Under the pieces are notes generated by a model. The model was not told the origin of the DNA. It did no database searches and worked only from the letters and a program-made list of their open reading frames with translations. Below are positions 1 to 64,000 of a stretch of DNA of 64,000 bases, in pieces (within the stretch, counting starts at the first letter, position 1; each line of letters begins with the position of its first letter). This DNA comes from Nostoc sp. S4. Its GTDB lineage: Bacteria > Cyanobacteriota > Cyanobacteriia > Cyanobacteriales > Nostocaceae. The stretch lies in assembly GCA_029379225.1 (NCBI GenBank), contig JAQYWR010000019.1, positions 62,001 to 126,000 of the forward strand, read 5' to 3'. The position numbers were made by a program, and so were the translations under genes.

Positions 1-254
1 TCAAATGGCAATTCCAACCAGAAAAAAGAAGCGGTAGCTGGGAAGGTAGCATCATTGAACATCGTAGATGTGTCAAAGAAACTCTAGATGAATCGCCCAG
101 TCTCAAATCCTATCTTGAGAGCATTTTTATAGAATGTTACGCACAAGCTCTTAAGCAAGCAAAAGCTGAAACTAGTTTGTCAATAGAATCCTTTCCTATG
201 AACTGTCCATATCAACTGTCACAATTTACAAATGATGAGTTTTTACTTGAGTAA
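1..254 (+). CDS. DUF29 family protein, C-terminal part
   Basis: The window opens inside a gene; the frame starting at base 3 stays open to a TAA at 252-254, giving about 83 C-terminal residues. The pattern matches the end of cyanobacterial DUF29 proteins: WQFQPEKRSGSWEGSI, then an Arg-rich step, SPSLKSYL, a stretch of the form Y-A-Q-A-x-K-Q-A-x-A-E-T, and a closing FPMNCPY segment. DUF29 proteins are small, mostly helical, very common in cyanobacteria and of unknown function. The N-terminus lies outside the window, so length and start cannot be judged. Family assignment is from pattern memory and fairly secure. Confidence 0.75.
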   Translation, partial: KWQFQPEKRSGSWEGSIIEHRRCVKETLDESPSLKSYLESIFIECYAQALKQAKAETSLSIESFPMNCPYQLSQFTNDEFLLE

Positions 255-335
255 GCACTGAATTTCGGTGCATATTTTGGCATAACTTAGGTAAAAATTG
301 CCATAAACCTTGATTTATCGAACCGCCAAGATGCC

Positions 336-380
336 TTCTCTACGAGAGGCTGACGCCAACGCGAAGCGTCTGGTAGAGAA
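336..380. repeat. Short dispersed hairpin repeat
   Basis: TTCTCTAC at 336-343 pairs with GTAGAGAA at 373-380, and GACGC pairs with GCGTC inside, forming a nested hairpin with an Arg-Glu-like 'GCGAAGCG' loop region. Such CG-rich palindromes are typical of Nostoc intergenic DNA. The rest of 255-790 holds no gene that I can support; the reading frame that opens at 661 is probably untranslated before 805. Confidence 0.5.
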
Positions 381-804
381 CAGAAGAACGCCAAGAATTC
401 GTAGAACGTGTCTAAGTCCTATTTGGTTAAGGAACTCCAGAAAATAAATTCTCCAATTTCGCTCTTTCAAAACGACCTGCTTTCCCCCCTGCTAAGAGCC
501 CCCTGCCTTAAAAGCGATGGGATATTTATTTATTTGGAAGTCCCTTATCTGCCGTCTTGATTTGTACTTGGAATACATATATAATTACATTTGTAAAAGA
601 AGGGGAGTAGCTGCTGGCAAAAAGTTTAAAAGCCAGTACATCTGAATCAACATACTGGCGATGAGCCTGGTTCAGGTGGCAAGTAATCAAATATTTGAAA
701 GCGAGACCTTCACTAAGTTCACACGCAAAAGTGTAAGCTTGGTGAGGTTTTTGAGTTCTCATCAAGCTTCACATCGGTCAACGATTCTTGAGGAGCTTGA
801 GAGA

Positions 805-1425
805 GTGTTAACAGCTTTTACCGCAGGCTTATTATTAATAACAATTTCCGAACTAGGCGATAAAACGTTTTTTATTGCTGTAGTTTTGGCAATGCATCAC
901 TCACGGCGGCTCGTATTTATAGGTGTGACAGCTGCTTTAGCGGCGATGACAGTTCTTTCAGTGGTATTTGGACAAGCGGTATCTTTGTTGCCCAAAGTTT
1001 ATATTCATTACGCTGAAATAGTTTTGTTTATTGCCTTTGGTATTAAGCTGTTGTACGACGCTAGCAAAATGTCCGGTGCTAGTTGTGATACAGAAGTTAT
1101 TGAAGAGGCTAAAGCTGCGGTGAAAAAAGGAGATTTGCAGCTACCAAAGCAAAAAACTTCCTTAAGAATTTTAATCAAAGCCTTTGTGTTGACATTTATG
1201 GCAGAGTGGGGCGATCGCACCCAAATTGCTACCATTGCCTTAGCAGCCGGAAATAATGCAATTGGAGTAACCACAGGTGCAATTTTGGGACACACCATTT
1301 GTGCGGCGATCGCTGTTATCGGTGGCAAAATGATCGCTGGTCGCATTTCTGAGCGTCAACTCACCATAACTGGCGGATGCCTGTTTCTCATCTTTGGTAT
1401 TGTTGCTGCCATACAAGGAGTGTGA
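805..1425 (+). CDS. UPF0016/GDT1-family cation exporter (Mnx/PAM71-like)
   Basis: Integral membrane protein with two copies of the UPF0016 (TMEM165/GDT1) repeat. The signature E-x-G-D-[KR]-T occurs twice: ELGDKT near the N-terminus and EWGDRT in the second half, each followed by hydrophobic helices. Characterised relatives move Mn2+ or Ca2+; the Synechocystis homologue Mnx exports Mn2+ from cytoplasm to thylakoid lumen or periplasm. The open frame runs back to an ATG at 661, but that extension is polar and unlike the family. I chose GTG 805 because AGGAG at 791-795 lies nine bases upstream and the resulting 206 residues fit cyanobacterial members, which begin with the LTAFTAGLLLI helix. The gene stands alone and ends directly at a large inverted repeat. 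Family is secure; the ion is inferred. Confidence 0.85.
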   Translation: MLTAFTAGLLLITISELGDKTFFIAVVLAMHHSRRLVFIGVTAALAAMTVLSVVFGQAVSLLPKVYIHYAEIVLFIAFGIKLLYDASKMSGASCDTEVIEEAKAAVKKGDLQLPKQKTSLRILIKAFVLTFMAEWGDRTQIATIALAAGNNAIGVTTGAILGHTICAAIAVIGGKMIAGRISERQLTITGGCLFLIFGIVAAIQGV

Positions 1426-1640
1426 GGGGAATGGGGAGATGAGGGGGATGAGGGAGTGTGGGGAGATGAGGAGATGGGGGAGTGTGGGGAGTGTGGGGAA
1501 AAGAAAAGGTGTGGGAAGTCTGGGGAGAGAGGGGCAAGATTTCTTCCCCATCTTCCCACACCTCCCACACCTCCTTTTCCTCCCACACCTGCATTTGTTC
1601 CCCATCCTCCCACACTTCCTGTTTGCCCATACCCAATGCC
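1426..1640. repeat. Long purine/pyrimidine inverted repeat, copy 1
   Basis: The + strand is almost pure purine with GGGGAGTGTGGGGAG-type units up to about 1530, then switches to pyrimidine-rich units of the type CTTCCCACACCTCCC. The two halves are imperfect reverse complements and could fold into a very large hairpin. The centre carries the core GGGGCAAGATTTCTTCCCC (1531-1549), shared with the copies at 3930-4125 (inverted, one mismatch) and 16835-17000. The element starts right after the stop codon of the upstream gene and ends at the stop of the convergent TPR gene, so it may end both transcripts. Small ORFs crossing it are low-complexity artefacts. Confidence 0.75.
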
Positions 1641-1642
1641 CA

Positions 1643-2536
1643 TCACTTAGGTTTACTTTCGGAGGAAGGTGTGCTAGATGCAGCCGGATTGGGAGTCAGA
1701 GGAGCAGTTGCGGCTTTGTTAATTTCGTCTTTGTATTGAGCGGGTGCTAAAGCTACGGCACTATCAAATAAAGGTTTTGCTTCTGCATTTTTACCCTGTT
1801 GTTTTAGGAGCATCGCTTTGGCGACAACAGGGCGAAAATCCTTAGGATCTTTTTTAATTGCCTGGTCATAAGCAGAGGCAGCTTGGGCATAGCGTTTCTG
1901 AGAAGCGTGAACAGAACCTAACAGCACTTGCACGGCCACTGTGTCGATGCTTCCAGGTTGATTGATATTTAGTTGAGCAGCGTTAGTGAGAGTTTCTTGT
2001 AACAAGCCAATAGCTGCTTCGGGGCGTTGTTGACTGAGCAACAGAGCTACCATTCCTTGCAAAGCTTTTAAATCACCAGGTTTCGTATCTAAAACGGAGC
2101 GATAAGCTTGGGCGGCTCCTTCGCGATCGCCTATTTGCTGTTTAGCTTGAGCCAGCAGCACTGCGTATTCTGACTGTTCGGGATTGAGTTTAGCTAGCTT
2201 TTCTAGAGGTTCAATCACGACTTGAATATCAGCTGGTTTAACCTCACTTTTTTCTTTTTGACTGAGTAATTGTAGCCGCGCCTCTAATAGACCTTTAAGC
2301 GCAGTCTGATTCTCTGGTTCCCTTTGTAAAACCAGTTCATATCCCCGTACTTGGTCTTCCAGCTTTGATTTTTGGTCAGAGTCAGTCAAACTGCCTCTGG
2401 TATTAGCGGTGTTTTGGCTGGAGAATGGCGTATTATTAAACGCTCCAAATAAAGGAATCACCGAAACACCCACAAAAGCAAGAACTGCCAGCACCAAGAT
2501 AACTTGAACTATCCAGCGATTGCGTGGTTGAGACAC
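1643..2536 (-). CDS. Membrane-anchored tetratricopeptide-repeat protein
   Basis: From GTG 2536 the protein has 297 residues: a short basic N-terminus (SQPRNRW), one transmembrane segment (about residues 8-28, VQVILVLAVLAFVGVSVIPL), a polar stretch and then a series of TPR-like helical pairs, for example LAKLNPEQSEYAVLLAQAKQ, AYRSVLDTKPGDLKALQGM and AYDQAIKKDPKDFRPVVAKA. It ends in a Pro/Ser/Lys-rich tail. TPRs mediate protein-protein contact, so this is probably a membrane-attached scaffold; the partner is unknown. The frame is open to a TTG at 2605, but AGGAG at 2549-2553 lies 12 bases before the GTG, and the extra 23 residues look non-coding. It is convergent with the UPF0016 gene across the repeat. 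Confidence 0.75.
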   Translation of the reverse strand: MSQPRNRWIVQVILVLAVLAFVGVSVIPLFGAFNNTPFSSQNTANTRGSLTDSDQKSKLEDQVRGYELVLQREPENQTALKGLLEARLQLLSQKEKSEVKPADIQVVIEPLEKLAKLNPEQSEYAVLLAQAKQQIGDREGAAQAYRSVLDTKPGDLKALQGMVALLLSQQRPEAAIGLLQETLTNAAQLNINQPGSIDTVAVQVLLGSVHASQKRYAQAASAYDQAIKKDPKDFRPVVAKAMLLKQQGKNAEAKPLFDSAVALAPAQYKDEINKAATAPLTPNPAASSTPSSESKPK

Positions 2537-2726
2537 AGTTTTGTCTTTCTCCTGAACTCTAATGAGATTATCATTTACACAAATCGTAAAGTTAAAAATT
2601 TCCAAAACTTTGCGGAATACCGCTCATTGTCTGTGAATTTTATAACAATTAACTATCCACACTGCTAAAGTAAGTGATGACTTTAGGAGGAGCCGTCAGA
2701 ATTGTACCTATGATATGCTTCCGAAA

Positions 2727-2772
2727 CTAGCGTGTGAGCGCTAGATTAGACTTTTAGTGTTTACACACTAAA
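2727..2772. promoter_or_regulatory. Two adjacent hairpins in a divergent intergenic region
   Basis: CTAGCG (2727-2732) pairs with CGCTAG (2739-2744) around a six-base loop. Immediately after, TTTAGTGT (2753-2760) pairs perfectly with ACACTAAA (2765-2772) around TTAC. They lie between the divergent TPR gene and the gene at 2912, about 140 bases before its start. They could be operators or part of a 5' leader; no poly-T tract follows, so a terminator is unlikely. Function is not known. Confidence 0.4.
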
Positions 2773-2911
2773 TTTAGCGCCTTTAGGATTGTGTAGAGTA
2801 CTTTAATGCGATCTGAAAAGTAAATATACTTTTCTCAGCCGCACAAACGCTCTTTCCAGCTGCCTTTGTAAAATCCCACAATGGGATGTGTCTGTGCCCC
2901 AAGGAGTTTTC

Positions 2912-3928
2912 ATGAATTCCGACCTGATGCCGTTGCCCGATTCCAATTCTTCTGCCTCTGACCAGGGACAAAATAACATAGAGGCAGCCGCCAATATTAT
3001 TAATCCAGCAGCCCAGTCTTCTAAAGTTGAAAATTCGCCTGTTAATCCCAGCGAAACTGACTCAAATGGGAACTTAGTCAATCGACAGCAACCAATTCCG
3101 CCTCCCAGCGAGCCGATGCAATATCGAGCGATCGGCTTAGTTCGGGGTCGCTATCATGCTAGCAACGAACAATTTACTCAAGGTACGCTGCTGACCACAG
3201 ATGGTGTAGAACTCAACGCTGTCCTTCTAGGACGGATTATGAGCTTAGTCAAAAATCACCTAGACTTAGAGAAAGAACATTTGTGGGTAGTATATCCACG
3301 TACAAGACAAGAAAATGATACTTTGCACATCCAAATCGTTGGAGTTTGGGAGCCAGAAAATCTGGCTAAAAACTCAATCAATGAGGACGAGCCAGACTTG
3401 GAGTCACAAGAGGTAGAAACCTCTGATGAAGGCTTATCTGAAGACTCTGAACTCAATCAAATTGCCGTAATACCCTCATCAGAAATTGCAGATGGTGGTT
3501 TTTCTGTTCGCGGTGAGGTAGTATACCAATCTTTTGATGCTAAGAGCTTGGTAATTAAAATTAAGCAAGCTCCACGCAAACCAACTGACAAACCCAAATA
3601 TTTTAAGTTGAAATTGAGGGGTGTGTTAACCACCAAAGCAGTGGGAAAATTTTGGGACTTCCAAGCCAAGCGAGAAGCTGATGTTTTAGTGGTAGAAAAA
3701 GCTGAGGCGATCGCTGATTTGCCCAAAAAACGCAGACCACCATTCAAAGGTGGCCCTCGTGGTAGCAGTGGTGGCGGTAGAAAACCATTCCCACCCAGAC
3801 GCAGTGGCGAAACCCCTCGTCCCATCAAGAAAGCAAGCGCAGGCGGTGATACTCCTGTAGTGTCAAAACCTATACCCAAAACACCCACTCCTAAGCCCAT
3901 CAAGCGGCCCAAACCACCGCAGGAGTAG
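2912..3928 (+). CDS. Conserved cyanobacterial protein with basic Pro/Gly-rich tail
   Basis: About 338 residues, in four parts. An acidic Ser/Asn-rich N-terminus (about 1-75) is followed by a folded core (about 76-150: YRAIGLVRGRYH, then a segment with LGRIMSLVKNHLDLEKEHLW). An acidic linker leads to a second beta-rich part (about 195-265: FSVRGEVVYQSFDAKSLVIK). The last 75 residues are rich in Lys, Arg, Pro and Gly (KKRRPPFKGGPRG, KPFPPRRSGE), suggesting contact with nucleic acid or acidic partners. I recognise it only as a family widespread in cyanobacteria, without known function. The frame opens at GTG 2888, but AAGGAG at 2901-2906 stands five bases before ATG 2912, which I take as the start. 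A purine/pyrimidine repeat follows the stop directly. Confidence 0.7.
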   Translation: MNSDLMPLPDSNSSASDQGQNNIEAAANIINPAAQSSKVENSPVNPSETDSNGNLVNRQQPIPPPSEPMQYRAIGLVRGRYHASNEQFTQGTLLTTDGVELNAVLLGRIMSLVKNHLDLEKEHLWVVYPRTRQENDTLHIQIVGVWEPENLAKNSINEDEPDLESQEVETSDEGLSEDSELNQIAVIPSSEIADGGFSVRGEVVYQSFDAKSLVIKIKQAPRKPTDKPKYFKLKLRGVLTTKAVGKFWDFQAKREADVLVVEKAEAIADLPKKRRPPFKGGPRGSSGGGRKPFPPRRSGETPRPIKKASAGGDTPVVSKPIPKTPTPKPIKRPKPPQE

Positions 3929-3929
3929 G

Positions 3930-4125
3930 ATGGGGAGATGAGGAGATGAGGGGAGATGGGGAAGTGTGGGAAGAGAGGGAAGAAAAGCAGGTGTGGGAGG
4001 AAAAGGAGGTGTGGGAGGATGGAGAAGAAATCTTGCCCCCCTCTCTCCCTACACTCCCTACACTCCCCACACTCCCCCATTTCCTTATCTTCCCACACCT
4101 CCCACACTCCCTGCTTACCTAGTCC
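3930..4125. repeat. Long purine/pyrimidine inverted repeat, copy 2
   Basis: Same design as the element at 1426: GGGGAGATGAGGAGATG-type purine units on the left, CTCCCTACACTCCCC-type pyrimidine units on the right. The shared core is present in inverted orientation at about 4021-4039 (GGAGAAGAAATCTTGCCCC). It lies between convergent genes ending at 3928 and 4147, again exactly filling a convergent 3'-3' gap. Confidence 0.72.
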
Positions 4126-4146
4126 CCCAGTTCCCAGTCTCTAAGC

Positions 4147-5316
4147 TCAAAAATCTGTCCAACGATCTTGGGGTAGAAAAGAACGCTCCATTGGAATTGG
4201 AGAAACTGGTTGTGTAAGAGTAAACTTACCTGCTTCAATCCATTGTTTTAACTCTAGAGCAACTTGCTTAGAAAAAAACAAACTTGCTAAGGGGGCAGAG
4301 CGTACTGCTTTGCCCTCGATGGTAATCCGTCCAGATTTGAGTTGGGCGTAACTCACTAAACCAAAGGTGGGACGGACGCGTCGGGGAATGGAAAAGTCTA
4401 CTATTGGGGCTACTAAGTCTCGATCTTGCACCGCACAGTGTTCAACTACTTGTTCGTTTAATACAGGGAGTGGTACACCAACACCTAACATCAATGAAGG
4501 CCCGTAACTTTTGAAGTAGCAACCCCGCACCCAATGAGCATTCATTTGCTTGGCATCGCCAATTAAAGCTAAAGTAGCGGCAGGCCCAATCGGTGTGCGA
4601 TTAGCTAAACGCTTTTGTAAGGGAAAGTGCTGAGTGCCTTCCCAAGCGACATAACCGACACCACCGCCTAAAAAAATTCTTGTACCTATACCAATAAGTT
4701 GTAAATCGGGGTCGTTGAGTAAGGGGGAAATAGCACCGGGATTAGAGTAAACGGCATTCCCCAAACGCGGTTGTAAAGGCCCTAAATAAGTGAAAAGTGG
4801 GCGATCGCCACCATTTACCCCAACAATAAAATTTTGATAAAGATTACGCGGATTAAATAAATAAAACTGATTTATTGTTTCACTGGTAATTGTAGTTTCA
4901 AAGGTTGCTCTAGGGTAACAATCTGTTACTTGTCCTTGCGCTCTGACGTGTATAGGTTTACCAGCTATCAAATCTTGGATGACATGACCACCGCCGCGTT
5001 CTCGGACTTCTTCGCCATCCATCACTTCCACAGCACAACTGGCACCCAAATATAAATCCACTGCCCCAAAACCAGAGTACGCCGGAACACCATCTAACCA
5101 GCAACGGCGAATTTTTATTGGCGGGTCAGTGTGTCCAAGATTAATAATTGCACCACTTGATTCCATCGGCTCAAAAGTGCCGGTGGTAATGACATCAACT
5201 TCTTTAGCAACTTTAGTAACACCAATTTCTATTACTCGCGCTTTTAATTCTTCAGTTGTTAACACCACCGCACGTTGACGGCTAATTTTCTCATTAATTT
5301 CTGTAATTGTTCGCAT
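4147..5316 (-). CDS. HcyBio (DUF39) homocysteine biosynthesis protein
   Basis: 389 residues matching the HcyBio/DUF39 family along the full length: it begins with the typical MRTITEINEKISRQRAVVLT, and contains GTFEPMESSGAIINLGH, KIRRCWLDGVPAYSGFGAVD and a segment ending in VMDGEEVRERGGGHVIQDL. In methanogens and some anaerobes, family members convert aspartate semialdehyde plus a sulfur donor into homocysteine, using conserved cysteines and usually a CBS or ferredoxin partner. Here Cys lies in RRCWLDG and GASCAVEV, but there is no C-terminal CBS or 4Fe-4S domain, as usual for cyanobacterial forms. It could supply homocysteine from sulfide-level sulfur without the usual acyl-homoserine route. 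It stands alone, with an AT-rich upstream region and no clear Shine-Dalgarno. Family call is firm; the activity is inferred. Confidence 0.82.
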   Translation of the reverse strand: MRTITEINEKISRQRAVVLTTEELKARVIEIGVTKVAKEVDVITTGTFEPMESSGAIINLGHTDPPIKIRRCWLDGVPAYSGFGAVDLYLGASCAVEVMDGEEVRERGGGHVIQDLIAGKPIHVRAQGQVTDCYPRATFETTITSETINQFYLFNPRNLYQNFIVGVNGGDRPLFTYLGPLQPRLGNAVYSNPGAISPLLNDPDLQLIGIGTRIFLGGGVGYVAWEGTQHFPLQKRLANRTPIGPAATLALIGDAKQMNAHWVRGCYFKSYGPSLMLGVGVPLPVLNEQVVEHCAVQDRDLVAPIVDFSIPRRVRPTFGLVSYAQLKSGRITIEGKAVRSAPLASLFFSKQVALELKQWIEAGKFTLTQPVSPIPMERSFLPQDRWTDF

Positions 5317-5415
5317 TTTATTAGATTTAAATTATACATTTATAGCAGTTATATTCTATTGACAGTTGTTTTTCATATTGTTACATTTTAAACATCATTT
5401 ACTTGAGTAAGAGCA

Positions 5416-6279
5416 ATGAGTAATTCTGAATTAACTAATATTGAGCTTTATAATACATTTGAAAATGTATCCTCTCCAGCAGAAGATAAAAAATTATTTT
5501 CTTTAAAGGTAATTGAATATTTATTACTTGCAATTTTTGTTTCTTCTGTGATATTTATTAGTTTTTTTTCAAGCGACAAAAAAGTTGTAATTTATGGAAC
5601 GATATCTCTAACTCTTTTGTTTTTTTTGTTATTAATCAATAAACAAGTCTTTCAAGATTCTAAAAAATTGGCTGACAAGTTCGACCTAGCCAAGAAAGCT
5701 GAACTCTATACTTACCTGTTGGCTAATAATAATTCTTGGAATAAAAATACTCTGACTTTAGCTAGAGGAAAGGCTTTACAATACTGTCAAGACTTGATTG
5801 ATGATTATAAAAGAGTTAGGAGCGTATCAAGAAACCTTTATTATAGTTTGCAAATAGCAACAGTTATCTTATCAGGAGTCACACCAATTTTAGTTCTGGT
5901 AGATAAATTAGAATCAGGACAACCTTGGCTGAAGTGGCTCCCTGTTCTTTGCCCAGCTCTTGCTTCTATACTCGCTAGTATAGTTACCTCTTTTCCATTT
6001 CAAAAGAATTCTATTGCTGCTAATACAGCCGTTGAATTGTTAGAAGCTGAGCAAGAGAAATTTATATTGGGAGTGACTTTGCCTTATCGTTGCTACGATA
6101 TATCTGAGGAAATCCAACAGCAACAAAAAGCAAGTCAAGCATTAGAATACTTTATTGTTCAAGTGAATAACATTCATCTCAACCAAGTGCAGCAAACGGG
6201 TGAGACACAACCAGAGAAGACAGAATCCACTCCATCTAACGAGTCAAGCAAAGAGACAACTAATCAAACACTAACTTGA
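5416..6279 (+). CDS. DUF4231/SLATT-like membrane protein
   Basis: 287 residues with two hydrophobic hairpins. Residues about 30-75 hold two transmembrane segments (IEYLLLAIFVSSVIFISFF and VIYGTISLTLLFFLLLI). A cytoplasmic helical part follows, with ARGKALQYCQDLIDDYKRVRS. About 140-195 hold a second pair (RNLYYSLQIATVILSGVTPI and LPVLCPALASILASIVTSF). The tail is helical, then Gln/Thr/Ser-rich. The second half fits DUF4231, which belongs with the SLATT group of two-helix membrane proteins thought to act as pore-forming effectors in nucleotide-signalling conflict systems. No nucleotide cyclase or SLOG partner is nearby, so a defence role is not supported by context. Codon use is more A+T-rich than its neighbours. 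Confidence 0.6.
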   Translation: MSNSELTNIELYNTFENVSSPAEDKKLFSLKVIEYLLLAIFVSSVIFISFFSSDKKVVIYGTISLTLLFFLLLINKQVFQDSKKLADKFDLAKKAELYTYLLANNNSWNKNTLTLARGKALQYCQDLIDDYKRVRSVSRNLYYSLQIATVILSGVTPILVLVDKLESGQPWLKWLPVLCPALASILASIVTSFPFQKNSIAANTAVELLEAEQEKFILGVTLPYRCYDISEEIQQQQKASQALEYFIVQVNNIHLNQVQQTGETQPEKTESTPSNESSKETTNQTLT

Positions 6280-6334
6280 TGAATTGATTGTAGTTAGTTA
6301 TTATCTGTCGTGATTGTTGGAAACAAGATTGATT

Positions 6335-6463
6335 AAGTAGGTCGGCGTAAATAATTATTGTTGGAATAGGGCAGGAGGCAGGGAGCAGGGAGCAAGGGGA
6401 GAAAGAGTTTGAGCCTTATTTACTTTTATTTACACAGTTTGATTTTATTAAACCGACTTACTT
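6335..6463. mobile_element. MITE-like element, AAGTARGTCGG family, copy 1
   Basis: Left end AAGTAGGTCGG (6335-6345) and right end CCGACTTACTT (6453-6463) are inverted copies with one mismatch; the next bases (GATT outside, TTTA inside) extend the similarity. Between them is a purine-rich CAGGAGGCAGGGAGCAGG stretch. No coding capacity. A second copy with the same ends and the same internal purine block is at 6653-6784. Confidence 0.6.
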
Positions 6464-6491
6464 AAATCTAACTCGAAATGTTGAAATTCCT

Positions 6492-6507
6492 GACTTTTTA
6501 AAAAGTC
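6492..6507. repeat. Perfect 16-bp palindrome
   Basis: GACTTTTTAAAAAGTC reads the same on both strands. It lies between the two MITE-like elements in a gene-free stretch of about 510 bases (6280-6793). It could be a protein-binding site or a chance AT-rich palindrome. A further single end of the neighbouring element family (AAGTAGGTCAACG) follows at about 6539. Confidence 0.35.
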
Positions 6508-6652
6508 GTGAATTTTATTATTTACAAATGATTGCTATAAGTAGGTCAACGTTGAAAAACGTAAGATAGAATCTTTACGATTCCTTCGCTTCACTTTCCC
6601 CTTCAAGTTGAGTGCGAGTTGTTTCACGCAATCAAACAGGAGTCGGATATGT

Positions 6653-6784
6653 AAGTAGGTGGGTAGGAAAATTTATCGTTGAGGTGAGGCAGGAGGCAGA
6701 GGGCGGTTCTTGCTGGAGGAAAGAGAGTTTTAGTTTAGTTAATCTTTCTTCACATGGTTTGGTTTGATTGTGCCGACTTACTTA
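6653..6784. mobile_element. MITE-like element, AAGTARGTCGG family, copy 2
   Basis: Begins AAGTAGGTGGG (6653) and ends GCCGACTTACTT (6773-6784), with an internal GGCAGGAGGCAGAGGGCGG block and a right part (TTTCTTCACATGGTTTGG) resembling the right part of copy 1. It ends ten bases from the stop codon of the AI-2E permease gene and might contribute to its 3' end. Confidence 0.55.
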
Positions 6785-6793
6785 TTAATAATT

Positions 6794-7966
6794 TTAGTCT
6801 TTGGATAAAATATTATCAATTGGTTGCTCTTTATCAATAGCTGAGGTTTCTGTTGTCCAAGGATCGTCTACTTCTGGATATTTAGAAACGATGACAAACT
6901 CAGTTTCTTGTTGATGATGTCCCCATTGGTCTAAAACATCTTTAATCAAAACTTCTTGCACCCAAATCTTAGCAACAACGGTTAAAGGTAGTGCCAGAAA
7001 TAATCCTAAAAAACCAAAAAAAGTAACAAAAAATAATTGGGAAATTAAGGTGACAGCTGGTAGTAATGAGACTTGATGCGCCATAACAATCGGTGTGATG
7101 AAATTACTCTCAGTCTGTTGAATAATAAAATAGAGAATCAAAACAGCGATCGCTTTCCAGGGTTCGTCTAACAGAGCGATCGCCATTGCTGGTATTACAC
7201 TCATCGTCGGGCCGAGGTTGGGAATTAAGTTCAAAAATCCTGCCAAAACTCCTAAAGCAAGTGCTGCTTTGACATGCAAAATTGATAAACCAACTACACT
7301 CATTAATCCCACTACACCCATCGCAATCACAGCACCCGTTACCCACCCTCCCAAAGAAATTTCGCATTTGTTTAAAATCCCTTCCACTCGTCGCCGATAA
7401 AATGAGGGAAAAAGCCGCACAAAAACTTTGCGGTAGGCTACAGGGTTGGCTAATAACATTCCTGTTAAAACCAACACTAGTAAGACCTTGAGGACAACTT
7501 CTAAAGAGCTAGACACAAAGGCGAAGGAGTTTCCTAATAGGCGATTGACGAAGGGCTGTGCTTGTTGGATCAGGCTGTTAAGATCTGGAATGTAAGGAAG
7601 CAACTCACTGGGAATCCGAGTTCTGAGTGTGTCTAGCCAACTATTAAAGCGTCCCAATCCTTGGGGAACCCGATAGGTGAGTTCTTGAAACTGCTGTGCA
7701 AAAGGTGGGACAATTAGCCAGAAAAAACCTATGATTCCGGCAAAAAAGATAGCGACTGACAACAAAACGGCGAATCCCCGCTTCATACCTGAGCTTTGGA
7801 AGCGTTTCGCTAGCCGATTTAAAGTGGTGGCTAAGACAACTGCGGCAAACATCAGTAAAAGTACTTCCCGAATTTGCCACAAAATGTATAAAGAAAGAAC
7901 GATGGCGATTAAACCGATCCATTGACCGAGCTTCACAGGCTGACTCCAACACTTGGTGAGATGCAA
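6794..7966 (-). CDS. AI-2E family transporter (UPF0118/PerM)
   Basis: 390 residues, polytopic membrane protein of the AI-2E transporter superfamily. Hydrophobic segments begin at about residue 15 (WIGLIAIVLSLYILW) and recur through the chain. Family marks are visible: the central VNRLLGNSFAFVSSSLEVV segment, GGWVTGAVIAMGVVGLMSV, the NLIPNLGPTMSVIPAM motif near residue 260, and a C-terminal LPLTVVAKIWVQE. Known members export the quorum signal AI-2 or act as Na+(Li+)/H+ antiporters; cyanobacteria usually have several paralogues, so the substrate is open. A soluble acidic tail of about 40 residues follows. It is monocistronic, flanked by a MITE-like element at its 3' end. Confidence 0.82.
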   Translation of the reverse strand: MHLTKCWSQPVKLGQWIGLIAIVLSLYILWQIREVLLLMFAAVVLATTLNRLAKRFQSSGMKRGFAVLLSVAIFFAGIIGFFWLIVPPFAQQFQELTYRVPQGLGRFNSWLDTLRTRIPSELLPYIPDLNSLIQQAQPFVNRLLGNSFAFVSSSLEVVLKVLLVLVLTGMLLANPVAYRKVFVRLFPSFYRRRVEGILNKCEISLGGWVTGAVIAMGVVGLMSVVGLSILHVKAALALGVLAGFLNLIPNLGPTMSVIPAMAIALLDEPWKAIAVLILYFIIQQTESNFITPIVMAHQVSLLPAVTLISQLFFVTFFGFLGLFLALPLTVVAKIWVQEVLIKDVLDQWGHHQQETEFVIVSKYPEVDDPWTTETSAIDKEQPIDNILSKD

Positions 7967-8025
7967 TTTTGTTGTAATTCAGTTAGGTTAGCTGATTTTA
8001 ATCACTTATGCCTAGATAGTTGAAG

Positions 8026-8217
8026 TTAACTTTGTTTGTGTGCTTGGAATCGCCACAGTAAGGCGATCGCCACGATTGCGATCGGCAACAAAACTATAAT
8101 TAAGGCATTAGTTGCTGTTGCCGAAACTGATAAACTTGGAGCAACGTACTTAATTAATATCGATACCAAAGCTGAAAGTAGAAGTAATTTCAGAACAAAT
8201 CCTAGCTGATTTTCCAT
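8026..8217 (-). CDS. Small two-helix membrane protein
   Basis: From ATG 8217, 63 residues: MENQLGFVLKLLLLSALVS leads into the first hydrophobic helix (about 6-28), a short polar turn with SVSATATNA follows, and a second helix (about 35-55, ALIIVLLPIAIVAIALLWRF) ends in RFQAHKQS. The frame extends seven residues upstream to 8238, but MENQ gives a cleaner start. Unknown function; the composition and conserved-looking ends suggest a real small membrane protein. It precedes the AI-2E gene on the same strand by 60 bases and could be co-transcribed with it. Confidence 0.6.
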   Translation of the reverse strand: MENQLGFVLKLLLLSALVSILIKYVAPSLSVSATATNALIIVLLPIAIVAIALLWRFQAHKQS

Positions 8218-8422
8218 AATAACAGTACGGTAATACACATTTTTCTTTATCTATATAAATTTAAGCTGCACTATCTATTTTCGAGAATAGAAGCTAATAA
8301 ATACTATATAAATAAAAGTCTTTCTTACTCACATTTTTTACTGATAACTGCCATTATTAGTAGCAGCTTAATTACTACTTAAGCATTTGTTGAATTAACT
8401 ATATTCCATACAGGGGACATTG

Positions 8423-8858
8423 ATGAAACAAGTTTTCTTCTGGGGTTGCTGGTTTATTTCACTTGGTAGTACCGCATTACTATTTTTTTGGTCATTGCCT
8501 ATGTCCCCATTTACACATCCGGGAATTACTGCCAATGAAGCAGTATATTATCTTTTTCCCCATTATGGCTATACGTTGGCTGGCTCTTGCTTGTACTCTG
8601 TTTCTATCAGTAATTGCTTGGGGGCAATATTTGAACTTAGCGACTGGCTCTATGATTGCCCTAGTAATTTTGGTGTTAGTCTTACACTTTGTTTTTGGAA
8701 TAATTAATATTGCAATCATCAATGTTTGGCTTTCTGTCGAACCCATTAAGACACGCGCTACTAACGCCGTTTACGCAGGCATCTATTTTGGATTGCCAAT
8801 GTTTTGGCTATTACTCGTAGCACCCTTAATGCTGAAGGTTACTAATTTCCGTAACTGA
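8423..8858 (+). pseudogene. Small membrane protein gene split by a +1 frameshift
   Basis: An ATG at 8423 with AGGGGA just upstream opens a frame coding MKQVFFWGCWFISLGS, a hydrophobic N-terminus. After about 45 residues (AVYYLFP) this frame turns into non-membrane sequence. The next frame carries on with FPIMAIRWLALACTLFLSV and three further hydrophobic helices to the stop at 8856-8858. Skipping one base in the run CTTTTTCCCCATT (about 8565-8577) joins both parts into one four-helix protein of about 144 residues. The alternative is that only the 8535-8858 frame (107 residues) is translated. The break could be a mutation, a sequencing error in a homopolymer, or programmed +1 slippage at CCCC. 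Function unknown. Confidence 0.55.
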
Positions 8859-9012
8859 TATCAAGTTCGGCTAATTACTCACAATATGGTCGGTTTATCG
8901 CCCTAAGTTGGCGAGTTGTGACTTTGCGCCTTGTCTTTTGTAATTGTAAATGACCAAGAACAAGTAACCAAGGACGACCATAGCAAAAATTTTCACTTTC
9001 TCTAAAGTAAAG

Positions 9013-11073
9013 TTAATTTGCTGCTGTTTGGGCTTCTTGATAAATTATTTCTTGAAACTGAATTAAATCTTTTTGCGGGTCGGCGTGGGCAACTTTGACT
9101 AATATCTGTTCGCCCAAATTCACAGAACGTTTGAAAAACATTGGTAATTGCAAGCCTAAATCTTCTAACAAAATAAGGGCTAAGTTGCTGTCTTCCCGCA
9201 GCCACATTAATACTGTCACATGCCAAATTTGCTCTGGATGACGGCGCAAATACTCCAGAGCATAGTATCTATTGGTTTGCCGTTCCACCATCGTTACTTC
9301 TTGGGTGATGGTACTGACAGTCATCATCACTTCTTTGAGTTGTTCGGCAGAAAATGGCAAAACTTCACCCCGCAAGTGGGCTTTAAGTTGAAAGTGAGTT
9401 AGCAAGTCGCTGTAGCGGCGGATGGGAGAAGTTGCTTGAGTATAAGTATCCAAACCTAAACCAGCGTGGCGCAAAGGTGTGATGCTCATTTCACTCTTGG
9501 GCATACAACGCCGCATGGCACAGGCACGAACGAATCCAGCTGGTAGCTGGAGTAATTCTTCATCTGGAGGTAATTCTGGTTTTGGCTGACCGCGAAAGGG
9601 CAAAGGTATGTTATGTCTTTGACCATAGCGAGCAGCAACTTCACCGGCAAGAATCATCATTTCTGCTACCAGTTGCCGCGAGGGGGAATCATCCAAAATG
9701 TCAATATTGATTTCATCGCCTTTGACTTTGATTGCTGCCTCGGGCATATTGATGCTAATTGCTCCTTGGGCATAACGCCAAGTTCTACGTCGGACTGCCC
9801 AAGTGGCGATCGCTTCAATTTCTGGTTCTGCTTGTACCCTTAATTGCAGCATTTCATCTACATCTTCGTAGGTGAGGCGATAAGTCGGCTTAATTAAGCT
9901 GGTATGAATGCTGTAATCTTCTACTGCCCCAGTTGTACCTAGAACAATTCCAAAACTGAGGGCACAACAAACTCGTCCCTGTACCAGACTCATTGGCCCA
10001 GTTGCCAAAATCTCTGGAAACATGGGAATCATTCCCGTAGGTAAATAAACTGTACTACCTCGTTTTCTGGCTTCTAAATCTAATTCATCCTCCGGCACTA
10101 ACCATCTAGTGGGGTCGGCAATATGTACCCATAGCCGTTCTCGTCCATCGGCGAGGACTTCCCAACTCAGACCATCGTCGATTTCGGTAGTAGTTTCATC
10201 ATCAATGGTGTACACCTTCAGGTGAGTCAGATCCAAGCGGTTTGTATCTGAGTCAATCGGCGGGAAATCCAAATGTTGTTGCGCCACTTCTAATACCTTC
10301 TGAGGAAACTGAATCGGAATTAAAGAACGACGCAGGAACAAGTTTTCATGAGGACTCCAGCAACCCAAATCAACTAACAGTTGAAAGGCTCCTTGGGGTG
10401 TTGTCGGTCGTCCCAGCATAGTCATAGTTTCTAATACTGGAGCGCTTGGCGGATAGGCGCGAGCTAGAGAGTCATAATTGACCCCCATCCGCACGGTGTC
10501 AGCAAGCAAGGCTGCGTATTTTTCTATTCCTTCTAAGCGCTGGCGATCGTGGCGCTGCCACTCTACCGCTTCACCTTTGAGCGCCTGTTCTACACGAGCT
10601 AAAAATTCATGCTGTCCCTTAGCTTTGAGTGCCTCTACTTCGAGTTGGTGCTTGCGTTCTGCAACCTGACCGGGAGTTCGAGCTTCGTAAGCGTCTCCTT
10701 TTTGCTTGAAATAAAGTTTGTCGTCTGATAGCAAGCAATAGGCGGCGTAACAATGAGGCGCAGCTGATTGAGAAAATAGCAGATTCGCCATTTCGTTGGG
10801 AGTGACTGTTTCCCCTCCTTCAACCAGTAATTCCCAAGCTACTTCTAAGCTAGATGGATCTAAATAAGGCTTGACCTGTTCTAAAAAGCTGGTAATCTCC
10901 GAGAGCTTGTAGGTTTGTCCGTTAACTGTATAGGTTATTTGTCTAGGCGCGAGGCTGTGAGATTGACCGCGTTCGTCTACCACAAACCACCGGGTTTTTC
11001 CGTCCGGACGTTCTACGATGCCCAGACGGCGATCGCCTTGAACCCTAAATTCAACTAGCGTCCCCTTCTCCAC
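9013..11073 (-). CDS. RNase II/R-family 3'-5' exoribonuclease
   Basis: 686 residues. The RNB catalytic domain spans about 280-610; the acidic metal-binding cluster YTIDDETTTEIDDGLSW is at 288-304 and VHIADPTRW follows. FRGQPKPELPPDEE and the typical SPIRRYSDLLTHFQL segment near the end of the domain are present; the Arg-Arg-Tyr-Ser-Asp motif places RNA in the active site. The N-terminal 270 residues begin with a beta-rich KGTLVEFRVQGDRRLGIV part. The C-terminal S1-like part is short. The enzyme degrades RNA processively from the 3' end. The Synechocystis homologue was named Zam (acetazolamide resistance). It lies downstream of rpmG and rpsR on the same strand, separated by 301 bases, a conserved cyanobacterial order linking RNA turnover with ribosomal genes. 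Confidence 0.88.
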   Translation of the reverse strand: MEKGTLVEFRVQGDRRLGIVERPDGKTRWFVVDERGQSHSLAPRQITYTVNGQTYKLSEITSFLEQVKPYLDPSSLEVAWELLVEGGETVTPNEMANLLFSQSAAPHCYAAYCLLSDDKLYFKQKGDAYEARTPGQVAERKHQLEVEALKAKGQHEFLARVEQALKGEAVEWQRHDRQRLEGIEKYAALLADTVRMGVNYDSLARAYPPSAPVLETMTMLGRPTTPQGAFQLLVDLGCWSPHENLFLRRSLIPIQFPQKVLEVAQQHLDFPPIDSDTNRLDLTHLKVYTIDDETTTEIDDGLSWEVLADGRERLWVHIADPTRWLVPEDELDLEARKRGSTVYLPTGMIPMFPEILATGPMSLVQGRVCCALSFGIVLGTTGAVEDYSIHTSLIKPTYRLTYEDVDEMLQLRVQAEPEIEAIATWAVRRRTWRYAQGAISINMPEAAIKVKGDEINIDILDDSPSRQLVAEMMILAGEVAARYGQRHNIPLPFRGQPKPELPPDEELLQLPAGFVRACAMRRCMPKSEMSITPLRHAGLGLDTYTQATSPIRRYSDLLTHFQLKAHLRGEVLPFSAEQLKEVMMTVSTITQEVTMVERQTNRYYALEYLRRHPEQIWHVTVLMWLREDSNLALILLEDLGLQLPMFFKRSVNLGEQILVKVAHADPQKDLIQFQEIIYQEAQTAAN

Positions 11074-11374
11074 AACTCTCGCACTCTAGTAATTTTAGAT
11101 ATTGAATTTTGGATTTCATACCTATGATGTATAAGTTTTAAAATCCAAAGGTTTTTTATGCAGCAATCTATTTTACATTATCTTTTTCAGATTTGAGATT
11201 TTTGACTTACACCAGACCGAGCTAAATATTTCTTTAAATACAGCTTGTGTTGCTTAATAATCTGTCTGGGAAAATCTGTATGCTGCGCTATAGCAAAGCT
11301 AGATGCTCATAAACACAGCAAATCGCTACTCTATCGCAACAGACTTTCCGCAAAATCTCAAATCCAAAATTGTT
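11074..11374 (-). other. Gap between rpsR and the exoribonuclease gene
   Basis: 301 bases without a supportable gene. It holds AT-rich stretches and no clear terminator or long inverted repeat, so both co-transcription and a separate promoter for the exoribonuclease remain possible. Confidence 0.3.
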
Positions 11375-11590
11375 TTAGCCTTCGGCGTTGATGAATGGCA
11401 ACAAAGCCACAATCCGCGATCGCTTAATTGCTAATGTCAACTCTCGCTGTTGCTGAGACGTAAGCCCTGTAATCCGCCGTGGCAATATCTTGCCCCGCTC
11501 GGTGATAAACTTACGCAACAAGTCAACATCTTTATAATCTATTGGTTCTCCTGGCTTAATTGGAGAAAGGCGACGACGGAAATAGCTCAT
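11375..11590 (-). CDS. rpsR: Small ribosomal subunit protein bS18
   Basis: 71 residues with the full S18 pattern: basic N-terminus [19 protein letters not shown], then [20 protein letters not shown], and the closing [21 protein letters not shown]18 binds S6 and 16S rRNA in the platform of the 30S subunit. The gene begins two bases after the rpmG stop, so the two are translated from one message. Length matches cyanobacterial and plastid S18. Confidence 0.97.
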
Positions 11591-11592
11591 CT

Positions 11593-11787
11593 CTACTTAA
11601 TTTCCTTGTGAACGGTATGTTTATTACAGTGGGTGCAGAACTTTTTCAGTTCTAGCCTGTTAGTGGTGTTGCGGCGATTCTTTGTGCTGGTATAACGTGA
11701 AACACCAGGAGAACGCTTTTCTGGATTTGTCCGACACTCGGTACACTCTAATGTCACAATTATGCGGACACCTTTACTCTTAGCCAT
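11593..11787 (-). CDS. rpmG: Large ribosomal subunit protein bL33
   Basis: 64 residues. Begins [18 protein letters not shown] and ends [17 protein letters not shown]. Two Cys pairs (CTEC at 15-18 and CTHC at 51-54) form the zinc-binding ribbon of the zinc-containing type of L33. First gene of a tight pair with rpsR, gap of two bases. Confidence 0.96.
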
Positions 11788-11830
11788 AATCTTACAAACA
11801 CTAAAGCCTGAAGAGAATTAACACAAATGA

Positions 11831-12388
11831 CTATCTTCTCACATTCTGGCGGATATTTTCAACTAATTTTTTGATTTTGATATCCAGCGAGTAGCCCCGA
11901 CGGGAAGAAACTATGAAAGTTCCGCAATAGCGATCGTGTAAAGCCTGCTGCATCTGGGCATCAGATAGGGCAGTACCACAATCAATTGCTAAAGGAAATA
12001 CTAGCAGTATAGCAGTGGGATTGGCTCTAATATTACTTAAGGCGATTGAGACTAAAAGCGCACCCAAGCCAACGATCGCCTCTCGCTTTACTAGCGCCTG
12101 TAAATCTGGAATTCTGGAGATTACTTGCCCATCTTCGACTTCCAGCACTTTTAAATCGAACGCCCAACGCCCTAAACTTTGCCCTTGGTTGTTGTATACC
12201 ACTAGCACCCGCAAAACCAGCCAAAGTATTACAAAAACTAAGATTTCAACAAATTGAATCCCGATATTGCTGCCTCCCACTAGGGAACTGATTAACCAGA
12301 CACCAAGGAAATCAAGTCCCAATGCCATACCTCGCCGCTCAATCTCAGCCTTGGGATAGTGTTTTTGGGGAACTCGTTCGATTGTCAT
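11831..12388 (-). CDS. RDD family membrane protein
   Basis: 185 residues from ATG 12388; the frame opens three codons earlier but MTIERVPQ is the likelier start. RDD marks are visible: IERRGMALGLDFLG with Arg and Asp in the first helix, LRVLVVYNNQGQSLGRWAFDLKV after the second, and ALHDRYCGTFIV with the H-D-R near the end of the domain. Three hydrophobic segments. RDD proteins are poorly characterised; some act as Na+(Li+)/H+ antiporters. The C-terminus adds a basic amphipathic helix (LDIKIKKLVENIRQNVR). It lies 43 bases upstream of rpmG on the same strand and may share its transcript. Confidence 0.8.
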   Translation of the reverse strand: MTIERVPQKHYPKAEIERRGMALGLDFLGVWLISSLVGGSNIGIQFVEILVFVILWLVLRVLVVYNNQGQSLGRWAFDLKVLEVEDGQVISRIPDLQALVKREAIVGLGALLVSIALSNIRANPTAILLVFPLAIDCGTALSDAQMQQALHDRYCGTFIVSSRRGYSLDIKIKKLVENIRQNVRR

Positions 12389-12688
12389 ACAAAACAAGTA
12401 TTTTTATTTAGGGGTTGGGAAATAGCGATCGCTCCTGTTTTTAATATTAAGATGATGACTCGGCAAGTTGCTGCGCTCTAAAGGAACAAAAACCAGCCAA
12501 CAAAAATTTCTACAACTGCCAACTGCACGACTCAAAAATAGGATTAAGCACTTATCGCAGTTTTTATACTCTACTGTACTGATACTTAATTGGCATCTCA
12601 TAGATAAAGTAGCCCCTACACGTCATGGATGCAATACACAGTAGAGTTGTAAAGCTGTATTGTATTATTGTAGAAACTTAATTTTAAT

Positions 12689-12819
12689 TAATTACGCCTG
12701 ATGTGAATTAAAAACGCCTCTTATATGATAAGGGTTTCTAGATTCGCCCAAAATCATTGTTTTGGGACTACCTATGAAATTACAAGGGTTTCAAGACTTA
12801 ATTCACATTAGACGTTAAT
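12689..12819. mobile_element. MITE-like element with about 22-bp terminal inverted repeats
   Basis: ACGCCTGATGTGAATTAA at 12694-12711 pairs with TTAATTCACATTAGACGT at 12798-12815, two mismatches in 18, and the similarity continues outward through TTAATT. The interior of about 85 bases has no coding capacity and includes two short GGGTTTC motifs. It ends about 15 bases before the ATG of the next gene, so it must form that gene's 5' leader or carry its promoter. The rest of 12389-12688 shows no gene. Confidence 0.6.
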
Positions 12820-12834
12820 TTGGAAGTTGTATGT

Positions 12835-13461
12835 ATGACACATCTATTTGCTAAAACAGCTATTAGTCTGGTGACGACTACTACTTTAGCGTTAGCGATC
12901 GCCATAACCACCAACAACCTAGCTCATGCTGCTGAGTTCAACTTTAACTGGAAAGGAGACACTGGTTATTCAGCCAAAGGTTCATTTAACTACGATACAA
13001 AAACTGCTCCCAGCGTCATTTCTGAAACTGGTTCGGGAGCTACGAAGTACTTGCAATCTCTCTCAATTTCCTTCTTTGACCCCTTCAGTAATTTCATAAA
13101 TAGTTTCACTCCAGTGCTTAGTGGGGTATCTAACTACGGCTTTTTGAGATTCAACTTTGATAACACTACTCAGAAAATCTTTGGCCCCTTTGATGTTGGC
13201 AAGGATAATGAGCTTCCTGGCGACACCTGGCTCAATAATAATCTCGCACTTGTAGACGAAGATTTTAGTGATGAGGTTCTAGCGAAAGAATTTGGTTTCA
13301 ACAATAGAGATGCAGCAGGCACAAAGCAAATACTAGATTTAAGCAACAATTCTGTTGAGGTATCCAAAGTTCCCGAAGGAAGCATAATTATCGGTTTACT
13401 AGCAGTGTGTAGTTTGGGATTTACCGCTTATAGAAATTTAGACAAAGCTATCCAAAAATAA
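12835..13461 (+). CDS. Secreted protein with PEP-CTERM-like C-terminus
   Basis: 208 residues from ATG 12835 (an in-frame TTG lies at 12820). A Sec signal peptide covers about 1-32 (TTTTLALAIAITTNNLAHAA, cleavage after AHA). The mature part is rich in Phe, Asn, Ser and Asp (FNFNWKGDTGYSAKGSFNYD), as in many exported beta-rich cyanobacterial proteins. The last 30 residues have the plan of a PEP-CTERM sorting tag: VPEGS, a hydrophobic stretch IIIGLLAVCSLGFTAY, then the basic RNLDKAIQK. The motif is VPEG rather than VPEP, so exosortase processing is likely but not certain. Function unknown; possibly a cell-surface or matrix component. moeA follows after 23 bases. Confidence 0.7.
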   Translation: MTHLFAKTAISLVTTTTLALAIAITTNNLAHAAEFNFNWKGDTGYSAKGSFNYDTKTAPSVISETGSGATKYLQSLSISFFDPFSNFINSFTPVLSGVSNYGFLRFNFDNTTQKIFGPFDVGKDNELPGDTWLNNNLALVDEDFSDEVLAKEFGFNNRDAAGTKQILDLSNNSVEVSKVPEGSIIIGLLAVCSLGFTAYRNLDKAIQK

Positions 13462-13484
13462 AAGAAAAGTCGGAGACGATCGCT

Positions 13485-14726
13485 ATGTTATCAGTCAGCG
13501 ATGCACAAGCAATTATTTTAAATTTGGTGCAGCCGTTGGATAAACAGCGGGATACAGAAGTTGTCGAGTTATTGGCAGCTGCTAATCGGATTTTAGCAAT
13601 GCCTGTCACCAGTACCCTAGATTTTCCCCATTGGGATAACTCGGCAATGGATGGGTATGCAGTTCGGTACGAAGATGTGCAGCACTCAAGCAGCGAAAAA
13701 CCAACTGTTTTGCAAATTGTAGAAGAGATTCCGGCTGGGTATCAGCCCAAGTCTACGATTGAGCCAGGACAAGCAGCGCGGATTTTCACAGGTGCCTTAA
13801 TGCCAGCAGCAGCCGATACTGTTGTGATGCAAGAAAAGACGCGCCGAGAAGAAAACCGTGTTTTCATCCTCGCGGCGCCAAAACCCCAAGAATTTGTCAG
13901 GCACAAAGCATCTTTTTACCAAGCTGGAACACAATTACTACCAGCAGGTATTAGGTTAAATACCTCAGAAATTGCCGTGTTAGCAGCAGCACAGTGTCCG
14001 CAATTAAATGTTTACCGCCGTCCGCGTGTAGCAATTTTTTCTACTGGTGACGAGTTGGTAGCAGTTAATCAAGCACTGCAACCAGGGCAAATTGTCGATT
14101 CTAATCAGTATGCGCTAGCAGCTTTAGTAAGAGAAAGTGGGGCAGAACCATTACTATTAGGTATCGTCAAAGATGAACCAGTTGCGCTGGAAAAAGTGAT
14201 TACCCATGCTGCGGCGATCGCTGATATAGTTCTATCTTCTGGTGGTGTTTCAGTCGGAGATTATGACTACGTTGACAAAATTCTCGAATCACTCAAAGCC
14301 CAAATCCACATTCAGGCTGTAGATATCAGGCCAGGTAAACCTCTCACTGTTGCCACCCTCCCCGCTTCCCACTCCCCCCTCTACTTTGGTTTACCAGGAA
14401 ATCCGGCATCTGTATTAGTAACTTTTTGGCGGTTTGTGCTACCAGCCATCAAAAAAATTTCTGGAATTACACAAGGTTGGGAACCAGTATTTTTAAAAGT
14501 GCGATCGCATGATGAATTGCGATCGGATGGCAAGCGTGAAACTTACCTTTGGGGTAAATTACATTTAATTGATGGAGTTTATGAATTTCATAAAGCTGGT
14601 GGTAGTCACAGTTCTGCTAATTTAATTAATTTAGCTCAAACTAATGCCTTGGCTGTTCTCCCACCAGGGAAAGCATTAATTTCTCCCCAAGAAGAGGTAC
14701 AAGTTTTGCAGTTGATTATACCTTAA
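13485..14726 (+). CDS. moeA: Molybdopterin molybdotransferase MoeA
   Basis: 413 residues covering the whole MoeA fold. It ligates molybdate to adenylylated molybdopterin, the last step of molybdenum cofactor synthesis, needed here for nitrate reductase. Visible marks: LDFPHWDNSAMDGYAVR near 45-60, ARIFTGALMPAAADTVVMQE around 105-125, the MoaB/Mog-type nucleotide site IFSTGDELV near 185, SSGGVSVGDYDYV near 250, and FGLPGNPASVLVTF near 305. All conserved Asp and Gly residues of the active-site region are present. GGAG lies eight bases before the ATG. No other cofactor genes are adjacent. Confidence 0.95.
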   Translation: MLSVSDAQAIILNLVQPLDKQRDTEVVELLAAANRILAMPVTSTLDFPHWDNSAMDGYAVRYEDVQHSSSEKPTVLQIVEEIPAGYQPKSTIEPGQAARIFTGALMPAAADTVVMQEKTRREENRVFILAAPKPQEFVRHKASFYQAGTQLLPAGIRLNTSEIAVLAAAQCPQLNVYRRPRVAIFSTGDELVAVNQALQPGQIVDSNQYALAALVRESGAEPLLLGIVKDEPVALEKVITHAAAIADIVLSSGGVSVGDYDYVDKILESLKAQIHIQAVDIRPGKPLTVATLPASHSPLYFGLPGNPASVLVTFWRFVLPAIKKISGITQGWEPVFLKVRSHDELRSDGKRETYLWGKLHLIDGVYEFHKAGGSHSSANLINLAQTNALAVLPPGKALISPQEEVQVLQLIIP

Positions 14727-14878
14727 AATCACGTGATTTCGATAGCCTCTACTTGAGAACATCCTCTACAAAGGGCAGAGTCATTTTTAACAAAAATTAG
14801 AATTGTCCAATGCTCAAATAAAGGAAAATTTTGCCACAGTAGAAGTAAAGCTTTTTATTTCACTTGGGTGCAAATTAA

Positions 14879-16642
14879 ATGACTCAAATATTTGAACTTC
14901 CTACGGATAAAGACGATTATACGCGTGTTGCTAAACTTGCAGATGTTCAGGCAGCAGGTAGTTTGTTAGTCCGCAAGGAAAAACATACTATTGTTTTGTT
15001 TTACTCAGACAATAGAGTTTATGCAATTGATAACCGTTGTCCACACATGGGCTTTCCCCTACAAGGTAGCACTTGCAAAGATGGTATTGTTACCTGCCCT
15101 TGGCATTATGCCCGCTTCGATCTTGCTAGTGGTGGCACTTTCGACTCTTGGGCAGATGATGTTCCTTCTTTTCCCCTAGAAATCCGCGATGGTGAAATTT
15201 GGGTAAATTTAGCACCTCCAGTTAATCCTCATCTCCACCAACGCGAACGTCTCCAAGATCGTTTAGAGCAGAATATTTCCTTAGTAATTGCTAAATCAAC
15301 GATCGCACTTTTAGATCTAGGAGTAAATCCGGCTCAACCATTTCAAATCGGGCTAGAATTTGGCACTCGTTACAACAAAGCAGGTTGGACTACGGGTTTA
15401 ACTATCCACACTTGCATGATGAATCTCCTACCTTATCTAGATGCAGAAGATAAACCCCGTGCTTTATTTCAAGGACTTTCGGCAGTAGCTAATGATAGCG
15501 CAGGTGCGCCGCCTCTATTTGCCGTTCACCCGTTACCCAACTCTAAAGTTGATTTCCCGACTCTTAAAAGCTGGTTTCGCCAGTTTATTGAAGTACGGGA
15601 TGGCGAAGCTGCTCAAAGATGCTTGATATCTGCGATTCGCTCAGGAGCTAATTCTAAGCAAGTTGCAGATATGCTGTTTTGTGCTGCTACAGATCATCGC
15701 TATCTTGATGTTGGGCATACGCTTGATTTTATCAACAAAGCATTGGAAGCCCTTGATGCTGTGAATTGGCAATCAGCAGAATCTATTCTCGCTAGCTTAG
15801 TTTCGAGTTTAGCCGATGCATCGCGTATGGAAGAATCTAATTCCTGGCGCTACCCTATAGATTTGGTAGCAATTTTAGAGTCGGCTTTTGAGCAATTACC
15901 CACCGTTTTAAGTGCCGGGAAATCTCGACGAGGAACTTGGTCAAATTGGGATGAATTAGTACCAATTTTATTGGGTGAAGACCCACAAGCGATCGCCGAC
16001 TCGCTGCTAAATGCACTAGAAGCAGGTTGTACTGAAGAACAATTAGCTGGTGTAGTTACTTATACCGCAGCCCTGCGCGTCGCTCGTTTCCATACGAACA
16101 ATGACTTCGGAGATTGGAATTCCGCACATCATCCATTTACTTTTGCTAACGCCGTGCATCAAGGGTTACGACGAGTACCAACAGTCGAACTACTAAAAGG
16201 TGTATTTGATGCGGCGATGAGTATCTACTTAAATCGTTTTTTGAATGTACCACCAGCACGGCTTCCAGAACCCAAAGACTCGATTAAAAATCCTGAAGAA
16301 TTACTCCAGCAGCTACCCGATTTATTAAATCGTCAGCAGCAAGTAAACCAGACAGGGCAACTAGTGGCTAATTATTTATATAGTGGTGGTGATGCTGAAA
16401 GACTGATGGCGATGCTGGGGAAAATGATGCTGCGAGAAAACCGCGATTTTCATGTAATTCAAGAAATAGAAGCAGCATTTCGTCAGTACTCCCTGCTGGG
16501 TAATACTCCGGCTGGTATTCATCTATTAGTTGCTGCTTCTCGGTATTTAGCAGCCCATTCTCCCACAATGCGATCGCAAGGACAAACTTATCAAATCGCT
16601 TATCGATTACATCAGGGCGATCGATTATTTGAAGAATCTTGA
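14879..16642 (+). CDS. Rieske [2Fe-2S] protein with large helical C-terminal domain
   Basis: 587 residues. The first 115 form a Rieske ferredoxin-like domain: RCPHMGFPLQ supplies Cys54 and His56, and TCPWHYARFD supplies Cys73 and His76, the complete ligand set. The remaining 470 residues are mainly helical with no motif I can name; they include HTCMMNLLPYLD, a segment ending in CAATDHRYLDVGHTLDFIN, and FHTNNDFGDWNSAHHPFTFAN, with many His and Asp that might hold a metal. The arrangement suggests a soluble electron-transfer protein feeding a catalytic C-terminal part; I do not know the substrate. Length and order look intact, no frameshift. It is preceded by a 150-base gap and followed by repeat DNA, so it is probably monocistronic. 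Confidence 0.75.
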   Translation: MTQIFELPTDKDDYTRVAKLADVQAAGSLLVRKEKHTIVLFYSDNRVYAIDNRCPHMGFPLQGSTCKDGIVTCPWHYARFDLASGGTFDSWADDVPSFPLEIRDGEIWVNLAPPVNPHLHQRERLQDRLEQNISLVIAKSTIALLDLGVNPAQPFQIGLEFGTRYNKAGWTTGLTIHTCMMNLLPYLDAEDKPRALFQGLSAVANDSAGAPPLFAVHPLPNSKVDFPTLKSWFRQFIEVRDGEAAQRCLISAIRSGANSKQVADMLFCAATDHRYLDVGHTLDFINKALEALDAVNWQSAESILASLVSSLADASRMEESNSWRYPIDLVAILESAFEQLPTVLSAGKSRRGTWSNWDELVPILLGEDPQAIADSLLNALEAGCTEEQLAGVVTYTAALRVARFHTNNDFGDWNSAHHPFTFANAVHQGLRRVPTVELLKGVFDAAMSIYLNRFLNVPPARLPEPKDSIKNPEELLQQLPDLLNRQQQVNQTGQLVANYLYSGGDAERLMAMLGKMMLRENRDFHVIQEIEAAFRQYSLLGNTPAGIHLLVAASRYLAAHSPTMRSQGQTYQIAYRLHQGDRLFEES

Positions 16643-16666
16643 CATCCCACACTCTCCACACCTCTC

Positions 16667-16765
16667 ATACCGTTTCACTTTAAGATTGATACAAATAGGA
16701 GGCAGGGGGCAGGGGAAAAGAATTAAAGAGCAATCATTTGTATCAGGCATTTCGTGAAATGGTAT
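16667..16765. mobile_element. MITE-like element, ATACCRTTTCAC family
   Basis: Left end ATACCGTTTCAC (16667) and right end GTGAAATGGTAT (16754-16765) are inverted with one mismatch; further inside, GATACAAAT and ATTTGTATC form a second perfect arm. The interior is a GGAGGCAGGGGGCAGGGG purine block. It lies 25 bases after the Rieske gene and could end its transcript. Confidence 0.55.
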
Positions 16766-16834
16766 CACACCTCTCACACCCCATGCCCGAATGGCACGCT
16801 TGTTAATCGCAAAGCCCAGATATAACTGGCTTTT

Positions 16835-17000
16835 TGAGTGTGGGGAGTGTGGGGAGAGAGGGGAGTGTGGGGAGATGAAGGGATGGGGGAGTGTGGGGAG
16901 AGAGGGGAGAGAGGGGGGCAAGATTTCTTCCCCATCCTCCTTTTCCTCCCACACCTCCTTTTCCTCCTTTTCCTCCTTTTCCTCCCACACCCTGCCCTGA
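16835..17000. repeat. Long purine/pyrimidine inverted repeat, copy 3
   Basis: GTGTGGGGAGTGTGGGGAG units on the left, CCTCCCACACCTCCTTTTCC units on the right, and the shared core GGGGCAAGATTTCTTCCCC at 16915-16933 in the same orientation as copy 1. From here to 17433 I see no gene, only non-coding DNA with several GCGATCGC sites. Short ORFs across it are low-complexity. Confidence 0.72.
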
Positions 17001-17433
17001 CGAGGTTTCACATGAGTCTTAGTGCCATTCCCCTAAGTACTTCTCATCTACAGCTCTCGCTGCCAGCATGGGATTGCCCCCGGCGCGTTCTTGGAGTTTG
17101 GCCAAGTCTGAAGGTTTGAGTGCGATCGCTCTTTCTACGACCCGTTTTTTCTTCTATTGTCAGGCAGACAATCTGGCGTACAGTCTGGTGAAAGTACGGG
17201 TTGTATTGTGAAGTTTTGGCAGACAACTAACATAATCATCTCTAGTGGTAATTACTGCGATCGCTCCCCCTTCCCTTTTCCACATCTTGTGAAAGAAAAG
17301 TCAGGTGTCTTTGATTACCTTTGGTGCGATTGTTTACCGTCAGGCGTAGCCCATCACGCAGCTCCAATGATTACCGCATTTAAACTAAACTGTTAGTTAA
17401 TATTACTCATCTGCGATCGCCCGCCTTAAGATA

Positions 17434-18675
17434 ATGTTTGACAAGTCCAAGCCAGCAAAAAATTATGCAAATCGTCTGACCACGATCGTGAATTCTTTTT
17501 ATAGATTATTTCAACACAAATTGCCTACAATAACTTTATTGTTACTAATAACATCTATTTGTGCTGGATGTGGAGAAAGTACTTCAAGAAGTAGTTCTAC
17601 AATGGATGTCAAAGCTTTAGAGCCTGAAGAACTAGGCTATTATCAAGAATTTGAGAAAATTTGGTACTCTACTGTTGAGAACTCACTTCTTCTAATTGAG
17701 TCAAACTCTTTGGTGGATCTGAATAAAGAGGTGAATCAAACAGAAAAGGTAGAAGAACACAAGGAAAACTTACAAGAAGCATTTGCTAATCTAAAAGAAA
17801 TTAGTAATCAAAATCTATCTCTTTTGACTCCGGTCTTGCCTCCTAGCTCAATGGAGGGTTTTCATTCTAAATGGTTGGAGCTATTACAAAGCGTTAAAAC
17901 TGCTCAATCTCCTCAAGATATAGTATTACAGAGTAAAACTTTCCTGACTGAATATAAAAAATTTGACGAAGAATTTGGTGATAGACCAAAGCAGTTTTCA
18001 GAAGATGATGGCACTATAGTTGAATTTAAACCTCTTTTTACTTCCGCGCAAGTTGGCGTTAACATACAAACCTGGGAATTTACCTTAGAATATCATCCAA
18101 GCATAACTACTCCTATTGGAGAATTCAGTGTTGCAAAACCTCCAAAGAAGTCTGCGGGGATTACCAAGTTGGTTGTTGTACATGGAGATAAAATTCGCTA
18201 TGTGACTCTAGCTCCAGGCTTTGAAGTTTTTGTACCTGCTAAATGTGGAGTAAAGATAAAGGAGGCTGAAGCTCCGCGATTGGTTGTTGAAGTTCCTGAG
18301 TGTGGCTCTCAATCTAAGACTGCTGAAGCTGAACCAGATTCGATTTCAGCCAAAGATCCTTCATCTTTTCCTGAATCATCTTTTCCAAGAGCATCATGTG
18401 GAGATTTACCACCTACAGCTCCTTCAGCGTATCCATTAAATTTCTACCCAGTCTTTATTAACTTTAGCGAAAGTAACTTAACAGAGGTTCAAAACAATTT
18501 TTGTAGGGATGCATATGCCTTAACTAGGGAGTCAACAGGCCAGAAAGCTATACAGGTAGCTTCTTTTGACAGCCTAATAAAAGCTGAAGAGTTTCGAGCT
18601 TTAATGCAGAATAAATTTGGTAGTGGAGAAATCGGATCGCTAACAACAATTTCTGAGCCTGGCGTTGCTCAATAG
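17434..18675 (+). CDS. Putative lipoprotein with SPOR-like C-terminal segment
   Basis: 413 residues. An N-terminal basic region is followed by a hydrophobic segment (about 30-44, LPTITLLLLITSICAG) and Cys46 in CAGCGES, a somewhat unusual lipobox, so the mature protein is probably a membrane-anchored lipoprotein. Residues about 60-180 are helical and acidic. About 195-290 are beta-rich (FEFTLEYHP-like strands). The last 75 residues, FYPVFINFSESNL to IQVASFDSLIKAEEF and KFGSGEIG, resemble the strand-helix pattern of peptidoglycan-binding or SPOR-like modules, with Cys pairs that may form disulfides. I do not know its role. The region behind it is decayed DNA. Confidence 0.6.
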   Translation: MFDKSKPAKNYANRLTTIVNSFYRLFQHKLPTITLLLLITSICAGCGESTSRSSSTMDVKALEPEELGYYQEFEKIWYSTVENSLLLIESNSLVDLNKEVNQTEKVEEHKENLQEAFANLKEISNQNLSLLTPVLPPSSMEGFHSKWLELLQSVKTAQSPQDIVLQSKTFLTEYKKFDEEFGDRPKQFSEDDGTIVEFKPLFTSAQVGVNIQTWEFTLEYHPSITTPIGEFSVAKPPKKSAGITKLVVVHGDKIRYVTLAPGFEVFVPAKCGVKIKEAEAPRLVVEVPECGSQSKTAEAEPDSISAKDPSSFPESSFPRASCGDLPPTAPSAYPLNFYPVFINFSESNLTEVQNNFCRDAYALTRESTGQKAIQVASFDSLIKAEEFRALMQNKFGSGEIGSLTTISEPGVAQ

Positions 18676-18758
18676 AGTGAGGAACAGATTTGTTTTGGTA
18701 CAATCGCTCAAAGTTACTTTAATAGTATTAGACCTTTATGTATTAAATCTTAATAGCT

Positions 18759-18932
18759 TTAGAGTTTAAGCTGTTGTCTCAACTCTTCTGTATTCTTTAC
18801 CTGAGTCCAATCAATATCACTATTTTGCAACAGTTCGACAGCTACGCCGATTAAATGCTGACGGTAGACGCGATCGCCTACTCTTTGCATCTTAATTTGC
18901 TCCAGCATCATCAGGAGATCCACGTTTTGCAC
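18759..18932 (-). pseudogene. Small ORF or C-terminal gene fragment
   Basis: On the minus strand a frame from GTG 18932 codes 57 residues with protein-like composition: LLMMLEQIKMQRVGDRVYRQ, then HLIGVAVELLQNSDIDWTQ and EELRQQLKL. The frame stays open for eight more codons upstream, without a better start, before a TAA. It looks like the intact C-terminal end of a longer helical protein whose front is missing. It overlaps nothing else and sits in a zone of decayed genes. A free-standing small gene cannot be excluded. Confidence 0.4.
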
Positions 18933-18958
18933 AACATTTGTGCTTTGCCCTTTTTATT

Positions 18959-19057
18959 GAAGCAAAAGTTACTTTGTTGCATGGTCAAAGACGTATTGGT
19001 AAGTCATCTTTACTTCAGCATATTCCTAAACTTGTCCCAAGAGTGCGATCGCTTTGA
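18959..19057 (+). pseudogene. Remnant of a P-loop ATPase (Walker A)
   Basis: The frame reads EAKVTLLHGQRRIGKSSLLQ and then HIPKLVPRVRSL before a stop. GQRRIGKSS is the Walker A loop of the AAA/NACHT-like ATPases that cyanobacteria often attach to signalling or substrate-binding proteins. Only about 30 residues survive; both sides are closed by stops. It stands shortly before a binding-protein remnant, consistent with one original gene or operon. Confidence 0.55.
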
Positions 19058-19168
19058 ATGCACTGAATATCCTGATTCTCCTCTAAGAATAAAGTCGATC
19101 CAGTCTGTGGCTGCGATCGCCTTTCCCTCTAAGAAACCGATCGCTTCCCCTGCCTGTGACTGATAACT

Positions 19169-19465
19169 TTGGCAACTGCTGTTTCCTCAAATAACTATAC
19201 TTTGGCTCAAGAAATATTGCGTGGTGTAGCACAGGCACAGAATGAGTTTAATAAAAATAATGGCTTAAATGGTCGATTGCTGGAGATGAAAATTGCCAAC
19301 GATGCAGGTCAAGAGCAACAAGCCAAAGAAGTAGCTGGGGAGTTGGTCAAAGATGCATCTATTCAATGGAGACATTTTATGGTTAGAGTAACCAAACGCT
19401 CACAGTTTCATAATAGGTCACGCCATCCAAAGCACCAGAGAGGTTTACTTTGGTGGCTGCGATAA
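19169..19465 (+). pseudogene. Remnant of a branched-chain-amino-acid-type periplasmic binding protein
   Basis: Residues 8-65 of the frame (NNYTLAQEILRGVAQAQNEF, NGLNGRLLEMKIANDAG, QAKEVAGELVKD) match the start of type-1 periplasmic binding domains as found in cyanobacterial receptor-like proteins. After KDASI the sequence loses similarity (WRHFMVRVTKRSQ) where a GVVGH-type segment is expected, and stops. No signal peptide or true start. I read it as a truncated, frameshifted relic that probably belonged with the Walker A remnant just upstream. Confidence 0.55.
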
Positions 19466-19715
19466 AAATGTAGGTTCTGGCATCCTAATATTGGCGGTTG
19501 TTGTAGCGATCGCATCTCTGATGAGGTTGCTGTTTCACTAACAGGAGTCGTCCTATCTGGCGGAATCCGCCAGATACCTCAATGGGTGCGTAGCTTGCCG
19601 CCGTAGGCATTGCTCAAAATTGTTGCTGCTGGCGATCGCACCCCCAATCGGCGATCGCCTTTTTCCTCTAAGAAAATTGTTAGTTGAGAGCTTGAGCGAT
19701 CGCATCATGGGTATA

Positions 19716-20201
19716 TTAGACCCGTCCTGTTTCACCTATCTGATCTGCATCGTCTGCTACTCCATTGCGAAAGCGCACTTCTAAGCCGTGTTCTGGCTCC
19801 CAGTCACACTCAGCTATCAACTTAAAAGTAGGAATATGCAGGTCATATTCAACGTGGGGCGGCACATAGATATATGAGAAAGTCACCTCATCCCAAACCT
19901 GAATGGGATTAGCCAGCTGCGGCATTTCCTCATCCCCTATCATCTCACGATATACATTATAATTTTGCAGCACCAGAGGCGCAGTGATGCTTAACACATC
20001 GCTTGGCAAGGCTAGAGCTTGCCGAATAGCTTCACGCTGGAGCGATGAAAGTTCCCCAATCTGCCCCTGCTCAAAATCCACACAAATTGGTACACAGCGA
20101 TCGCCTAAAACAGCATACTGTTCTAGAGTCCAGTGGTTGGATTCGTTTGTTATCTGTCCAAACTCAGCATCGTAGTAACTCGCCCAGAGTTTCTTTATCA
20201 T
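19716..20201 (-). CDS. Hypothetical protein, DUF6985-like
   Basis: 161 residues, acidic and soluble, no signal peptide or membrane segment. It opens MIKKLWASYYDAEFGQI, has PICVDFEQGQIGELSSLQRE and ends with a Trp-rich motif LIAECDWEPEHGLEVRFRNG. The pattern of a helix-rich N-terminus, VWDEVTFSYIYV and a final ECDWEPEHGLE recalls the DUF6985 group, which often occurs among toxin-immunity-like genes, but I am not certain. No toxin is adjacent; both sides are decayed intergenic DNA with many GCGATCGC sites. Start is the first ATG. Confidence 0.5.
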   Translation of the reverse strand: MIKKLWASYYDAEFGQITNESNHWTLEQYAVLGDRCVPICVDFEQGQIGELSSLQREAIRQALALPSDVLSITAPLVLQNYNVYREMIGDEEMPQLANPIQVWDEVTFSYIYVPPHVEYDLHIPTFKLIAECDWEPEHGLEVRFRNGVADDADQIGETGRV

Positions 20202-20613
20202 CTTTAATGTATGCGTTCTTAATATATATAGTTAGCAGTTCCATATTCCCTGGATTTTATCTAATCTGCAATTAAGAGTACTTTACCTCCTGGAGTAGGC
20301 GATGGTCTACGACCGACCGTAGGTCATCGCAGCGTAGCACTGTATCTGATCCATCTTGCGGCACTGGTGCTATGGCGATGCCTACGGCGGTCAAAGCTAC
20401 GCCCTGGCACTGTCCCAAAAAGCAGTTCTTAGAGGAAAAGGTGATTAGGTGCGATCGCTTAACTCAAAAGCAAAGGCGATCGCACCCACAAGACCGGATC
20501 GCCTCCGATCATTTGCGATCCGTTCTGCGGCTCTGGTTACTTTTATGCTGGGTGCGATCGCACTCAAGCGCATGAAGTCTTCAAAGCCCAAAACTATGAA
20601 AAGATGCAGTAAC
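20202..20613. other. Non-coding stretch rich in HIP1 palindromes
   Basis: About 410 bases without a supportable gene. It holds at least three GCGATCGC octamers and several related GGATCGCC or GCGATCCG variants, plus short repeats of the CTACGACCGACCGTAGG type. Reading frames here are short and compositionally odd. Confidence 0.4.
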
Positions 20614-20751
20614 CTAATTTTCAAATTCTAACCAAGCATCTTCTTCTGATTTACACCATCCACTATCAAACGAATAATAGGTTGCGCGATACTCAGTTTT
20701 TCCGTCAACTACACGAGTTTCGATAACTGATACAATTGCTGTTTCCTTCAT
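20614..20751 (-). CDS. Small hypothetical protein
   Basis: 45 residues from ATG 20751: MKETAIVSVIETRVVDGKTE, then YRATYYSFDSGWCKSEEDAW and a short end. The frame extends further upstream, but that part contains a HIP1-coded stretch and looks non-coding. The alternating strand pattern and Trp/Cys near the end suggest a small folded beta protein. Unknown family; it may be real or a fragment. Confidence 0.4.
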   Translation of the reverse strand: MKETAIVSVIETRVVDGKTEYRATYYSFDSGWCKSEEDAWLEFEN

Positions 20752-20817
20752 AATGTTCAAGAATGAAATTTCAAAGCGATCGCACCTGAAAGTGTTGCAA
20801 AGTGTTCTGTACATTCT

Positions 20818-21068
20818 ATGACCACTAGCTTTCTACCCAGTGCTGACGACCAAATTAACCCGTCAAGAGTCAAACTGACTCACCAACCGCCCCAAACAGA
20901 GAACCACTCAAACATCTGTTGATTGGTTCTGCTAAAGCTGTGACCATCACCATTCAACGTTTGCAGGTGATTGGTTATGCAGATGTGGGTGATTGGAGTC
21001 AACTGCTGCCAACTGCCAACCCAGACGAGGTGATGAGCATTTTAAATAGACCTGTTGTGGTGAAATAG
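20818..21068 (+). pseudogene. Frameshifted small cyanobacterial protein gene
   Basis: An ATG at 20818 starts MTTSFLPSADDQINPSRVKL and this frame stops after 34 residues. A second frame carries the body: EPLKHLLIGSAKAVTITIQR, then LQVIGYADVGDWSQLLPTAN and PDEVMSILNRPVVVK to the TAG at 21066-21068. I recall many Nostoc small proteins of the pattern LLVGSPKAV, GYAEVGDWSPLLPTGNPGEVMSIL, to which this body clearly belongs. The two frames differ by a one- or two-base shift near 20885-20905, so the gene is probably inactive or needs a frameshift. Function of the family unknown. A strong terminator follows. Confidence 0.55.
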
Positions 21069-21095
21069 TCGTCACTGCCAAATTCAGTAATAAAT

Positions 21096-21119
21096 GCCCC
21101 CAACTGGGGGTTATTTTTT
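21096..21119 (+). terminator. Rho-independent terminator
   Basis: CCCCC (21097-21101), loop AACT, GGGGG (21106-21110), then TTATTTTTT. It directly follows the frameshifted small gene ending at 21068 and is the clearest intrinsic terminator in the window. Confidence 0.75.
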
Positions 21120-21143
21120 GGTGTGTAAAGTGAGTAATTTTAA

Positions 21144-21587
21144 CAGGACTTACGCAATTGGCACACTGCGATCGCCATTTTATAGTATTTGTGTACTATA
21201 AAACTGATGCAACTGGCACAGTCAAGTGCGAAAAATATAACAGATGTATTAAATAAAGCCAAAAGTTAAGCGAACAAATAGAAGTCCAGTGAAAAAAAAG
21301 ACGCAGGAAAAAGAATCCTCGCAAAAGGTAGAGTATGAGAAAATCAAACTGATACTGGAGCAATGATTCTTGATCGAGCAAGATAAAATTTACAAAGTTG
21401 AACTATTGCCAATACTTGTTAAGTAGTCAAATCAACTATACATTAACGAATTTAGCAGAACATTTAGCAGAGATTAGTCATGACAAAATTAATAGATATC
21501 TGCGAAATGAAAAGCTAACTCCCAGGTTGTTGTGGGAGAATGTTCAAGAGTTAATAGAAACAGCTTGTGACAGTTGTGTAAGTCCTG
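21144..21587 (+). mobile_element. Internally deleted insertion sequence
   Basis: CAGGACTTACGCAATTG (21144-21160) and CAGTTGTGTAAGTCCTG (21571-21587) are inverted copies with two mismatches in 17, defining an element of 444 bases. Inside, near the right end, lies the N-terminus of a transposase. The left part repeats the end-like motif CAACTGGCACAG near 21212, as if the left terminus was partly duplicated. No obvious target-site duplication. The element is too short for a full transposase, so it could move only with help from a complete relative elsewhere. Confidence 0.7.
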
Positions 21588-21598
21588 TTTTTGATTGA
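21398..21598 (+). pseudogene. Truncated transposase N-terminus
   Basis: 66 residues beginning MNYCQYLLSSQINYTLTNLA, with SHDKINRYLRNEKLTPRLLW. This matches the start of a DDE transposase type common in Nostoc, which continues for about 250-300 more residues with the catalytic acids; here the sequence runs into the right terminal repeat and stops (DSCVSPVFD is read-through of the repeat). The catalytic domain is missing, so it is inactive. Confidence 0.7.
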
Positions 21599-21706
21599 AG
21601 ATTCAATGATATGAGGGTATAGTCTACGATCGCCGATGACGGAACGTAGCCCAATACGCTGGGGATAAGCCTTTTTCCCTCCCCCTGCTTCCCCAATTAT
21701 TTTTAG

Positions 21707-23038
21707 TTAAAATTCCCAGCTCAGTTGTAAGCCAACGATATCCACGCTACCTTCAAAATTACCTTTGAGCGTACCTGCTGTGGTACTTGACTGGTTAATG
21801 TCGCTATCGTCTACAAATACGTGGGTGTAACCGATGTCAAAATTGAATGACTTGGAAGGTCGATAGCTAGCACCCAAGCCAATCAAAGTGCGATCGCCAC
21901 CGGGTAGTCGGGGCGTATTAAATTCTTCATCAACAGGGCTAGGGTCGTAAGTTATACCTGTTCGCAGTGTTAAGCGGTTGCTCAGAGCGTAATTTACCCC
22001 AACTCCAAAACGGTAAGTATCATGCCAATTTTCCGGCTGTACGGTATCTGCTTGAACTGGATTGTCAAATTTGACTCGCAGTTCTTGAAAGCGGCTCCAG
22101 TTTGTCCAAGTGACATCACCGACAATTGCCAGACGAGGGTTGAGTTGATGATATATAGCAAGCGATAAGTTATCAGGCAAGTTTAAGACCGCGTTGGCTC
22201 CTGTGTCTGTGAATTGTCCCCTAGCAGTTAAGGCTCTAGCGCTTACAGGTACGGTAAAGTCGGCATCTCCCCTAATGTCTTGAGTAATTGGCGAGCGATA
22301 ACTTAAACCAATGCGGGTACTTTTCGATGGTTCGTACATCACCCCCAAGTTGTAGCCTACACTCCAATCGGAGCCTGTGACTTTCACAAAACCATCTGCC
22401 TGTTGGGATTGCAGAGGTAAACCAACACTTTGCCCAATTAAACCAAAGTTAATTGCATTCGAGAGTGTTGCTTGAGCATACTGGATATTCAGACCCGCAC
22501 CAATAGAAAAGTTATTGCTCAACTTGGCTGCTACTGTGGGATTAATATTAATAGTAGTAAGTTTGGACTCGACTGCTTGGTAACGCCCAACCCAGTTACT
22601 ATCGTATTTGCTAGCTAGCCCAAAAGGAACGTTAATACCAACACCTAGTTTCAGGCGATCGGAAACGCTCCAAGCAGCATATAGGTTTGGCACAATAATA
22701 TCAACGCCTGCTTCTCCACCGTTACCACCTGATAAGGGAACCCCTGTTACAGTGTTAGAACCCTGGTTTTGAAAAATAATTCTCGGAAAAATTACATAAG
22801 AAGCCCCAAAAAAAGAATTATCTGGTAAGCGAGTCAAGCCTGCTGGGTTAAAGAAAATTGTGCTGGCATCATCGGCTGTGGCTGCACTTCCGGCAAAAGC
22901 ATTTCCTAAACCTTTGACACTCTGTTCGTTGAGGGTAAATCCGCCAGCTAATGCAACGCTGCCTGTATTGTTTAGTGTCAGTGCTACTAGTATTGGTATT
23001 AATGACAATTTCACTGGCGATCGCTTCAAATTATGCAT
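21707..23038 (-). CDS. FadL/OmpP1-family outer membrane transport protein
   Basis: 443 residues from ATG 23038; the frame is open 42 codons further, but only this start places a signal peptide at the N-terminus (MHNLKRSPVKLSLIPILVAL, cleavage after VALA). The mature protein starts GGFTLNEQSVKGLGNAFAGS, followed by ATADDASTIFFNPAGLTRLP, the N-terminal plug signature of the FadL/TodX family. The rest is alternating beta strands of a 14-stranded barrel and ends in LQLSWEF with a terminal Phe, as expected for outer-membrane insertion. Family members import long-chain fatty acids or hydrophobic compounds. Such proteins are not universal in cyanobacteria, so transfer is possible, but codon use looks native. 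Confidence 0.88.
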   Translation of the reverse strand: MHNLKRSPVKLSLIPILVALTLNNTGSVALAGGFTLNEQSVKGLGNAFAGSAATADDASTIFFNPAGLTRLPDNSFFGASYVIFPRIIFQNQGSNTVTGVPLSGGNGGEAGVDIIVPNLYAAWSVSDRLKLGVGINVPFGLASKYDSNWVGRYQAVESKLTTININPTVAAKLSNNFSIGAGLNIQYAQATLSNAINFGLIGQSVGLPLQSQQADGFVKVTGSDWSVGYNLGVMYEPSKSTRIGLSYRSPITQDIRGDADFTVPVSARALTARGQFTDTGANAVLNLPDNLSLAIYHQLNPRLAIVGDVTWTNWSRFQELRVKFDNPVQADTVQPENWHDTYRFGVGVNYALSNRLTLRTGITYDPSPVDEEFNTPRLPGGDRTLIGLGASYRPSKSFNFDIGYTHVFVDDSDINQSSTTAGTLKGNFEGSVDIVGLQLSWEF

Positions 23039-23279
23039 TGGGAATTTTAGCTCTTGTGTTTGTTGTAATACCAATTCTGGATGAAAATGTACATCACAAG
23101 ATAGTCTATAGTCCCTCTGCAATACTTCTCGGTTAAAAGCAAAAGGAGAAGGTATACACTGCACCTTCTCCTTTTTAAGAAATTTTCACAAAGCCAAGTG
23201 TATTGAACTTACAGCCTTTTTCATCTATTTAAACTGCAACTCTACAGCTTTGCTCTAGGTCATAGCTATAGGCCTCTTA

Positions 23280-23804
23280 CTAAGGTCGCCCATAATGAGC
23301 TTTACCCTTACCATCAGTAGTTTCAAGGACTAGAACTTGCTGCCCGTAGTCATTTGTCTCAATCGACCACTGGTAAGTTTCAGGCTTTGCTGAATTGCGG
23401 CTGGAATAGGTGCGTCCACTATTGCAGATTTGTCCTTTAGATATGCTGTCGCTGGGTTGGAAAGTCAGACGTTGACCCTCAACCTTAATTTTGCCTTTTT
23501 CTTCTATGTACAAGTTAGACGCACAGTTATAGGTGGTGATTTGAAGCAGCCTGCTTCGCTGGTAGTTTCCGTTAGAGGCAAGTTGAAATTCATCGCTAGA
23601 ACCGTTAGGGGCTGCTGGCTGCCCTGTGTAGCTGTCTTGGTATTGAATCGACGAAATTCGACCGTAGCGCCACTGGCCTTGGAGTTCGTTAGGCACTCCA
23701 GTATCATTTTTACCTGCCTGACTCGCATTTGGGTACAAAACAAGGCTGGCACTGAGGCTCAAGCTAAGGGCACTAGCAGCAAAGAGGCGAGTAGTTTTTG
23801 ACAT
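23280..23804 (-). CDS. Small secreted protein
   Basis: 174 residues. A clear Sec signal peptide (about 1-30, LFAASALSLSLSASLVLYPN, cleavage after SQA) precedes a beta-rich domain: NELQGQWRYGRISSIQYQD, DEFQLASNGNYQRSRLLQ, a Cys pair (NCASNLYI and GQICNSG, probably a disulfide), and QWSIETNDYGQQVLVLETT at the end. The 'GxW' opening and strand pattern resemble lipocalin-like folds that bind small molecules. No known family. It follows the FadL gene region on the same strand (240 bases upstream of it) and may be expressed with it. Confidence 0.65.
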   Translation of the reverse strand: MSKTTRLFAASALSLSLSASLVLYPNASQAGKNDTGVPNELQGQWRYGRISSIQYQDSYTGQPAAPNGSSDEFQLASNGNYQRSRLLQITTYNCASNLYIEEKGKIKVEGQRLTFQPSDSISKGQICNSGRTYSSRNSAKPETYQWSIETNDYGQQVLVLETTDGKGKAHYGRP

Positions 23805-23907
23805 AGAATTAAGTTGCTTATTTGTTATTGAATAAATATGACTTTTGTAGAATCAGGATTCTGAATTCTTCTGTATCTACTGTGCTTAGTTAATGCAGTT
23901 TTCCAAT

Positions 23908-24360
23908 TTAGCCAAGAAACTGCAAACCATGCTTTTTCAAAACAGGCTGTACTTTTTCCATATTTAGCGCTGGACTATCTGCTACTTCACCCATTTCTTG
24001 ATAAAACTTTTCCGCACCCTTGGATGAAACTAAAACCAGAAATTTCGCTGTATTAGAACGAATTTTGAAGCCGTGTGGCGCATTATGAGGAATGTTAACG
24101 AAAGAGCCTGCTGATGCCAAAATTGTTTGTGTATCTATTTGGATGTCCATTTCCCCTTCTAAAATATAAAATGCCTCTTCCCAAGGGTGAGTATGCAGTG
24201 GCGGGCCATTTTCTTGTGTATCCGTAATTTCATAAACTGTCCAAGCTCCATTTGTATCTTCCCCGGTTGCCTTGGTTGTAAAATGTCCACCAAGAATTGA
24301 AAATTGATTACCTTCTCCTGGTGTGAGAATAATTGGTTTACGGATGGTTGAAGTTTGCAT
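23908..24360 (-). CDS. Cupin-domain protein
   Basis: 150 residues, one cupin barrel. Motif 1 is [20 protein letters not shown] (about 53-72), supplying two His and a Glu for metal binding; motif 2 is [14 protein letters not shown] (about 87-100) with another His. Single-domain cupins of this type include dioxygenases and isomerases; the short C-terminal helix (KHGLQF) gives no further hint. No neighbouring enzyme suggests a substrate. Start is the first ATG. Confidence 0.8.
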
Positions 24361-24556
24361 ATCAGCTATTCCTTGTTGTCTAATTTAGTAAATGTCAGCT
24401 ATAAACTTGATTTAATGTTTATCAGATTAGTAATCAATGGGGGAGAACCAGGGGAGATAATTGGTATTTTTTTGTAACTGATTATTAAGAAACTCAACTA
24501 GGATTAAAATTTCTAGGAATAATAAGTAACTTATTCTGGCTAAAGTCGATATTGTG

Positions 24557-26107
24557 ATGCTTAACCAGTCACTCAAATTCCCCAAAGCTGACATTTTGGT
24601 AATTGATGACACACCAGAAAACCTAAATCTCCTATCTGCCATGCTGACGGAACAGGGATATAAAGTTAGGAGTGTAACTAAAGGTTCTACGGGGTTACGG
24701 GGAGCAAATGCAGTTCCCCCGGATCTAATTTTGTTGGATGTAAATATGCCTGAGATGAATGGCTATGAAGTCTGTCAAAATTTGAAGGCAAACGATCGCA
24801 CCCGCGAAATCCCGGTAATTTTTATCAGCGCTTTGGGTGATGTACTTGATAAAATCAAAGCTTTTGCAGTTGGCGGGGTAGACTACATCACTAAGCCTTT
24901 TCAACTAGAAGAGGTTTTAGCACGCATTGAAAATCACCTGACAATTCGGCAATTGCAACAACAACTCCAAGCCCAAAATCAGCAGTTGCAGCAGGAAATT
25001 CGCGATCGCACTAAAGCCGAAGAGAAGTTTGCTAAGGTTTTTCGCTCTAGTCCCAATCCAATTGCGATCGCTACAGTTTCCCAAGCTCGTTTTCTGGATG
25101 TCAATCCCAGTTTTTTAAGGATTAGCGGCTATTGTCTAGAAGAAGTAATTGGACACACCGCTACTGAACTGGATTTGGGTAAAAATACAGTAGCATTCGC
25201 CCAGAAAATCCAACTTCTGCCGGAAACTGGCTCACTCTACAATCAAGAATTTGAATTTTCTACTAAGTCTGGTGAAGTCAAAATCATACTAATATCTATC
25301 GAATTGATTGACTTAGCTGGTGTACCATGTGCTTTATTAATTGCCAATGACATTACCGAACGCAAACGCTTAGAAAACGAGTTTATCTCTTTAGTCAGTC
25401 ATGAATTGCGTACACCTTTAACTTCCACAATGGGAGCATTGGATTTGTTGGGTGCAGGACAATTAGGAACTCTCAACGAACAAGGACAAAAAGTTTTAAG
25501 CATTGCGACAACTAATACTGAACGCCTGATGCGTTTGGTGAATGATATTCTCGATTTAGAGCGGATGAAATCCGGCAATATCTTCATGCGACAAGCCAAA
25601 TGCAATGTTGCCGAATTGCTAATTACTGCAACCGAAGCAATGCAAGCAATGGCAGATAAACTACAAGTCCAACTAATTGTCAATCCTTTAACAATTGAAC
25701 TTTGGGCAGACCCAGATCGCTTAATTCAAACATTGACAAATTTACTCAGTAATGCAATAAAATTTTCTGAACCAGGCGATCGCGTGTGGATTAGTGCCAT
25801 TCTCTCAGAATATAAAACCGTTGAGTCTCTAGAAAATCACGATTCCGACACCAAAGAGACTTTCTCATCCAACTATGTTTTGATTACCATCCAAGATGAA
25901 GGACGAGGAATTCCCGAAGATAAATTACAAATTATCTTCGAGCGTTTTCAGCAGGTAGATGCATCTGATTCCCGTAACAAAGGAGGAACAGGTTTAGGAC
26001 TGGCCATTTGTCGGAATATTGTCCAGCAGCATAACGGTAAAATCTGGGTTCAGAGCATTTTAGGTGAAGGCAGCACATTTTATGTATTGTTACCTTTAAG
26101 TCATTAG
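24557..26107 (+). CDS. Hybrid response regulator / PAS histidine kinase
   Basis: About 516 residues. A receiver domain comes first (about 10-130; acidic pair IDD near 17-19, phosphoacceptor Asp62 in LILLDVNMPEMNG, KPF). A coiled-coil linker follows (QLQQQLQAQNQQLQQE), then a PAS domain (about 160-270), a HisKA dimerisation helix (FISLVSHELRTPL, His283) and an HATPase domain with N box (NLLSNAIKF), G1 (DEGRGIPED) and G2 (GGTGLGLAI). All catalytic parts are intact. It is cytoplasmic, with no membrane segment, and probably relays a phosphate signal received at its receiver domain. The receiver-first order is common in cyanobacteria. The single-domain regulator 130 bases downstream on the same strand is a likely partner. 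Confidence 0.92.
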   Translation: MLNQSLKFPKADILVIDDTPENLNLLSAMLTEQGYKVRSVTKGSTGLRGANAVPPDLILLDVNMPEMNGYEVCQNLKANDRTREIPVIFISALGDVLDKIKAFAVGGVDYITKPFQLEEVLARIENHLTIRQLQQQLQAQNQQLQQEIRDRTKAEEKFAKVFRSSPNPIAIATVSQARFLDVNPSFLRISGYCLEEVIGHTATELDLGKNTVAFAQKIQLLPETGSLYNQEFEFSTKSGEVKIILISIELIDLAGVPCALLIANDITERKRLENEFISLVSHELRTPLTSTMGALDLLGAGQLGTLNEQGQKVLSIATTNTERLMRLVNDILDLERMKSGNIFMRQAKCNVAELLITATEAMQAMADKLQVQLIVNPLTIELWADPDRLIQTLTNLLSNAIKFSEPGDRVWISAILSEYKTVESLENHDSDTKETFSSNYVLITIQDEGRGIPEDKLQIIFERFQQVDASDSRNKGGTGLGLAICRNIVQQHNGKIWVQSILGEGSTFYVLLPLSH

Positions 26108-26151
26108 TCATTAGTCATTCGTCATTTACCAAGGACTAATGACAAACGACA
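26100..26151. repeat. TTAGTCA tandem/inverted repeat
   Basis: TCATTAGTCATTAGTCATTCGTCATT is followed by AAGGACTAATGACAAACGAC, giving direct repeats of TTAGTCA or TTCGTCA on the left and inverted copies on the right. It straddles the stop codon of the histidine kinase gene and may serve as a 3' hairpin. Elements of this type are frequent in Nostoc intergenic DNA. Confidence 0.5.
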
Positions 26152-26241
26152 AATTTTCCCCTACTTTTACCCGATTGCATTTTAGAATAATTCTAGACAT
26201 ATCAAGCTAATCGGCATCATATATGATGCGAAAGTGACACA

Positions 26242-26622
26242 ATGAGCAGAAATATCTTGATTGTTGATGATGAAGAAGATGTGCAAGCGATCGCCAAGCT
26301 AGGATTAGAAATGGGTGCTGGTTGGAACGTGTTGACTGCTTGTTCTGGTCGGGAAGCGTTGAATATAGCTGCCAACTCCAAACTTGATGTCATTTTATTA
26401 GATATGATGATGCCTGATATGGATGGGCGTGCTACACTGCAACAACTCAAGGCTAACCCCGTCACTCAGTCAATTCCCGTAATTTTACTCACTGCTAAAG
26501 TCCAGGATTCGGATCGGGATAGCTTCACAGGCTTAGATGTAGCTGCTGTTTTTGCTAAGCCCTTTCGTCCCCTGAAACTGGCAGCACAAATCAGTGAAGC
26601 ATTGAGTTGGCGATCGTCTTGA
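26242..26622 (+). CDS. CheY-like single-domain response regulator
   Basis: 126 residues, one receiver domain and nothing else. Acidic pocket DDEED at 9-13, phosphoacceptor Asp54 in VILLDMMMPDMDG, Thr in LLTAK and Lys in FAKPFRPL. All key residues are present, so it should be phosphorylated. Without an output domain it probably works by protein contact. It follows the hybrid histidine kinase on the same strand and is the natural candidate for its target, or the source of its input phosphate. Confidence 0.88.
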   Translation: MSRNILIVDDEEDVQAIAKLGLEMGAGWNVLTACSGREALNIAANSKLDVILLDMMMPDMDGRATLQQLKANPVTQSIPVILLTAKVQDSDRDSFTGLDVAAVFAKPFRPLKLAAQISEALSWRSS

Positions 26623-26637
26623 AGATAAAATAAGTAA

Positions 26638-26800
26638 TATCATGTCCGGTTGAATACTTATGATATCTGTGAGGGTTGGTAATCGGTAATAGGTAATGGG
26701 TAATCGTCAGTTATTTATTTCCTTTTTTCCAATCCCCAATTATCAATTACCAATTACCTACAACACCAACCATATCCTAAGTAATTAGCCGAACTTGATA
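26638..26800. mobile_element. MITE-like element, TATCATGTCCGG family, copy 1
   Basis: Left end TATCATGTCCGGTTGAATAC (26638) and right end GTAATTAGCCGAACTTGATA (26781-26800) are imperfect inverted copies over about 28 bases. The interior carries a second inverted pair, GGTAATAGGTAATGGGTAAT against CAATTACCAATTACCT. No coding capacity. Related elements are at 47069 and 54333, and a single related end at 8864-8885. Confidence 0.6.
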
Positions 26801-26852
26801 AGTAAAACGATTATTTACTACTTGCTTATTTCGGAAAGTGACACAAGAGGGT

Positions 26853-26938
26853 TATAGCCGTAGTCATATAGGTTAGGACATAATAACAAGCGTGAATGTC
26901 AACAAGAGTAATGTTTTTACCTCCTGCCTCCTGCTATA
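26853..26938 (+). mobile_element. MITE-like element, TATAGC family, copy 1
   Basis: Begins TATAGCCGTAGTCATATAGG and ends CCTCCTGCCTCCTGCTATA. Terminal TATAGC/GCTATA are inverted; the inner part GGTTAGGACATAATAACAAG, GCGTGAATGTC and GTAATGTTTTTACC is shared with five further copies in this window. Confidence 0.7.
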
Positions 26939-26968
26939 TAATCTAACGTGAGTTCAACGGATGTTAAA

Positions 26969-27086
26969 AACCCCTCTCCAAAACTCTCCCGGTAGACAGA
27001 CGCTTTGAAACCTTGATTTTTTTGTTCAAAAATAGTAGCCGTAGGTTGTGTTTTCACACGGTAAACCCAGCCTACAGTTACTATTT
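26969..27086. repeat. Two hairpin repeats between a regulator gene and the 27.1-kb gene
   Basis: 26969-27012 is an inverted copy of the AACCCCTCTCC...CTTTGAAACC repeat also present at 43655-43713. Next, AAATAGTAGCCGTAGG (27030-27045) pairs with CCTACAGTTACTATTT (27071-27086), 14 of 16 positions complementary, forming a long stem around a TGTGTTTTCACACGG loop that is itself a small hairpin. The second one lies 45 bases beyond the stop of the minus-strand gene and may act as its terminator. Confidence 0.5.
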
Positions 27087-27131
27087 TCAACTTGCTCTCA
27101 AACCTTTTTAAATATGGTCACGAATTGTGAC

Positions 27132-28022
27132 TTAATTTGCTAGCCAGAAAGCAACATTACGCACATAGGTTTTGATATCTTCCAAAGCGTGTGGCTCTTT
27201 TTTCATACCATCTCCCGGTGCTTCATCTACAAAAGAGGGACAGCCTTTTTCAATATCCCAGTTGTAATCTACTAAATGATGGAAGCTGGAATTAGCTACT
27301 GCTCGTCCTAGTGTATTTCCTTGTCGATCCTGATGATGCTCAATCGCTACAACAAGATTGAACTTCCGATTAGTCACTAAACTTTTCCCCAAGGCAATTA
27401 CCCGCGCATTGGTATTACCTAAAGGCGCGCCAATCCCACCTTCATGGGGATGTGATGGAAACAATTCGATATGTCCCGAAGGGGAATTGGGATTTTTTAA
27501 AAGTTCGTGAATCGGTTCAACAATCGTGATTTTTTGATAATCGCCATTAGCCCCAGAATGATAGTTAGGCCAAGAAATATAAGTTGTGTATGAATCATCT
27601 CGGCTCCAGCGAGATTCATCGGGATCGGGGTTTTTTGTGTTGAAATAGTGGAGATCGCCAATGTCAATTAAACCGCACATCGAACAACCCATATCTTGAT
27701 GATCGCGTGTTGTCAGAATCCCACCACCGCGTTGCCGAAAAGCATTAATTCCGGCAACATCTTTTTCGGTTAAACCATGATTTACTTCTAAACCAAACAG
27801 CCAAAGTTCATCAAAATCTGATTTGTCGAGAGTACTTAATATTGGGTCACCATCTACTGTATCTGATTCGTAATCGCGTCCTGTGACTTCAAATAAAGAA
27901 TTTCCCGCTTCATCTTTAATTGATGCTAAGTAATCTTGCAACAACGAGAAACGAAAAATGCTCCAATCATTTTCAGTCGTAGGAATTGTAGTCTGCAAAA
28001 GAATACGAATTGGTTTTGCCAT
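27132..28022 (-). CDS. Conserved hypothetical protein, GATase/ThuA-like fold suspected
   Basis: 296 residues, soluble, no signal peptide. It opens KPIRILLQTTIPTTENDWSI, and has FDELWLFGLEVNHGLTEKDV followed by AFRQRGGGILTTRDHQDMG, the order of strand, acidic helix and 'GGG' turn seen in glutamine-amidotransferase-like (ThuA/DJ-1 superfamily) proteins. CSMCG at about 112-116 and a C-terminal VVAIEHHQDRQGNTLGRAVA with SSFHHLVDYNWD supply Cys and His residues that might be catalytic or bind metal. I do not recognise a named family. It is monocistronic between repeat DNA and a promoterless-looking 260-base gap. Confidence 0.55.
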   Translation of the reverse strand: MAKPIRILLQTTIPTTENDWSIFRFSLLQDYLASIKDEAGNSLFEVTGRDYESDTVDGDPILSTLDKSDFDELWLFGLEVNHGLTEKDVAGINAFRQRGGGILTTRDHQDMGCSMCGLIDIGDLHYFNTKNPDPDESRWSRDDSYTTYISWPNYHSGANGDYQKITIVEPIHELLKNPNSPSGHIELFPSHPHEGGIGAPLGNTNARVIALGKSLVTNRKFNLVVAIEHHQDRQGNTLGRAVANSSFHHLVDYNWDIEKGCPSFVDEAPGDGMKKEPHALEDIKTYVRNVAFWLAN

Positions 28023-28286
28023 AACCTCTGCCAGACGAACACCACAATAGAGTATAGCGATCGCTTGGCATAAATGCTTAAATAATCCCTAAACATCTCT
28101 CTCTAGTATGAGAGTAATTCACAACTCTCGGTAGTAGCACCAGCAGTTCAAAATGGCTATAGTGGGTAGAGGTAACTTTGTACCTACTCCACATCTAGAG
28201 CCTCCGTAGCGCGTGCTGGGGATTCCTGCCCATTTGAATAGCTTCAATTCAACGTTCTTTAGCAGAGTAACAGACGCAAAACAGAT

Positions 28287-28817
28287 ATGAAAATAGAACA
28301 ACTCCTGAAAAATTACGCCGCAGGTATAAGAGATTTTACTGCTGTCAACTTAAGTGAGGCAAACCTTAGGGAAGTTAATCTCAGCGGTGCAATTTTAGAT
28401 AAAGCCATCTTGGATGGAGCTAATTTGAGTCACGCCAATTTAGCTCAAGCTAGTTTGATTGAGGCGGACTTGAATGGAGCAGATTTGAGCAATGCTAACC
28501 TCAGTGGTAGCAACTTAGCTGGAGCGATTATGGATGGCGCTATCCTGGATGGAGCAAATTTAGACGGAGCTAATTTGAGTCACGCTGATTTGACAGTTGC
28601 TAAGCTAATTGAGACTAATTTGACTGAGGCGGAGTTACAGCAAGCAAGCTTAATTGCTGCGAATTTAAATGGAGCCGATTTAAGTGGCGCAGATTTAACC
28701 GTGGCCGACTTGTCCCAAGCAAATCTGACCGAAGCAGACTTAAACCAGGCAAATTTAAGCGGAGCAAATTTGGAGGGAGCGAATATAGAGGGGACAATTT
28801 TGGATGAAAATGCGTAA
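28287..28817 (+). CDS. Pentapeptide-repeat protein
   Basis: 176 residues. After a short helical N-terminus (MKIEQLLKNYAAGIRDFTAV) nearly the whole chain is A(D/N)LXX repeats: ANLREVNLSGA, ANLSHANLAQA, ADLNGADLSNA and so on, about 30 units, with central Leu and flanking Ala filling the inside of a right-handed quadrilateral beta helix. The closing unit is LEGANIEGTIL. No signal peptide or enzymatic domain. Pentapeptide proteins are very abundant in Nostoc; roles range from DNA mimicry to unknown. An internal near-repeat (DGANLSHA occurs twice at 37 and 91) suggests growth by duplication. Confidence 0.88.
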   Translation: MKIEQLLKNYAAGIRDFTAVNLSEANLREVNLSGAILDKAILDGANLSHANLAQASLIEADLNGADLSNANLSGSNLAGAIMDGAILDGANLDGANLSHADLTVAKLIETNLTEAELQQASLIAANLNGADLSGADLTVADLSQANLTEADLNQANLSGANLEGANIEGTILDENA

Positions 28818-28919
28818 AAGAGCATGGGAAGAGGCAGGGGAGCAGGGAGCAGGAAGCAGAGGAGAAGATTTTCTCCTATGCCTCATGTTTACTTATCTCC
28901 CTCATCTCCTTACTGCCTT

Positions 28920-29699
28920 TTACACCAAATAACTCGTATTAGGTACGATCGCAAAAAAGGCATACTCATACCAAGCAGTCCAGATGAAACTGCGAAGCCA
29001 TCGCTGGCGCTTTTCGGGACTCAATTCATACTCAAACGCCCCACGTGCAGGATCGATGGAAGATAGGTGAGAGTTGCAACCGCAACCATGTTGATAGGTA
29101 AAACCATATTTTGAGGCAATGCTTTGCACTTTCATTTGAATGGCAAATACCTTGCCTGCATGGAGTATGGCATCCCAAGCACGCTTGTGTTCTATATCGC
29201 GGGGGTCAAATCGTAAGGCACGTTCTTCAAAAACATCATCGCGATAAATTGGAGCTAAATGCACATGATAGAAGCTGGCAGGCAGTTCGTAGCCAAATTC
29301 ATTGAATAAATCTATACCGATACGAGCTACTTTTACTTGCTCGGCATACTCGATTCCCTTTGATTCCACATCGCGGAGAATTTCTGCAAAATTTGGATAG
29401 CTGTGTTTCTTAAAGTCTTGTCCAAAAAATTCCAAGGTTTCCCACGCAAGCTGTGCAAAGATTTGGGAAAATGATGGTACTAGGTGAGCTAGTTGGGGGC
29501 GATCGCTAAACAAGTCAACGTCACCATGCTCTAACTTGTATAGAAACAACTGTGCCATCTCAACATAAGTTTGCGGATGGGAAAGTCCCACACTCGTGGT
29601 TCCTCTCGCAATCTCTTGCCATATAGGGGGTAGTTGAGAAACGTGAACCGCATTTTCTCCGGCGATGACTGCAACACGAGGAAATTCGAGAAGTTGCAT
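28920..29699 (-). CDS. Hypothetical protein with CGC motif
   Basis: 259 residues from ATG 29699, with GGAGA six bases upstream (the frame also opens at TTG 29705). Soluble and helical. Distinct stretches are FPRVAVIAGENAVHVSQLPP at the start, EFFGQDFKKHSYPNFAEIL, GYELPASFYHVHLAPIYRDD and a Cys/His cluster YQHGCGCNSHLSSID near residue 210. The HGCGCNSH motif may bind a metal. I do not recognise the family. It lies 120 bases downstream of the second NHLP exporter gene on the same strand, so it could be the last gene of the peptide-export operon, but nothing in the sequence proves this. Confidence 0.5.
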   Translation of the reverse strand: MQLLEFPRVAVIAGENAVHVSQLPPIWQEIARGTTSVGLSHPQTYVEMAQLFLYKLEHGDVDLFSDRPQLAHLVPSFSQIFAQLAWETLEFFGQDFKKHSYPNFAEILRDVESKGIEYAEQVKVARIGIDLFNEFGYELPASFYHVHLAPIYRDDVFEERALRFDPRDIEHKRAWDAILHAGKVFAIQMKVQSIASKYGFTYQHGCGCNSHLSSIDPARGAFEYELSPEKRQRWLRSFIWTAWYEYAFFAIVPNTSYLV

Positions 29700-29826
29700 T
29701 GACAATCTCCATTTAAGACTTTAGTGTAATTTACCCTAAGTAATGCCTTCTCTGTATTCTCCACATAATTAAAAAATCTTTGACAGACTGTCTTAGGTAA
29801 AGTGAGGCATGAAGGTTTTCTGGTTT

Positions 29827-32700
29827 CTACGCCATTTGGCGAGCCATTAACTGGGCAAATAAACCCTCAACAGCAGCTAGTTCTTCAAAAGTTCCTTGTT
29901 GTACAACCCGACCAGCTTGGAGTACATAAATACGATGAGCATTGCGGATGGTGCTAAGTCGGTGAGCGATCGCAATTCTGGTAACTTGTAAGTTATCTAA
30001 ACTTTCACTGACAATCGCCTGGGTTTTATTGTCGAGCGCACTGGTAGCCTCATCGAATAACAAAATGCGGGGTTTTAATGCTAAAGCGCGAGCAATCAAT
30101 AACCGTTGTCGTTGTCCTCCAGAAAGATTACTACCTCCTTCGCTGACTACAGTATGCATCTGCATTGGCATAGCGGTGATATCGTCAGCAAACCCCGACA
30201 TCCGCGCCGCCTCCCAGGCTTCATCTAAGCTAAGTTGAGCGCCGCCTGCAATATTCTCGAAAATCGAAGCTGAACTGAGCCGACCATTTTGTAAAACAAC
30301 ACCCAACTGTCGGCGAACTGCATCCACATCTAAGCCAGATAAGTCTTGACCATCGTAGTAAATACTACCTGCTTGCGGAGTTTCAAATCCCAGTAGTAAT
30401 CGTAGAATTGTTGATTTGCCACTGCCAGAACTACCTATCAAAGCAATAAACTCCCCAGGAGCAGCAGAGATACTCACATCATCCAGCGTCAACGGGCCAT
30501 CACTGCGGTAGCGAAAATTAATATGCTCTAAAGTAATATTACCGACAAGCTTACCAGGATCGGTTTTGTACAAATCTACTTCTGGGATGGTTGCCAAAAT
30601 TGGTTGAGTGCGTTGCCATTGGGGGATGACTTGCAAAATCTCTGTAACAGTATTGCTCAGGTTTGTAGTTCCTTTGGTAAAGTTGCTAAACGCTGCATTG
30701 AAAGCGAGAAAAGTGCCCAGAGAAAATGCGATTGTTCCATTCGCCTGAGAATCTTCTAACAGTTTGACAGTAAACCAGAAGAGGATTCCAGAAGTGATTA
30801 TCGGCATTACCGTATTAAAAAGCACAACAACATCTTCTATTCGTTGGGTGCTAAGTTCCAGCTTAATTTGTCGAGTGTAGTTTTGACTCCAAAAAGCGAA
30901 AGCACGTTCTTGCGCCCCAGCAATATGCAATTTAGAGATGCCATTGATAAGTTGCACTGTCTGCCCAAAAATAGTACCTTTGACTTCCAGCAGAGTCCGC
31001 ACTTTAGTTAACAGAAGCATACCAGAGATTGTGGTGAAAGCGATCGCAACTATCGCAACCCCAACGGCAATTAAAGCTAGTTTGTAGTTGTAATAAAATA
31101 ATTGTCCCAAGTAGAACAGCGCAAACAAACTCGTAATCAGATTGATTAAAGTTCTGCCATTGAGTTGGCGGCGAATTGTACTCACCGATGTAATGCGGGA
31201 GAGGAGGTCTCCAGTTGTATATTGTCGGAAAAATGACACAGGCAAGTTCAACAACCGATCCCAGACACCAGCTTGAGTAGATGCATCAGAAGCCGATTCC
31301 ATCCGCAACAGAGCAAACCCTTGTGCTAACCCAAATAAAGCTGTACCCAAAGCTGCAACCAGCAAACCCAGTCCGATTTGCAGTAATAAGCCCTTGTCGC
31401 TATCGGGAATTGCATTGTCTATGATAATTGACGTGGCATAAGGTGTAACCATTCCCAACAGGGTTACAGCAATACCAGTAAATACAATTACTGCCAGACT
31501 TTGGCTATGTCCTTGAAGTGCGAACTTGAGTATATCAATAGCTTGGAGTGCTTTATCCGGCAAAGAGCGATAAAACATATAGGCAACAGGAGCCAACGTT
31601 GCAGCTATCTGCCGATCTACTCTGACACGGGTACGTTCAACGGGGTCAAAAATTTCATAACGAGTTGCACTAATCGGCAGTAGTGCTACTGGGCAGTTAT
31701 CTTGGGTGTAAGCTATTAGAGGGCCACAATCCTTCTCCCACCAGTTATCTCGCAACAATACTCGTCGCATCCGAATCCGTGAAGCTCGGACAATCGCTTC
31801 TAAGGGTTCCTTGAGCCGCTTCAGGTTTTCAGAACGAGACGGAGGGCGAATTTTTATACCCATTGCTCTACCGACTGCACCAGCCGCAACCAACAAAGGA
31901 GTACCTTCATTGAAAAAGTCCCTGGATTGGGAATTCAAAGTCGATGCTAAAGAGCCTATAGCCTCAGCTGTAACTTGATGATTCAGACGTTGGCGATCGC
32001 GCAAGCGGATTATTTCTGCTTGTGCTTCCTGCTCATCTATAATATTGATGCATTGCAACAGTTGAGTATGCAACACAGATAACCCAGCCAGCAAGGTATC
32101 TGCATTTTGGAATTCACTGGTAGTGTAAGTTGTAAGTTGAACTGGCTCTACAGCTTCTAACCACATTTTGTCACTGAGGGGGAAAGTCGCAGTGGTTGTT
32201 AAGGTCAGTTCTTCAAACCCCAGAAAGCGGACAGTCCCTTCAGTCAGTTGTACCCAACAGGTGACACCTGCTTCTGGCTGGAAAGTCTGATTATTGTTTA
32301 GAGAAAATCGCAATCGTCCCTGAGCTTTTAGATGAATTGTTGGGGCGGTAATGTGGGACAATACACTACCGAGTTGTAATAGCCAAGCTTCTATCCAAGC
32401 GATGGCTCTAGCATCTCCACTAGCTACTAACTCCTGAAAACATTCTTGATATATGTGTAGTAATTCAGTCTCCCCAGTGGGTACTGCCAAAATCTGACGG
32501 TGTTGATTAGCAGTTGGAAAAAGTGCTTCTCCTTGACTAATAGTGCATAGATAACGGCGAGTCCCTTCAATGACACCATCTTTAACTGTGACGGCAAATA
32601 AAGCCATAGAGCCAGACTGAATCACCCAAACTCTAGAAGGGTCATCCAGTAGAATCGGTTCATTGCCATTAACTATATAAACTTGCCCTTGTATTAGCAT
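29827..32700 (-). CDS. NHLP-type bacteriocin export ABC transporter, permease/ATPase
   Basis: 957 residues. An N-terminal soluble part (about 1-380) begins with a beta-rich CNB/cupin-like stretch (VYIVNGNEPILLDDPSRVWV). The transmembrane domain (about 390-690) contains LAVIVFTGIAVTLLGMVTPY and the coupling segment VSFFRQYTTGDLLSRI. The ATPase domain (about 720-957) has Walker A IGSSGSGKST, signature LSGGQRQRL, Walker B ILLFDEATSALD and AHRLSTIR. There is no C39 peptidase. This is the second, peptidase-free exporter found in NHLP natural-product clusters, where it pairs with the C39-type exporter and the HlyD protein. It starts 225 bases after the C39 exporter gene; the gap holds a dispersed repeat. 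Probably works with that exporter in moving the matured peptide. Confidence 0.88.
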   Translation of the reverse strand: MLIQGQVYIVNGNEPILLDDPSRVWVIQSGSMALFAVTVKDGVIEGTRRYLCTISQGEALFPTANQHRQILAVPTGETELLHIYQECFQELVASGDARAIAWIEAWLLQLGSVLSHITAPTIHLKAQGRLRFSLNNNQTFQPEAGVTCWVQLTEGTVRFLGFEELTLTTTATFPLSDKMWLEAVEPVQLTTYTTSEFQNADTLLAGLSVLHTQLLQCINIIDEQEAQAEIIRLRDRQRLNHQVTAEAIGSLASTLNSQSRDFFNEGTPLLVAAGAVGRAMGIKIRPPSRSENLKRLKEPLEAIVRASRIRMRRVLLRDNWWEKDCGPLIAYTQDNCPVALLPISATRYEIFDPVERTRVRVDRQIAATLAPVAYMFYRSLPDKALQAIDILKFALQGHSQSLAVIVFTGIAVTLLGMVTPYATSIIIDNAIPDSDKGLLLQIGLGLLVAALGTALFGLAQGFALLRMESASDASTQAGVWDRLLNLPVSFFRQYTTGDLLSRITSVSTIRRQLNGRTLINLITSLFALFYLGQLFYYNYKLALIAVGVAIVAIAFTTISGMLLLTKVRTLLEVKGTIFGQTVQLINGISKLHIAGAQERAFAFWSQNYTRQIKLELSTQRIEDVVVLFNTVMPIITSGILFWFTVKLLEDSQANGTIAFSLGTFLAFNAAFSNFTKGTTNLSNTVTEILQVIPQWQRTQPILATIPEVDLYKTDPGKLVGNITLEHINFRYRSDGPLTLDDVSISAAPGEFIALIGSSGSGKSTILRLLLGFETPQAGSIYYDGQDLSGLDVDAVRRQLGVVLQNGRLSSASIFENIAGGAQLSLDEAWEAARMSGFADDITAMPMQMHTVVSEGGSNLSGGQRQRLLIARALALKPRILLFDEATSALDNKTQAIVSESLDNLQVTRIAIAHRLSTIRNAHRIYVLQAGRVVQQGTFEELAAVEGLFAQLMARQMA

Positions 32701-32750
32701 TTTAGATTTGAAATTTTTGGCGTTGCAGAGAAAGCGGGATGATTTATCTC

Positions 32751-32815
32751 ACGCAGAGGAGCCATTGCGTTGGGCGGGTTCCCCGACTTGAAGCAAGTGG
32801 CGTCGCGCAGAGACG
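32751..32815. repeat. Dispersed GGCGGGTTCCCCGAC-type repeat
   Basis: GCGTTGGGCGGGTTCCCCGA, then CTTGAAGCAAGTGGCGTCGC. This block is a familiar Nostoc repeat and contains a small hairpin around ACTTGAAGCAAGT. It interrupts the gap between the two exporter genes (32701-32925) and might weaken or end read-through between them. Confidence 0.5.
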
Positions 32816-32925
32816 CAGAGAGTATAAAGAGTTTTAGATTTCAATACACAAAATTTCATCCCTTAATTCAGTAACACCAAATTTTTAAACGGTCAGTAAT
32901 TTACTTCTTCCCTTGCTCCCCCTCT

Positions 32926-35190
32926 CTATTCTTCAGTGCTAAGCAAACGCGAATATACACCATCGACTTGCCATAATTCTTTGTGAGTACCTTGTTGTAC
33001 TACCTTCCCACGTTCTAGAACGACGATTAGATCGCAATCACGAATGGTACTTAATCGGTGGGCAACAATAATGCTGGTGCATCCTCGACGGCGGAGATTC
33101 TGGTCAATAATTTGTTCTGTTTCTGCATCTAGGGCGCTAGTGGCTTCATCCATAATCAGGATTGAGGGATTATTCACTAAAGCACGAGCGATTTCTAAGC
33201 GTTGTCGCTGACCGCCACTTAAATTAGCAGCACCTTCTATAAGTTCGGCATCCAATCCGCCGGACATAGAGAAAATTACATCAGCGATCGCCGCATCTTG
33301 ACAAGCCCGCATCGGGCTTTTATCTGGTACAGTAGTATCCCACAGAGTCAAATTGTCCCTAACCGTTCCACCAAATAACAAAATTTCTTGCTCTACCATA
33401 GCAACAGAGTTTGTCAGCAATTGCTGGGGAATTTGTTCTCGAAGTTTTCCATCAAAGTAAATTTCTCCCGTCCAAGGTTGATAAAGTCCACTCACAAGTT
33501 TGGCAATAGTAGATTTACCAGAACCACTGCCACCTACCAAAGCTATTCGCTGCCCTGGCTTAATTAAGAGGTTAAAGTTTTCAATTAAAGGAAGTTCCAG
33601 GCGGCTATAGCCAAACGTAACATTTCGTAATTCGACATACCCCTGCAACTTAGGAACAAGATAAGGAGATGAGGATAATTTTATCTCCTCTGCTCCCCTG
33701 CTCCCCTGCTCCCCTGCTCCCTCAGCCTCCCCATCTCCCCCAATCGGGTTATCTAGCACATCATCAAGGCGAATCAAATTTCCCTCCAATTCTTGAAGAG
33801 TTGTACCGAAGTTGACGAGATTGTTAACAGGCTGTTGGAAACCCAGCATCAAACCTTGAAAGGCGATGAGCATTCCAATGCTGAGATGTCCATCCATTAC
33901 CCGTAAACCACCAACTACTAACAACAACATCGAAGAAAGAGCAGATAAGAGCGTCGGTAAGACTGAGAATGTCTGGTTTGTTACTCCTAGTTCCTGCTGA
34001 GAATTGAGAGCTTTGGTATAATAACCTGACCACCGCGCAAAGAAATCTGACTCTAACCCTGATGCTTTGAGTGTTTCGATACTTTGGAGGGCGGCAATGG
34101 ATAAGCCAGCCGCTTTACCATACTCTTGAATCAATTGTTGGTTAGCATCTACACGTTGACGAGAAATCCACTGCAAGGTTAAAAGGTTCACGGCAGCAAA
34201 GCTAACTACAATCAAGGTAAGTACCCAGTCATATTGCACCATGACTAAGGCATAAAATACCACCATGACTGTATCGACGATTGTAGTTGCCAAACGTCCT
34301 GCCAAAACATCAGCTACTTGGTCGTTGAGATTAGTACGATTACTGATTTCTCCAGCAAATCGTTGAGTGTAAAAGCTAACAGGTAAGCGGAGGATATGCC
34401 ACAGAAAGCGGCTAGACATACCCACAGCTAGTTTGATTTTCAAACGGCGCAGGTAGCGCAACCGTAGTAATGTTAGTGAGCCTTGGAGGATAGCAGCAAC
34501 AACCATTGCCAACAGCAAAGGACGCAACCATAACCGCCGTCCCTGTATCAAGATGTCATCTACAAACACTTGGCTGAACACAGGTATTACTAACCCGATA
34601 ATAGTCAAGAAAAATCCCGCTATTACGCAGTAGAGCAAGACTTCACCTGAACCCTGTAGCCGTGACCACAGAGATAAAATCATGCTGGGTTTGCGACCAC
34701 CTCTGGTAAACTTTGGGCTTGGTTCCATAACCAACACTACGCCAGTATACCCCTCGTCAAATTCCTGTAGAGATACATAACGTGGACCTGTTGCGGGGTC
34801 ATTGATGTAAACCCGTTGTTTAGTCCATCCTTCTACCACAAGGAAGTGATTGAAGTTCCAAAAGACAATATAAGGCGGACGCAGTTCTTGAAGTTGCTTG
34901 AGTTCTTTTTTAAAACCTTTAGCTTCTAGTCCATAGTTTCTCGCAGCCTTGACCATGTTAGATGCCTTGCTGCCATCGCGGGAAACACCACATTCAATAC
35001 GCAGTTGTGGTAATGGTACAATTCGACCATAGTAACCGAGAATAATTCCCAAAGCAGCAGCACCACACTCCACGGCTTCCATTTGCACAAGCGTGGGCGT
35101 TTTTACCCGCAGGTTTCTGGGTGACAGTAGTTTTTGTAAGTACTGCCAAGGATTAATCGGTGTTACTAAAGTAGATTTAGTAGATACCAC
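32926..35190 (-). CDS. C39-peptidase ABC exporter of the NHLP type
   Basis: 754 residues. The N-terminal C39 peptidase (about 30-145) has Cys42 in QMEAVECGAAAL, His115 in NFNHFLVVEGW and Asp131 in INDPATG, a complete papain-like triad. It should cut the precursor after its double glycine. Then come the transmembrane domain (about 175-460) and the ATPase (about 510-754: Walker A GGSGSGKST, LSGGQRQRL, ILIMDEATSALD). Between membrane domain and ATPase is an odd Gly/Glu-rich linker (GDGEAEGAGEQGSRGAEE, about residues 480-500) coded by a purine-rich repeat at 33680-33745. The gene overlaps the end of the HlyD gene by 14 bases, so the two are translationally linked. Function is cleavage and export of the 72-residue precursor nearby; the assignment of substrate is inference from position. 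Confidence 0.92.
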   Translation of the reverse strand: MVSTKSTLVTPINPWQYLQKLLSPRNLRVKTPTLVQMEAVECGAAALGIILGYYGRIVPLPQLRIECGVSRDGSKASNMVKAARNYGLEAKGFKKELKQLQELRPPYIVFWNFNHFLVVEGWTKQRVYINDPATGPRYVSLQEFDEGYTGVVLVMEPSPKFTRGGRKPSMILSLWSRLQGSGEVLLYCVIAGFFLTIIGLVIPVFSQVFVDDILIQGRRLWLRPLLLAMVVAAILQGSLTLLRLRYLRRLKIKLAVGMSSRFLWHILRLPVSFYTQRFAGEISNRTNLNDQVADVLAGRLATTIVDTVMVVFYALVMVQYDWVLTLIVVSFAAVNLLTLQWISRQRVDANQQLIQEYGKAAGLSIAALQSIETLKASGLESDFFARWSGYYTKALNSQQELGVTNQTFSVLPTLLSALSSMLLLVVGGLRVMDGHLSIGMLIAFQGLMLGFQQPVNNLVNFGTTLQELEGNLIRLDDVLDNPIGGDGEAEGAGEQGSRGAEEIKLSSSPYLVPKLQGYVELRNVTFGYSRLELPLIENFNLLIKPGQRIALVGGSGSGKSTIAKLVSGLYQPWTGEIYFDGKLREQIPQQLLTNSVAMVEQEILLFGGTVRDNLTLWDTTVPDKSPMRACQDAAIADVIFSMSGGLDAELIEGAANLSGGQRQRLEIARALVNNPSILIMDEATSALDAETEQIIDQNLRRRGCTSIIVAHRLSTIRDCDLIVVLERGKVVQQGTHKELWQVDGVYSRLLSTEE

Positions 35191-36625
35191 TGACAGACCT
35201 CAAGATAGGCAAAACGAAGGTGATAGGAGCGCGTTCTTCCACCTTGACTCGCACAACAGTGGTAGTTCCAGAAGAAATCTTCAAATGTGGCCCTGTGGAA
35301 GAAGACCATTTGTAACCGCTTGGTGTACTGAAATCTGGCTTCAGGTTGGAGAATACTTGGATCAGACCTTCTTTTTGTTGAGAAACCAGACCTTCCACCA
35401 CTTCTAAATTACCCACCTCGGATGCAGCTGCTTCTTTGGTAATCGGAAACCGGGAGATGCTGGTGACAGTACCCACAATGCCACCAAAACGTTCCCGCTT
35501 CACAGTTTGGGGGGTAATTTGAATTGTCATCCCAGCTTGAATTTTCTTGCCATCCGCAACTGGGAAATAGGTAACCCCAACCAGCTTGCTTTGAGGATTC
35601 TCAGCCTCTATAGTGGCAAGGCGTGTACCTGCGTTGACTACCTGTCCCGGTGTCAAGGTTATTTCTAAAATGCGTCCACTATATTGACTAATAATCTGGC
35701 TGTTATCGCCTAATTGCACTTCTAATTGAGCAATTTGTCGCTTGACTTCTTGAATCTCTTTTTTCCTGGTGGTGGCGTTTTCTAGGTCTTGTTGAGCCAC
35801 AGAAGCTTGTTTGCTGTCCAGTTCTTTCAACTGAGCTTGCAGGTTGGAGATGGTACTGAGGTTTTCACGATAATCTTTTTCGGTTTCGGTTTCCTTAACA
35901 TCCAGTTCCTTCAACTGATTTTGGATATCAGCGATTTTTTCTAAGTTCTCCAAATATTCCTGTTTTGCCTTAAGAGCTTCATCACCGGAAATCGCACCTT
36001 CTTTTTTGAATAGCTGTCTGCGAATTTCCATTCTCTGGAGGAAAATTGGAGTCAGAGCTTGGGCTTGATGAAGGCGTTGCTGCAAGCCTTGGCGTTGCTG
36101 CCCAGTCGAGGTATTACCTTTGGTTTTCAACAGAGGCGTTATCGCTTGCAGTTCTAATATACGTTGCTGGAGGTAGTGGCGTTGTTGGGATTGCGATCGC
36201 TCCTCCTGTTGGAGCCTTTGCCCTTGCAGCGAACCTACCGCCTTGTCTTGTGATTGTAGTTCTGTAAGTTTAGCTTGCTGCTGTTGCAATTGCTTGCGGA
36301 GTTCAGCTTGGTCAATTGTTGCCAGTACTTGCCCTTTTTTGATGACATCTCCAACTTTGATATTAAGAGCCATTAACTGTCCAGCACTTTTTGATTGCAG
36401 GGGTACAACATTACTTGGGTAAATCAGTACACCCTGACCTTCGACGGTGATGGGGATGCGTCCGTAAATGCTCCAGATAACGCCTACTCCGACGATAGAA
36501 CCCAAGGCGACAAGAGGTAACCAACTTCTGGGGCTAACTACCTGCATGAGTTGGTCTAGTCTTTCGGGCGATGACAGACGCTCTAGGGATTCTTTGCGGA
36601 ATATACTACGTTTTTGGTGGAGCAT
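35177..36625 (-). CDS. HlyD-type membrane fusion protein (NHLP secretion)
   Basis: 482 residues. Short cytoplasmic N-terminus, one membrane segment (about 35-55, WLPLVALGSIVGVGVIWSIY), a lipoyl-like part (QLMALNIKVGDVIKKGQVLA), a long periplasmic coiled coil rich in Gln/Leu/Glu (about 110-300), and the second lipoyl half (GRILEITLTPGQVVNAGTRL). A beta-barrel end follows with VVRVKVEERAPITF. This is the adaptor that connects an inner-membrane ABC exporter with the outer membrane. Overlap of 14 bases with the C39 exporter and position behind the radical SAM gene place it in the same transcription unit. Confidence 0.88.
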   Translation of the reverse strand: MLHQKRSIFRKESLERLSSPERLDQLMQVVSPRSWLPLVALGSIVGVGVIWSIYGRIPITVEGQGVLIYPSNVVPLQSKSAGQLMALNIKVGDVIKKGQVLATIDQAELRKQLQQQQAKLTELQSQDKAVGSLQGQRLQQEERSQSQQRHYLQQRILELQAITPLLKTKGNTSTGQQRQGLQQRLHQAQALTPIFLQRMEIRRQLFKKEGAISGDEALKAKQEYLENLEKIADIQNQLKELDVKETETEKDYRENLSTISNLQAQLKELDSKQASVAQQDLENATTRKKEIQEVKRQIAQLEVQLGDNSQIISQYSGRILEITLTPGQVVNAGTRLATIEAENPQSKLVGVTYFPVADGKKIQAGMTIQITPQTVKRERFGGIVGTVTSISRFPITKEAAASEVGNLEVVEGLVSQQKEGLIQVFSNLKPDFSTPSGYKWSSSTGPHLKISSGTTTVVRVKVEERAPITFVLPILRSVSGIY

Positions 36626-36944
36626 TTACATCTGCTACTTCAATCTTTAAATTCATATCCTGCACTGTTTTGATTTACCTACCTAACTCACTTAGGAATG
36701 AATTCCAAGGCTAATAGCTTCAGTATATTTTAATCGACTACAACCCTTCCTTAATGATCTAAAGACAACTTTTATTGTCAGTCTTAGAACTAATCTTGAA
36801 GTGATTGTAGAATTAGTACAAGATGTGAGTAAACAAATACCTACTAACTTAAAAAAAGCTTTTTTGGGAGACTTTTGAATCTCTAACAATTCTTGAAATC
36901 GCCAAAATCAAGCATTTTTATCATCTAGATGATGCTATTTCTTG
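36626..36944 (-). other. Gap between radical SAM and HlyD genes
   Basis: 319 bases with no supported gene; a 65-codon open frame (36692-36889) has no ribosome-binding site and no family resemblance. A separate promoter for the export genes could lie here. No terminator seen. Confidence 0.3.
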
Positions 36945-37982
36945 TCACTTAATAGTATCTTTCTTAATTGGTGGCAGACCAACAAGGGGACATCCTAGTG
37001 CAGCAGGGTCAAGGGTTTCTATACCACGTACCCAAGGAGCAAGACGACCTGGGATTACTTTAAGTGTACCATCAGGTTGTAAAGTTGCAATCTTATTCCG
37101 TTCATCGTAGAGAGCTACAGTACACTTTCCTACATCGCCATTGGAACGGATCAGCAAAGAATTGGGTTGCGCTGCATAACAAACAAAATCATCGCTCATT
37201 AAATTATTTTGTGTTGAGGAAATATTTTCACCAAATAACTTATTTTGTAGATATTGATTTGCTTCTTTTTTTTCTACTTCAGAAAAAGTTTTGAATGAGG
37301 AATCGTTAGGCCCACCTAAATGTTCAATTGCTTTAAAGAAAATAGAAAATCTTAAATCAGTTAAAAATTCTCTTTTTATATCTTCAAGTAATGGAGTAAA
37401 AAGATGAAGTGTTTCAACAGTAAAGTGAATACGAAGTAGAATAGAAACTTCTAAAGAGCTATCACGAATTGCTAATAAATTAGCCCAAATTTGATCATAT
37501 GTACCACTTCCATCGGCACGAATTCGGCTCTTATTATGTACATCGTATGGCCCATCAATGGAAATTTGATAAGCTCTTACACCCAGATCTGCCAAAAGAG
37601 AAGCAGTATTGTAGTCTAATAAATAACCATTTGTCGTCATAGTCCCTGCATAAAGTAAGTTAGGGTACTTTTTAGATAGCGCTGTAGCATAATCAGAAAT
37701 CTCTAATACAATATCTTTTGCTGTTAGAGGCTCGCCACCAAACCATGATATCTTCAAATAATCTAAATTATTAGTACAGCGCTTTTCCAGTAATGATTTT
37801 ATCCCTAGTATTGTTTCTTTCTTCATCCGTCCTGCTGCAAAATCTTCATAGCAGTAAGTACATCGAAAATTACATTTTTCTGTTGGTAAAATAATCAATT
37901 GAAGATATTTATTTGATAGCCATTTTGCAGAACGAATCAAATCTTCAGAATTTGTAACTTTATTAGAGATAGTGTAAGTCAT
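36945..37982 (-). CDS. Radical SAM peptide maturase
   Basis: 345 residues. The radical SAM motif CNFRCTYC supplies Cys37, Cys41 and Cys44 for the 4Fe-4S cluster; ISWFGGEPL (about 78-86) binds SAM, and TMTTNGYLL and ISIDGP complete the barrel. The C-terminal part has three further Cys: Cys268 (FVCYAAQPN), Cys287 (NGDVGKCTVAL) and Cys331 (LGCPLVGLPP). This resembles the first half of a SPASM auxiliary-cluster domain, but the closing CxxCx5C segment is missing: the protein ends soon after GCPLVGLPP. It lies 160 bases after the precursor gene, so it most likely forms a crosslink (thioether or carbon-carbon) in that peptide. Which residues are joined is not known. AT-rich codon use compared with neighbours hints at transfer. 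Confidence 0.88.
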   Translation of the reverse strand: MTYTISNKVTNSEDLIRSAKWLSNKYLQLIILPTEKCNFRCTYCYEDFAAGRMKKETILGIKSLLEKRCTNNLDYLKISWFGGEPLTAKDIVLEISDYATALSKKYPNLLYAGTMTTNGYLLDYNTASLLADLGVRAYQISIDGPYDVHNKSRIRADGSGTYDQIWANLLAIRDSSLEVSILLRIHFTVETLHLFTPLLEDIKREFLTDLRFSIFFKAIEHLGGPNDSSFKTFSEVEKKEANQYLQNKLFGENISSTQNNLMSDDFVCYAAQPNSLLIRSNGDVGKCTVALYDERNKIATLQPDGTLKVIPGRLAPWVRGIETLDPAALGCPLVGLPPIKKDTIK

Positions 37983-38142
37983 TGGTTAAGCCTTTCGATT
38001 GAAAATGTACGGTACAGAAAACAAAAGTAAAATATTTAATTTTAAATACTTCACTATTTTATTCTTTATCTATTAAAGTAAGAGTAAATAATATATTGAT
38101 TACTTACTCATTATCTCTAAGTATTAAAAGCTTTATGAGCAA

Positions 38143-38361
38143 CTAACAACCACAACCATTGCAGCCGCTACCGTTGCTATCTGCCTCTTTCATACTAGCT
38201 TGGAGACCTCCAGCTATTGCATCAAGCTCTTCCGGGCTTAACTCCTGAAGTGCCTCGGCTAGTTTTGAATCTTTAATTACTACTTCTCCATTTTCGTTAA
38301 TGGAAATAGTATCATTAAGTTGTTGATTTTTACTTTCAGGGTTTTCATTTGGAATTGACAT
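38143..38361 (-). CDS. RiPP precursor peptide, double-glycine leader, Cys-rich core
   Basis: 72 residues from ATG 38361, chosen because AAGGAG stands five to six bases upstream; the frame is open 19 codons further but without a ribosome-binding site. The leader (1-52) is acidic and helical and ends LSPEELDAIAGG, the classic NHLP/Nif11-like cleavage site. The remaining core of 20 residues ends in SNGSGCNGCGC, with Cys67, Cys70 and Cys72. Expected path: the radical SAM enzyme modifies the core, the C39 exporter cuts after Gly52 and secretes it. The spacing Cys-x2-Cys-x-Cys allows thioether crosslinks or metal binding. I know no described family with exactly this core. First gene of the apparent biosynthetic unit. 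Confidence 0.85.
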   Translation of the reverse strand: MSIPNENPESKNQQLNDTISINENGEVVIKDSKLAEALQELSPEELDAIAGGLQASMKEADSNGSGCNGCGC

Positions 38362-38680
38362 ATTTACTCCTTGTGTCTTGGCTAAAATCAGTTTGTTTCG
38401 AGTTAAATACTCAAACATATGTGTACATTTATCAATAACTTGAACTTAATAATTTAATAGCTTAAAAATTATCAAATCAAGTAAATAAAGATTTTTTTAA
38501 TGTACAAAAATACTTGATTTTGCTAATTGGCTAACTCTCACATCCTGTATTTTTATAGAATAAGCCTTCAAGCTAATATAAAAAATGCACAATTTTTAGA
38601 TAAAACTAGATTTTTGGGTTTTGCTTTTTATTACTATGAATTCACGAGCCGATAAGCTGACGCGCTCTCTACCCAGGAAT

Positions 38681-38935
38681 TCAACTTACTGCTAACCGTC
38701 CCAATATCCAATCAAATTTTTTCCTTGCGATCGCCACATCATCTAAAACGCTATCATTTGACTCATCGTCATATTCCGCATTCTCAGTCAATGACAAACC
38801 TTGGCTATAAATTAGCCTCCCATAACCAAGCTGACTCAGCCTTCCTTGTAATCTTTGAGAAAGCAAAGTAGCGATCGCACGAGAACAACGCGAAGCCAAA
38901 ATAATATTCTGCAACAAAGCTACTTCTGAATACAA
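38681..38935 (-). pseudogene. Decayed C-terminal copy of the tandem CNB protein
   Basis: 84 codons ending KKFDWILGRLAVS, matching the last 78 residues of the protein encoded at 39438-40532 (LLSQRLQG, QLGYGR, QGLSL, ILxRLxVS shared in order). The N-terminal two thirds are missing and there is no good start. DNA just upstream of it (ATGCACAATTTTTAG...TTTTGCTTTTTGTTAC) is also repeated beyond its end at 38585-38640, so a block was duplicated and then lost most of its content. It lies between the precursor gene and the intact CNB gene. Confidence 0.65.
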
Positions 38936-39079
38936 TGCACAATTTTTAGGTAACAGTATATTTTTTTATTTTGCTTTTTGTTACAGTACTCGCACAATAA
39001 AAGTAAAGCGGCAAGCAAAAGCAAGATTCTACTAACATTCGACTTTCTCTAATAACAAAAAAATGGTTATAAAATTAGA

Positions 39080-39256
39080 ATGAATAAGCCAATTCCTGAA
39101 AAATTATCTAGTCAAATCGACGCAGGCGTTAAACTTGCTATTGCTAAAGCTATTGAAAGACACCGCCGTTTAGGAGAATCTATTAGTATTTGGCAAGATG
39201 GTCAAGTTGTTACATTAACCGCCGAACAAATTCCTCCTCTTAAATCAAATGACTAA
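39080..39256 (+). CDS. Small conserved cyanobacterial protein, antitoxin-like size
   Basis: 58 residues: MNKPIPEKLSSQIDAGVKLA, then IAKAIERHRRLGESISIWQD and GQVVTLTAEQIPPLKSND. I recognise the pattern IDAGVKxAIAKAxERHRxLGESIxIWxDGxVVxLxAxxIPPL from many cyanobacterial small proteins; function unknown. It has a long N-terminal helix and a short two-strand end. It runs against the direction of the surrounding cluster and overlaps the next small ORF by eight bases (ATGACTAA), an arrangement often seen in toxin-antitoxin pairs. Confidence 0.65.
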   Translation: MNKPIPEKLSSQIDAGVKLAIAKAIERHRRLGESISIWQDGQVVTLTAEQIPPLKSND

Positions 39257-39383
39257 ACTATTTTCCCTTGTTCCAGAGCAAATCAGAGATAAACTAATAC
39301 TGACGGAAGATAAAAAACTACTTCAACAACAAACCATTAGTCTTTACCGGAAGTGTAGCAATAAATCAATACTCTGCATCTAA
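39249..39383 (+). CDS. Small ORF overlapping the preceding one
   Basis: 44 residues: MTKLFSLVPEQIRDKLILTE, then DKKLLQQQTISLYRKCSNKS. The start codon lies inside the end of the previous small gene, so it would be translated by coupling. Only a helical pattern is visible and no family. It may be the shortened remainder of a longer partner gene. Confidence 0.4.
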   Translation: MTKLFSLVPEQIRDKLILTEDKKLLQQQTISLYRKCSNKSILCI

Positions 39384-39437
39384 ATACTGACACAATATTG
39401 CCAGTGACATTAAGTAATGGGGGCTATATCCAACAAT

Positions 39438-40532
39438 TCAACTTACTGTTAACCGTTCCAATATCCAATTAAATCTTTTACCCGCTAAGGCGACATTATC
39501 TAAAATACTATCATTCAATTCATCCTCATATTCTACATTTTCAACTAAGGATAAACCTTGGTGATAAACCCGCCTACCATAACCAAGTTGATTCATCATT
39601 CCTTGTAATCTCTGAGAAAGCAAAGTAGCGATCGCCCGATAAAAACGCGAAGCAAATCCTACATCTTGCTGTAACTTTACCGCCATTTGTTGTCGGTCAA
39701 TTGATAACACAATTGAATCTTCCATCGTTTTAACTGTTGCAAAGGGTAGGCGACCATCAATGAAGGGTGTTTCACCGATGATTTCGCCTTTGGATAATCT
39801 TGCTATTTCTCTAGTAGAAATTTCATTACCTTCTATCGCTGCAAAAGCACGCGCCAAGGGGTTACATTCATCTTCACTAATAGACAGAGACATTATTCCA
39901 TCTAGGAGAATATATAGTGCATCCACAGTCCCTTTTTCATGGATAAGTGTAGTATTAGCAGGAATTTTTTCCTGAGTTCCACAACCCATCAGCCAATCTA
40001 TATCGCTATCATGTAATTCTCCTAGTATAAATAGCACATCTCTAATTGGTTGACCTTGAGCAATTTTGCTACGACCAAGCTGATTGATAGTGCTTTGGAT
40101 TCTATTTGAAAGTATAATGGCGATCGCCCGATAAAAGCGCGAGGCAAAGCCAAGATCTTGCTGCAATTTTGCTGATAATTTCTGTTGAGGAATTGACATC
40201 ACCAGCGACTTTTCTACAGCCTGAACAGTAGTGGCTGTTGGGCGAGTATCTACGAAGGGGATTTCTCCCACTACTTCACCACTAGATAATCTCGCAATCT
40301 CCCGACCTAAAATTTCATTACCTTCAATAGCTGCAAAAGCACGAGTTAGAGGATTGTTATCTGGTTGAGAGATAGTGACTTTTAAAATCCCATCTAGTAG
40401 GATATATACGAAATTATTAGCTTTTCCTGATTGGATGAGTATAGTACCAACAGCAATTTCTCGACGATGACCTGTAGCAATCATCCAATCAATGTCACTG
40501 TTAGTTAACTCTTTAAGTAGAACTTCCGTCAT
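39438..40532 (-). CDS. Tandem cyclic-nucleotide-binding-like protein
   Basis: 364 residues made of two CNB-fold units (about 1-165 and 170-330) plus a short C-terminal helix pair. Each unit has the strand pattern ILIQSGKANNFVYILLDG or TLIHEKGTVDALYILLDG and a phosphate-cassette-like loop (GEIPFVDTRPTATTV; GETPFIDGRLPFATV). The second loop lacks the usual Arg-Ala-Thr spacing, so ligand binding is uncertain. Both units share the insert NPLxRAFAAIEGNE, showing internal duplication. No DNA-binding helix-turn-helix is present. Similar CNB parts sit at the front of cyanobacterial peptide exporters, so it may regulate the export or maturation unit downstream. It is followed by a decayed copy of its own C-terminus. 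Confidence 0.75.
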   Translation of the reverse strand: MTEVLLKELTNSDIDWMIATGHRREIAVGTILIQSGKANNFVYILLDGILKVTISQPDNNPLTRAFAAIEGNEILGREIARLSSGEVVGEIPFVDTRPTATTVQAVEKSLVMSIPQQKLSAKLQQDLGFASRFYRAIAIILSNRIQSTINQLGRSKIAQGQPIRDVLFILGELHDSDIDWLMGCGTQEKIPANTTLIHEKGTVDALYILLDGIMSLSISEDECNPLARAFAAIEGNEISTREIARLSKGEIIGETPFIDGRLPFATVKTMEDSIVLSIDRQQMAVKLQQDVGFASRFYRAIATLLSQRLQGMMNQLGYGRRVYHQGLSLVENVEYEDELNDSILDNVALAGKRFNWILERLTVS

Positions 40533-40591
40533 AAATTAATTCCTAGTGGATCGGAACATTAATAGGAAATGATTGTTAATTGTTCATATTG

Positions 40592-41377
40592 CTAATAACT
40601 CACAACTAAACGAGTAATCTGTTCTGTAATCCACTTAATTGTCTGAGTGATGGGATGACCAGAGTAACGCAAACAAAAAAGACCTTTACTTGCTAACTGC
40701 ACCATATCTTCTGAAAGCGGCAAAATTCCAGCTACAGGGACATCATAGATTTTTTCTACCTGTTGTTTCAAATCTGCAAAATTGAAGGCTGGTAGAACCT
40801 TATTGAGGACTAATAGTATTTTTGCTGCTTTCAATTTTCGAGCTACATCCACTGTCACAGCAGTTCCCTGGAAGTCTTGACTGTCTGGACGAAGAATAAT
40901 TAGTAAAACATTAGAAATACCGATGGAAACTAAGGTTTCTTCATTCAAACCAGGGTGAGTATCAATTAATAAATAGTCCAATTTCAAACTACGGATAAGT
41001 TCTTGAAATCCATCGTTGAGCCGGACTACATCATACCCCTCACGTAAAACTCTAGAAATTTCAGTAGCTTTAATACTAGAAGGAATCAAATAAAGACTGC
41101 CCTTAACTGTATTTATATTACCGTGTGAAATTAAAGTATCGGTGACATCGTAAGCAGTATCTTTGATATTACAACGCCCCCATAAATAATCATTGAGGGC
41201 AAGTTCCATCTTGTCTTCTTTCAAACCAAAAATAATGTGAATTCCTGGTGATTGGATGTCAGTATCAATAATGCCTACACGTTGCCCTTGTAGCGCCATA
41301 GTAGCCGCTATATTGGCAATTATGTTTGATTTGCCAGTACCGCCACGAAATGAATGAACAGCGATAATTTGTGCCAT
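40592..41377 (-). CDS. MinD/ParA-like P-loop ATPase
   Basis: 261 residues from ATG 41377 (GAGG seven bases upstream; the frame opens six codons earlier). Walker A is HSFRGGTGKSN at 8-18, the deviant type in which the signature Lys is replaced by Arg; GIIDTDIQSPGIHIIFGL follows. LLIDTHPGLNEETLV carries Walker B, and LVLNKVLPAFN the guanine/adenine-contact segment. ATPases of this group position proteins, plasmids or membrane complexes. It lies 21 bases after the Cache-HAMP gene and 59 bases before the CNB gene, so all three are probably one operon and may form one membrane-linked switch. Confidence 0.82.
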   Translation of the reverse strand: MAQIIAVHSFRGGTGKSNIIANIAATMALQGQRVGIIDTDIQSPGIHIIFGLKEDKMELALNDYLWGRCNIKDTAYDVTDTLISHGNINTVKGSLYLIPSSIKATEISRVLREGYDVVRLNDGFQELIRSLKLDYLLIDTHPGLNEETLVSIGISNVLLIILRPDSQDFQGTAVTVDVARKLKAAKILLVLNKVLPAFNFADLKQQVEKIYDVPVAGILPLSEDMVQLASKGLFCLRYSGHPITQTIKWITEQITRLVVSY

Positions 41378-41398
41378 AGGTAACCTCATACTCAAGAG

Positions 41399-42799
41399 TT
41401 AGAAATTAGAAGTTATTCTCTGTTTGCCACTTGTACCATCAGCACTAACTGATATCAATGGCTCACCATTGCGCGATCGCTCTTTCAAAGACTGCACCTG
41501 AATTTGCAATCGTTGGTAGTATTCTGTCTCAGTTTCGACTTTTGTTAGTTTGTGTTCTCTAAGTTTTTGAATCTTATTTTGTATTTGTTGAAAGTGTTCG
41601 TTTTCGGTAATTTCTGTGACTTGGCTGGCTCTTTTAGTTTCGTCAATCTCAATCCGAAGTTCCTGGACTTGCATTTTCAACTGCTGATCTCGCATCCTTA
41701 CTTGTTCGGCCATTTCTAAGAAAACGCGCACCAATTGACCGATATCATCTTGGTTATCAGTAAATTTCGCTAAATTATCATGTAGTTCTAGTACATGAGA
41801 ATCAAAATCGTCATGTTCTAATGCTTGGGCTGCGCTGGTGAGGGCGTGAATCGGTCTAGAAATACTCAGCCCCAGAAGCAGCGCGATGATTGCCATAATT
41901 ATTCCAACAAATAATACGCTGCTGCTATTTAGCCAAATCAAGCGATTCAATGGAGCAGTAAATTCTGCTTTCGGTTGGCTGACTGCCAATACCCAAGGTT
42001 GGGTCGCTAAAGGTGCAAAGCCGACTATCTCGGTCATGTAGGAAGGCAATTCAAAGGTAACGTGACCTGGCTCTTTAGCTCTCACCATCACCTTTAGCGT
42101 CTGAGTTGGTGTCACAAAGTTATGGTAGATAAAAGATGGATTGCTGAGACTGATGATTACTCCATGTTGGTCAATCAGGAAGGCATTGTTTTGAAAGCTG
42201 GCGTGCAACGCATTAATAGTCGTCCAAATATTTTCTCCTCGAATCTTAATTAGAGTGGTTCCTACAACCTCTCCATCAGGCGATCGCACCGGTTGGGAGA
42301 AGAACATTTCTGGACTTCTTGTGGTTGTTTCCTCCACCAAGACGCTAAAGCCGTAAAAGTTACTTTGAATAGTGGAATATTGACCAACGAACTTTGGATC
42401 TGTGGCTGCAACGCACTCACCATTTCTATCCATCAGCAAGACACTATCAATATCTGGATGAGAACCAAGGACGCTTTGTAATGTTAGTTGTAGGTTTGGG
42501 CGGTAATCTTGCTTTTCTAATGTATTAGCAGCGAGGAAATCTTTCACATGGCGATCGCTGCTGATTTGGAGAACCACACGATGGCGATCGATAATTAGCT
42601 GGTCGAAGCGACTAGCACTACTGCTAGCTAACAGTTCGAGTTTGCGGTATTCGCCAGCCTCCACACTATTTAAACTCTGTTGCAGATTGTAGTAAGCAGT
42701 GAAGATCATCGGTATTAACACAGCACAAACCAGCGCTACCGAAATTTTGGCAGCGATCGACCAGGCAAGGGGGTTAAATAACCGATAAAAATGCTTCAT
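41399..42799 (-). CDS. Cache-HAMP membrane receptor without output domain
   Basis: 466 residues. Membrane segment 1 at about 15-38 (AAKISVALVCAVLIPMIFTA), an extracytoplasmic double-Cache sensor to about 285 (SVLLMDRNGECVAATDP, ENIWTTINALHASFQNNAFL), segment 2 at about 290-312, a HAMP domain with SISRPIHALTSAAQALEHDD, then a coiled coil to about 440. The chain ends in a short Ser/Thr-rich tail. No kinase, cyclase, GGDEF or methyl-accepting part follows, so the signal must leave through protein contact, most simply to the ParA-like ATPase encoded 21 bases downstream. Cache domains usually bind small molecules such as amino acids. Confidence 0.82.
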   Translation of the reverse strand: MKHFYRLFNPLAWSIAAKISVALVCAVLIPMIFTAYYNLQQSLNSVEAGEYRKLELLASSSASRFDQLIIDRHRVVLQISSDRHVKDFLAANTLEKQDYRPNLQLTLQSVLGSHPDIDSVLLMDRNGECVAATDPKFVGQYSTIQSNFYGFSVLVEETTTRSPEMFFSQPVRSPDGEVVGTTLIKIRGENIWTTINALHASFQNNAFLIDQHGVIISLSNPSFIYHNFVTPTQTLKVMVRAKEPGHVTFELPSYMTEIVGFAPLATQPWVLAVSQPKAEFTAPLNRLIWLNSSSVLFVGIIMAIIALLLGLSISRPIHALTSAAQALEHDDFDSHVLELHDNLAKFTDNQDDIGQLVRVFLEMAEQVRMRDQQLKMQVQELRIEIDETKRASQVTEITENEHFQQIQNKIQKLREHKLTKVETETEYYQRLQIQVQSLKERSRNGEPLISVSADGTSGKQRITSNF

Positions 42800-42955
42800 T
42801 TTAAAGATGCTTGAAAGTTTTAGATTGTAAGATTTTTTGTTTGATACTAAAGAAACTGAAACATTTTGATGCTTTAAAAAGGTTAGGAGTTTACGGACTC
42901 AAAGTTTAGATATGCCAGATATTTGAATGAATTTACACGGCTTCGTTACTCTCTT

Positions 42956-43396
42956 TTAATCAGGACTATTGGCTACTAGTCTAGCTACCTGGGTCTTTCT
43001 CCAAGTTTGAGGTGTAATCCCGTGATGTTGGCGAAACTGGCGAAAAAAGTAACCTTCATGTTGGTAGCCAACGGCTTGAGCGATTTGACTCACACATTGA
43101 TCGGTATCTAGAAGTAAAGCGCGTGCTGCTACCATCCGGCGCTCAGCAATCCAATCGTTCACTGTATGTCCCGTATTTCGTCGTACTAAGTCCGTCAAGT
43201 AAGCCGCACAGTAACCAACAGCAACAGCCACATCAGATAAACTAATAGGTTGGTTATAATTTGCCTCAATAAATTGAAAGACCTGACTGAGTTGAGGATT
43301 ACTAGGAAATATCGATTGTACATTGTCTGGTATTGCAGCATCAGCAAGGGCTTGTTCTGCAACTGTGTGAAACTGAGCAGTATAATAGTTATTCAT
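42956..43396 (-). CDS. AraC-family DNA-binding protein without sensor domain
   Basis: 146 residues. The last 100 are a complete AraC-type double helix-turn-helix: FIEANYNQPISLSDVAVAVG starts helix-turn-helix 1, and SQIAQAVGYQHEGYFFRQFR is helix-turn-helix 2, followed by HGITPQTWR. Only about 45 residues precede it, too few for the usual ligand-binding domain. It lies upstream of, and in line with, the Cache-HAMP gene (156-base gap), so it may regulate the cluster. It could also be a truncated regulator. Confidence 0.85.
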   Translation of the reverse strand: MNNYYTAQFHTVAEQALADAAIPDNVQSIFPSNPQLSQVFQFIEANYNQPISLSDVAVAVGYCAAYLTDLVRRNTGHTVNDWIAERRMVAARALLLDTDQCVSQIAQAVGYQHEGYFFRQFRQHHGITPQTWRKTQVARLVANSPD

Positions 43397-43654
43397 AAAT
43401 ATTTTTTTGGTTTCAGCAGTAATCGTCCCTAGTAGGCAAAAGAACTTTTATAGAAGGTATTACTTAGTGATTGCCTGCTTTGCAACCTTCTGCCTTACAA
43501 GTTAAAACTTAGAAAATCTTAGTTTGATTGCATCCTCTATGTAAGAAAATTGCACTTATTTAAAATTATAAAAAGGATATTTGAAAAGTATTTTTATTAA
43601 CATTAAAGCTTTAGAAACCTAAACCCCCTAGCTCCTTTTAGCTACAGGTAATGA

Positions 43655-43713
43655 GGGTTTCAAAGCCTCTCTCCGTTGCCGGGAGAGGTTTGGAGAGGGG
43701 TTTCTAGTATACT
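43655..43713. repeat. Dispersed hairpin repeat CCTCTC...GAGAGG
   Basis: GGGTTTCAAAGCCTCTCTCC, then CGGGAGAGGTTTGGAGAGGG. CCTCTC (43666-43671) pairs with GAGAGG (43683-43688). An inverted copy is at 26969-27012. The rest of 43397-44032 is AT-rich and shows no gene; a long frame on either strand is absent. Confidence 0.55.
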
Positions 43714-44032
43714 TGAAGACTTTTCAAACATCCTTTGAGTAAGATTGCTCGACTTACAGATTTGTTGACTCTATTTCTATTCGATAAAAAGTACTTCTCT
43801 ATAGTGATATTACGGTTTCCAAATTATCACAAGTCGCTTATTGTATCTAAGTTATTATACTTAGTTAATTTCAACTAGTAGGTGAAAAAGAGCAAAATTT
43901 TATGCATTGTATTTAAAAGCTTTCTGATTTATTTTATTAGCACTATATCTAGGCAATATTTCTTTTTAGAGAGTAAATACTGCTTGGATAGATATTAAAA
44001 TTATCAAACCGCTTACGCTATAGCCAAATGGA

Positions 44033-44900
44033 ATGAAGTACGATCTCTTACTAAAGTCTAGTTCCCGTCTTTGTCAGGCTCAGATGATATGCATTATCGA
44101 TCCAGCTTTGGCTCTCTCTGTCCACGGAGTCCCACTAATTCAGCAGCTAGGAGAAGTAATGGAGTTATGGGTGGTACGAGAACTTTGGCATATTCTTGAC
44201 AACTCTAACTTTTACTTGCACCATCCGGAATTAATTACTCCCAGAGGAATTAACTTTTCTAAAACACCAAAGCAAGAACGTCTTGCACTTGAGCAAACTA
44301 CTTTGGTCACTTAAGAGATGGGAACAATTCCGTATGGAGACTGACTTGGCAGGACTTAATTTATTTTGGCTTGGAGATAGCCTCAGAGAATCTTTTCTCC
44401 CAAAAAATAGAAATCTGGAAATCTTCTGGCAATGGGAAGCACTGACAAAATCACTAGATAGTCAACTTGACGAATCTGAAACTATAGACTATATTCTCCC
44501 TCTTGCCTTCCGCGACACTATAGCATTGGCTGCAAGTTTAGGTTCTGCTTTCATTCTGACTTATCAACAAAAAGCAGATTTTGACAAAAACCTTCCTCCA
44601 GAAATTTGCAAAAGTCTGCAATTTTGGGGCATTTCTTGCCAAGTTCTCACACCTAGAGATGATCTCTCAGTAGAGCGCGATTATTTGCACCAATTACTAG
44701 CTTCTACTGATACTATTAAGTTTCTTTGGGCAGGATTACATTTAATAGTCTTGCATCTGCTTGTACCAGAATCTCCAAAAGCTGATATGTTATCCCAAAT
44801 GCCATTTGCCCTATCTCCCTTAGCTCAAGCTCCGGAAGACAACGCAAAATTACACAATAACTCTTGGATAGGCGCTAGAGGATTTTGGTACTCCGTATAG
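44033..44900 (+). pseudogene. Unknown soluble protein gene split by a frameshift
   Basis: The first frame (44033-44314) codes 93 residues: ICIIDPALALSVHGVPLIQQ, then ELWHILDNSNFYLHHPELIT up to QERLALEQTTLVT. The second frame, overlapping from about 44283, continues with LWSLKRWEQFRMETDLAGLN and LFWLGDSLRESFLPKNRNLE to IGARGFWYSV at 44900. Both parts join smoothly at ERLALEQT / LWSLKRWEQ if one base is skipped near 44290-44310, giving a protein of about 285 residues. I know no family for it. It follows the regulator end of the peptide cluster on the opposite strand. Alternatives are two coupled genes, or a sequencing error. Confidence 0.55.
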
Positions 44901-45378
44901 TTCTTTCGTTAATATTACTTAATTTAGATATACAAAAATTTTAGCTGGGGAATACGAAACCTTAAATATTAATTAAATCATGCTAAAAACTTGATCAAGT
45001 TTTCAAAAGCGTTGTAAATTGATAGTATCTGACTTTATAGGGAAAATCTTCAAGTCACTATACAGTATAATTTTTTGACAGCTTGATTATGAATAGATTT
45101 GAGTTACAGCAGTTTTCATGTTTTTAGACCACACTATTGGATTATTATGTGCATACTTGCGACTGTGCATAAGCAATTTCTAAATAAATATCCCATTGAT
45201 GAATGAAGCTGGGAGAGAAGAATCTGACAGTATATGTTATATGCACTAATTGGATAATTTCTTTGTTTGAGTTCCCTAAGAACCAAAAGTGTAGTCTATT
45301 CACCTAAAACTAGCAGTAATAAGCATAAATCATCAAAAAATCAGGATTTGGAAAAGCTTTAAAAGGTTTTTTCTCACA
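44901..45378. other. Gene-free AT-rich stretch
   Basis: About 480 bases between a frameshifted gene and a MITE-like copy. No reading frame with protein-like composition, and no convincing hairpin-plus-T-run was seen. It may hold the promoter of the LuxR-type gene, though its start is over 200 bases further on. Confidence 0.3.
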
Positions 45379-45477
45379 TATAGCAGTTGCCAGGTAGATT
45401 AGGACATAATGACAAGCGTGAATCTCAGGAATAGTAAGGTTTTTACCTCCTGCTTCTGCCTCCTGCCTCCTGCTATA
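45379..45477 (+). mobile_element. MITE-like element, TATAGC family, copy 2
   Basis: Begins TATAGCAGTTGCCAGGTAGA and ends CTGCCTCCTGCCTCCTGCTATA, of which the last 14 bases match copy 1. The shared interior AGGACATAATGACAAGCGTG is present. The left end differs from the others (AGTTGCC rather than CGTAGTC). It lies about 110 bases before the LuxR-type gene. Confidence 0.65.
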
Positions 45478-45585
45478 TCATCTAACTAAAGTCAAAAAAT
45501 TTTGAGTTCCTGAGCGCAAAAGTTTCCGCATATCTTCTCGGCTAAAGACCATTCAGTTTGTTAGCTAAACGAGCTAAAGCCCTTA

Positions 45586-46227
45586 ATGCCTAAATTTAGA
45601 GATCGGAAAATCATGCAAGTACACCTCAATCAAAGTTCTAAAATTCTCGCTGCAAATTTAATTTCAGATTCACATATTATTAGTAAGTTTTTCATCAACA
45701 ACTCTGGTTTTCTGGTTATTGCTGTGGAATCACCTATAGCAAATAGCCAAGAGTTAACTTCAGATACGATTATTGGCCCTATTTCTTTTACTGTAGTTGG
45801 ACATTTTGAATCTGATGGACATTGCTATGCAATTGTTAAAACTCACAACATAGCAGAGGGCGTAGATCCGAGCCTAATTAATATTTTAACAGGACGAGAG
45901 TTGCAAATTGCTGCTTTAGTTGCTTTAGGTTGGTCTAATAAAAAAGTTGCTAACCAGCTTCAAATCAGCGAGTGGACTGTTTCTGCTCATCTGCGCCGGA
46001 TTTTTATTAAGCTGAAAGTAGATAGTCGGTCGGCTATGGTCTACCGTTGTGCTTCACTAATTAATCGTTTACACGAGTTACGCACAATACAAGGTCAAAT
46101 GTCCTCAACTAGCCAACCTGAAGACGTTGCTAAATCAACCACCAACGAACAAACTCTTCAGTATGAGATGGCAGAAATCGATCGCTTACTTTCCTTTGTT
46201 GCAACTTCAAGCTTAACATCCCAATAA
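45586..46227 (+). CDS. LuxR-type helix-turn-helix regulator
   Basis: 213 residues. The C-terminal half has a GerE/LuxR DNA-binding domain (about 103-165): LTGRELQIAALVALGWSNKK, then VANQLQISEWTVSAHLRRIF and LKVDSRSAMVYR. The N-terminal 100 residues are beta-rich (VHLNQSSKILAANLISDSH, GPISFTVVGHFESDGHCYAI) and do not look like a receiver domain, so the signal is unknown. A tail of about 45 residues is polar, ending in a helix. The start could also be the in-frame ATG at 45613. It lies near the peptide cluster but points away from it; a control role there is only a guess. Confidence 0.82.
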   Translation: MPKFRDRKIMQVHLNQSSKILAANLISDSHIISKFFINNSGFLVIAVESPIANSQELTSDTIIGPISFTVVGHFESDGHCYAIVKTHNIAEGVDPSLINILTGRELQIAALVALGWSNKKVANQLQISEWTVSAHLRRIFIKLKVDSRSAMVYRCASLINRLHELRTIQGQMSSTSQPEDVAKSTTNEQTLQYEMAEIDRLLSFVATSSLTSQ

Positions 46228-46438
46228 AGTAGGAAATGAGTTTTTTACATACGCTCCGGTCGCACGTTTGATCTCACTACAATAGCTTCATGCGACCATT
46301 TTTCCAGATTTTGGACGATAATTATGCCTCAAATCTACCTGTGGATACTTTCATTTTTTCTTCTACCTCAAAGTATAGATTCCTAATCAAAACTTGAGTT
46401 AGTAAATAAGAGGAATCTCTAAACAACAAAAACTACTA

Positions 46439-47068
46439 ATGTCTGAAGATAAACCAAATTCAAAAGATTCATCGCAAGTATCGTATGAAACATATCACCA
46501 AACCATCTTACCTACAGCCCCATTACCGGAACCTATTAGTCAAAATATCGAAACAATCATAGCCTTACATAGACGCTCCGAGAAGGAAGTACCTCAACAT
46601 CAGCGGCTTGTAGAGACAGGAACTGCCTTTTTTGGTCGTCCGGCATTCCTTTATAGTATCCTGCTCTTCCTAGCGCTGTGGATAATACCCAATGTTTTAC
46701 CACGACGTTTCGGCTTACCAAGATTTGACCCACCGCCATTTTCTTGGCTGCAATTTTCATTGGCTACTGCTTCATTGTTGGTGACAACTGGGGTGTTGAT
46801 AAAACAAGAGCGACAAGAAAAGTTAGCAGAGCAACGGGCGCAACTTAGCCTTCAACTCAACCTGCTCTCAGAGCAGAAAATCGCTAAACTCATCGCTTTA
46901 GTTGAGGAGTTACGCCGGGATATTCCCAATGTCAAAAATCGCTCTGACCCTGAAGCTGAAATGATGAAATCCCCTACTGATGCACACGCAATTTTAGATG
47001 TACTAGAAGAGACCTTAGCATCAGAGTTAGCAAATTTCTCTAAGCAAGAAACATCAATCCAAGAGTAA
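46439..47068 (+). CDS. DUF1003 family membrane protein
   Basis: 209 residues. A polar N-terminus (about 1-70) is followed by two membrane segments (about 75-95, PAFLYSILLFLALWIIPNVL; about 105-125, FSWLQFSLATASLLVTTGVL) separated by RFGLPRFDPPPF, and then KQERQEKLAEQRAQLSLQLN leading into a cytoplasmic helix. This is the DUF1003 plan, in which a FDPxPF motif joins the two helices. Function unknown; in other bacteria it is called a cyclic-nucleotide-binding-like or stress membrane protein without proof. The tail from ELRRDIPNVKNRSDPEAE on is acidic. Confidence 0.8.
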   Translation: MSEDKPNSKDSSQVSYETYHQTILPTAPLPEPISQNIETIIALHRRSEKEVPQHQRLVETGTAFFGRPAFLYSILLFLALWIIPNVLPRRFGLPRFDPPPFSWLQFSLATASLLVTTGVLIKQERQEKLAEQRAQLSLQLNLLSEQKIAKLIALVEELRRDIPNVKNRSDPEAEMMKSPTDAHAILDVLEETLASELANFSKQETSIQE

Positions 47069-47177
47069 TATCGTGTCCGGTTAAAGACTATGATTTAAAC
47101 CTCAGCAGGACAGGGAGAAAAAGGCTTTTCCGATTTTTACGCAGATGTGGTAATCATAAGTGATTAACCGGATTCAA
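47069..47177. mobile_element. MITE-like element, TATCATGTCCGG family, copy 2
   Basis: Left TATCGTGTCCGGTTAAAGAC and right GTGATTAACCGGATTCAA are imperfect inverted copies (TCCGGTTAA against TTAACCGGA perfect). It begins at the stop codon of the DUF1003 gene and may serve as its 3' hairpin. Confidence 0.55.
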
Positions 47178-47290
47178 TCAAATATATTAGTAATTCTTAT
47201 TACTAATATATTATCTTTATTCACCCTGCCTTGCTTACTCGTTATCCCCTATAGCCTCTTCTCCATGCCCAATCGTTTGTATAAAATTAT

Positions 47291-49123
47291 CTACTCAATT
47301 TTAAAGTTGAAAGGCAAACGAGCATAAATTCCCTGTGGATCGTTCATTTTTTGCAAAATTATGATTTCTTGTTGTAGTTTTTGGAATTGGGCGGTGAGGG
47401 GGTTAGATGGTTTGAGTTGGGTTTGCTCAATTCCTAAAGTACTTTGTACCTCTTGGGTTGCTCGCCCAAAAAAGCGTTCTCCAAAGCTGCTAAAGCGAGG
47501 ATATTCTTGTAATTCCCAATCTTCTCCTAGTTTTGCTTCATTGGCAGCATAAGCGATCGCAGCCTTTAAACCACCAATTTCGTCTACTAAACCAATTTCC
47601 TTGGCTGCTACACCCGACCAAACCCGTCCTTGGGCAATTTCTGCTACTTTTTGTTCTGAGAGTTTGCGACCTTGAGAAACTTTATTGAGAAACATATCAT
47701 AAATCCGGTTAACACTGCGCTGGTAAAGCGCTAACTCTTGGGGCGATTTTGGGCGAGAAACTGTTTGAGAATCAGCATAACGCCCGGTTTTCACTGAATC
47801 CCAGGTGATGCCATTGTCATTTGCCAGCTTTTCCCCATTAAATAGGACGCCAAATACCCCAATTGAACCTGTGATTGTATTTGGTTCGGCAAAAATCCGG
47901 TTAGAATCGCTAGCAATCCAATAACCACCAGAGGCGGCGGTATCACCCATCGATACTACAACTGGTTTCTGTTGGCGAGTTAATTTCACTTCTCGCTGCA
48001 TGACTTCGGCTGCGGTGGCGCTACCACCAGGGCTATTAATTCGCAGCACAACCGCCTTGACATCTTTATCTTGTCTGAGTCTATTAAAGATTTTGGCAAA
48101 GCGATCGCCTCCGACTTCCCCGTCTTCACCTCTACCATCGACAATCTCACCTTCAGCATAAACAACGGCGATTTTATTTTTTGAGTCGCGTTCTACACCC
48201 AAAGATTTGCCAGAAATTTGTGCGTAATCATTCAGGTCAATTTGGCGGAATGTTTTATCTTTATTGCTATCTGTGAGCTTTTTCAGGTCACTCACCACTT
48301 CATCGGGGTATGCTACTCGATCTACCAAACCGCTAGTTTTTGCTTGTGTTGCTTCTAACAACGCCTGATTATCTGCGATCGCCTGTAACTGTTGTGGTTG
48401 AATTTTTCGACTTGTTCCCACAGCATTGCGCCACTCTCCCCAAACATCATCCAATAATTTCTGAGTTTGTTCGCGGTTTTCTGGACTCAACTTTGTCAGA
48501 ATTAACGGTTCAACAGCTCCCTTAAATTTCCCCACCCGCACAACTTGAACCCCAATACCATACTTCTGCAATGCTCCGCTTAAGAACATCAGTTGTGAAC
48601 TCAAACCATTGACTTCCATCATTCCCAAGGGATTAAGGATGATGGAATTTGCTGCTGAACTCAGATAATATTCCTTTTCACTCCAATTACTGCCGTAAGC
48701 GATAACGTCTTTGCCGCCAGCGCGAAATTCCTCTAAGGCTTTGCGGATTTCTTTAAGAGAAGCATAGCCGACATCACTACCTTCCCTTGTGCGGCTTCCA
48801 TCGAGATAGATACCCACAATTCGCGGATCGCGCCGCGCCTTTTCTAAAGTTTCTACAACTTTGCGGAGTGTCATCCTCTGTTCATCTACACCTGAGAGTG
48901 CGCTTTGAAAGAATCCACTCGAATAAGGTTCGCCATCAGTAATTTTCATCGACAAATCAAAAACTAGCACTGACTTATCTTTCACTTCTGGCCCAGTATC
49001 TTTAGAGGAGGTAGCAGCCAACAGTAGCAAGAACAGTCCAGTGGTTCCCAGACCGCAGAAAATAATTAGTCCTAGTAAGCTGCCAACTAAACTAGCAAAA
49101 GTTTGTTTAATAAAATTATTCAT
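47291..49123 (-). CDS. sppA: Signal peptide peptidase SppA, long (67K) type
   Basis: 610 residues with two S49 peptidase halves. One N-terminal membrane segment (about 12-38). The catalytic Lys201 is in GKFKGAVEPL in the first half and Ser398 in DTAASGGYWIAS in the second, the dyad of E. coli-type SppA; PNTITGSIGVFG and GRVWSGVAAKEIGLVDEIGG follow. The enzyme cuts remnant signal peptides in the membrane and, in cyanobacteria, has been linked to acclimation to high light. Alternative start sites are not needed: the first ATG opens the membrane segment. It is monocistronic. Confidence 0.93.
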   Translation of the reverse strand: MNNFIKQTFASLVGSLLGLIIFCGLGTTGLFLLLLAATSSKDTGPEVKDKSVLVFDLSMKITDGEPYSSGFFQSALSGVDEQRMTLRKVVETLEKARRDPRIVGIYLDGSRTREGSDVGYASLKEIRKALEEFRAGGKDVIAYGSNWSEKEYYLSSAANSIILNPLGMMEVNGLSSQLMFLSGALQKYGIGVQVVRVGKFKGAVEPLILTKLSPENREQTQKLLDDVWGEWRNAVGTSRKIQPQQLQAIADNQALLEATQAKTSGLVDRVAYPDEVVSDLKKLTDSNKDKTFRQIDLNDYAQISGKSLGVERDSKNKIAVVYAEGEIVDGRGEDGEVGGDRFAKIFNRLRQDKDVKAVVLRINSPGGSATAAEVMQREVKLTRQQKPVVVSMGDTAASGGYWIASDSNRIFAEPNTITGSIGVFGVLFNGEKLANDNGITWDSVKTGRYADSQTVSRPKSPQELALYQRSVNRIYDMFLNKVSQGRKLSEQKVAEIAQGRVWSGVAAKEIGLVDEIGGLKAAIAYAANEAKLGEDWELQEYPRFSSFGERFFGRATQEVQSTLGIEQTQLKPSNPLTAQFQKLQQEIIILQKMNDPQGIYARLPFNFKIE

Positions 49124-49691
49124 ATTTTGTAAATCTATTTTCTATTGATTCATTTTCTTATAAGTAGCATTTAAGTAGCAGGTTGTCTTGTGTGGCGGTC
49201 AAAAATCACGACATTCGGCGTCAACCACATTGGGATCGCAGTAGTAACGCACAACTGTTAAAACTTCATCCCAACCTTACCAGGGGTAATGCCGCTTTGG
49301 ACGGCTAACAATTAGCACAGTGGAGCTAGTAAAGTAATCCGCGTCCTTGTTCGTTGCCTTAGAAGAGAAAATCATGGCTAACGCCAGGGCGATAGATCGT
49401 TAAGAAAATGCCATGTTACACGGTATTATAGGCGATTTAATCTTAAGCGCGATCGCTGACTACATCGAAATGCGTCGAGAGAATTTTCACCCAAATCAAT
49501 ATTCTAAAGGCAAGGGGCTGGATAGACGAGCGCCTACTTAGGAAGAGTTACGCTGATTTCAGGAGTGGGTTAAGAATCAGCAAGAATTAAGTAGCAAATG
49601 AGTAGCAGAATTAATACGAAACCTAAAAAGCCTATGGTGTCGTTAAATTCTTAGACTAGACTAGAACCACAGGGCAATCACAGGAATAAAT
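49124..49691. other. Gene-poor stretch with coding remnants
   Basis: 568 bases between sppA and the first VWA gene. On the minus strand near 49200-49315, GWDEVLTVVRYYCDPNVVDA reads in one frame, bounded by stops, with protein-like composition; it may be a gene relic. A 42-codon frame lies at 49413-49541. No repeat of the dispersed families is present. Confidence 0.35.
49413..49541 (+). CDS. Very small ORF, possibly a remnant
   Basis: 42 residues: MLHGIIGDLILSAIADYIEM, then RRENFHPNQYSKGKGLDRRA. A hydrophobic first half and basic second half. There is no strong ribosome-binding site and no known family; the following sequence (EELR-like in another frame) suggests a frameshifted relic. Low support. 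Confidence 0.25.
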   Translation: MLHGIIGDLILSAIADYIEMRRENFHPNQYSKGKGLDRRAPT

Positions 49692-50297
49692 ATGATGAGC
49701 GATCGCGACTATACACTAATCATTGACAAAAGCGGTAGTATGTCCACACCCGACCAGGTAGGTGGTAGAACTAGATGGGAAATAGCCCAAGAATCTACAC
49801 TGGCTTTGGCAAGAAAGGCGGAACAGTTTGACCCAGATGGGATTACTGTTTACGTGTTTTCCGGTAGATTTAAACGCTACGATGATGTAAGCTCAGCCAA
49901 AGTCGCACAGATATTTCTCGAAAACGATCCTGCCGGTACAACCAACTTAGCAGGCGTACTCCAAGATGCAATAAATAATTTCTTTCAACGTAAAGCTGCT
50001 GGGAAAAGCAAGCCAAATGGAGAAACAATTTTAGTCATTACTGATGGTGAACCAGACGATCGCAAAGCTGTGTTTGAAGTTATTATTCATGCTACTCGCC
50101 AGATGGAGCGTGATGAAGAATTAGGAATTTCAATTATTCAAGTAGGTTCAGATGCCCAAGCGACTAAGTTTCTGAAAGCTTTAGACGATCAATTACAAAG
50201 TGTTGGTGCAAAATTTGATATTTGCGATACAGTTACTTTAGACGATCTGGAAGAAATGAGCCTTGTAGATGTATTAACTAACGCCATAATTGACTGA
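49692..50297 (+). CDS. VWA-domain protein, copy 1
   Basis: 201 residues forming one von Willebrand factor A domain. The metal-ion-dependent adhesion site is complete: DKSGSMS at 12-18, Thr in DPAGTTNLAG, and Asp in VITDGEPDDRKA. The end is SLVDVLTNAIID. No signal peptide or membrane segment, so it is a cytoplasmic VWA protein, similar in plan to TerY-type proteins that assemble metal- or stress-related complexes. The next gene is a clear duplicate. The pair plus a coiled-coil protein and small membrane ORFs form a likely transcription unit (gaps of 123 and 154 bases). Confidence 0.85.
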   Translation: MMSDRDYTLIIDKSGSMSTPDQVGGRTRWEIAQESTLALARKAEQFDPDGITVYVFSGRFKRYDDVSSAKVAQIFLENDPAGTTNLAGVLQDAINNFFQRKAAGKSKPNGETILVITDGEPDDRKAVFEVIIHATRQMERDEELGISIIQVGSDAQATKFLKALDDQLQSVGAKFDICDTVTLDDLEEMSLVDVLTNAIID

Positions 50298-50420
50298 GAA
50301 AAGATAATTTTGTCAGTTTTATCTTCTAAATGAGGATATGAAGATTTTAGAAAATAGTGATTCTGCTAAAAAAATGATTCAAGATTTAGAATTTTGATGA
50401 AATATTTGAGGAATATATAA

Positions 50421-51026
50421 ATGCTAGAAAATCGTGATTATACTTTAATTATTGACAAAAGTGGCAGCATGGCTACCCCAGATCAAAAGGGTGGTAGAAG
50501 CAGATGGCTAGCAGCACAGGAATCTACTTTAGCTTTAGCTAGTAAATGCGAGCAGTTTGACCCAGATGGGATTACTATTTATGTATTTTCTGGTAAATTT
50601 AAGCGCTACGAAAATGTGACAGCCAGCAAGGTAGCACAAATTTTTCGGGAAAACGATCCCTCTGGTACAACTGACTTGGCAGGTGTATTGAAACATGCAA
50701 CTGATGATTACTTTCAACGCAAAGGAGCCGCTCAAACTAAGCCAAATGGAGAAACAATTTTAGTAGTTACTGATGGCGAACCAGACGATCGCAAAGCAGT
50801 TATGAGGGTCATTATTGAAGCTTCTCGCCGCATGGATCGAGATGAAGAATTAGCCATTTCTTTTATTCAAGTAGGTACAGATCAGCAAGCTACCCGTTTT
50901 CTTAAAGTGTTAGACGATGAACTCCAAGGAGCTGGCGCTAAGTTTGATATCTGTGACACAGTTACTATGGAAGATATGGAAGATATGAGTTTATCAGAAG
51001 TGCTACTCAATGCCATTAATGATTAG
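50421..51026 (+). CDS. VWA-domain protein, copy 2
   Basis: 201 residues, the same length as the preceding gene and about three quarters identical by eye: DYTLIIDKSGSMATPDQKGG, FDPDGITIYVFSGKFKRYE, NDPSGTTDLAGVL, and TDGEPDDRKAVMRVIIEA. The metal site is complete. The differences are spread along the chain, pointing to an old tandem duplication with both copies kept under selection. The two may form a mixed complex. No known partner enzyme is next to them. Confidence 0.85.
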   Translation: MLENRDYTLIIDKSGSMATPDQKGGRSRWLAAQESTLALASKCEQFDPDGITIYVFSGKFKRYENVTASKVAQIFRENDPSGTTDLAGVLKHATDDYFQRKGAAQTKPNGETILVVTDGEPDDRKAVMRVIIEASRRMDRDEELAISFIQVGTDQQATRFLKVLDDELQGAGAKFDICDTVTMEDMEDMSLSEVLLNAIND

Positions 51027-51180
51027 TAGAATCAAGTAAAATAAAAAATCAGGATTAAATAGCAAGTTTTTTAACCATTTGAGATGAGAAATTTAATTAA
51101 AAGTTTCAAAATAATTCTTTGTGGTGTTTTGAAAAATTTGCCAAGAGAATATGGCTTTCTGTTTTATAGGAATTGTAGAA

Positions 51181-51576
51181 ATGGATTCGATTGATAAGCT
51201 GTTAACTGAACTTAAAAATGAATACGAAGAAATACAACCTAAACAGCAGCCCCCAAAATTAACTACAGCCAAATCGGTGATTCGACCATCACCAAAATCA
51301 GCATCTTTAATGGATAATCTTTTAGCAGAAGTTAAAGCTGATTTTGTAGAAAAAGATGCTGTTGAGGAATTAAAAAGACAGCAAGAACTAGAACAGGAAC
51401 GAATTCAACAAGAACAACTCAAAACCAAACAAATAGAAGCTTTGAAAGTAGAGGCAAAAGAATGGTTAGCTAAAATAGATCCATTTTCGCCCGAAGGACT
51501 TTGGTTTGAAAGGTTTGCTGAAAGTTATCCTTCAAAATTAGAGGCGGCAATCGAATATTTACAAAGCAACGTATAA
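51181..51576 (+). CDS. Coiled-coil protein next to the VWA pair
   Basis: 131 residues from ATG 51181 (the frame opens ten codons earlier at TTG or ATG 51151). It starts MDSIDKLLTELKNEYEE, and a similar unit recurs as LMDNLLAEVKADFVEKDA. A Gln/Glu/Lys-rich coiled coil follows (about 70-100, LKRQQELEQERIQQEQLKTK), then a compact end with WLAKIDPFSPEGLWFERFAE. The repeated S-(I/L)-M-D-(N/K)-L-L motif suggests two docking sites, perhaps one for each VWA protein. No known family. Confidence 0.65.
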   Translation: MDSIDKLLTELKNEYEEIQPKQQPPKLTTAKSVIRPSPKSASLMDNLLAEVKADFVEKDAVEELKRQQELEQERIQQEQLKTKQIEALKVEAKEWLAKIDPFSPEGLWFERFAESYPSKLEAAIEYLQSNV

Positions 51577-51590
51577 ACTTAAATTTAGTT

Positions 51591-51680
51591 ATGGATAACG
51601 ATTTATTAGCTTTCTTTGCTGGAGTTGGGTTACTTATTCTCTATTTGATTTTTTCAGCATTTACAGAAATGGGTACTAAA
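51591..51680 (+). CDS. Tiny membrane ORF
   Basis: 29 residues: MDNDLLAFFAGVGLLILYLI, then a short end. One hydrophobic helix. It starts 14 bases after the coiled-coil gene. One base less in the TTTT at 51660-51663 would extend it to about 35 residues ending in a Lys-rich tail (TKLPWKK), which looks more natural. Real small protein or remnant; low support. Confidence 0.35.
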
Positions 51681-51778
51681 CTTCCTTGGAAGAAATAAGC
51701 TAATGGGGCAATGAATTTAAAAATTGAGAGTTTTTAAAATCAAAAATATGTAAATTCAAGATGCTCAACTAGCTAAAA

Positions 51779-51856
51779 TATAGCCGTAGTCACACTCTTT
51801 ATGACATTTTGAAAGTATGAATGCTAGGAATAGTAATAGTTCTCCCTCCTGCTAGA
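51779..51856 (+). mobile_element. MITE-like element, TATAGC family, copy 3
   Basis: TATAGCCGTAGTCACACTCT at the left, CTCCCTCCTGCTAGA at the right; the interior (AATGCTAGGAATAGTAATAG) matches copy 4. The most degenerate copy: the right terminal repeat is changed. Confidence 0.55.
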
Positions 51857-51946
51857 TTTACATTTATTAATCAAATAGACATTGAAAAAATTAATAAACA
51901 TTTTTACGGCTGAGCTAACATAACTAATTGATTGAGAGAATATCAA

Positions 51947-52057
51947 ATGCGCGATCCAGAGAATAACCAAATAAAAATTGAGCCAGCAACCCTTGTTTTA
52001 ATTGTATCTGTCTTAATACTTTTGCCTCTGGTAATTGTTGGTTTTTTCTCGCAGTGA
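51947..52057 (+). CDS. Small single-helix membrane protein
   Basis: 36 residues: a polar front MRDPENNQIKIEPA followed by one membrane helix (about 15-34, TLVLIVSVLILLPLVIVGFF) and a short end. The clean split between charged N-terminus and hydrophobic end supports a true tail-anchored mini-protein. It is placed between two MITE-like copies on the same strand as the VWA genes. Confidence 0.45.
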   Translation: MRDPENNQIKIEPATLVLIVSVLILLPLVIVGFFSQ

Positions 52058-52079
52058 TACCATTTTCCTAAATATCTGA

Positions 52080-52189
52080 TATAGCCGTAGTCACACCCTT
52101 TAGGACATAATGACAAGCGTGAAAGCTAGGAATAGTAATAGTTTTACCTTCAGCATAGCTGCCGTCTGCCTCCAGCAAGAACTGCTATA
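52080..52189 (+). mobile_element. MITE-like element, TATAGC family, copy 4
   Basis: TATAGCCGTAGTCACACCCT to AGCAAGAACTGCTATA, with the interior AGGACATAATGACAAGCGTG as in copy 2. Only 24 bases separate it from the small membrane gene. Confidence 0.65.
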
Positions 52190-52274
52190 TCTATAACATA
52201 GGAAAATTTTAGCGCGATCGCCTTTAAAATTCAGGTGCGTTACGCGACTGTTAACGCACCTAATCACCTCAAAA

Positions 52275-53423
52275 CTATTTAGGTAAAACTTGCTGTAGTG
52301 CTGCTATAAGTTGGTCAACACTTTCCTTACGACTATTAAAGCCCATCAATCCCACGCGCCAGACTTGACCGGCTAATTCGCCAAGACCACCGCCAATTTC
52401 AATATTATGTTCATTGAGTAACTGCCGAGCGATCGCTTTACCATCTACTCCTGCGGGAATGCGAACAGTGGTAAGAGTTGGTAGTCGATACTCCCGCTCA
52501 ACGTGCATACTCAATCCTAAGTCTTCCAGCCCTTCCCAGAGGTATTCTACATTCTTTTGATGACGCTGCCAGCAGTTTGCTAATCCCTCTTCGGCAACTA
52601 AACGCAGTGCTTCCCGCAATGCGTAGTATAAATTAATTGGTGCTGTGTGATGATAAACGCGTTCGCTGCCCCAGTACTTACTCAACAAAGACATATCTAA
52701 ATACCAATTGGCAACTTTCGTCCGCCGCTGTTGTAATTTCTCGGCTGCACGCAAACTCATGGTAAAAGGCGAAGCACCGGGCGGGCAACCCAAACCTTTT
52801 TGGCTACAACTATAAGCGAGGTCAACTCCCCAAGCATCCAATAAGATAGGAACACCACCGAGACTGGTTACGGTATCTACTAATAGCAGAGTGCCAAATT
52901 CACGACACAAATCAGCAACTCCTTCTAAAGGTTGGCGTGCCCCTGTGGAAGTTTCGGCATGAACCAGAGCTAGAATAGCTGGACGGTGAGTTTCAAGAGC
53001 AGTTTGTAATTCTTCCAAGTTAAAAACTTGTCCCCAAGGCTTGGTAATCGTTCGCACATCAGCGCCATAACGTCCAGCCATATCCACAAGGCGATTACCA
53101 AAGTAACCTGCTACACCAATCAAAACTACATCACCAGGTTCCACGCTATTGGCAATAGTTGCTTCCATTGCGGCTGTTCCCGTACCACTGACTGCAATAG
53201 TGAGGGGGTTTTCTGTTTGCCATACGTAGCGTAGCAACGACTGGATTTCATCCATCAGTGCGAGAAAAGCCGGGTCAAGATGCCCAACTGGTGAAGTATT
53301 CATCGCTTGGAGAACTGTGGGATGAGCATTCGAGGGGCCAGGCCCCAACAGTAAACGGGATGGGATTTCTAAAGGTGAGAGTTGCAAGCGCCCAGAATCG
53401 TTAATTGAAATTGTTGGCGTCAT
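52275..53423 (-). CDS. Class-V aminotransferase (alanine/serine-glyoxylate type)
   Basis: 382 residues, PLP enzyme of fold type [19 protein letters not shown] opens the catalytic part, [10 protein letters not shown] binds the phosphate, Asp183 in [11 protein letters not shown] contacts the PLP nitrogen and Lys209 in [11 protein letters not shown] forms the Schiff base. [17 protein letters not shown] ends the small domain. Close cyanobacterial relatives convert glyoxylate to glycine with alanine or serine as donor, in photorespiration; an older name for them was the 'soluble hydrogenase 42 kDa subunit'. Which donor is used cannot be read from the sequence. Monocistronic. Confidence 0.9.
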
Positions 53424-53587
53424 AATCTGTCTTCGCTTAGACGATACTTACCGCATCATAAAGCGATCGCATCACCGATGTTTGAGTTAGTCTACCATTT
53501 ACCATTAACAAAGGATGACGCAAAGTTTTACAGTCAGTCTAACAAAGGTATATTGGCAGTATATTTATTATTTAATTGATTTAAATT

Positions 53588-54253
53588 TTGAATTTTGAAT
53601 TTCCCAAAGGAGTTGACCACCGACCCCGACTGATTGTTGCTGTTGGAGTCGCAGTATTCGTTTCAGTAATACTTCCACCTGGGCTGCACGTACCAACGCG
53701 AATTCTTTGTGCTTGGAACTGTGGTGCTGACTTTTTCTTAGCCTTAACCTGGTGGAAAATGATCGAGGCTACGCCAGAAAAAACCCGCCGTTATGCCGAG
53801 AGAGATTACGAAGGACGTTTAGCCATATTCTTACTGGCGATCGCAGCAGCTTGTGTTAGTGTGTTAGCGATTGTGTTTTTACTAACTGATAAAAAAGGAC
53901 AATCAACATCTTTGCTTATTTTACACGTCATACTTTCAATTATGACGATTCTCGATTCCTGGTTATTGGTGCATACTATGTTTGCACATCAATATGCACA
54001 TATTTATTATCAACATATTAGTTCTAATCATCCAGAAATCAGCAAAGGTTTAGATTTTCCTAATACCGAATCTCCAAACTACTGGGATTTTTTATATTAT
54101 TCTTTTGTGATTGGCATGACTAGCCAAGTTTCAGATGTGCAGACGACATCAAGCGATATGAGACGTTTGACACTACTGCATGGTATATTATCTTTCTTTT
54201 TCAACACCACAATTTTAGCCATGACGATTAACATCATTGCATCGCTGATTTGA
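53588..54253 (+). CDS. DUF1345 family membrane protein
   Basis: 221 residues with four to five membrane helices. It starts at TTG 53588 (no ATG before the first helix) with FPKGVDHRPRLIVAVGVAVF. NCGADFFLALTWWKMIEATP, ERDYEGRLAIFLLAIAAACV and DSWLLVHTMFAHQYAHIYYQ are typical DUF1345 segments, as is WDFLYYSFVIGMTSQVSDVQ with the conserved Tyr-Phe-x2-x-Gly-x-x-x-Gln-x-Ser-Asp. Function unknown. An inserted MITE-like element follows after 80 bases. Confidence 0.8.
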   Translation: MNFEFPKGVDHRPRLIVAVGVAVFVSVILPPGLHVPTRILCAWNCGADFFLALTWWKMIEATPEKTRRYAERDYEGRLAIFLLAIAAACVSVLAIVFLLTDKKGQSTSLLILHVILSIMTILDSWLLVHTMFAHQYAHIYYQHISSNHPEISKGLDFPNTESPNYWDFLYYSFVIGMTSQVSDVQTTSSDMRRLTLLHGILSFFFNTTILAMTINIIASLI

Positions 54254-54332
54254 AAATTACAGCAGAATTAGTGAATTTACTAATTACCAATTCAGAAGTT
54301 AAATACGCTTTAATCCCACTCCCAAACCCTAA

Positions 54333-54466
54333 TATCATGTCCGGATAATTAACTATAATACTCAAAACCCTACCCCGCAAAAGCTATGCTTTAGCTCCCT
54401 TAAGAGCAAGCTCTTAGGGGTTGGGGGTGGGGTTCTTTTATTATGCGTGATTTGACGGATATCATA
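54333..54466. mobile_element. MITE-like element, TATCATGTCCGG family, copy 3
   Basis: Left end TATCATGTCCGGATAATTAA; right end GACGGATATCATA is an imperfect inverted copy (18 of 26 positions). An inner stem pairs ACCCTACCCC with GGGGTGGGGTT. From here to 54868 no gene is seen (about 400 AT-rich bases). Confidence 0.5.
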
Positions 54467-54868
54467 TAAGAGCGACTTATTAGGGGACATTTGTCGCGAG
54501 CAAATGCTCTTTAGGGTTCTGATGTTGCAACGAAGTGAAAACCGCTATAGTCACAAAATCACAAAATAAGGGACTGACAAATAAAAGATATTCCACTCTT
54601 CACAATTAACGGTCAACAGTCATCAGTAATCAATTTCAAACAAGATAATTTATTTGTTGGAATTACCTAAGTAATTATAACAAATTTGATAATTAATTAG
54701 TTTTTATATGAAGATAGAAAAACTATTTTAATTAATGGGAAACTATTGTGAAAATATCCTAGCAAGAGCTAAAGTAGAGCAATCTGATATCTAAGCACAT
54801 TAAAGCACACCAACTGAGTTTCAGATTGTAATTATAACTGTGAGTAACTTCCAAGGACTATAGACAAA

Positions 54869-56656
54869 TTGCCGTTTAATCGAGAAATTACCAAAGATTT
54901 AGTAGTAAACCATTTGTTGACTATCAACTCGGAACTAACATTTATGCAACTCAATCACAAAATTTTTCTATACTCTTCTCTAGCTGAATTTCCATTACTC
55001 AAAAAAAGTTATACTGCCAAAATTATGGTAGTGGCATTTTTAGGAACTCACGTACCACTTTTGGCTTTAATCTTCAATTTCGTGACTTCCAACTCCTATT
55101 CTTGGGAAATCACAATTCGAGTGCTGCTGAATGCTCTTTTGGCTACTCTAGCAGGGACAGCAGCTACTCTTTGTGCATTACACTATCTACTTGCTCCTGT
55201 AATTTTGACATCTGTGGCATTGCGAGACTATTTGCAAACCAAAAAATTACCACAACTGCCCACAGAATTTGGCGATGAAGCAGGCACACTCATGGCAGAC
55301 ACTTCACAAACTCTGCACAAATTAGATGAGTTGATTAACCAGATTACTAATTATGACAATTTGACTGGGTTGCCGAATCGAGATTTATTCAGCGATCGCC
55401 TTTACCAAAACGTGTCACAATCTCAAAATCCCCAGCAATTAATTGCTGTTCTCTCGCTAGCGATTGATGATTTCACTGCCATCTGTCATGGGTTAAACCA
55501 TGAAACATCGAATCACCTATTAAGAGCAGTTGCCCAACGTTTGACAACCTGTATGGCTAAAACAGATATCCTCGCACGTTTGAGTCAAGATGAGTTTGCG
55601 ATCGCTCACATCAATATATTATCCTTTGAGGATGTAGTCAGTTTAACAAAAATACTACAGACTACACTAACCAAACCCTTCTTTATAGATGGTCAGCAGA
55701 TTCACATCACAGCCAGCGTAGGTATTACAATTAGTGACTTAGGCGATCGTAATAGTGTCGAGCAACTATTGCAGAAGGCTCACATAGCACTGTATCAAGC
55801 AAAACAGCAAGGGTCTAGTCAATACCAGTTTTATTCACCAGAAATTAACGCTCAGTTGCAAGAGCGATTAGCATTAGAAAATGAATTACGTGGGGCACTA
55901 GAGCGTGGCGAAATGGTAGTTTATTACCAACCGCTGATTGATTTGCACACTAGAGAAGTCACAGCAATGGAAGCACTATTGCGCTGGCAGCATCCTAGCA
56001 GAGGTTTAGTTTCTCCAACAAAGTTTATTCCCATTGCCGAACGTAACGGTTTAATCATACCTATCGGTGAATGGGTGTTGCGAACTGCCTGTACCCAAAA
56101 TCGAGAGTGGCAACTTGCTGGACTGCCACCAATTCGCATGTCAGTTAACCTCTCGGCTCGACAATTTGAACAACTAAATTTAGTCGAAGTTGTCAAACAA
56201 ATCTTAGAACAGACACGATTGCAACCATCTTACCTAGAACTGGAAGTCACTGAAAGCTCCTTAATGGCTAATATTGAGCATTCAGTTAAAACCCTCAAAC
56301 AGTTACGAGAACTAGGAATATGGCTAGCTTTGGATGATTTCGGCACTGGTTATTCTTCTCTCAACTATTTGAAGCGCTTTCCTGTGAACATGCTCAAAAT
56401 TGACCGCTCATTTGTGCAAGACGCGACATCAAATTCTGATAGCGCCGCCGTCACCGATGCCATCATTGCATTAGCTAAAAGCCTCCAGTTGAAAATTACA
56501 GCAGAAGGAGTAGAAACTCAACAACAGCTTGACTATTTACAAAAGCGCGGGTGTCAAGAAGGTCAGGGATTCTACTTTGGTATCCCTGCTCCTGCCGACA
56601 CAATCACCGATATACTCAAGCAGAATTCTCTGCAAATACAGAAGATAGCTGCATAA
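54869..56656 (+). CDS. Membrane GGDEF/EAL protein with degenerate GGDEF
   Basis: 595 residues. Two membrane helices (about 52-72 and 83-112), a HAMP-like linker, a GGDEF domain (about 160-325) and an EAL domain (about 335-585). The diguanylate cyclase site reads LSQDEF at 238-243 in place of GGDEF, so it cannot make c-di-GMP; it may bind GTP as a regulatory site. The EAL site is intact: EALLRW at 368-373, [18 protein letters not shown], and an intact EGVETQ, so the protein should hydrolyse c-di-GMP. The start is TTG 54869 with AAGGA upstream; ATG 54944 is an alternative. It probably lowers c-di-GMP in response to a membrane-sensed signal. Confidence 0.88.
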
Positions 56657-56751
56657 TATAGCAGGAGACAGTTCTTGCTGGAGGTAAAAACATTACTCTT
56701 GTTGACATTCACGCTTGTTATTATGTCTTAACCTATATGACTACGGCTATA
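56657..56751 (-). mobile_element. MITE-like element, TATAGC family, copy 5 (inverted)
   Basis: TATAGCAGGAGACAGTTCTT to ATATGACTACGGCTATA, the reverse orientation of copies 1-4. It starts two bases after the GGDEF/EAL stop codon. The interior AACATTACTCTTGTTGACATTCACGCTTG contains the shared core in reverse. Confidence 0.68.
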
Positions 56752-56884
56752 ACTATATCTCTCAAAAGTGCTGTATCTACGTATTTACAGCTTATGCTTG
56801 ACGGCTTTTTTAACTGCATAATAGATTTTTCAAACATCTTCTCAAGGTTTATTACCTTATTCCAAAAGGTCTAATTTTCTTTCT

Positions 56885-59800
56885 TCACCAAGGATTGCCA
56901 ACCATCGTAAATCCAGCCCAATAATAAGGATGCATAAGTGATTGGTTGGGTTCATCAATACTGTCAGCAGGCAAAGGCAAGTTTCCGACTGCTCCCAAAC
57001 CTTGGACTTGACCATCCTTGACGTAAATTTGTCCTTTAGCCATAGCTACTTGAGCCTGTCTCAAAGCTTCTGCCTTAATCGGTGCTGTCCTTAAATTCTG
57101 ATAAAATTTGGTCATCAATGCTGCTGTCCCAGAATCATTAACCGACCAAAGACTGGCAACACTAGTTTTCACACCAGCCAGCACTGCTAAACCCGCAAAC
57201 CCAAGTTCTGACTCTTCATCCCCTAAAGCTGTTCTACAAGCACTCAGCACCATCATCTCTACTTGGGGTTCATTTAACCGCAACTGCCGTAACTGATTCA
57301 AGCGTAACTTGTCCTCCCACAATTGAATATAAGAATTGCTCAAGCCGCCAGTTGCAAAATCGGCATGAGTTGCCATGTGAATAATGCCAAAAGGTTGTTG
57401 ACGACGGACATTTTTGAGATTTTTTAAGGTGGCTTGCTTGTCCAACAATAATTTACCTTGCCAGAGTTTGGACACCAGTGTTGATATTTCAACGGGAACT
57501 GCTGGTAAAGGATCTTGCCCTTGAGTACTTTGAGACACCCCTAGCGCTAAAATTTGAGATTTTCTAATATCTGTATAGACGGTGTTAGTCAAGCTGAGAC
57601 TTGGCATCAAGCCAATACTGTATTTTTCTACTAGAAATTGTTTACCATCGTGAAGCGCTGCCATTGGAGTTGAACGTAAACCAATGTCTGGTAGAAAGAC
57701 TAGATTACCAATCCTTTGCGCTTGTAAATCTGCCTCCACTGGTGCAATCAGCCAGCGATAAAGTTGTTGAGATGAACGCAAGTAACCAGTACGACGACGG
57801 TTTTGTGGACTAACAATTTGGTCGCGAAATTCTTGAGCCACTTGTAAGACTTTGGCTCTGGTGGTATCTGGGATGCGCTTACGAATGGGATCGCCTTTTC
57901 CAGTGACTAGTACTATTTCTAGTTGGTCGCTATCCTGTTGTGATAAAGTATTTAGCTGTTTAGTTCTCTCTGGTATAATCTCCACAGGGACAAAACTGAT
58001 GTACATAAATGCAGGTTTTACACCAGTAGCTTCCTCAATTTTGCGAGCAATTTCTTTGGCATCATCCAATGTTTTTATTTTGGGATTGCGTATGCCTAAA
58101 TGGTCGCTAAAATCATCTGTGAATTTATCTTCCGGAGTAGGATCGGTATTCAGAACGGGGTCATTAACATTAGGATTATTGGAGCCAGGGTTAATCGGTT
58201 CATTTGGTGAATTGCACTGGAATGTGCAAGGAGGAACATCTGGCTTATTCCGCTCCGGTGGCACACTGATGTTGATTCCTACCTGTACGGGTGCTGAAGA
58301 GGATACACCATCGCTTGCACTGATAGCGAAAGCATTTACTAACCCATTAGTATCTGCTGGAGGTGTGTACACCAAAGTATCGCCGCTAGATAATGTAGTA
58401 ACACCAGGGGTCACGGGAGCGCCATTAACAGTCAGATTTCCTGCATTTACTGCATCAACTCGGATGGAGGTATTGTCATTATTAGCATCCGTAACCACGG
58501 CAGCTAAACTACCGAAACTCAAGGTTACTGGCTGATTTGTCTGGGTATCGGGTAATGATAATTTTGGCGTCAGTGTTGGCGGGGTATTGACAGAAGTAAT
58601 CGTGATTCCAATTGGAGTACCGCTAGCATCTCCACCATTAGGCAAGACTGGAAAGCTATTTAAAGGATTGATAAAATTGTCGCCTGTATTAATTGACCCT
58701 GCTATGCCATTGACACTCGCATCACCTACGGTAAATGGTACATTGTCTGGCCCACCATCGTGTTGAATTCTGACAGTACCTCCCGCATTAGGTTGAGCGA
58801 TAAAGCCTATTTGACCAGGAATATATCCACCAGTTGCGATGGTAATACCTGTCCCCAATCCTAGAATCAGTCCATTGGTTAGCACTTGCACATTGCCACC
58901 TTGGACAGTAGTATTATCAATACCAAAGTTGTTAGCTATGGCTTGAGTGTTGATGGTGGTAAAACGAATATTGCTGCCAAAGCTATTGGTAGTTTGTAAA
59001 CTAACGTTGCCACCTGTAGCACTTGCAGTCCCATCGACTCCGGTAGCACTAGCTGAGGCATTAATGGCATCATTAACAGTGATATTATCTCTGGCAGTTA
59101 AGCTGATTGCACCAGCCGTGCCAGTAAAATTGCCACCTCCTTCCTTGATTACAGACGAGTTAATTGCCCCTGTGGTGATACTACCATTTGTGGTTGTTTC
59201 TACTACATTGCCACCCGAACCTGAGTTAAAACCATTATTTGAAGAAGTATTAATTGTACTTGTGAGGATATTACCTGCGGCAGTTAAACTTACTGTTCCA
59301 GCCGTATTATTCTTTGCAAATCCTTGATTATTGCTAGTATCGAGGTTATTTAGAGTAATGCCACCAGTAGTACTTTGGACTATAATATTCGCTGCCGAGT
59401 AGCCCTGACCACTGGCGATAATGTTGCCCGCAGTTATGTCACCAATCGCAGACAAGGTGACATTGCCGCTATTACCAGAAAAATTAGTAGTTGTATCTAG
59501 ATTTCCTAGTAATAGGCTAGCTCCAGAAATGTTTATTGCTCCTCCGTTAGTCTTAATTGTGTTGGTAGGATCGACAAAGTTTACAGAACCGTTTTGTGAG
59601 GAGAGGTTGAAGCTACCGCCAGTACCCAAGTTTAATGTCGCAACACCAGCTGCGGTAGTTACTCCAGGTGTAGCTCCAGTGATGTCATTAATGGTAATAT
59701 TACCTGTGGCTTGTAAGTTGATATTTGCACCGGACGCTGCGATCGCACCCCATGAAACGGTATTAGCCCCAATATCTGCATCGCCAAAAGCAATATTGCC

Positions 59801-61984
59801 AGCTGTAGCATCAAAATCACCTGTCCCGGCTGCACCATCGATAATAGTTAATGTGCTGGGGTCTAGTAATAAAGTGCCAAAGTTCCCTTTAGGCGCAAAA
59901 GTATCTACCACACCGTTGAAGGTCAAGAAATTTTTGCCCGATACTTCTACAAAACCACCATTGCCAGAATTTGCTCCTCCACGAGCCGAAATGTTACCAA
60001 AAAACTGGGTTGTGTCATTACCCCAAACAATCACGCGTCCACCGTTCCCATGCAATTTACTATCGGTATTAATCGCAGAGTTAGAGTTAACGTAAGTCTG
60101 CTCGGCATTGGGTAAAGTTCCCTTACCCTGGTAATCGCCGCCAATTAGTACAGTACCGCCACCATTGGTTCCAGAGGCGTTAATATTAGCATCAATCACC
60201 CCTACTTTTTTACCCAAAACACTTACTGTTCCACCTGTTTGACTTGATACATTTACTTTGCCAGAAACAATGGTTGTACCTGGAGTTGGGGGAATTTTAA
60301 TGTTAGAGCCTGTGAGTTGCACAGTTCCATCAGGATTAGCAGTTAACCCAGTGTTACCAACGGTGAGCAATTCTGGTAAAGATGCAATGGGAATTGTCCA
60401 GTTGTTGGGTTGATTGCTACTAGAAGCTAGTGGCTGAATTTCCAGACTCAGCACATTTCCTGGCTGACTCAGACGCACCCAATTTTGACCTGGTACGGAT
60501 GAGACGGTAATCTGTCCTCCTGGTGCTGAAAGTTGCCCAGTATTTACCACCGTACCGCCCAATAAATTCAAGTTCTGCCCATTACCGACTGTCAAGTTCC
60601 CTGCATTGACAATCGCTCCTGGTTGGCTAGTACTAAAGGCAAATCCATTGGGGTTTCCTACTAAATTAATGTAGTCATTCACATCGATGGCGTTAAACCA
60701 ACTACTGCCAAAACCTATTCCGTTGGCTGTTGTCACCGTGAAAGCACCAGGTACATTTAAGCTGGCGTTTGCTCCAAAAATAAATCCGGCTGGATTCATC
60801 AAGAACAAATTAGGGTTACCACCAGTTACCTGAATTAAGCCGTTAATGATGGAAGGATTACCACCTGTGATTCGACCCAGGATATTTTGTAACGCCGGAC
60901 TAGCTTTAAAGTTGGCGATTTGTTCTGGTGAAATTCCAAACTGTTGAAAGCTGTGGAACAGGTTTGCACCATCTCTAGAAGTTGTACCGCCTGTGATATC
61001 AAGTCGGTTGCCGTTGGGAGTTACAATTGTGTTTGTACCATCAGCCGCAGGAACAATTTGCTGTGCTTGGGCTAATCTGGGACTGATAGCACTCAGCAGT
61101 GGGGCAATAACTAGTACTGAAGCGGCGATACTAGAGAGTAAAGATTTTTTACAATAAATCAGAACTTCTGTGCAGAGGTCTTCTTTCCCCTCTGCTCCCC
61201 ATCCCCTCTGCCCCTCTGCCTCTTTTTTGTGCCGCAAGATGAAGCGACCTGTGGACAATTCTACATCGATTTGTAACTTATTTGCTAATCCGCGTCGCCA
61301 AAGAGCTTGGGCGATCGCCTTCTGTGACCAAAGTATTTGTTCTGTTCTTCTAGTAATAGAGATGTTTTGCGAATGAATCCGGTAGAAGTAGAGAGGCTGT
61401 TTAACTCGCCGCACTTGGGCGACTTCCGAAAGTCTTAAACACAAATCGTAATCATAGCAAGTATCATTAAAGGACGCATCGACACCTCCCGCTCGGTCGT
61501 AAACACAACGACGCATCAGGCGGAAGTGAAAAGTCATGAAGTTGACTAACAGTCCTTCTTTTGAGTAGGGAATGTCACAGCGATGACCGTAATCGAGAAC
61601 TTTGCCGTCTGCATCGATATTTAAGTAGTCGGTGTAAACAAATCCCGTTTCTGGGTGGCGATTAAGTATTGTAGCGGTTTCGGCTAAGGCAGTAGGGGCG
61701 AGGATATCATCATTGTCAACTATCCCGATGTAACTACCACTAGTTTGCTTAATTGCTGCTTTACAAGCCGCAGCAACTCCTTGATGGTGTGCTTGGATTA
61801 CCCGCACTCGCCCATCTTGTTGAGCAAATACTTTGGCGATCGCCACCGAACCATCACAAGAGCCATCATCCCAGATTAGTAGCTCAAAATCTTGCCATGT
61901 CTGCGCTAAGACACTGGCGATCGCTTCTTGAAGGTAAGCTTCCCGGTTGTAATTGACGATGACAATGGAAATCAGTGGTGACAT
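56885..61984 (-). CDS. Fusion: GT2 glycosyltransferase + TPS haemagglutinin passenger + CHAT protease
   Basis: 1699 residues in one open frame. Residues 1-250 form a family-2 glycosyltransferase (SPLISIVIVNYNREAYLQEA, DNDD near 90-93, YDYDLCLRLSEV). Residues 253-272 are a low-complexity linker (KKEAEGQRGWGAEGKEDL) coded by purine-rich repeat DNA at about 61165-61230. Residues 279-308 are a complete Sec signal peptide (KKSLLSSIAASVLVIAPLLS, ending AQA). Then comes a two-partner-secretion domain (GGTTSRDGANLFHSFQQFGI, NPAGFIFGANASL) and a Gly/Asn/Thr-rich passenger to about 1330. The end (about 1370-1699) is a CHAT caspase-like domain with His1540 in MATHADF and Cys1583 in LSACRTALGD. A signal peptide inside a protein makes little sense, so I think two neighbouring genes were joined when a repeat removed the first stop. 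The secreted part pairs with the divergent TpsB gene. Confidence 0.85.
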   Translation of the reverse strand: MSPLISIVIVNYNREAYLQEAIASVLAQTWQDFELLIWDDGSCDGSVAIAKVFAQQDGRVRVIQAHHQGVAAACKAAIKQTSGSYIGIVDNDDILAPTALAETATILNRHPETGFVYTDYLNIDADGKVLDYGHRCDIPYSKEGLLVNFMTFHFRLMRRCVYDRAGGVDASFNDTCYDYDLCLRLSEVAQVRRVKQPLYFYRIHSQNISITRRTEQILWSQKAIAQALWRRGLANKLQIDVELSTGRFILRHKKEAEGQRGWGAEGKEDLCTEVLIYCKKSLLSSIAASVLVIAPLLSAISPRLAQAQQIVPAADGTNTIVTPNGNRLDITGGTTSRDGANLFHSFQQFGISPEQIANFKASPALQNILGRITGGNPSIINGLIQVTGGNPNLFLMNPAGFIFGANASLNVPGAFTVTTANGIGFGSSWFNAIDVNDYINLVGNPNGFAFSTSQPGAIVNAGNLTVGNGQNLNLLGGTVVNTGQLSAPGGQITVSSVPGQNWVRLSQPGNVLSLEIQPLASSSNQPNNWTIPIASLPELLTVGNTGLTANPDGTVQLTGSNIKIPPTPGTTIVSGKVNVSSQTGGTVSVLGKKVGVIDANINASGTNGGGTVLIGGDYQGKGTLPNAEQTYVNSNSAINTDSKLHGNGGRVIVWGNDTTQFFGNISARGGANSGNGGFVEVSGKNFLTFNGVVDTFAPKGNFGTLLLDPSTLTIIDGAAGTGDFDATAGNIAFGDADIGANTVSWGAIAASGANINLQATGNITINDITGATPGVTTAAGVATLNLGTGGSFNLSSQNGSVNFVDPTNTIKTNGGAINISGASLLLGNLDTTTNFSGNSGNVTLSAIGDITAGNIIASGQGYSAANIIVQSTTGGITLNNLDTSNNQGFAKNNTAGTVSLTAAGNILTSTINTSSNNGFNSGSGGNVVETTTNGSITTGAINSSVIKEGGGNFTGTAGAISLTARDNITVNDAINASASATGVDGTASATGGNVSLQTTNSFGSNIRFTTINTQAIANNFGIDNTTVQGGNVQVLTNGLILGLGTGITIATGGYIPGQIGFIAQPNAGGTVRIQHDGGPDNVPFTVGDASVNGIAGSINTGDNFINPLNSFPVLPNGGDASGTPIGITITSVNTPPTLTPKLSLPDTQTNQPVTLSFGSLAAVVTDANNDNTSIRVDAVNAGNLTVNGAPVTPGVTTLSSGDTLVYTPPADTNGLVNAFAISASDGVSSSAPVQVGINISVPPERNKPDVPPCTFQCNSPNEPINPGSNNPNVNDPVLNTDPTPEDKFTDDFSDHLGIRNPKIKTLDDAKEIARKIEEATGVKPAFMYISFVPVEIIPERTKQLNTLSQQDSDQLEIVLVTGKGDPIRKRIPDTTRAKVLQVAQEFRDQIVSPQNRRRTGYLRSSQQLYRWLIAPVEADLQAQRIGNLVFLPDIGLRSTPMAALHDGKQFLVEKYSIGLMPSLSLTNTVYTDIRKSQILALGVSQSTQGQDPLPAVPVEISTLVSKLWQGKLLLDKQATLKNLKNVRRQQPFGIIHMATHADFATGGLSNSYIQLWEDKLRLNQLRQLRLNEPQVEMMVLSACRTALGDEESELGFAGLAVLAGVKTSVASLWSVNDSGTAALMTKFYQNLRTAPIKAEALRQAQVAMAKGQIYVKDGQVQGLGAVGNLPLPADSIDEPNQSLMHPYYWAGFTMVGNPW

Positions 61985-62145
61985 CGAAGAAATCCCAGTT
62001 TTCTACCTGTTATTAGAATATAATCCTCAGGGCTTTCACTTAGGTAATCATTGCTATTTATTATTTTTTAGTTACAAATTTTCTTAAATTGGAATGTCAA
62101 AAATGTGATATTCAGATATTTATGCACCCCAAATTAGTAAATAGT

Positions 62146-62249
62146 TATAGCAGGAGGCAGGAGGAACAAGGCAGGAGGTAAAACTATTACTGCTCCTAAC
62201 TAACATTCACGCTTGTCATTATGTCCTAACTTATATGACTACGGCTATA
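62146..62249 (-). mobile_element. MITE-like element, TATAGC family, copy 6 (inverted)
   Basis: TATAGCAGGAGGCAGGAGGA to TTATATGACTACGGCTATA. Contains two CAGGAGG runs. It sits in the divergent promoter region between the CHAT fusion and the TpsB gene, about 50 bases before the TpsB start. Confidence 0.7.
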
Positions 62250-62297
62250 TCTGTTCGCTAATAACTGATAACTGTTCAGCCACCCCACCGAGGATCA

Positions 62298-64000
62298 ATG
62301 AAAAAAGGAACAGAAACTAGTGTTAAACCCAAAGCAATGACTCAACCAAAAATTGTCTATCTCTCTAGTCAGTTAGACACTTGGCAAAGTCTGGCAAATC
62401 GTAAATGGAATCAGCACAGTTTCGGTTTCAAGTGTGGCTTGTTAATTCTGCCTGCGGTCTGGATTGTAACTGTCAATGCACCCAGAGCTATAGCTAATAA
62501 CTTTACACCAGACTCGACTGCAAATAGCAGTTCACCAGAGTTACAAATAGTACAAACTCCAGAACCTTCCCCGGTAACTGAGCCTAATCAACCAGCACCA
62601 AACCCCCAATCATCTCCACCACAACCAGAAACACCACAACGCATTCGAGTCCACAAAATTAAAGTTGTAGATAGCACAGTTTTTACTGAAAAGGACTGGA
62701 ATCCAGTTGTCAAGCCGTTTGAAGAACGAGACTTGACTTTAGAAGAAATCAGACAAGCAGCAGACGCCGTTACCCAACTTTACCTTAATAAAGGTTATCT
62801 TAATTCCAGAGCGATTCCAGAGACTCAGCAACCTAGCACTGCCGATGGTGTTGTGGTAATTCGGGTAATTGAAGGACGTTTAGCAGAGATAGACATCGAA
62901 GGAACGCGGCGATTAAAGCCCTCTTATATTCGCAGTCGCATCGAATTGGGTGCTGGTATTCCTCTGAATCTTGGGAAGCTGGAAGACCAACTAAAACTAT
63001 TGCGACTCGATCCCCTGTTGACGAATGTAGAAGCACGTCTGCGTCCCACGGGTAGAGTTGGTGAAAGCGTTCTGGTTGTCAGAGTCCAAGAGGCAAATCC
63101 TTTAACTGGTAGCTTTGGTGTAGATAATTATTCGCCTCCTGCGATTGGTGCAGAAAGATTTGGTATTGAACTGCGCGATCGCAATTTGACTGGTATGGGA
63201 GATGAATTAGCAGGCTCTTATTACCACTCGTTCAGCGGTGGTTCTGATATCTTTGATTTTAGCTATCAGGTTCCGGTGAATGCTATGGATGGCAGGGTGC
63301 AGATTAGAGCTGCATTTAATCGTAATGAAATTACTGAAGCCCCATTCGATGCGTTTGACATTCGTGCAAACCAGGATCTTTATGAAATCAATTATCGTCA
63401 ACCATTAATGCGATCGCCCAGAGAAGAATTTGCCTTATCGTTAGGATTTACCTATCAAGACGGTCAAACTTTTCTCTTTGATAACCTTGCAACTCCCTTT
63501 GGTGTCGGCCCCGATGCCAATGGAATTAGCCGTACCAGCGTCATTAAGTTTGCTCAAGATTATACCAGACGCGAACCCCAAGGTGCTTGGTTCTTGCGCT
63601 CGCAATTTAATTTTGGCATTGACATCTTAGATGCCACAATTAACAATGACCCCATACCCGATGGTCGCTTTTTCAGTTGGCTATTCCAAGTACAGCGCGT
63701 ACAGCGACTCAGCAACAATCAATTATTGCTCATTCAAGGAGACTTACAGCTAACACCAAATAGCCTCTTACCTTCTGAGCAATTCGTGATTGGCGGCGGA
63801 CAATCAGTCAGAGGATATCGCCAAAATATTCGCTCAGGAGATAATGGATTTCGGGTAGCGCTCGAAGATAGAATCACAGTCCAGCGTAATGAATCTGGAT
63901 TATCCACGATTCAACTTGCACCATTTGTTGATATGGGAGCCGTTTGGAATAAGTCTAACAATCCCAATCCGCTACCCAATCAAACTTTTCTGATTGGTGC
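62298..64000 (+). CDS. ShlB/FhaC/HecB-type two-partner-secretion transporter (TpsB), partial
   Basis: The frame from ATG 62298 stays open for 567 codons to the window edge, so the gene is incomplete. The first 75 residues contain a hydrophobic signal-like segment (CGLLILPAVWIVTVNAPRAI), and a Pro/Ser/Gln-rich linker follows. POTRA domain 1 starts at about residue 115 (RIRVHKIKVVDSTVF), with LTLEEIRQAADAVTQLYLNK; POTRA 2 begins about 190 (LAEIDIEGTRRLKPSYIRSR). The 16-strand barrel follows from GSFGVDNYSPPAIGAERFGI on; the VRGYRQ motif that plugs the pore is present near residue 515. TpsB proteins carry TpsA passengers across the outer membrane; the likely substrate is the divergently encoded haemagglutinin-CHAT protein. 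The last strands lie beyond the window. Confidence 0.9.
   Translation, partial: MKKGTETSVKPKAMTQPKIVYLSSQLDTWQSLANRKWNQHSFGFKCGLLILPAVWIVTVNAPRAIANNFTPDSTANSSSPELQIVQTPEPSPVTEPNQPAPNPQSSPPQPETPQRIRVHKIKVVDSTVFTEKDWNPVVKPFEERDLTLEEIRQAADAVTQLYLNKGYLNSRAIPETQQPSTADGVVVIRVIEGRLAEIDIEGTRRLKPSYIRSRIELGAGIPLNLGKLEDQLKLLRLDPLLTNVEARLRPTGRVGESVLVVRVQEANPLTGSFGVDNYSPPAIGAERFGIELRDRNLTGMGDELAGSYYHSFSGGSDIFDFSYQVPVNAMDGRVQIRAAFNRNEITEAPFDAFDIRANQDLYEINYRQPLMRSPREEFALSLGFTYQDGQTFLFDNLATPFGVGPDANGISRTSVIKFAQDYTRREPQGAWFLRSQFNFGIDILDATINNDPIPDGRFFSWLFQVQRVQRLSNNQLLLIQGDLQLTPNSLLPSEQFVIGGGQSVRGYRQNIRSGDNGFRVALEDRITVQRNESGLSTIQLAPFVDMGAVWNKSNNPNPLPNQTFLIG

Follow-up and report, generated by a model that had tools for sequence, protein, structure and literature searches.

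To our knowledge, HAMP receptors act through kinases, cyclases, phosphatases, GGDEF/EAL or chemotaxis domains. Among MinD-fold ATPases, CapB is activated by the cytoplasmic tail of a membrane protein, CapA1, the partner proteins in this system being Wzz-like chain-length proteins, and BY-kinases such as CapB carry a C-terminal tyrosine cluster, while MinD, McdA, FlhG and ParC-type proteins position things in cells. The ATPase treated here differs from CapA1/CapB (PDB 2ved, 3bfv) in lacking the tyrosine cluster and in having sensors as partners. It shares its fold with MinD/MinE and FlhG/FleN, of which the complex of MinD with a short MinE peptide has been solved (PDB 3r9i), but lies far under the MinD equivalog cut-offs, has an Arg at the position of the signature Lys and mostly lacks the membrane-targeting extension.

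On the peptide side, the closest described systems are the cyanobacterial NHLP/Nif11 bacteriocin clusters, which in the available parts of their descriptions (PMC2887384; PMC3140520, group V) have the same HlyD protein, C39 exporter, second ABC subunit, two-CNB protein and double-glycine leader as the present locus; the precursor here passes no NHLP, Nif11 or CTB cut-off. A link of the CNB protein to such exporters is already on record in the accessible portion of Wang 2011 (PMC3140520), the available main text of which mentions neither ParA nor HAMP, and in the accessible part of Haft 2010 (PMC2887384) the sole mention of a HAMP protein is a single entry, for Microscilla, in a profiling table. 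HetC is likewise a C39 peptide exporter requiring a CNB domain, which, according to the available part of its description (PMC10986499), binds ppGpp and is required for HetC function; there the domain is fused, whereas the present locus encodes it separately, as a tandem protein downstream of a receptor and an ATPase. MinD/ParA-like domains also occur in NTP-dependent conflict systems, and some actinobacterial peptide-processing systems have a link to a CRP-like cNMP-binding factor (PMC7159879); in the accessible sections of that paper the MinD/ParA-like domains are called inactive, in contrast to the invariant Walker motifs of the ATPase here, and HAMP, CHASE2 and the tail described below are not mentioned.

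Organization of the locus and its cargo

The control, cargo and export genes occupy 29827..42799 of the window, the 64,000-nucleotide stretch of Nostoc sp. S4 DNA analysed here, all on the minus strand and with every core frame open (Table 1). The gene content and single direction given in an earlier note on this DNA are confirmed, as are the ATPase ATG 21 bases past the Cache-HAMP stop and the 14-base overlap of the HlyD and C39 exporter genes (35177-35190). Its reading of the region as a RiPP/NHLP export locus to which a receptor-ATPase-CNB part is attached is likewise supported, the attachment by conserved gene linkage in 145 family genomes.

Table 1. Features of the Nostoc sp. S4 locus in window coordinates.
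Feature	Position	Strand	Evidence and remarks
Second NHLP ABC subunit, 957 aa	29827..32700	-	TIGR03797, 1050 bits (cut-off 709)
C39 peptidase/ABC exporter	32926..35190	-	TIGR03796, 1186 bits (cut-off 853)
HlyD-type adaptor	35177..36625	-	TIGR03794, 546.8 bits (cut-off 156)
Radical SAM maturase	36945..37982	-	Radical_SAM 9.5e-17
Precursor, 72 aa, GG leader	38143..38361	-	ATG at 38361 after AAGGAG
Orphan 3' CNB fragment, residues ~285-364	38681..38935	-	TIGR03896, 52 bits; tblastn 67%, 9e-28
Pair of small ORFs (58 aa, 44 aa), overlapping	39080-39256, 39249-39383	+	Between CNB and precursor
Tandem cyclic-nucleotide-binding-domain protein	39438..40532	-	TIGR03896, 416.5 bits (cut-off 161)
MinD/ParA-like ATPase	40592..41377	-	ATG at 41377 after GAGGT; mechanical ORF begins at TTG 41395
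Partial second copy of tail motif, TETEYYQRLQIQVQSLKER	41477..41533	-	20 bits
Conserved 43-residue receptor tail, residues 374-416 of 466	41552..41680	-	Tail profile E 2.9e-19
dCache-HAMP receptor	41399..42799	-	dCache_1 1.8e-14; HAMP 5e-7
AraC-type HTH protein, 146 aa, candidate regulator	42956..43396	-	HTH_18 1.3e-21; upstream of Cache-HAMP gene

The HlyD, C39 and second ABC proteins all score above their TIGR03794, TIGR03796 and TIGR03797 cut-offs, which places the locus among NHLP-type export clusters. What had been called a second NHLP-type exporter is indeed an NHLP-type gene (TIGR03797, 1050 bits), but is the partner subunit of the TIGR03796 exporter, with which this 957-aa subunit pairs in NHLP systems. 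The precursor has a leader ...INENGEVV...LQELSPEELDAIAGG and a 20-residue core, LQASMKEADSNGSGCNGCGC, with three Cys (38146-38205), and the 13 distinct members of its family found near an rSAM gene all have two to three Cys in the core. Given this Cys content and the rSAM kinship of the maturase, the product is a candidate for the thioether-crosslinked ranthipeptides or sactipeptides. It remains below the CTB cut-off (NF038167, 20.3 versus 32 bits), and no NHLP or Nif11 leader match is present among the matches listed. The maturase has six invariant Cys (37, 41, 44, 268, 287 and 331) and, among the best 25 of 68 families, passes no curated cut-off for a named radical SAM/SPASM maturase (best TIGR04463, 125.9 versus 525 bits).

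As cargo, the precursor and the radical SAM gene can be exchanged for others. This maturase is present in 7 of 27 family-panel modules, LanM, Nif11/rSAM or TOMM genes are found in other modules, and among 44 module loci, some of them cut, this rSAM occurs in at least 13 and a LanM in at least 11. As the control genes also accompany these other cargo types, they are not tied to the precursor-rSAM pair, and the proposal that the three are specific to it was rejected. The pair itself does not live mostly without the control partners, since 8 of 11 intact rSAM genes are located in modules.

The control module

The CNB protein scores above the TIGR03896 cut-off, has two cNMP_binding stretches and retains in both repeats GE...R, which we take to be the phosphate-binding cassette motif; it has no DNA-binding domain match in Pfam, and TIGR03896 is by name tied to bacteriocin-type transport. 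Within 145 family genomes, each of the 27 close ATPase orthologues lies no more than 3 kb from a CNB gene, and each of the 27 close CNB orthologues no more than 3 kb from an ATPase gene, so the attachment of the receptor-ATPase-CNB part is conserved far beyond chance. More distant CNB genes (<60%) have the ATPase within 3 kb in only 11 of 75 cases, and in the ATPase family at large 65 of 140 places have a CNB gene of the TIGR03896-type family within 20 kb. That control genes might occur mostly without peptide genes thus holds for this larger ATPase family and fails for the Cache-HAMP receptor, the orthologues of which (E 1e-30 or better) are, bar one fragment, confined to module-bearing genomes among the 145. 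The majority of ATPase genes have no peptide genes nearby, which makes the peptide role a special case among the uses of the ATPase.

In DctB-type dCache domains the (Y)AFR(D/E)YF motif has a ligand role. DctB (PDB 3e4o) ranks high among the matches of the receptor in both fold and sequence, taking third place in the fold search after two receptor models, and is the best solved sequence relative of the Cache domain of a full-length orthologue, YAFRDYFR included. The receptor here differs in having no kinase and, in the window copy, no ligand motif: in the alignment AFREYFR, the DctB-like ligand-loop motif of its relatives, is missing from the window receptor and its closest relatives, and the window copy lacks a further stretch of ~20 residues. 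In six-frame translations the (Y)AFR(D/E)YF pattern occurs in 29 of the 43 loci that have a match to Cache and is absent from the window, so DctB-type C4-dicarboxylate sensing, recognized by dCache together with this pattern, is not assigned to this receptor. Without the motif, the signal of the window sensor may have been changed or lost. Eleven loci in which the Cache gene is full-length, the window among them, and one cut contig lack both AFREYFR and TM867; the overall comparison gives 25 loci with both, 12 with neither (one being the cut contig) and 4 and 2 discordant. The two losses are perhaps a single event, and the idea that TM867 loss explains that of the Cache motif was set aside.

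HisKA and receiver domains are absent (Pfam) from the Cache-HAMP, ATPase and CNB proteins, which sets the module apart from two-component systems. A truncated kinase was rejected as the origin of the receptor, the aligned orthologues being no longer and having the same type of end. Nor is it output-less, as had been stated, since a conserved tail near the C-terminus is its likely output and a candidate docking element for the ATPase. The tail is the sole match to the tail profile in its genome at E ≤ 1, is recovered by an independent second profile (E 6.3e-19) and has invariant columns in the alignment; in the AlphaFold model (overall pLDDT 64) it lies in a region below 60. Approximately 43 residues long, it is common to dCache-HAMP, haem-Tll0287-HAMP, CHASE2, PAS, FHA-GAF and CNB proteins, and some bearers have Pfam matches solely of cytoplasmic kinds (FHA-GAF, PAS-PAS, CNB). 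The order tail sensor-ATPase-CNB-HlyD-C39 recurs in one sister locus, where the sensor is a Tll0287-HAMP protein carrying CLRCH; tail-bearing Tll0287-HAMP proteins with CxxCH in sister loci recall the sCache_heme NO sensors, in the available part of whose description (PMC12889525) MinD is not mentioned.

A tail-ATPase pair beyond peptide clusters

The Walker motifs of the ATPase are invariant across the alignment, Walker A reading HSFRGGTGKSN with Arg where the signature Lys sits. Its AlphaFold model (pLDDT 88) is nearest to MinD (1hyq) in the PDB, then FlhG, with McdA lower and FleN among the fold matches, and CapA1-CapB chains (2ved, 3bfv) are among the matches of the ATPase profile. Membership of the MinD septum proteins (TIGR01968, 50 versus 212.9 bits; TIGR01969, 86.7 versus 201.75 bits) or of the BY-kinases (CapB/Wzc; a single, non-conserved terminal Tyr) was rejected. 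A plasmid-partition ParA was judged unlikely because the ATPase is paired with sensors.

Tail and ATPase occur in the identical 29 of 194 cyanobacterial genomes and in none of the other 165, and the same 29 are recovered by the second tail profile, seeded solely from named contigs outside this panel. In a second panel of 252 genomes both are present in 101, only the ATPase in 3, only the tail in 5 and neither in 143 (Fisher 7e-60, kinship ignored). As 9 of the 29 first-panel genomes have, among the matches listed, no tail gene near any ATPase gene, linkage alone cannot explain this co-occurrence. Elsewhere the two are adjacent or fused, as expected for a sensor-tail and MinD-like ATPase system: of six ATPase genes examined in frames of 700-872 aa, four have a tail preceding the ATPase (E 7.5e-11 or better) and two a tail that is degenerate by eye and below profile reporting; HisKA and receiver domains (Pfam) are present in all three fused frames scanned. 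A tail ORF lies 0.6 kb from a Deinococcus ATPase orthologue (58%; E 8e-18) and directly upstream of one in Rhizobium (54%; E 2e-13). No tail match was found near a distant Streptomyces relative (36%; the one examined of five), within stretches of up to ~20 kb around 12 of 35 ATPase genes (≥44% identity), or at the cut-off in one single-contig genome with the ATPase. The system seems to be widespread in cyanobacteria and to extend to Deinococcus and Rhizobium. Judged from these sequence comparisons, tail and MinD-like ATPase probably constitute a wider, apparently undescribed signalling pair, of which the present receptor and ATPase are one case.

The earlier note knew of no described pathway with this control part. 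This stands for the receptor-ATPase part and the tail, no description of which was found in the accessible open-licence PMC literature, including the available part of PMC4558948, but not for the CNB-exporter link (TIGR03896; PMC3140520, as far as available). What would be new is the receptor-tail-ATPase pathway; the peptide cassette by itself is a known kind of system in variant form.

Proposed mechanism and alternative explanations

With a probability of roughly 0.6, we read the locus as an NHLP-type RiPP export locus with exchangeable cargo, governed by a receptor-ATPase-CNB module recruited from the wider tail-ATPase signalling. A sensor signal would travel from HAMP through a coiled coil to the tail, which would dock on the ATP-bound ATPase dimer and switch it (compare the MinE contact helix and the CapA1 tail); the ATPase would act on the CNB protein, which may act in trans to gate the C39 exporter, a role that the fused CNB domain may also have in HetC, and the exporter would cut the leader at GG and secrete a putative thioether-type peptide. 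More generally, interchangeable sensors, a shared helical tail and a dedicated MinD-like ATPase probably represent a new class of bacterial signal output, wired in Nostocales to RiPP export. In the proposed reading, this wiring to exchangeable cassettes passes through the nucleotide-sensor-like CNB protein. If true, the tail with its own MinD-like ATPase adds an output type for HAMP receptors, gives a role to cyanobacterial receptors ending without a known output domain, directly testable with one tail peptide, one ATPase and one assay, and provides a control point common to peptide clusters of differing chemistry, for which tail sensor, ATPase and TIGR03896 may serve as a marker.

The ATPase could instead place the exporter, or else receptor arrays, at a site in the cell, the tail being cargo or anchor without any on/off signal, as its nearest folds (MinD, FlhG and, lower, McdA) and a receptor that would hold the tail at the membrane may suggest. 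Signal input is indicated, however, by the many sensor types that bear the tail, some with only cytoplasmic-kind Pfam matches, and by its fusion behind receiver domains; in addition, most ATPase rows in the alignment stop with the last helix and have no membrane helix extension of the MinD kind. We consider positioning unlikely, and somewhat more so a control of transcription, rather than export, together with the AraC-type gene, in which the ATPase would be an anti-activator in the manner of FleN on FleQ. The position of this gene, the small winged-helix-like proteins that adjoin other ATPase family members and the FleN fold match are in keeping with such a role; yet AraC matches (tblastn) occur in many, not all, related loci, and several that lack one (e.g. 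L007 and L018) keep CNB, HlyD and C39, while the CNB protein, as noted, has no DNA-binding match.

Decay of the window copy is given a similarly low weight. On this reading its sensor pocket would be deleted, the TM and DUF7005 genes absent, the CNB gene part-duplicated and broken, and the small plus-strand ORFs inserted; AFREYFR and TM867 are missing together, as in the other loci named above. Against this, all core frames are open, tail and ATPase keep intact motifs, and ten other loci share the short receptor form, so this form has persisted. A single transcript spanning all locus genes is doubtful, given the broken CNB copy and the two opposite-strand ORFs in the ~1 kb gap between CNB and precursor. 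Orphan CNB 3' ends are found in the window and seven further loci (L002, L003, L006, L010, L015, L019 and L025); as marks of cassette exchange they are a lead only, duplication and decay explaining them equally. An uninformative motif scan gave 27 promoter-like sites versus 24.3 expected and 3 terminator-like sites versus 6.5.

Genes of the locus

All genes of the candidate RiPP system that an earlier note had described were found in place on the minus strand by ORF calling and by Pfam and NCBIfam scans, including the 14-base overlap of HlyD and the C39 exporter. All three transport proteins clear the thresholds curated for TIGR03794, TIGR03796 and TIGR03797 by a wide margin, and the tandem-CNB protein clears that of TIGR03896; the combination of transport and CNB genes is therefore of a known kind. 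Proteins with two CAP_ED domains are already mentioned for group V clusters in passages of Wang 2011 (PMC3140520).

Features of the window locus
Feature	Position	Strand	Remarks
ATPase	ATG at 41377	-	261 aa; start fits ribosome-binding site; 21 bases past receptor stop
Two overlapping small ORFs	39080-39383	+	between CNB and precursor genes; like a small inserted gene pair
Broken copy of CNB 3' end	38681-38935	-	between CNB and precursor genes
Precursor	ATG at 38361	-	72 aa; start fits ribosome-binding site; 20-residue core LQASMKEADSNGSGCNGCGC
261-aa ORF	28920-29705	-	downstream of exporters; HGCGCN in C-terminal part; no match in Pfam or NCBIfam scans

Orphan CNB 3' ends (mostly residues ~285-364) lie downstream of the CNB gene in the window and in the fetched loci L002, L003, L006, L010, L015, L019 and L025, and precede a precursor gene in the window and L019. 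It is possible that they are scars of cassette exchange.

Attachment of the control genes and exchange of the peptide genes

The receptor, ATPase and CNB genes are really attached to the export locus. When GTDB contigs were scanned for the CNB protein, 64 loci were obtained, every one with a cyanobacterial title. In all 37 close loci (L001-L037; CNB identity at least 60%) the ATPase lies upstream of the CNB gene, and a Cache-HAMP match is present in 36, the remaining locus beginning just before the ATPase. HlyD lies downstream on the same strand in 30; five of the other seven reach contig ends, one has HlyD on the opposite strand and one a HlyD fragment. Nine of the 27 loci with a more distant CNB contain an ATPase match at any position. 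In a further sample of 145 genomes from the window's family, a CNB gene lies within 3 kb of the ATPase in all 27 places with at least 69% ATPase identity, and every CNB gene with 60% identity or more has the ATPase nearby (27/27). Cache-HAMP orthologues (E 1e-30 or better) are present in the 24 genomes holding these places and adjoin the ATPase except at assembly breaks (in G427 the orthologue is on a different contig, and in G461 it is divided between two); the sole match outside them is an 84-residue fragment in G491, a genome without an ATPase match.

The peptide genes are the cargo of this module. Twelve of the 145 family genomes carry members of the window's radical SAM (rSAM) family, at 13 places, two of them with internal stops, and eight of the 11 genes free of such stops sit in seven of the 27 modules. 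Outside the modules the family is found in L105, in L106 (at a contig end) and in L107, where the rSAM is accompanied by a precursor and an NHLP-type HlyD match was not found. Across 44 module loci the rSAM family is present in 13 and LanM in 11. On plasmid p057_G of Nostoc sp. C057 this module is accompanied by Nif11/radical SAM and TOMM genes. Thirteen distinct precursors that form one family were obtained by pattern search, all in loci with the window's rSAM family; their leaders resemble INENGELV...LQELSPEELEAIAGG, and their cores vary and hold two or three Cys. This search found no precursor in the rSAM loci L021, L025, L068 and L105. Six Cys are invariant in all 16 rSAM sequences, and the cut-off was reached for none of the maturase families listed. 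The kinships of precursor and rSAM suggest thioether chemistry for the peptide.

A tail common to many sensors

The earlier interpretation was half right: a control module is attached to RiPP export, but instead of being specific to RiPPs it is better understood as a general sensor-tail/MinD-like ATPase system put to local use; literature searches of open-licence PMC papers found no description of such a system. Nor was it borne out that the receptor lacks any output domain, as it carries a tail (residues 374-416) which is common to many sensor types and is its putative output. The tail was first seen in 37 regions fetched around ATPase places in 194 cyanobacterial genomes, where ATPase neighbours of unlike architecture have a common stretch at or near the C-terminus (L..qv..L.IEIDe.Kr..qV.EI.etdyFq.Lq.kA..lR). 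Eight such tails served as the start of an iterated profile, which matches Tll0287-HAMP, CHASE2, dCache-HAMP, dCache-HAMP-PAS, PAS-PAS, Tll0287-PAS, FHA-GAF and CNB proteins, the tail of the CHASE2 proteins lying ~100 residues or more ahead of the C-terminal end. Among the 35 ATPase genes whose identity is 44% or higher, a tail ORF was found within 2 kb in 18 and within the fetched stretch in 23, and none within that stretch in 12. The Cache-HAMP receptor contains the one match of the tail profile in the window genome at E 1 or better. In a low-confidence AlphaFold model of this receptor (pLDDT 64) the first half of the tail continues the coiled coil, and a break near residue 400 is followed by two short helices.

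Proteins adjoining the ATPase in L073, L074, L079 and L081 carry the tail; CHASE2 was found in L074 and L079, the two that were scanned, and L073, L079 and L081 have further basic K.K..RR repeats; very large frames flank the ATPase in L071 and L074. A protein of ~100 aa near the ATPase (L071:9375-9674, the only one scanned and winged-helix-like by weak Pfam matches; similar ORFs in L074, L075, L080, L091 and L095) is possibly another partner.

Taking the ATPase as present at E 1e-40 or better and the tail at E 1e-3 or better, each was found in 29 of the 194 genomes of the first panel, and these 29 are identical. The first tail profile drew 13 of its 16 seeds from genomes of the panel, and a few end letters in three of its rows were guesses; a second profile was therefore built with 12 exact tails, all taken from other loci, and it recovered the same 29 genomes. 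In nine of these (G008, G036, G085, G089, G105, G109, G119, G170 and G179) the tail is not near the ATPase among the genes listed, a separation which rests on different contigs in G008, G105 and G170. A second panel comprised 252 genomes, and 17 of those positive for the ATPase had also been part of the first. This panel has the ATPase in 104, the tail in 106, both in 101 and neither in 143; for the newly drawn genomes the numbers are 87, 89 and 84 (both). The eight discordant genomes are mostly in many contigs, but G339 (ATPase only) consists of one contig. Fisher values for the co-occurrence are uncorrected for shared descent; presence and absence are intermixed inside families such as f1, f5 and f8.

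Fusions and relatives beyond cyanobacteria

From the second panel, the six listed ATPase genes that lie in frames of 700-872 aa were fetched. The tail lies within the ATPase frame in four (profile E 7.5e-11 or better), and a degenerate tail not reported by the profile is visible by eye in the other two; HisKA and receiver domains were found by Pfam in the three frames scanned. The fusions in L112-L117 have HisKA, receiver, tail and MinD-like ATPase in one protein, and a second tail-bearing ORF is present in five of these six loci.

Outside cyanobacteria, ATPase orthologues were taken from plasmid records. In Deinococcus sp. KNUC1210 (57.5%) a tail protein is encoded 0.6 kb downstream of the ATPase, beyond one small gene (E 7.8e-18), and in Rhizobium jaguaris (53.6%) a tail ORF lies directly upstream (E 1.6e-13). 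No tail was found near a distant Streptomyces relative (36%; one examined of five). The Deinococcus and Streptomyces members in L118 and L120 lie within STAS/SpoIIE/GlgX gene clusters, a context hinting at a different output there.

Proposed pathway and its sensors

Tail and ATPase are tied by linkage, co-occurrence and fusion, and we infer every biochemical step of the proposed pathway. The AlphaFold model of the ATPase (pLDDT 88) has MinD, FlhG and FleN as its closest folds; RGGTGKSN, DTD and DTHPG are invariant in all 23 ATPase rows, and Arg occupies the signature Lys position. The CapA1 tail acts on CapB, and CapA1/CapB PDB structures were among the matches of the ATPase search. By analogy with this pair and with MinE on MinD, the receptor tail would dock on the ATP-bound ATPase dimer. 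In the CNB protein, residues resembling those of a phosphate-binding cassette are retained in most close relatives, and distant ones have fewer of them. HetC, a Nostoc C39 exporter, is described as dependent on a CNB domain of its own that binds ppGpp (PMC10986499). The docking analogy, the cassette-like residues and HetC's need for its CNB domain together suggest a chain in which a signal would pass from receptor tail to ATPase, CNB protein and exporter.

A second assembly is found in L105, where a Tll0287-HAMP protein with the tail, an ATPase (65%), a single-CNB protein, HlyD and a C39 exporter (ending at the locus edge) lie in one direction, and Nif11-type precursors and an rSAM of the window's family are divergent. 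The sensor can therefore be exchanged while tail, ATPase, CNB and exporter remain. CLRCH is kept in the Tll0287 domain of the L105 sensor; passages of a recent preprint report that NO is bound by a Pseudomonas domain of the same type, likewise linked to HAMP (PMC12889525).

The Cache domain of a full-length orthologue of the window receptor matches the succinate sensor DctB (3e4o, 1.6e-10), including the segment YAFRDYFR. In the alignment the residues of this segment are missing from the window receptor and its closest relatives, and the window receptor is without about 20 more residues further on. The missing DctB-like residues count against the pathway in the window, where the sensor may respond to a new ligand or to no ligand at all. 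A gene for an 867-aa protein is present in 27 of the 44 loci and absent from the window and the loci of these closest relatives. This protein (L007:5102-7705) has hydrophobic stretches and no Pfam match. A further module gene absent from the window, L007:8579-9868, encodes a DUF7005 protein with a HECTH (HExxH) motif.
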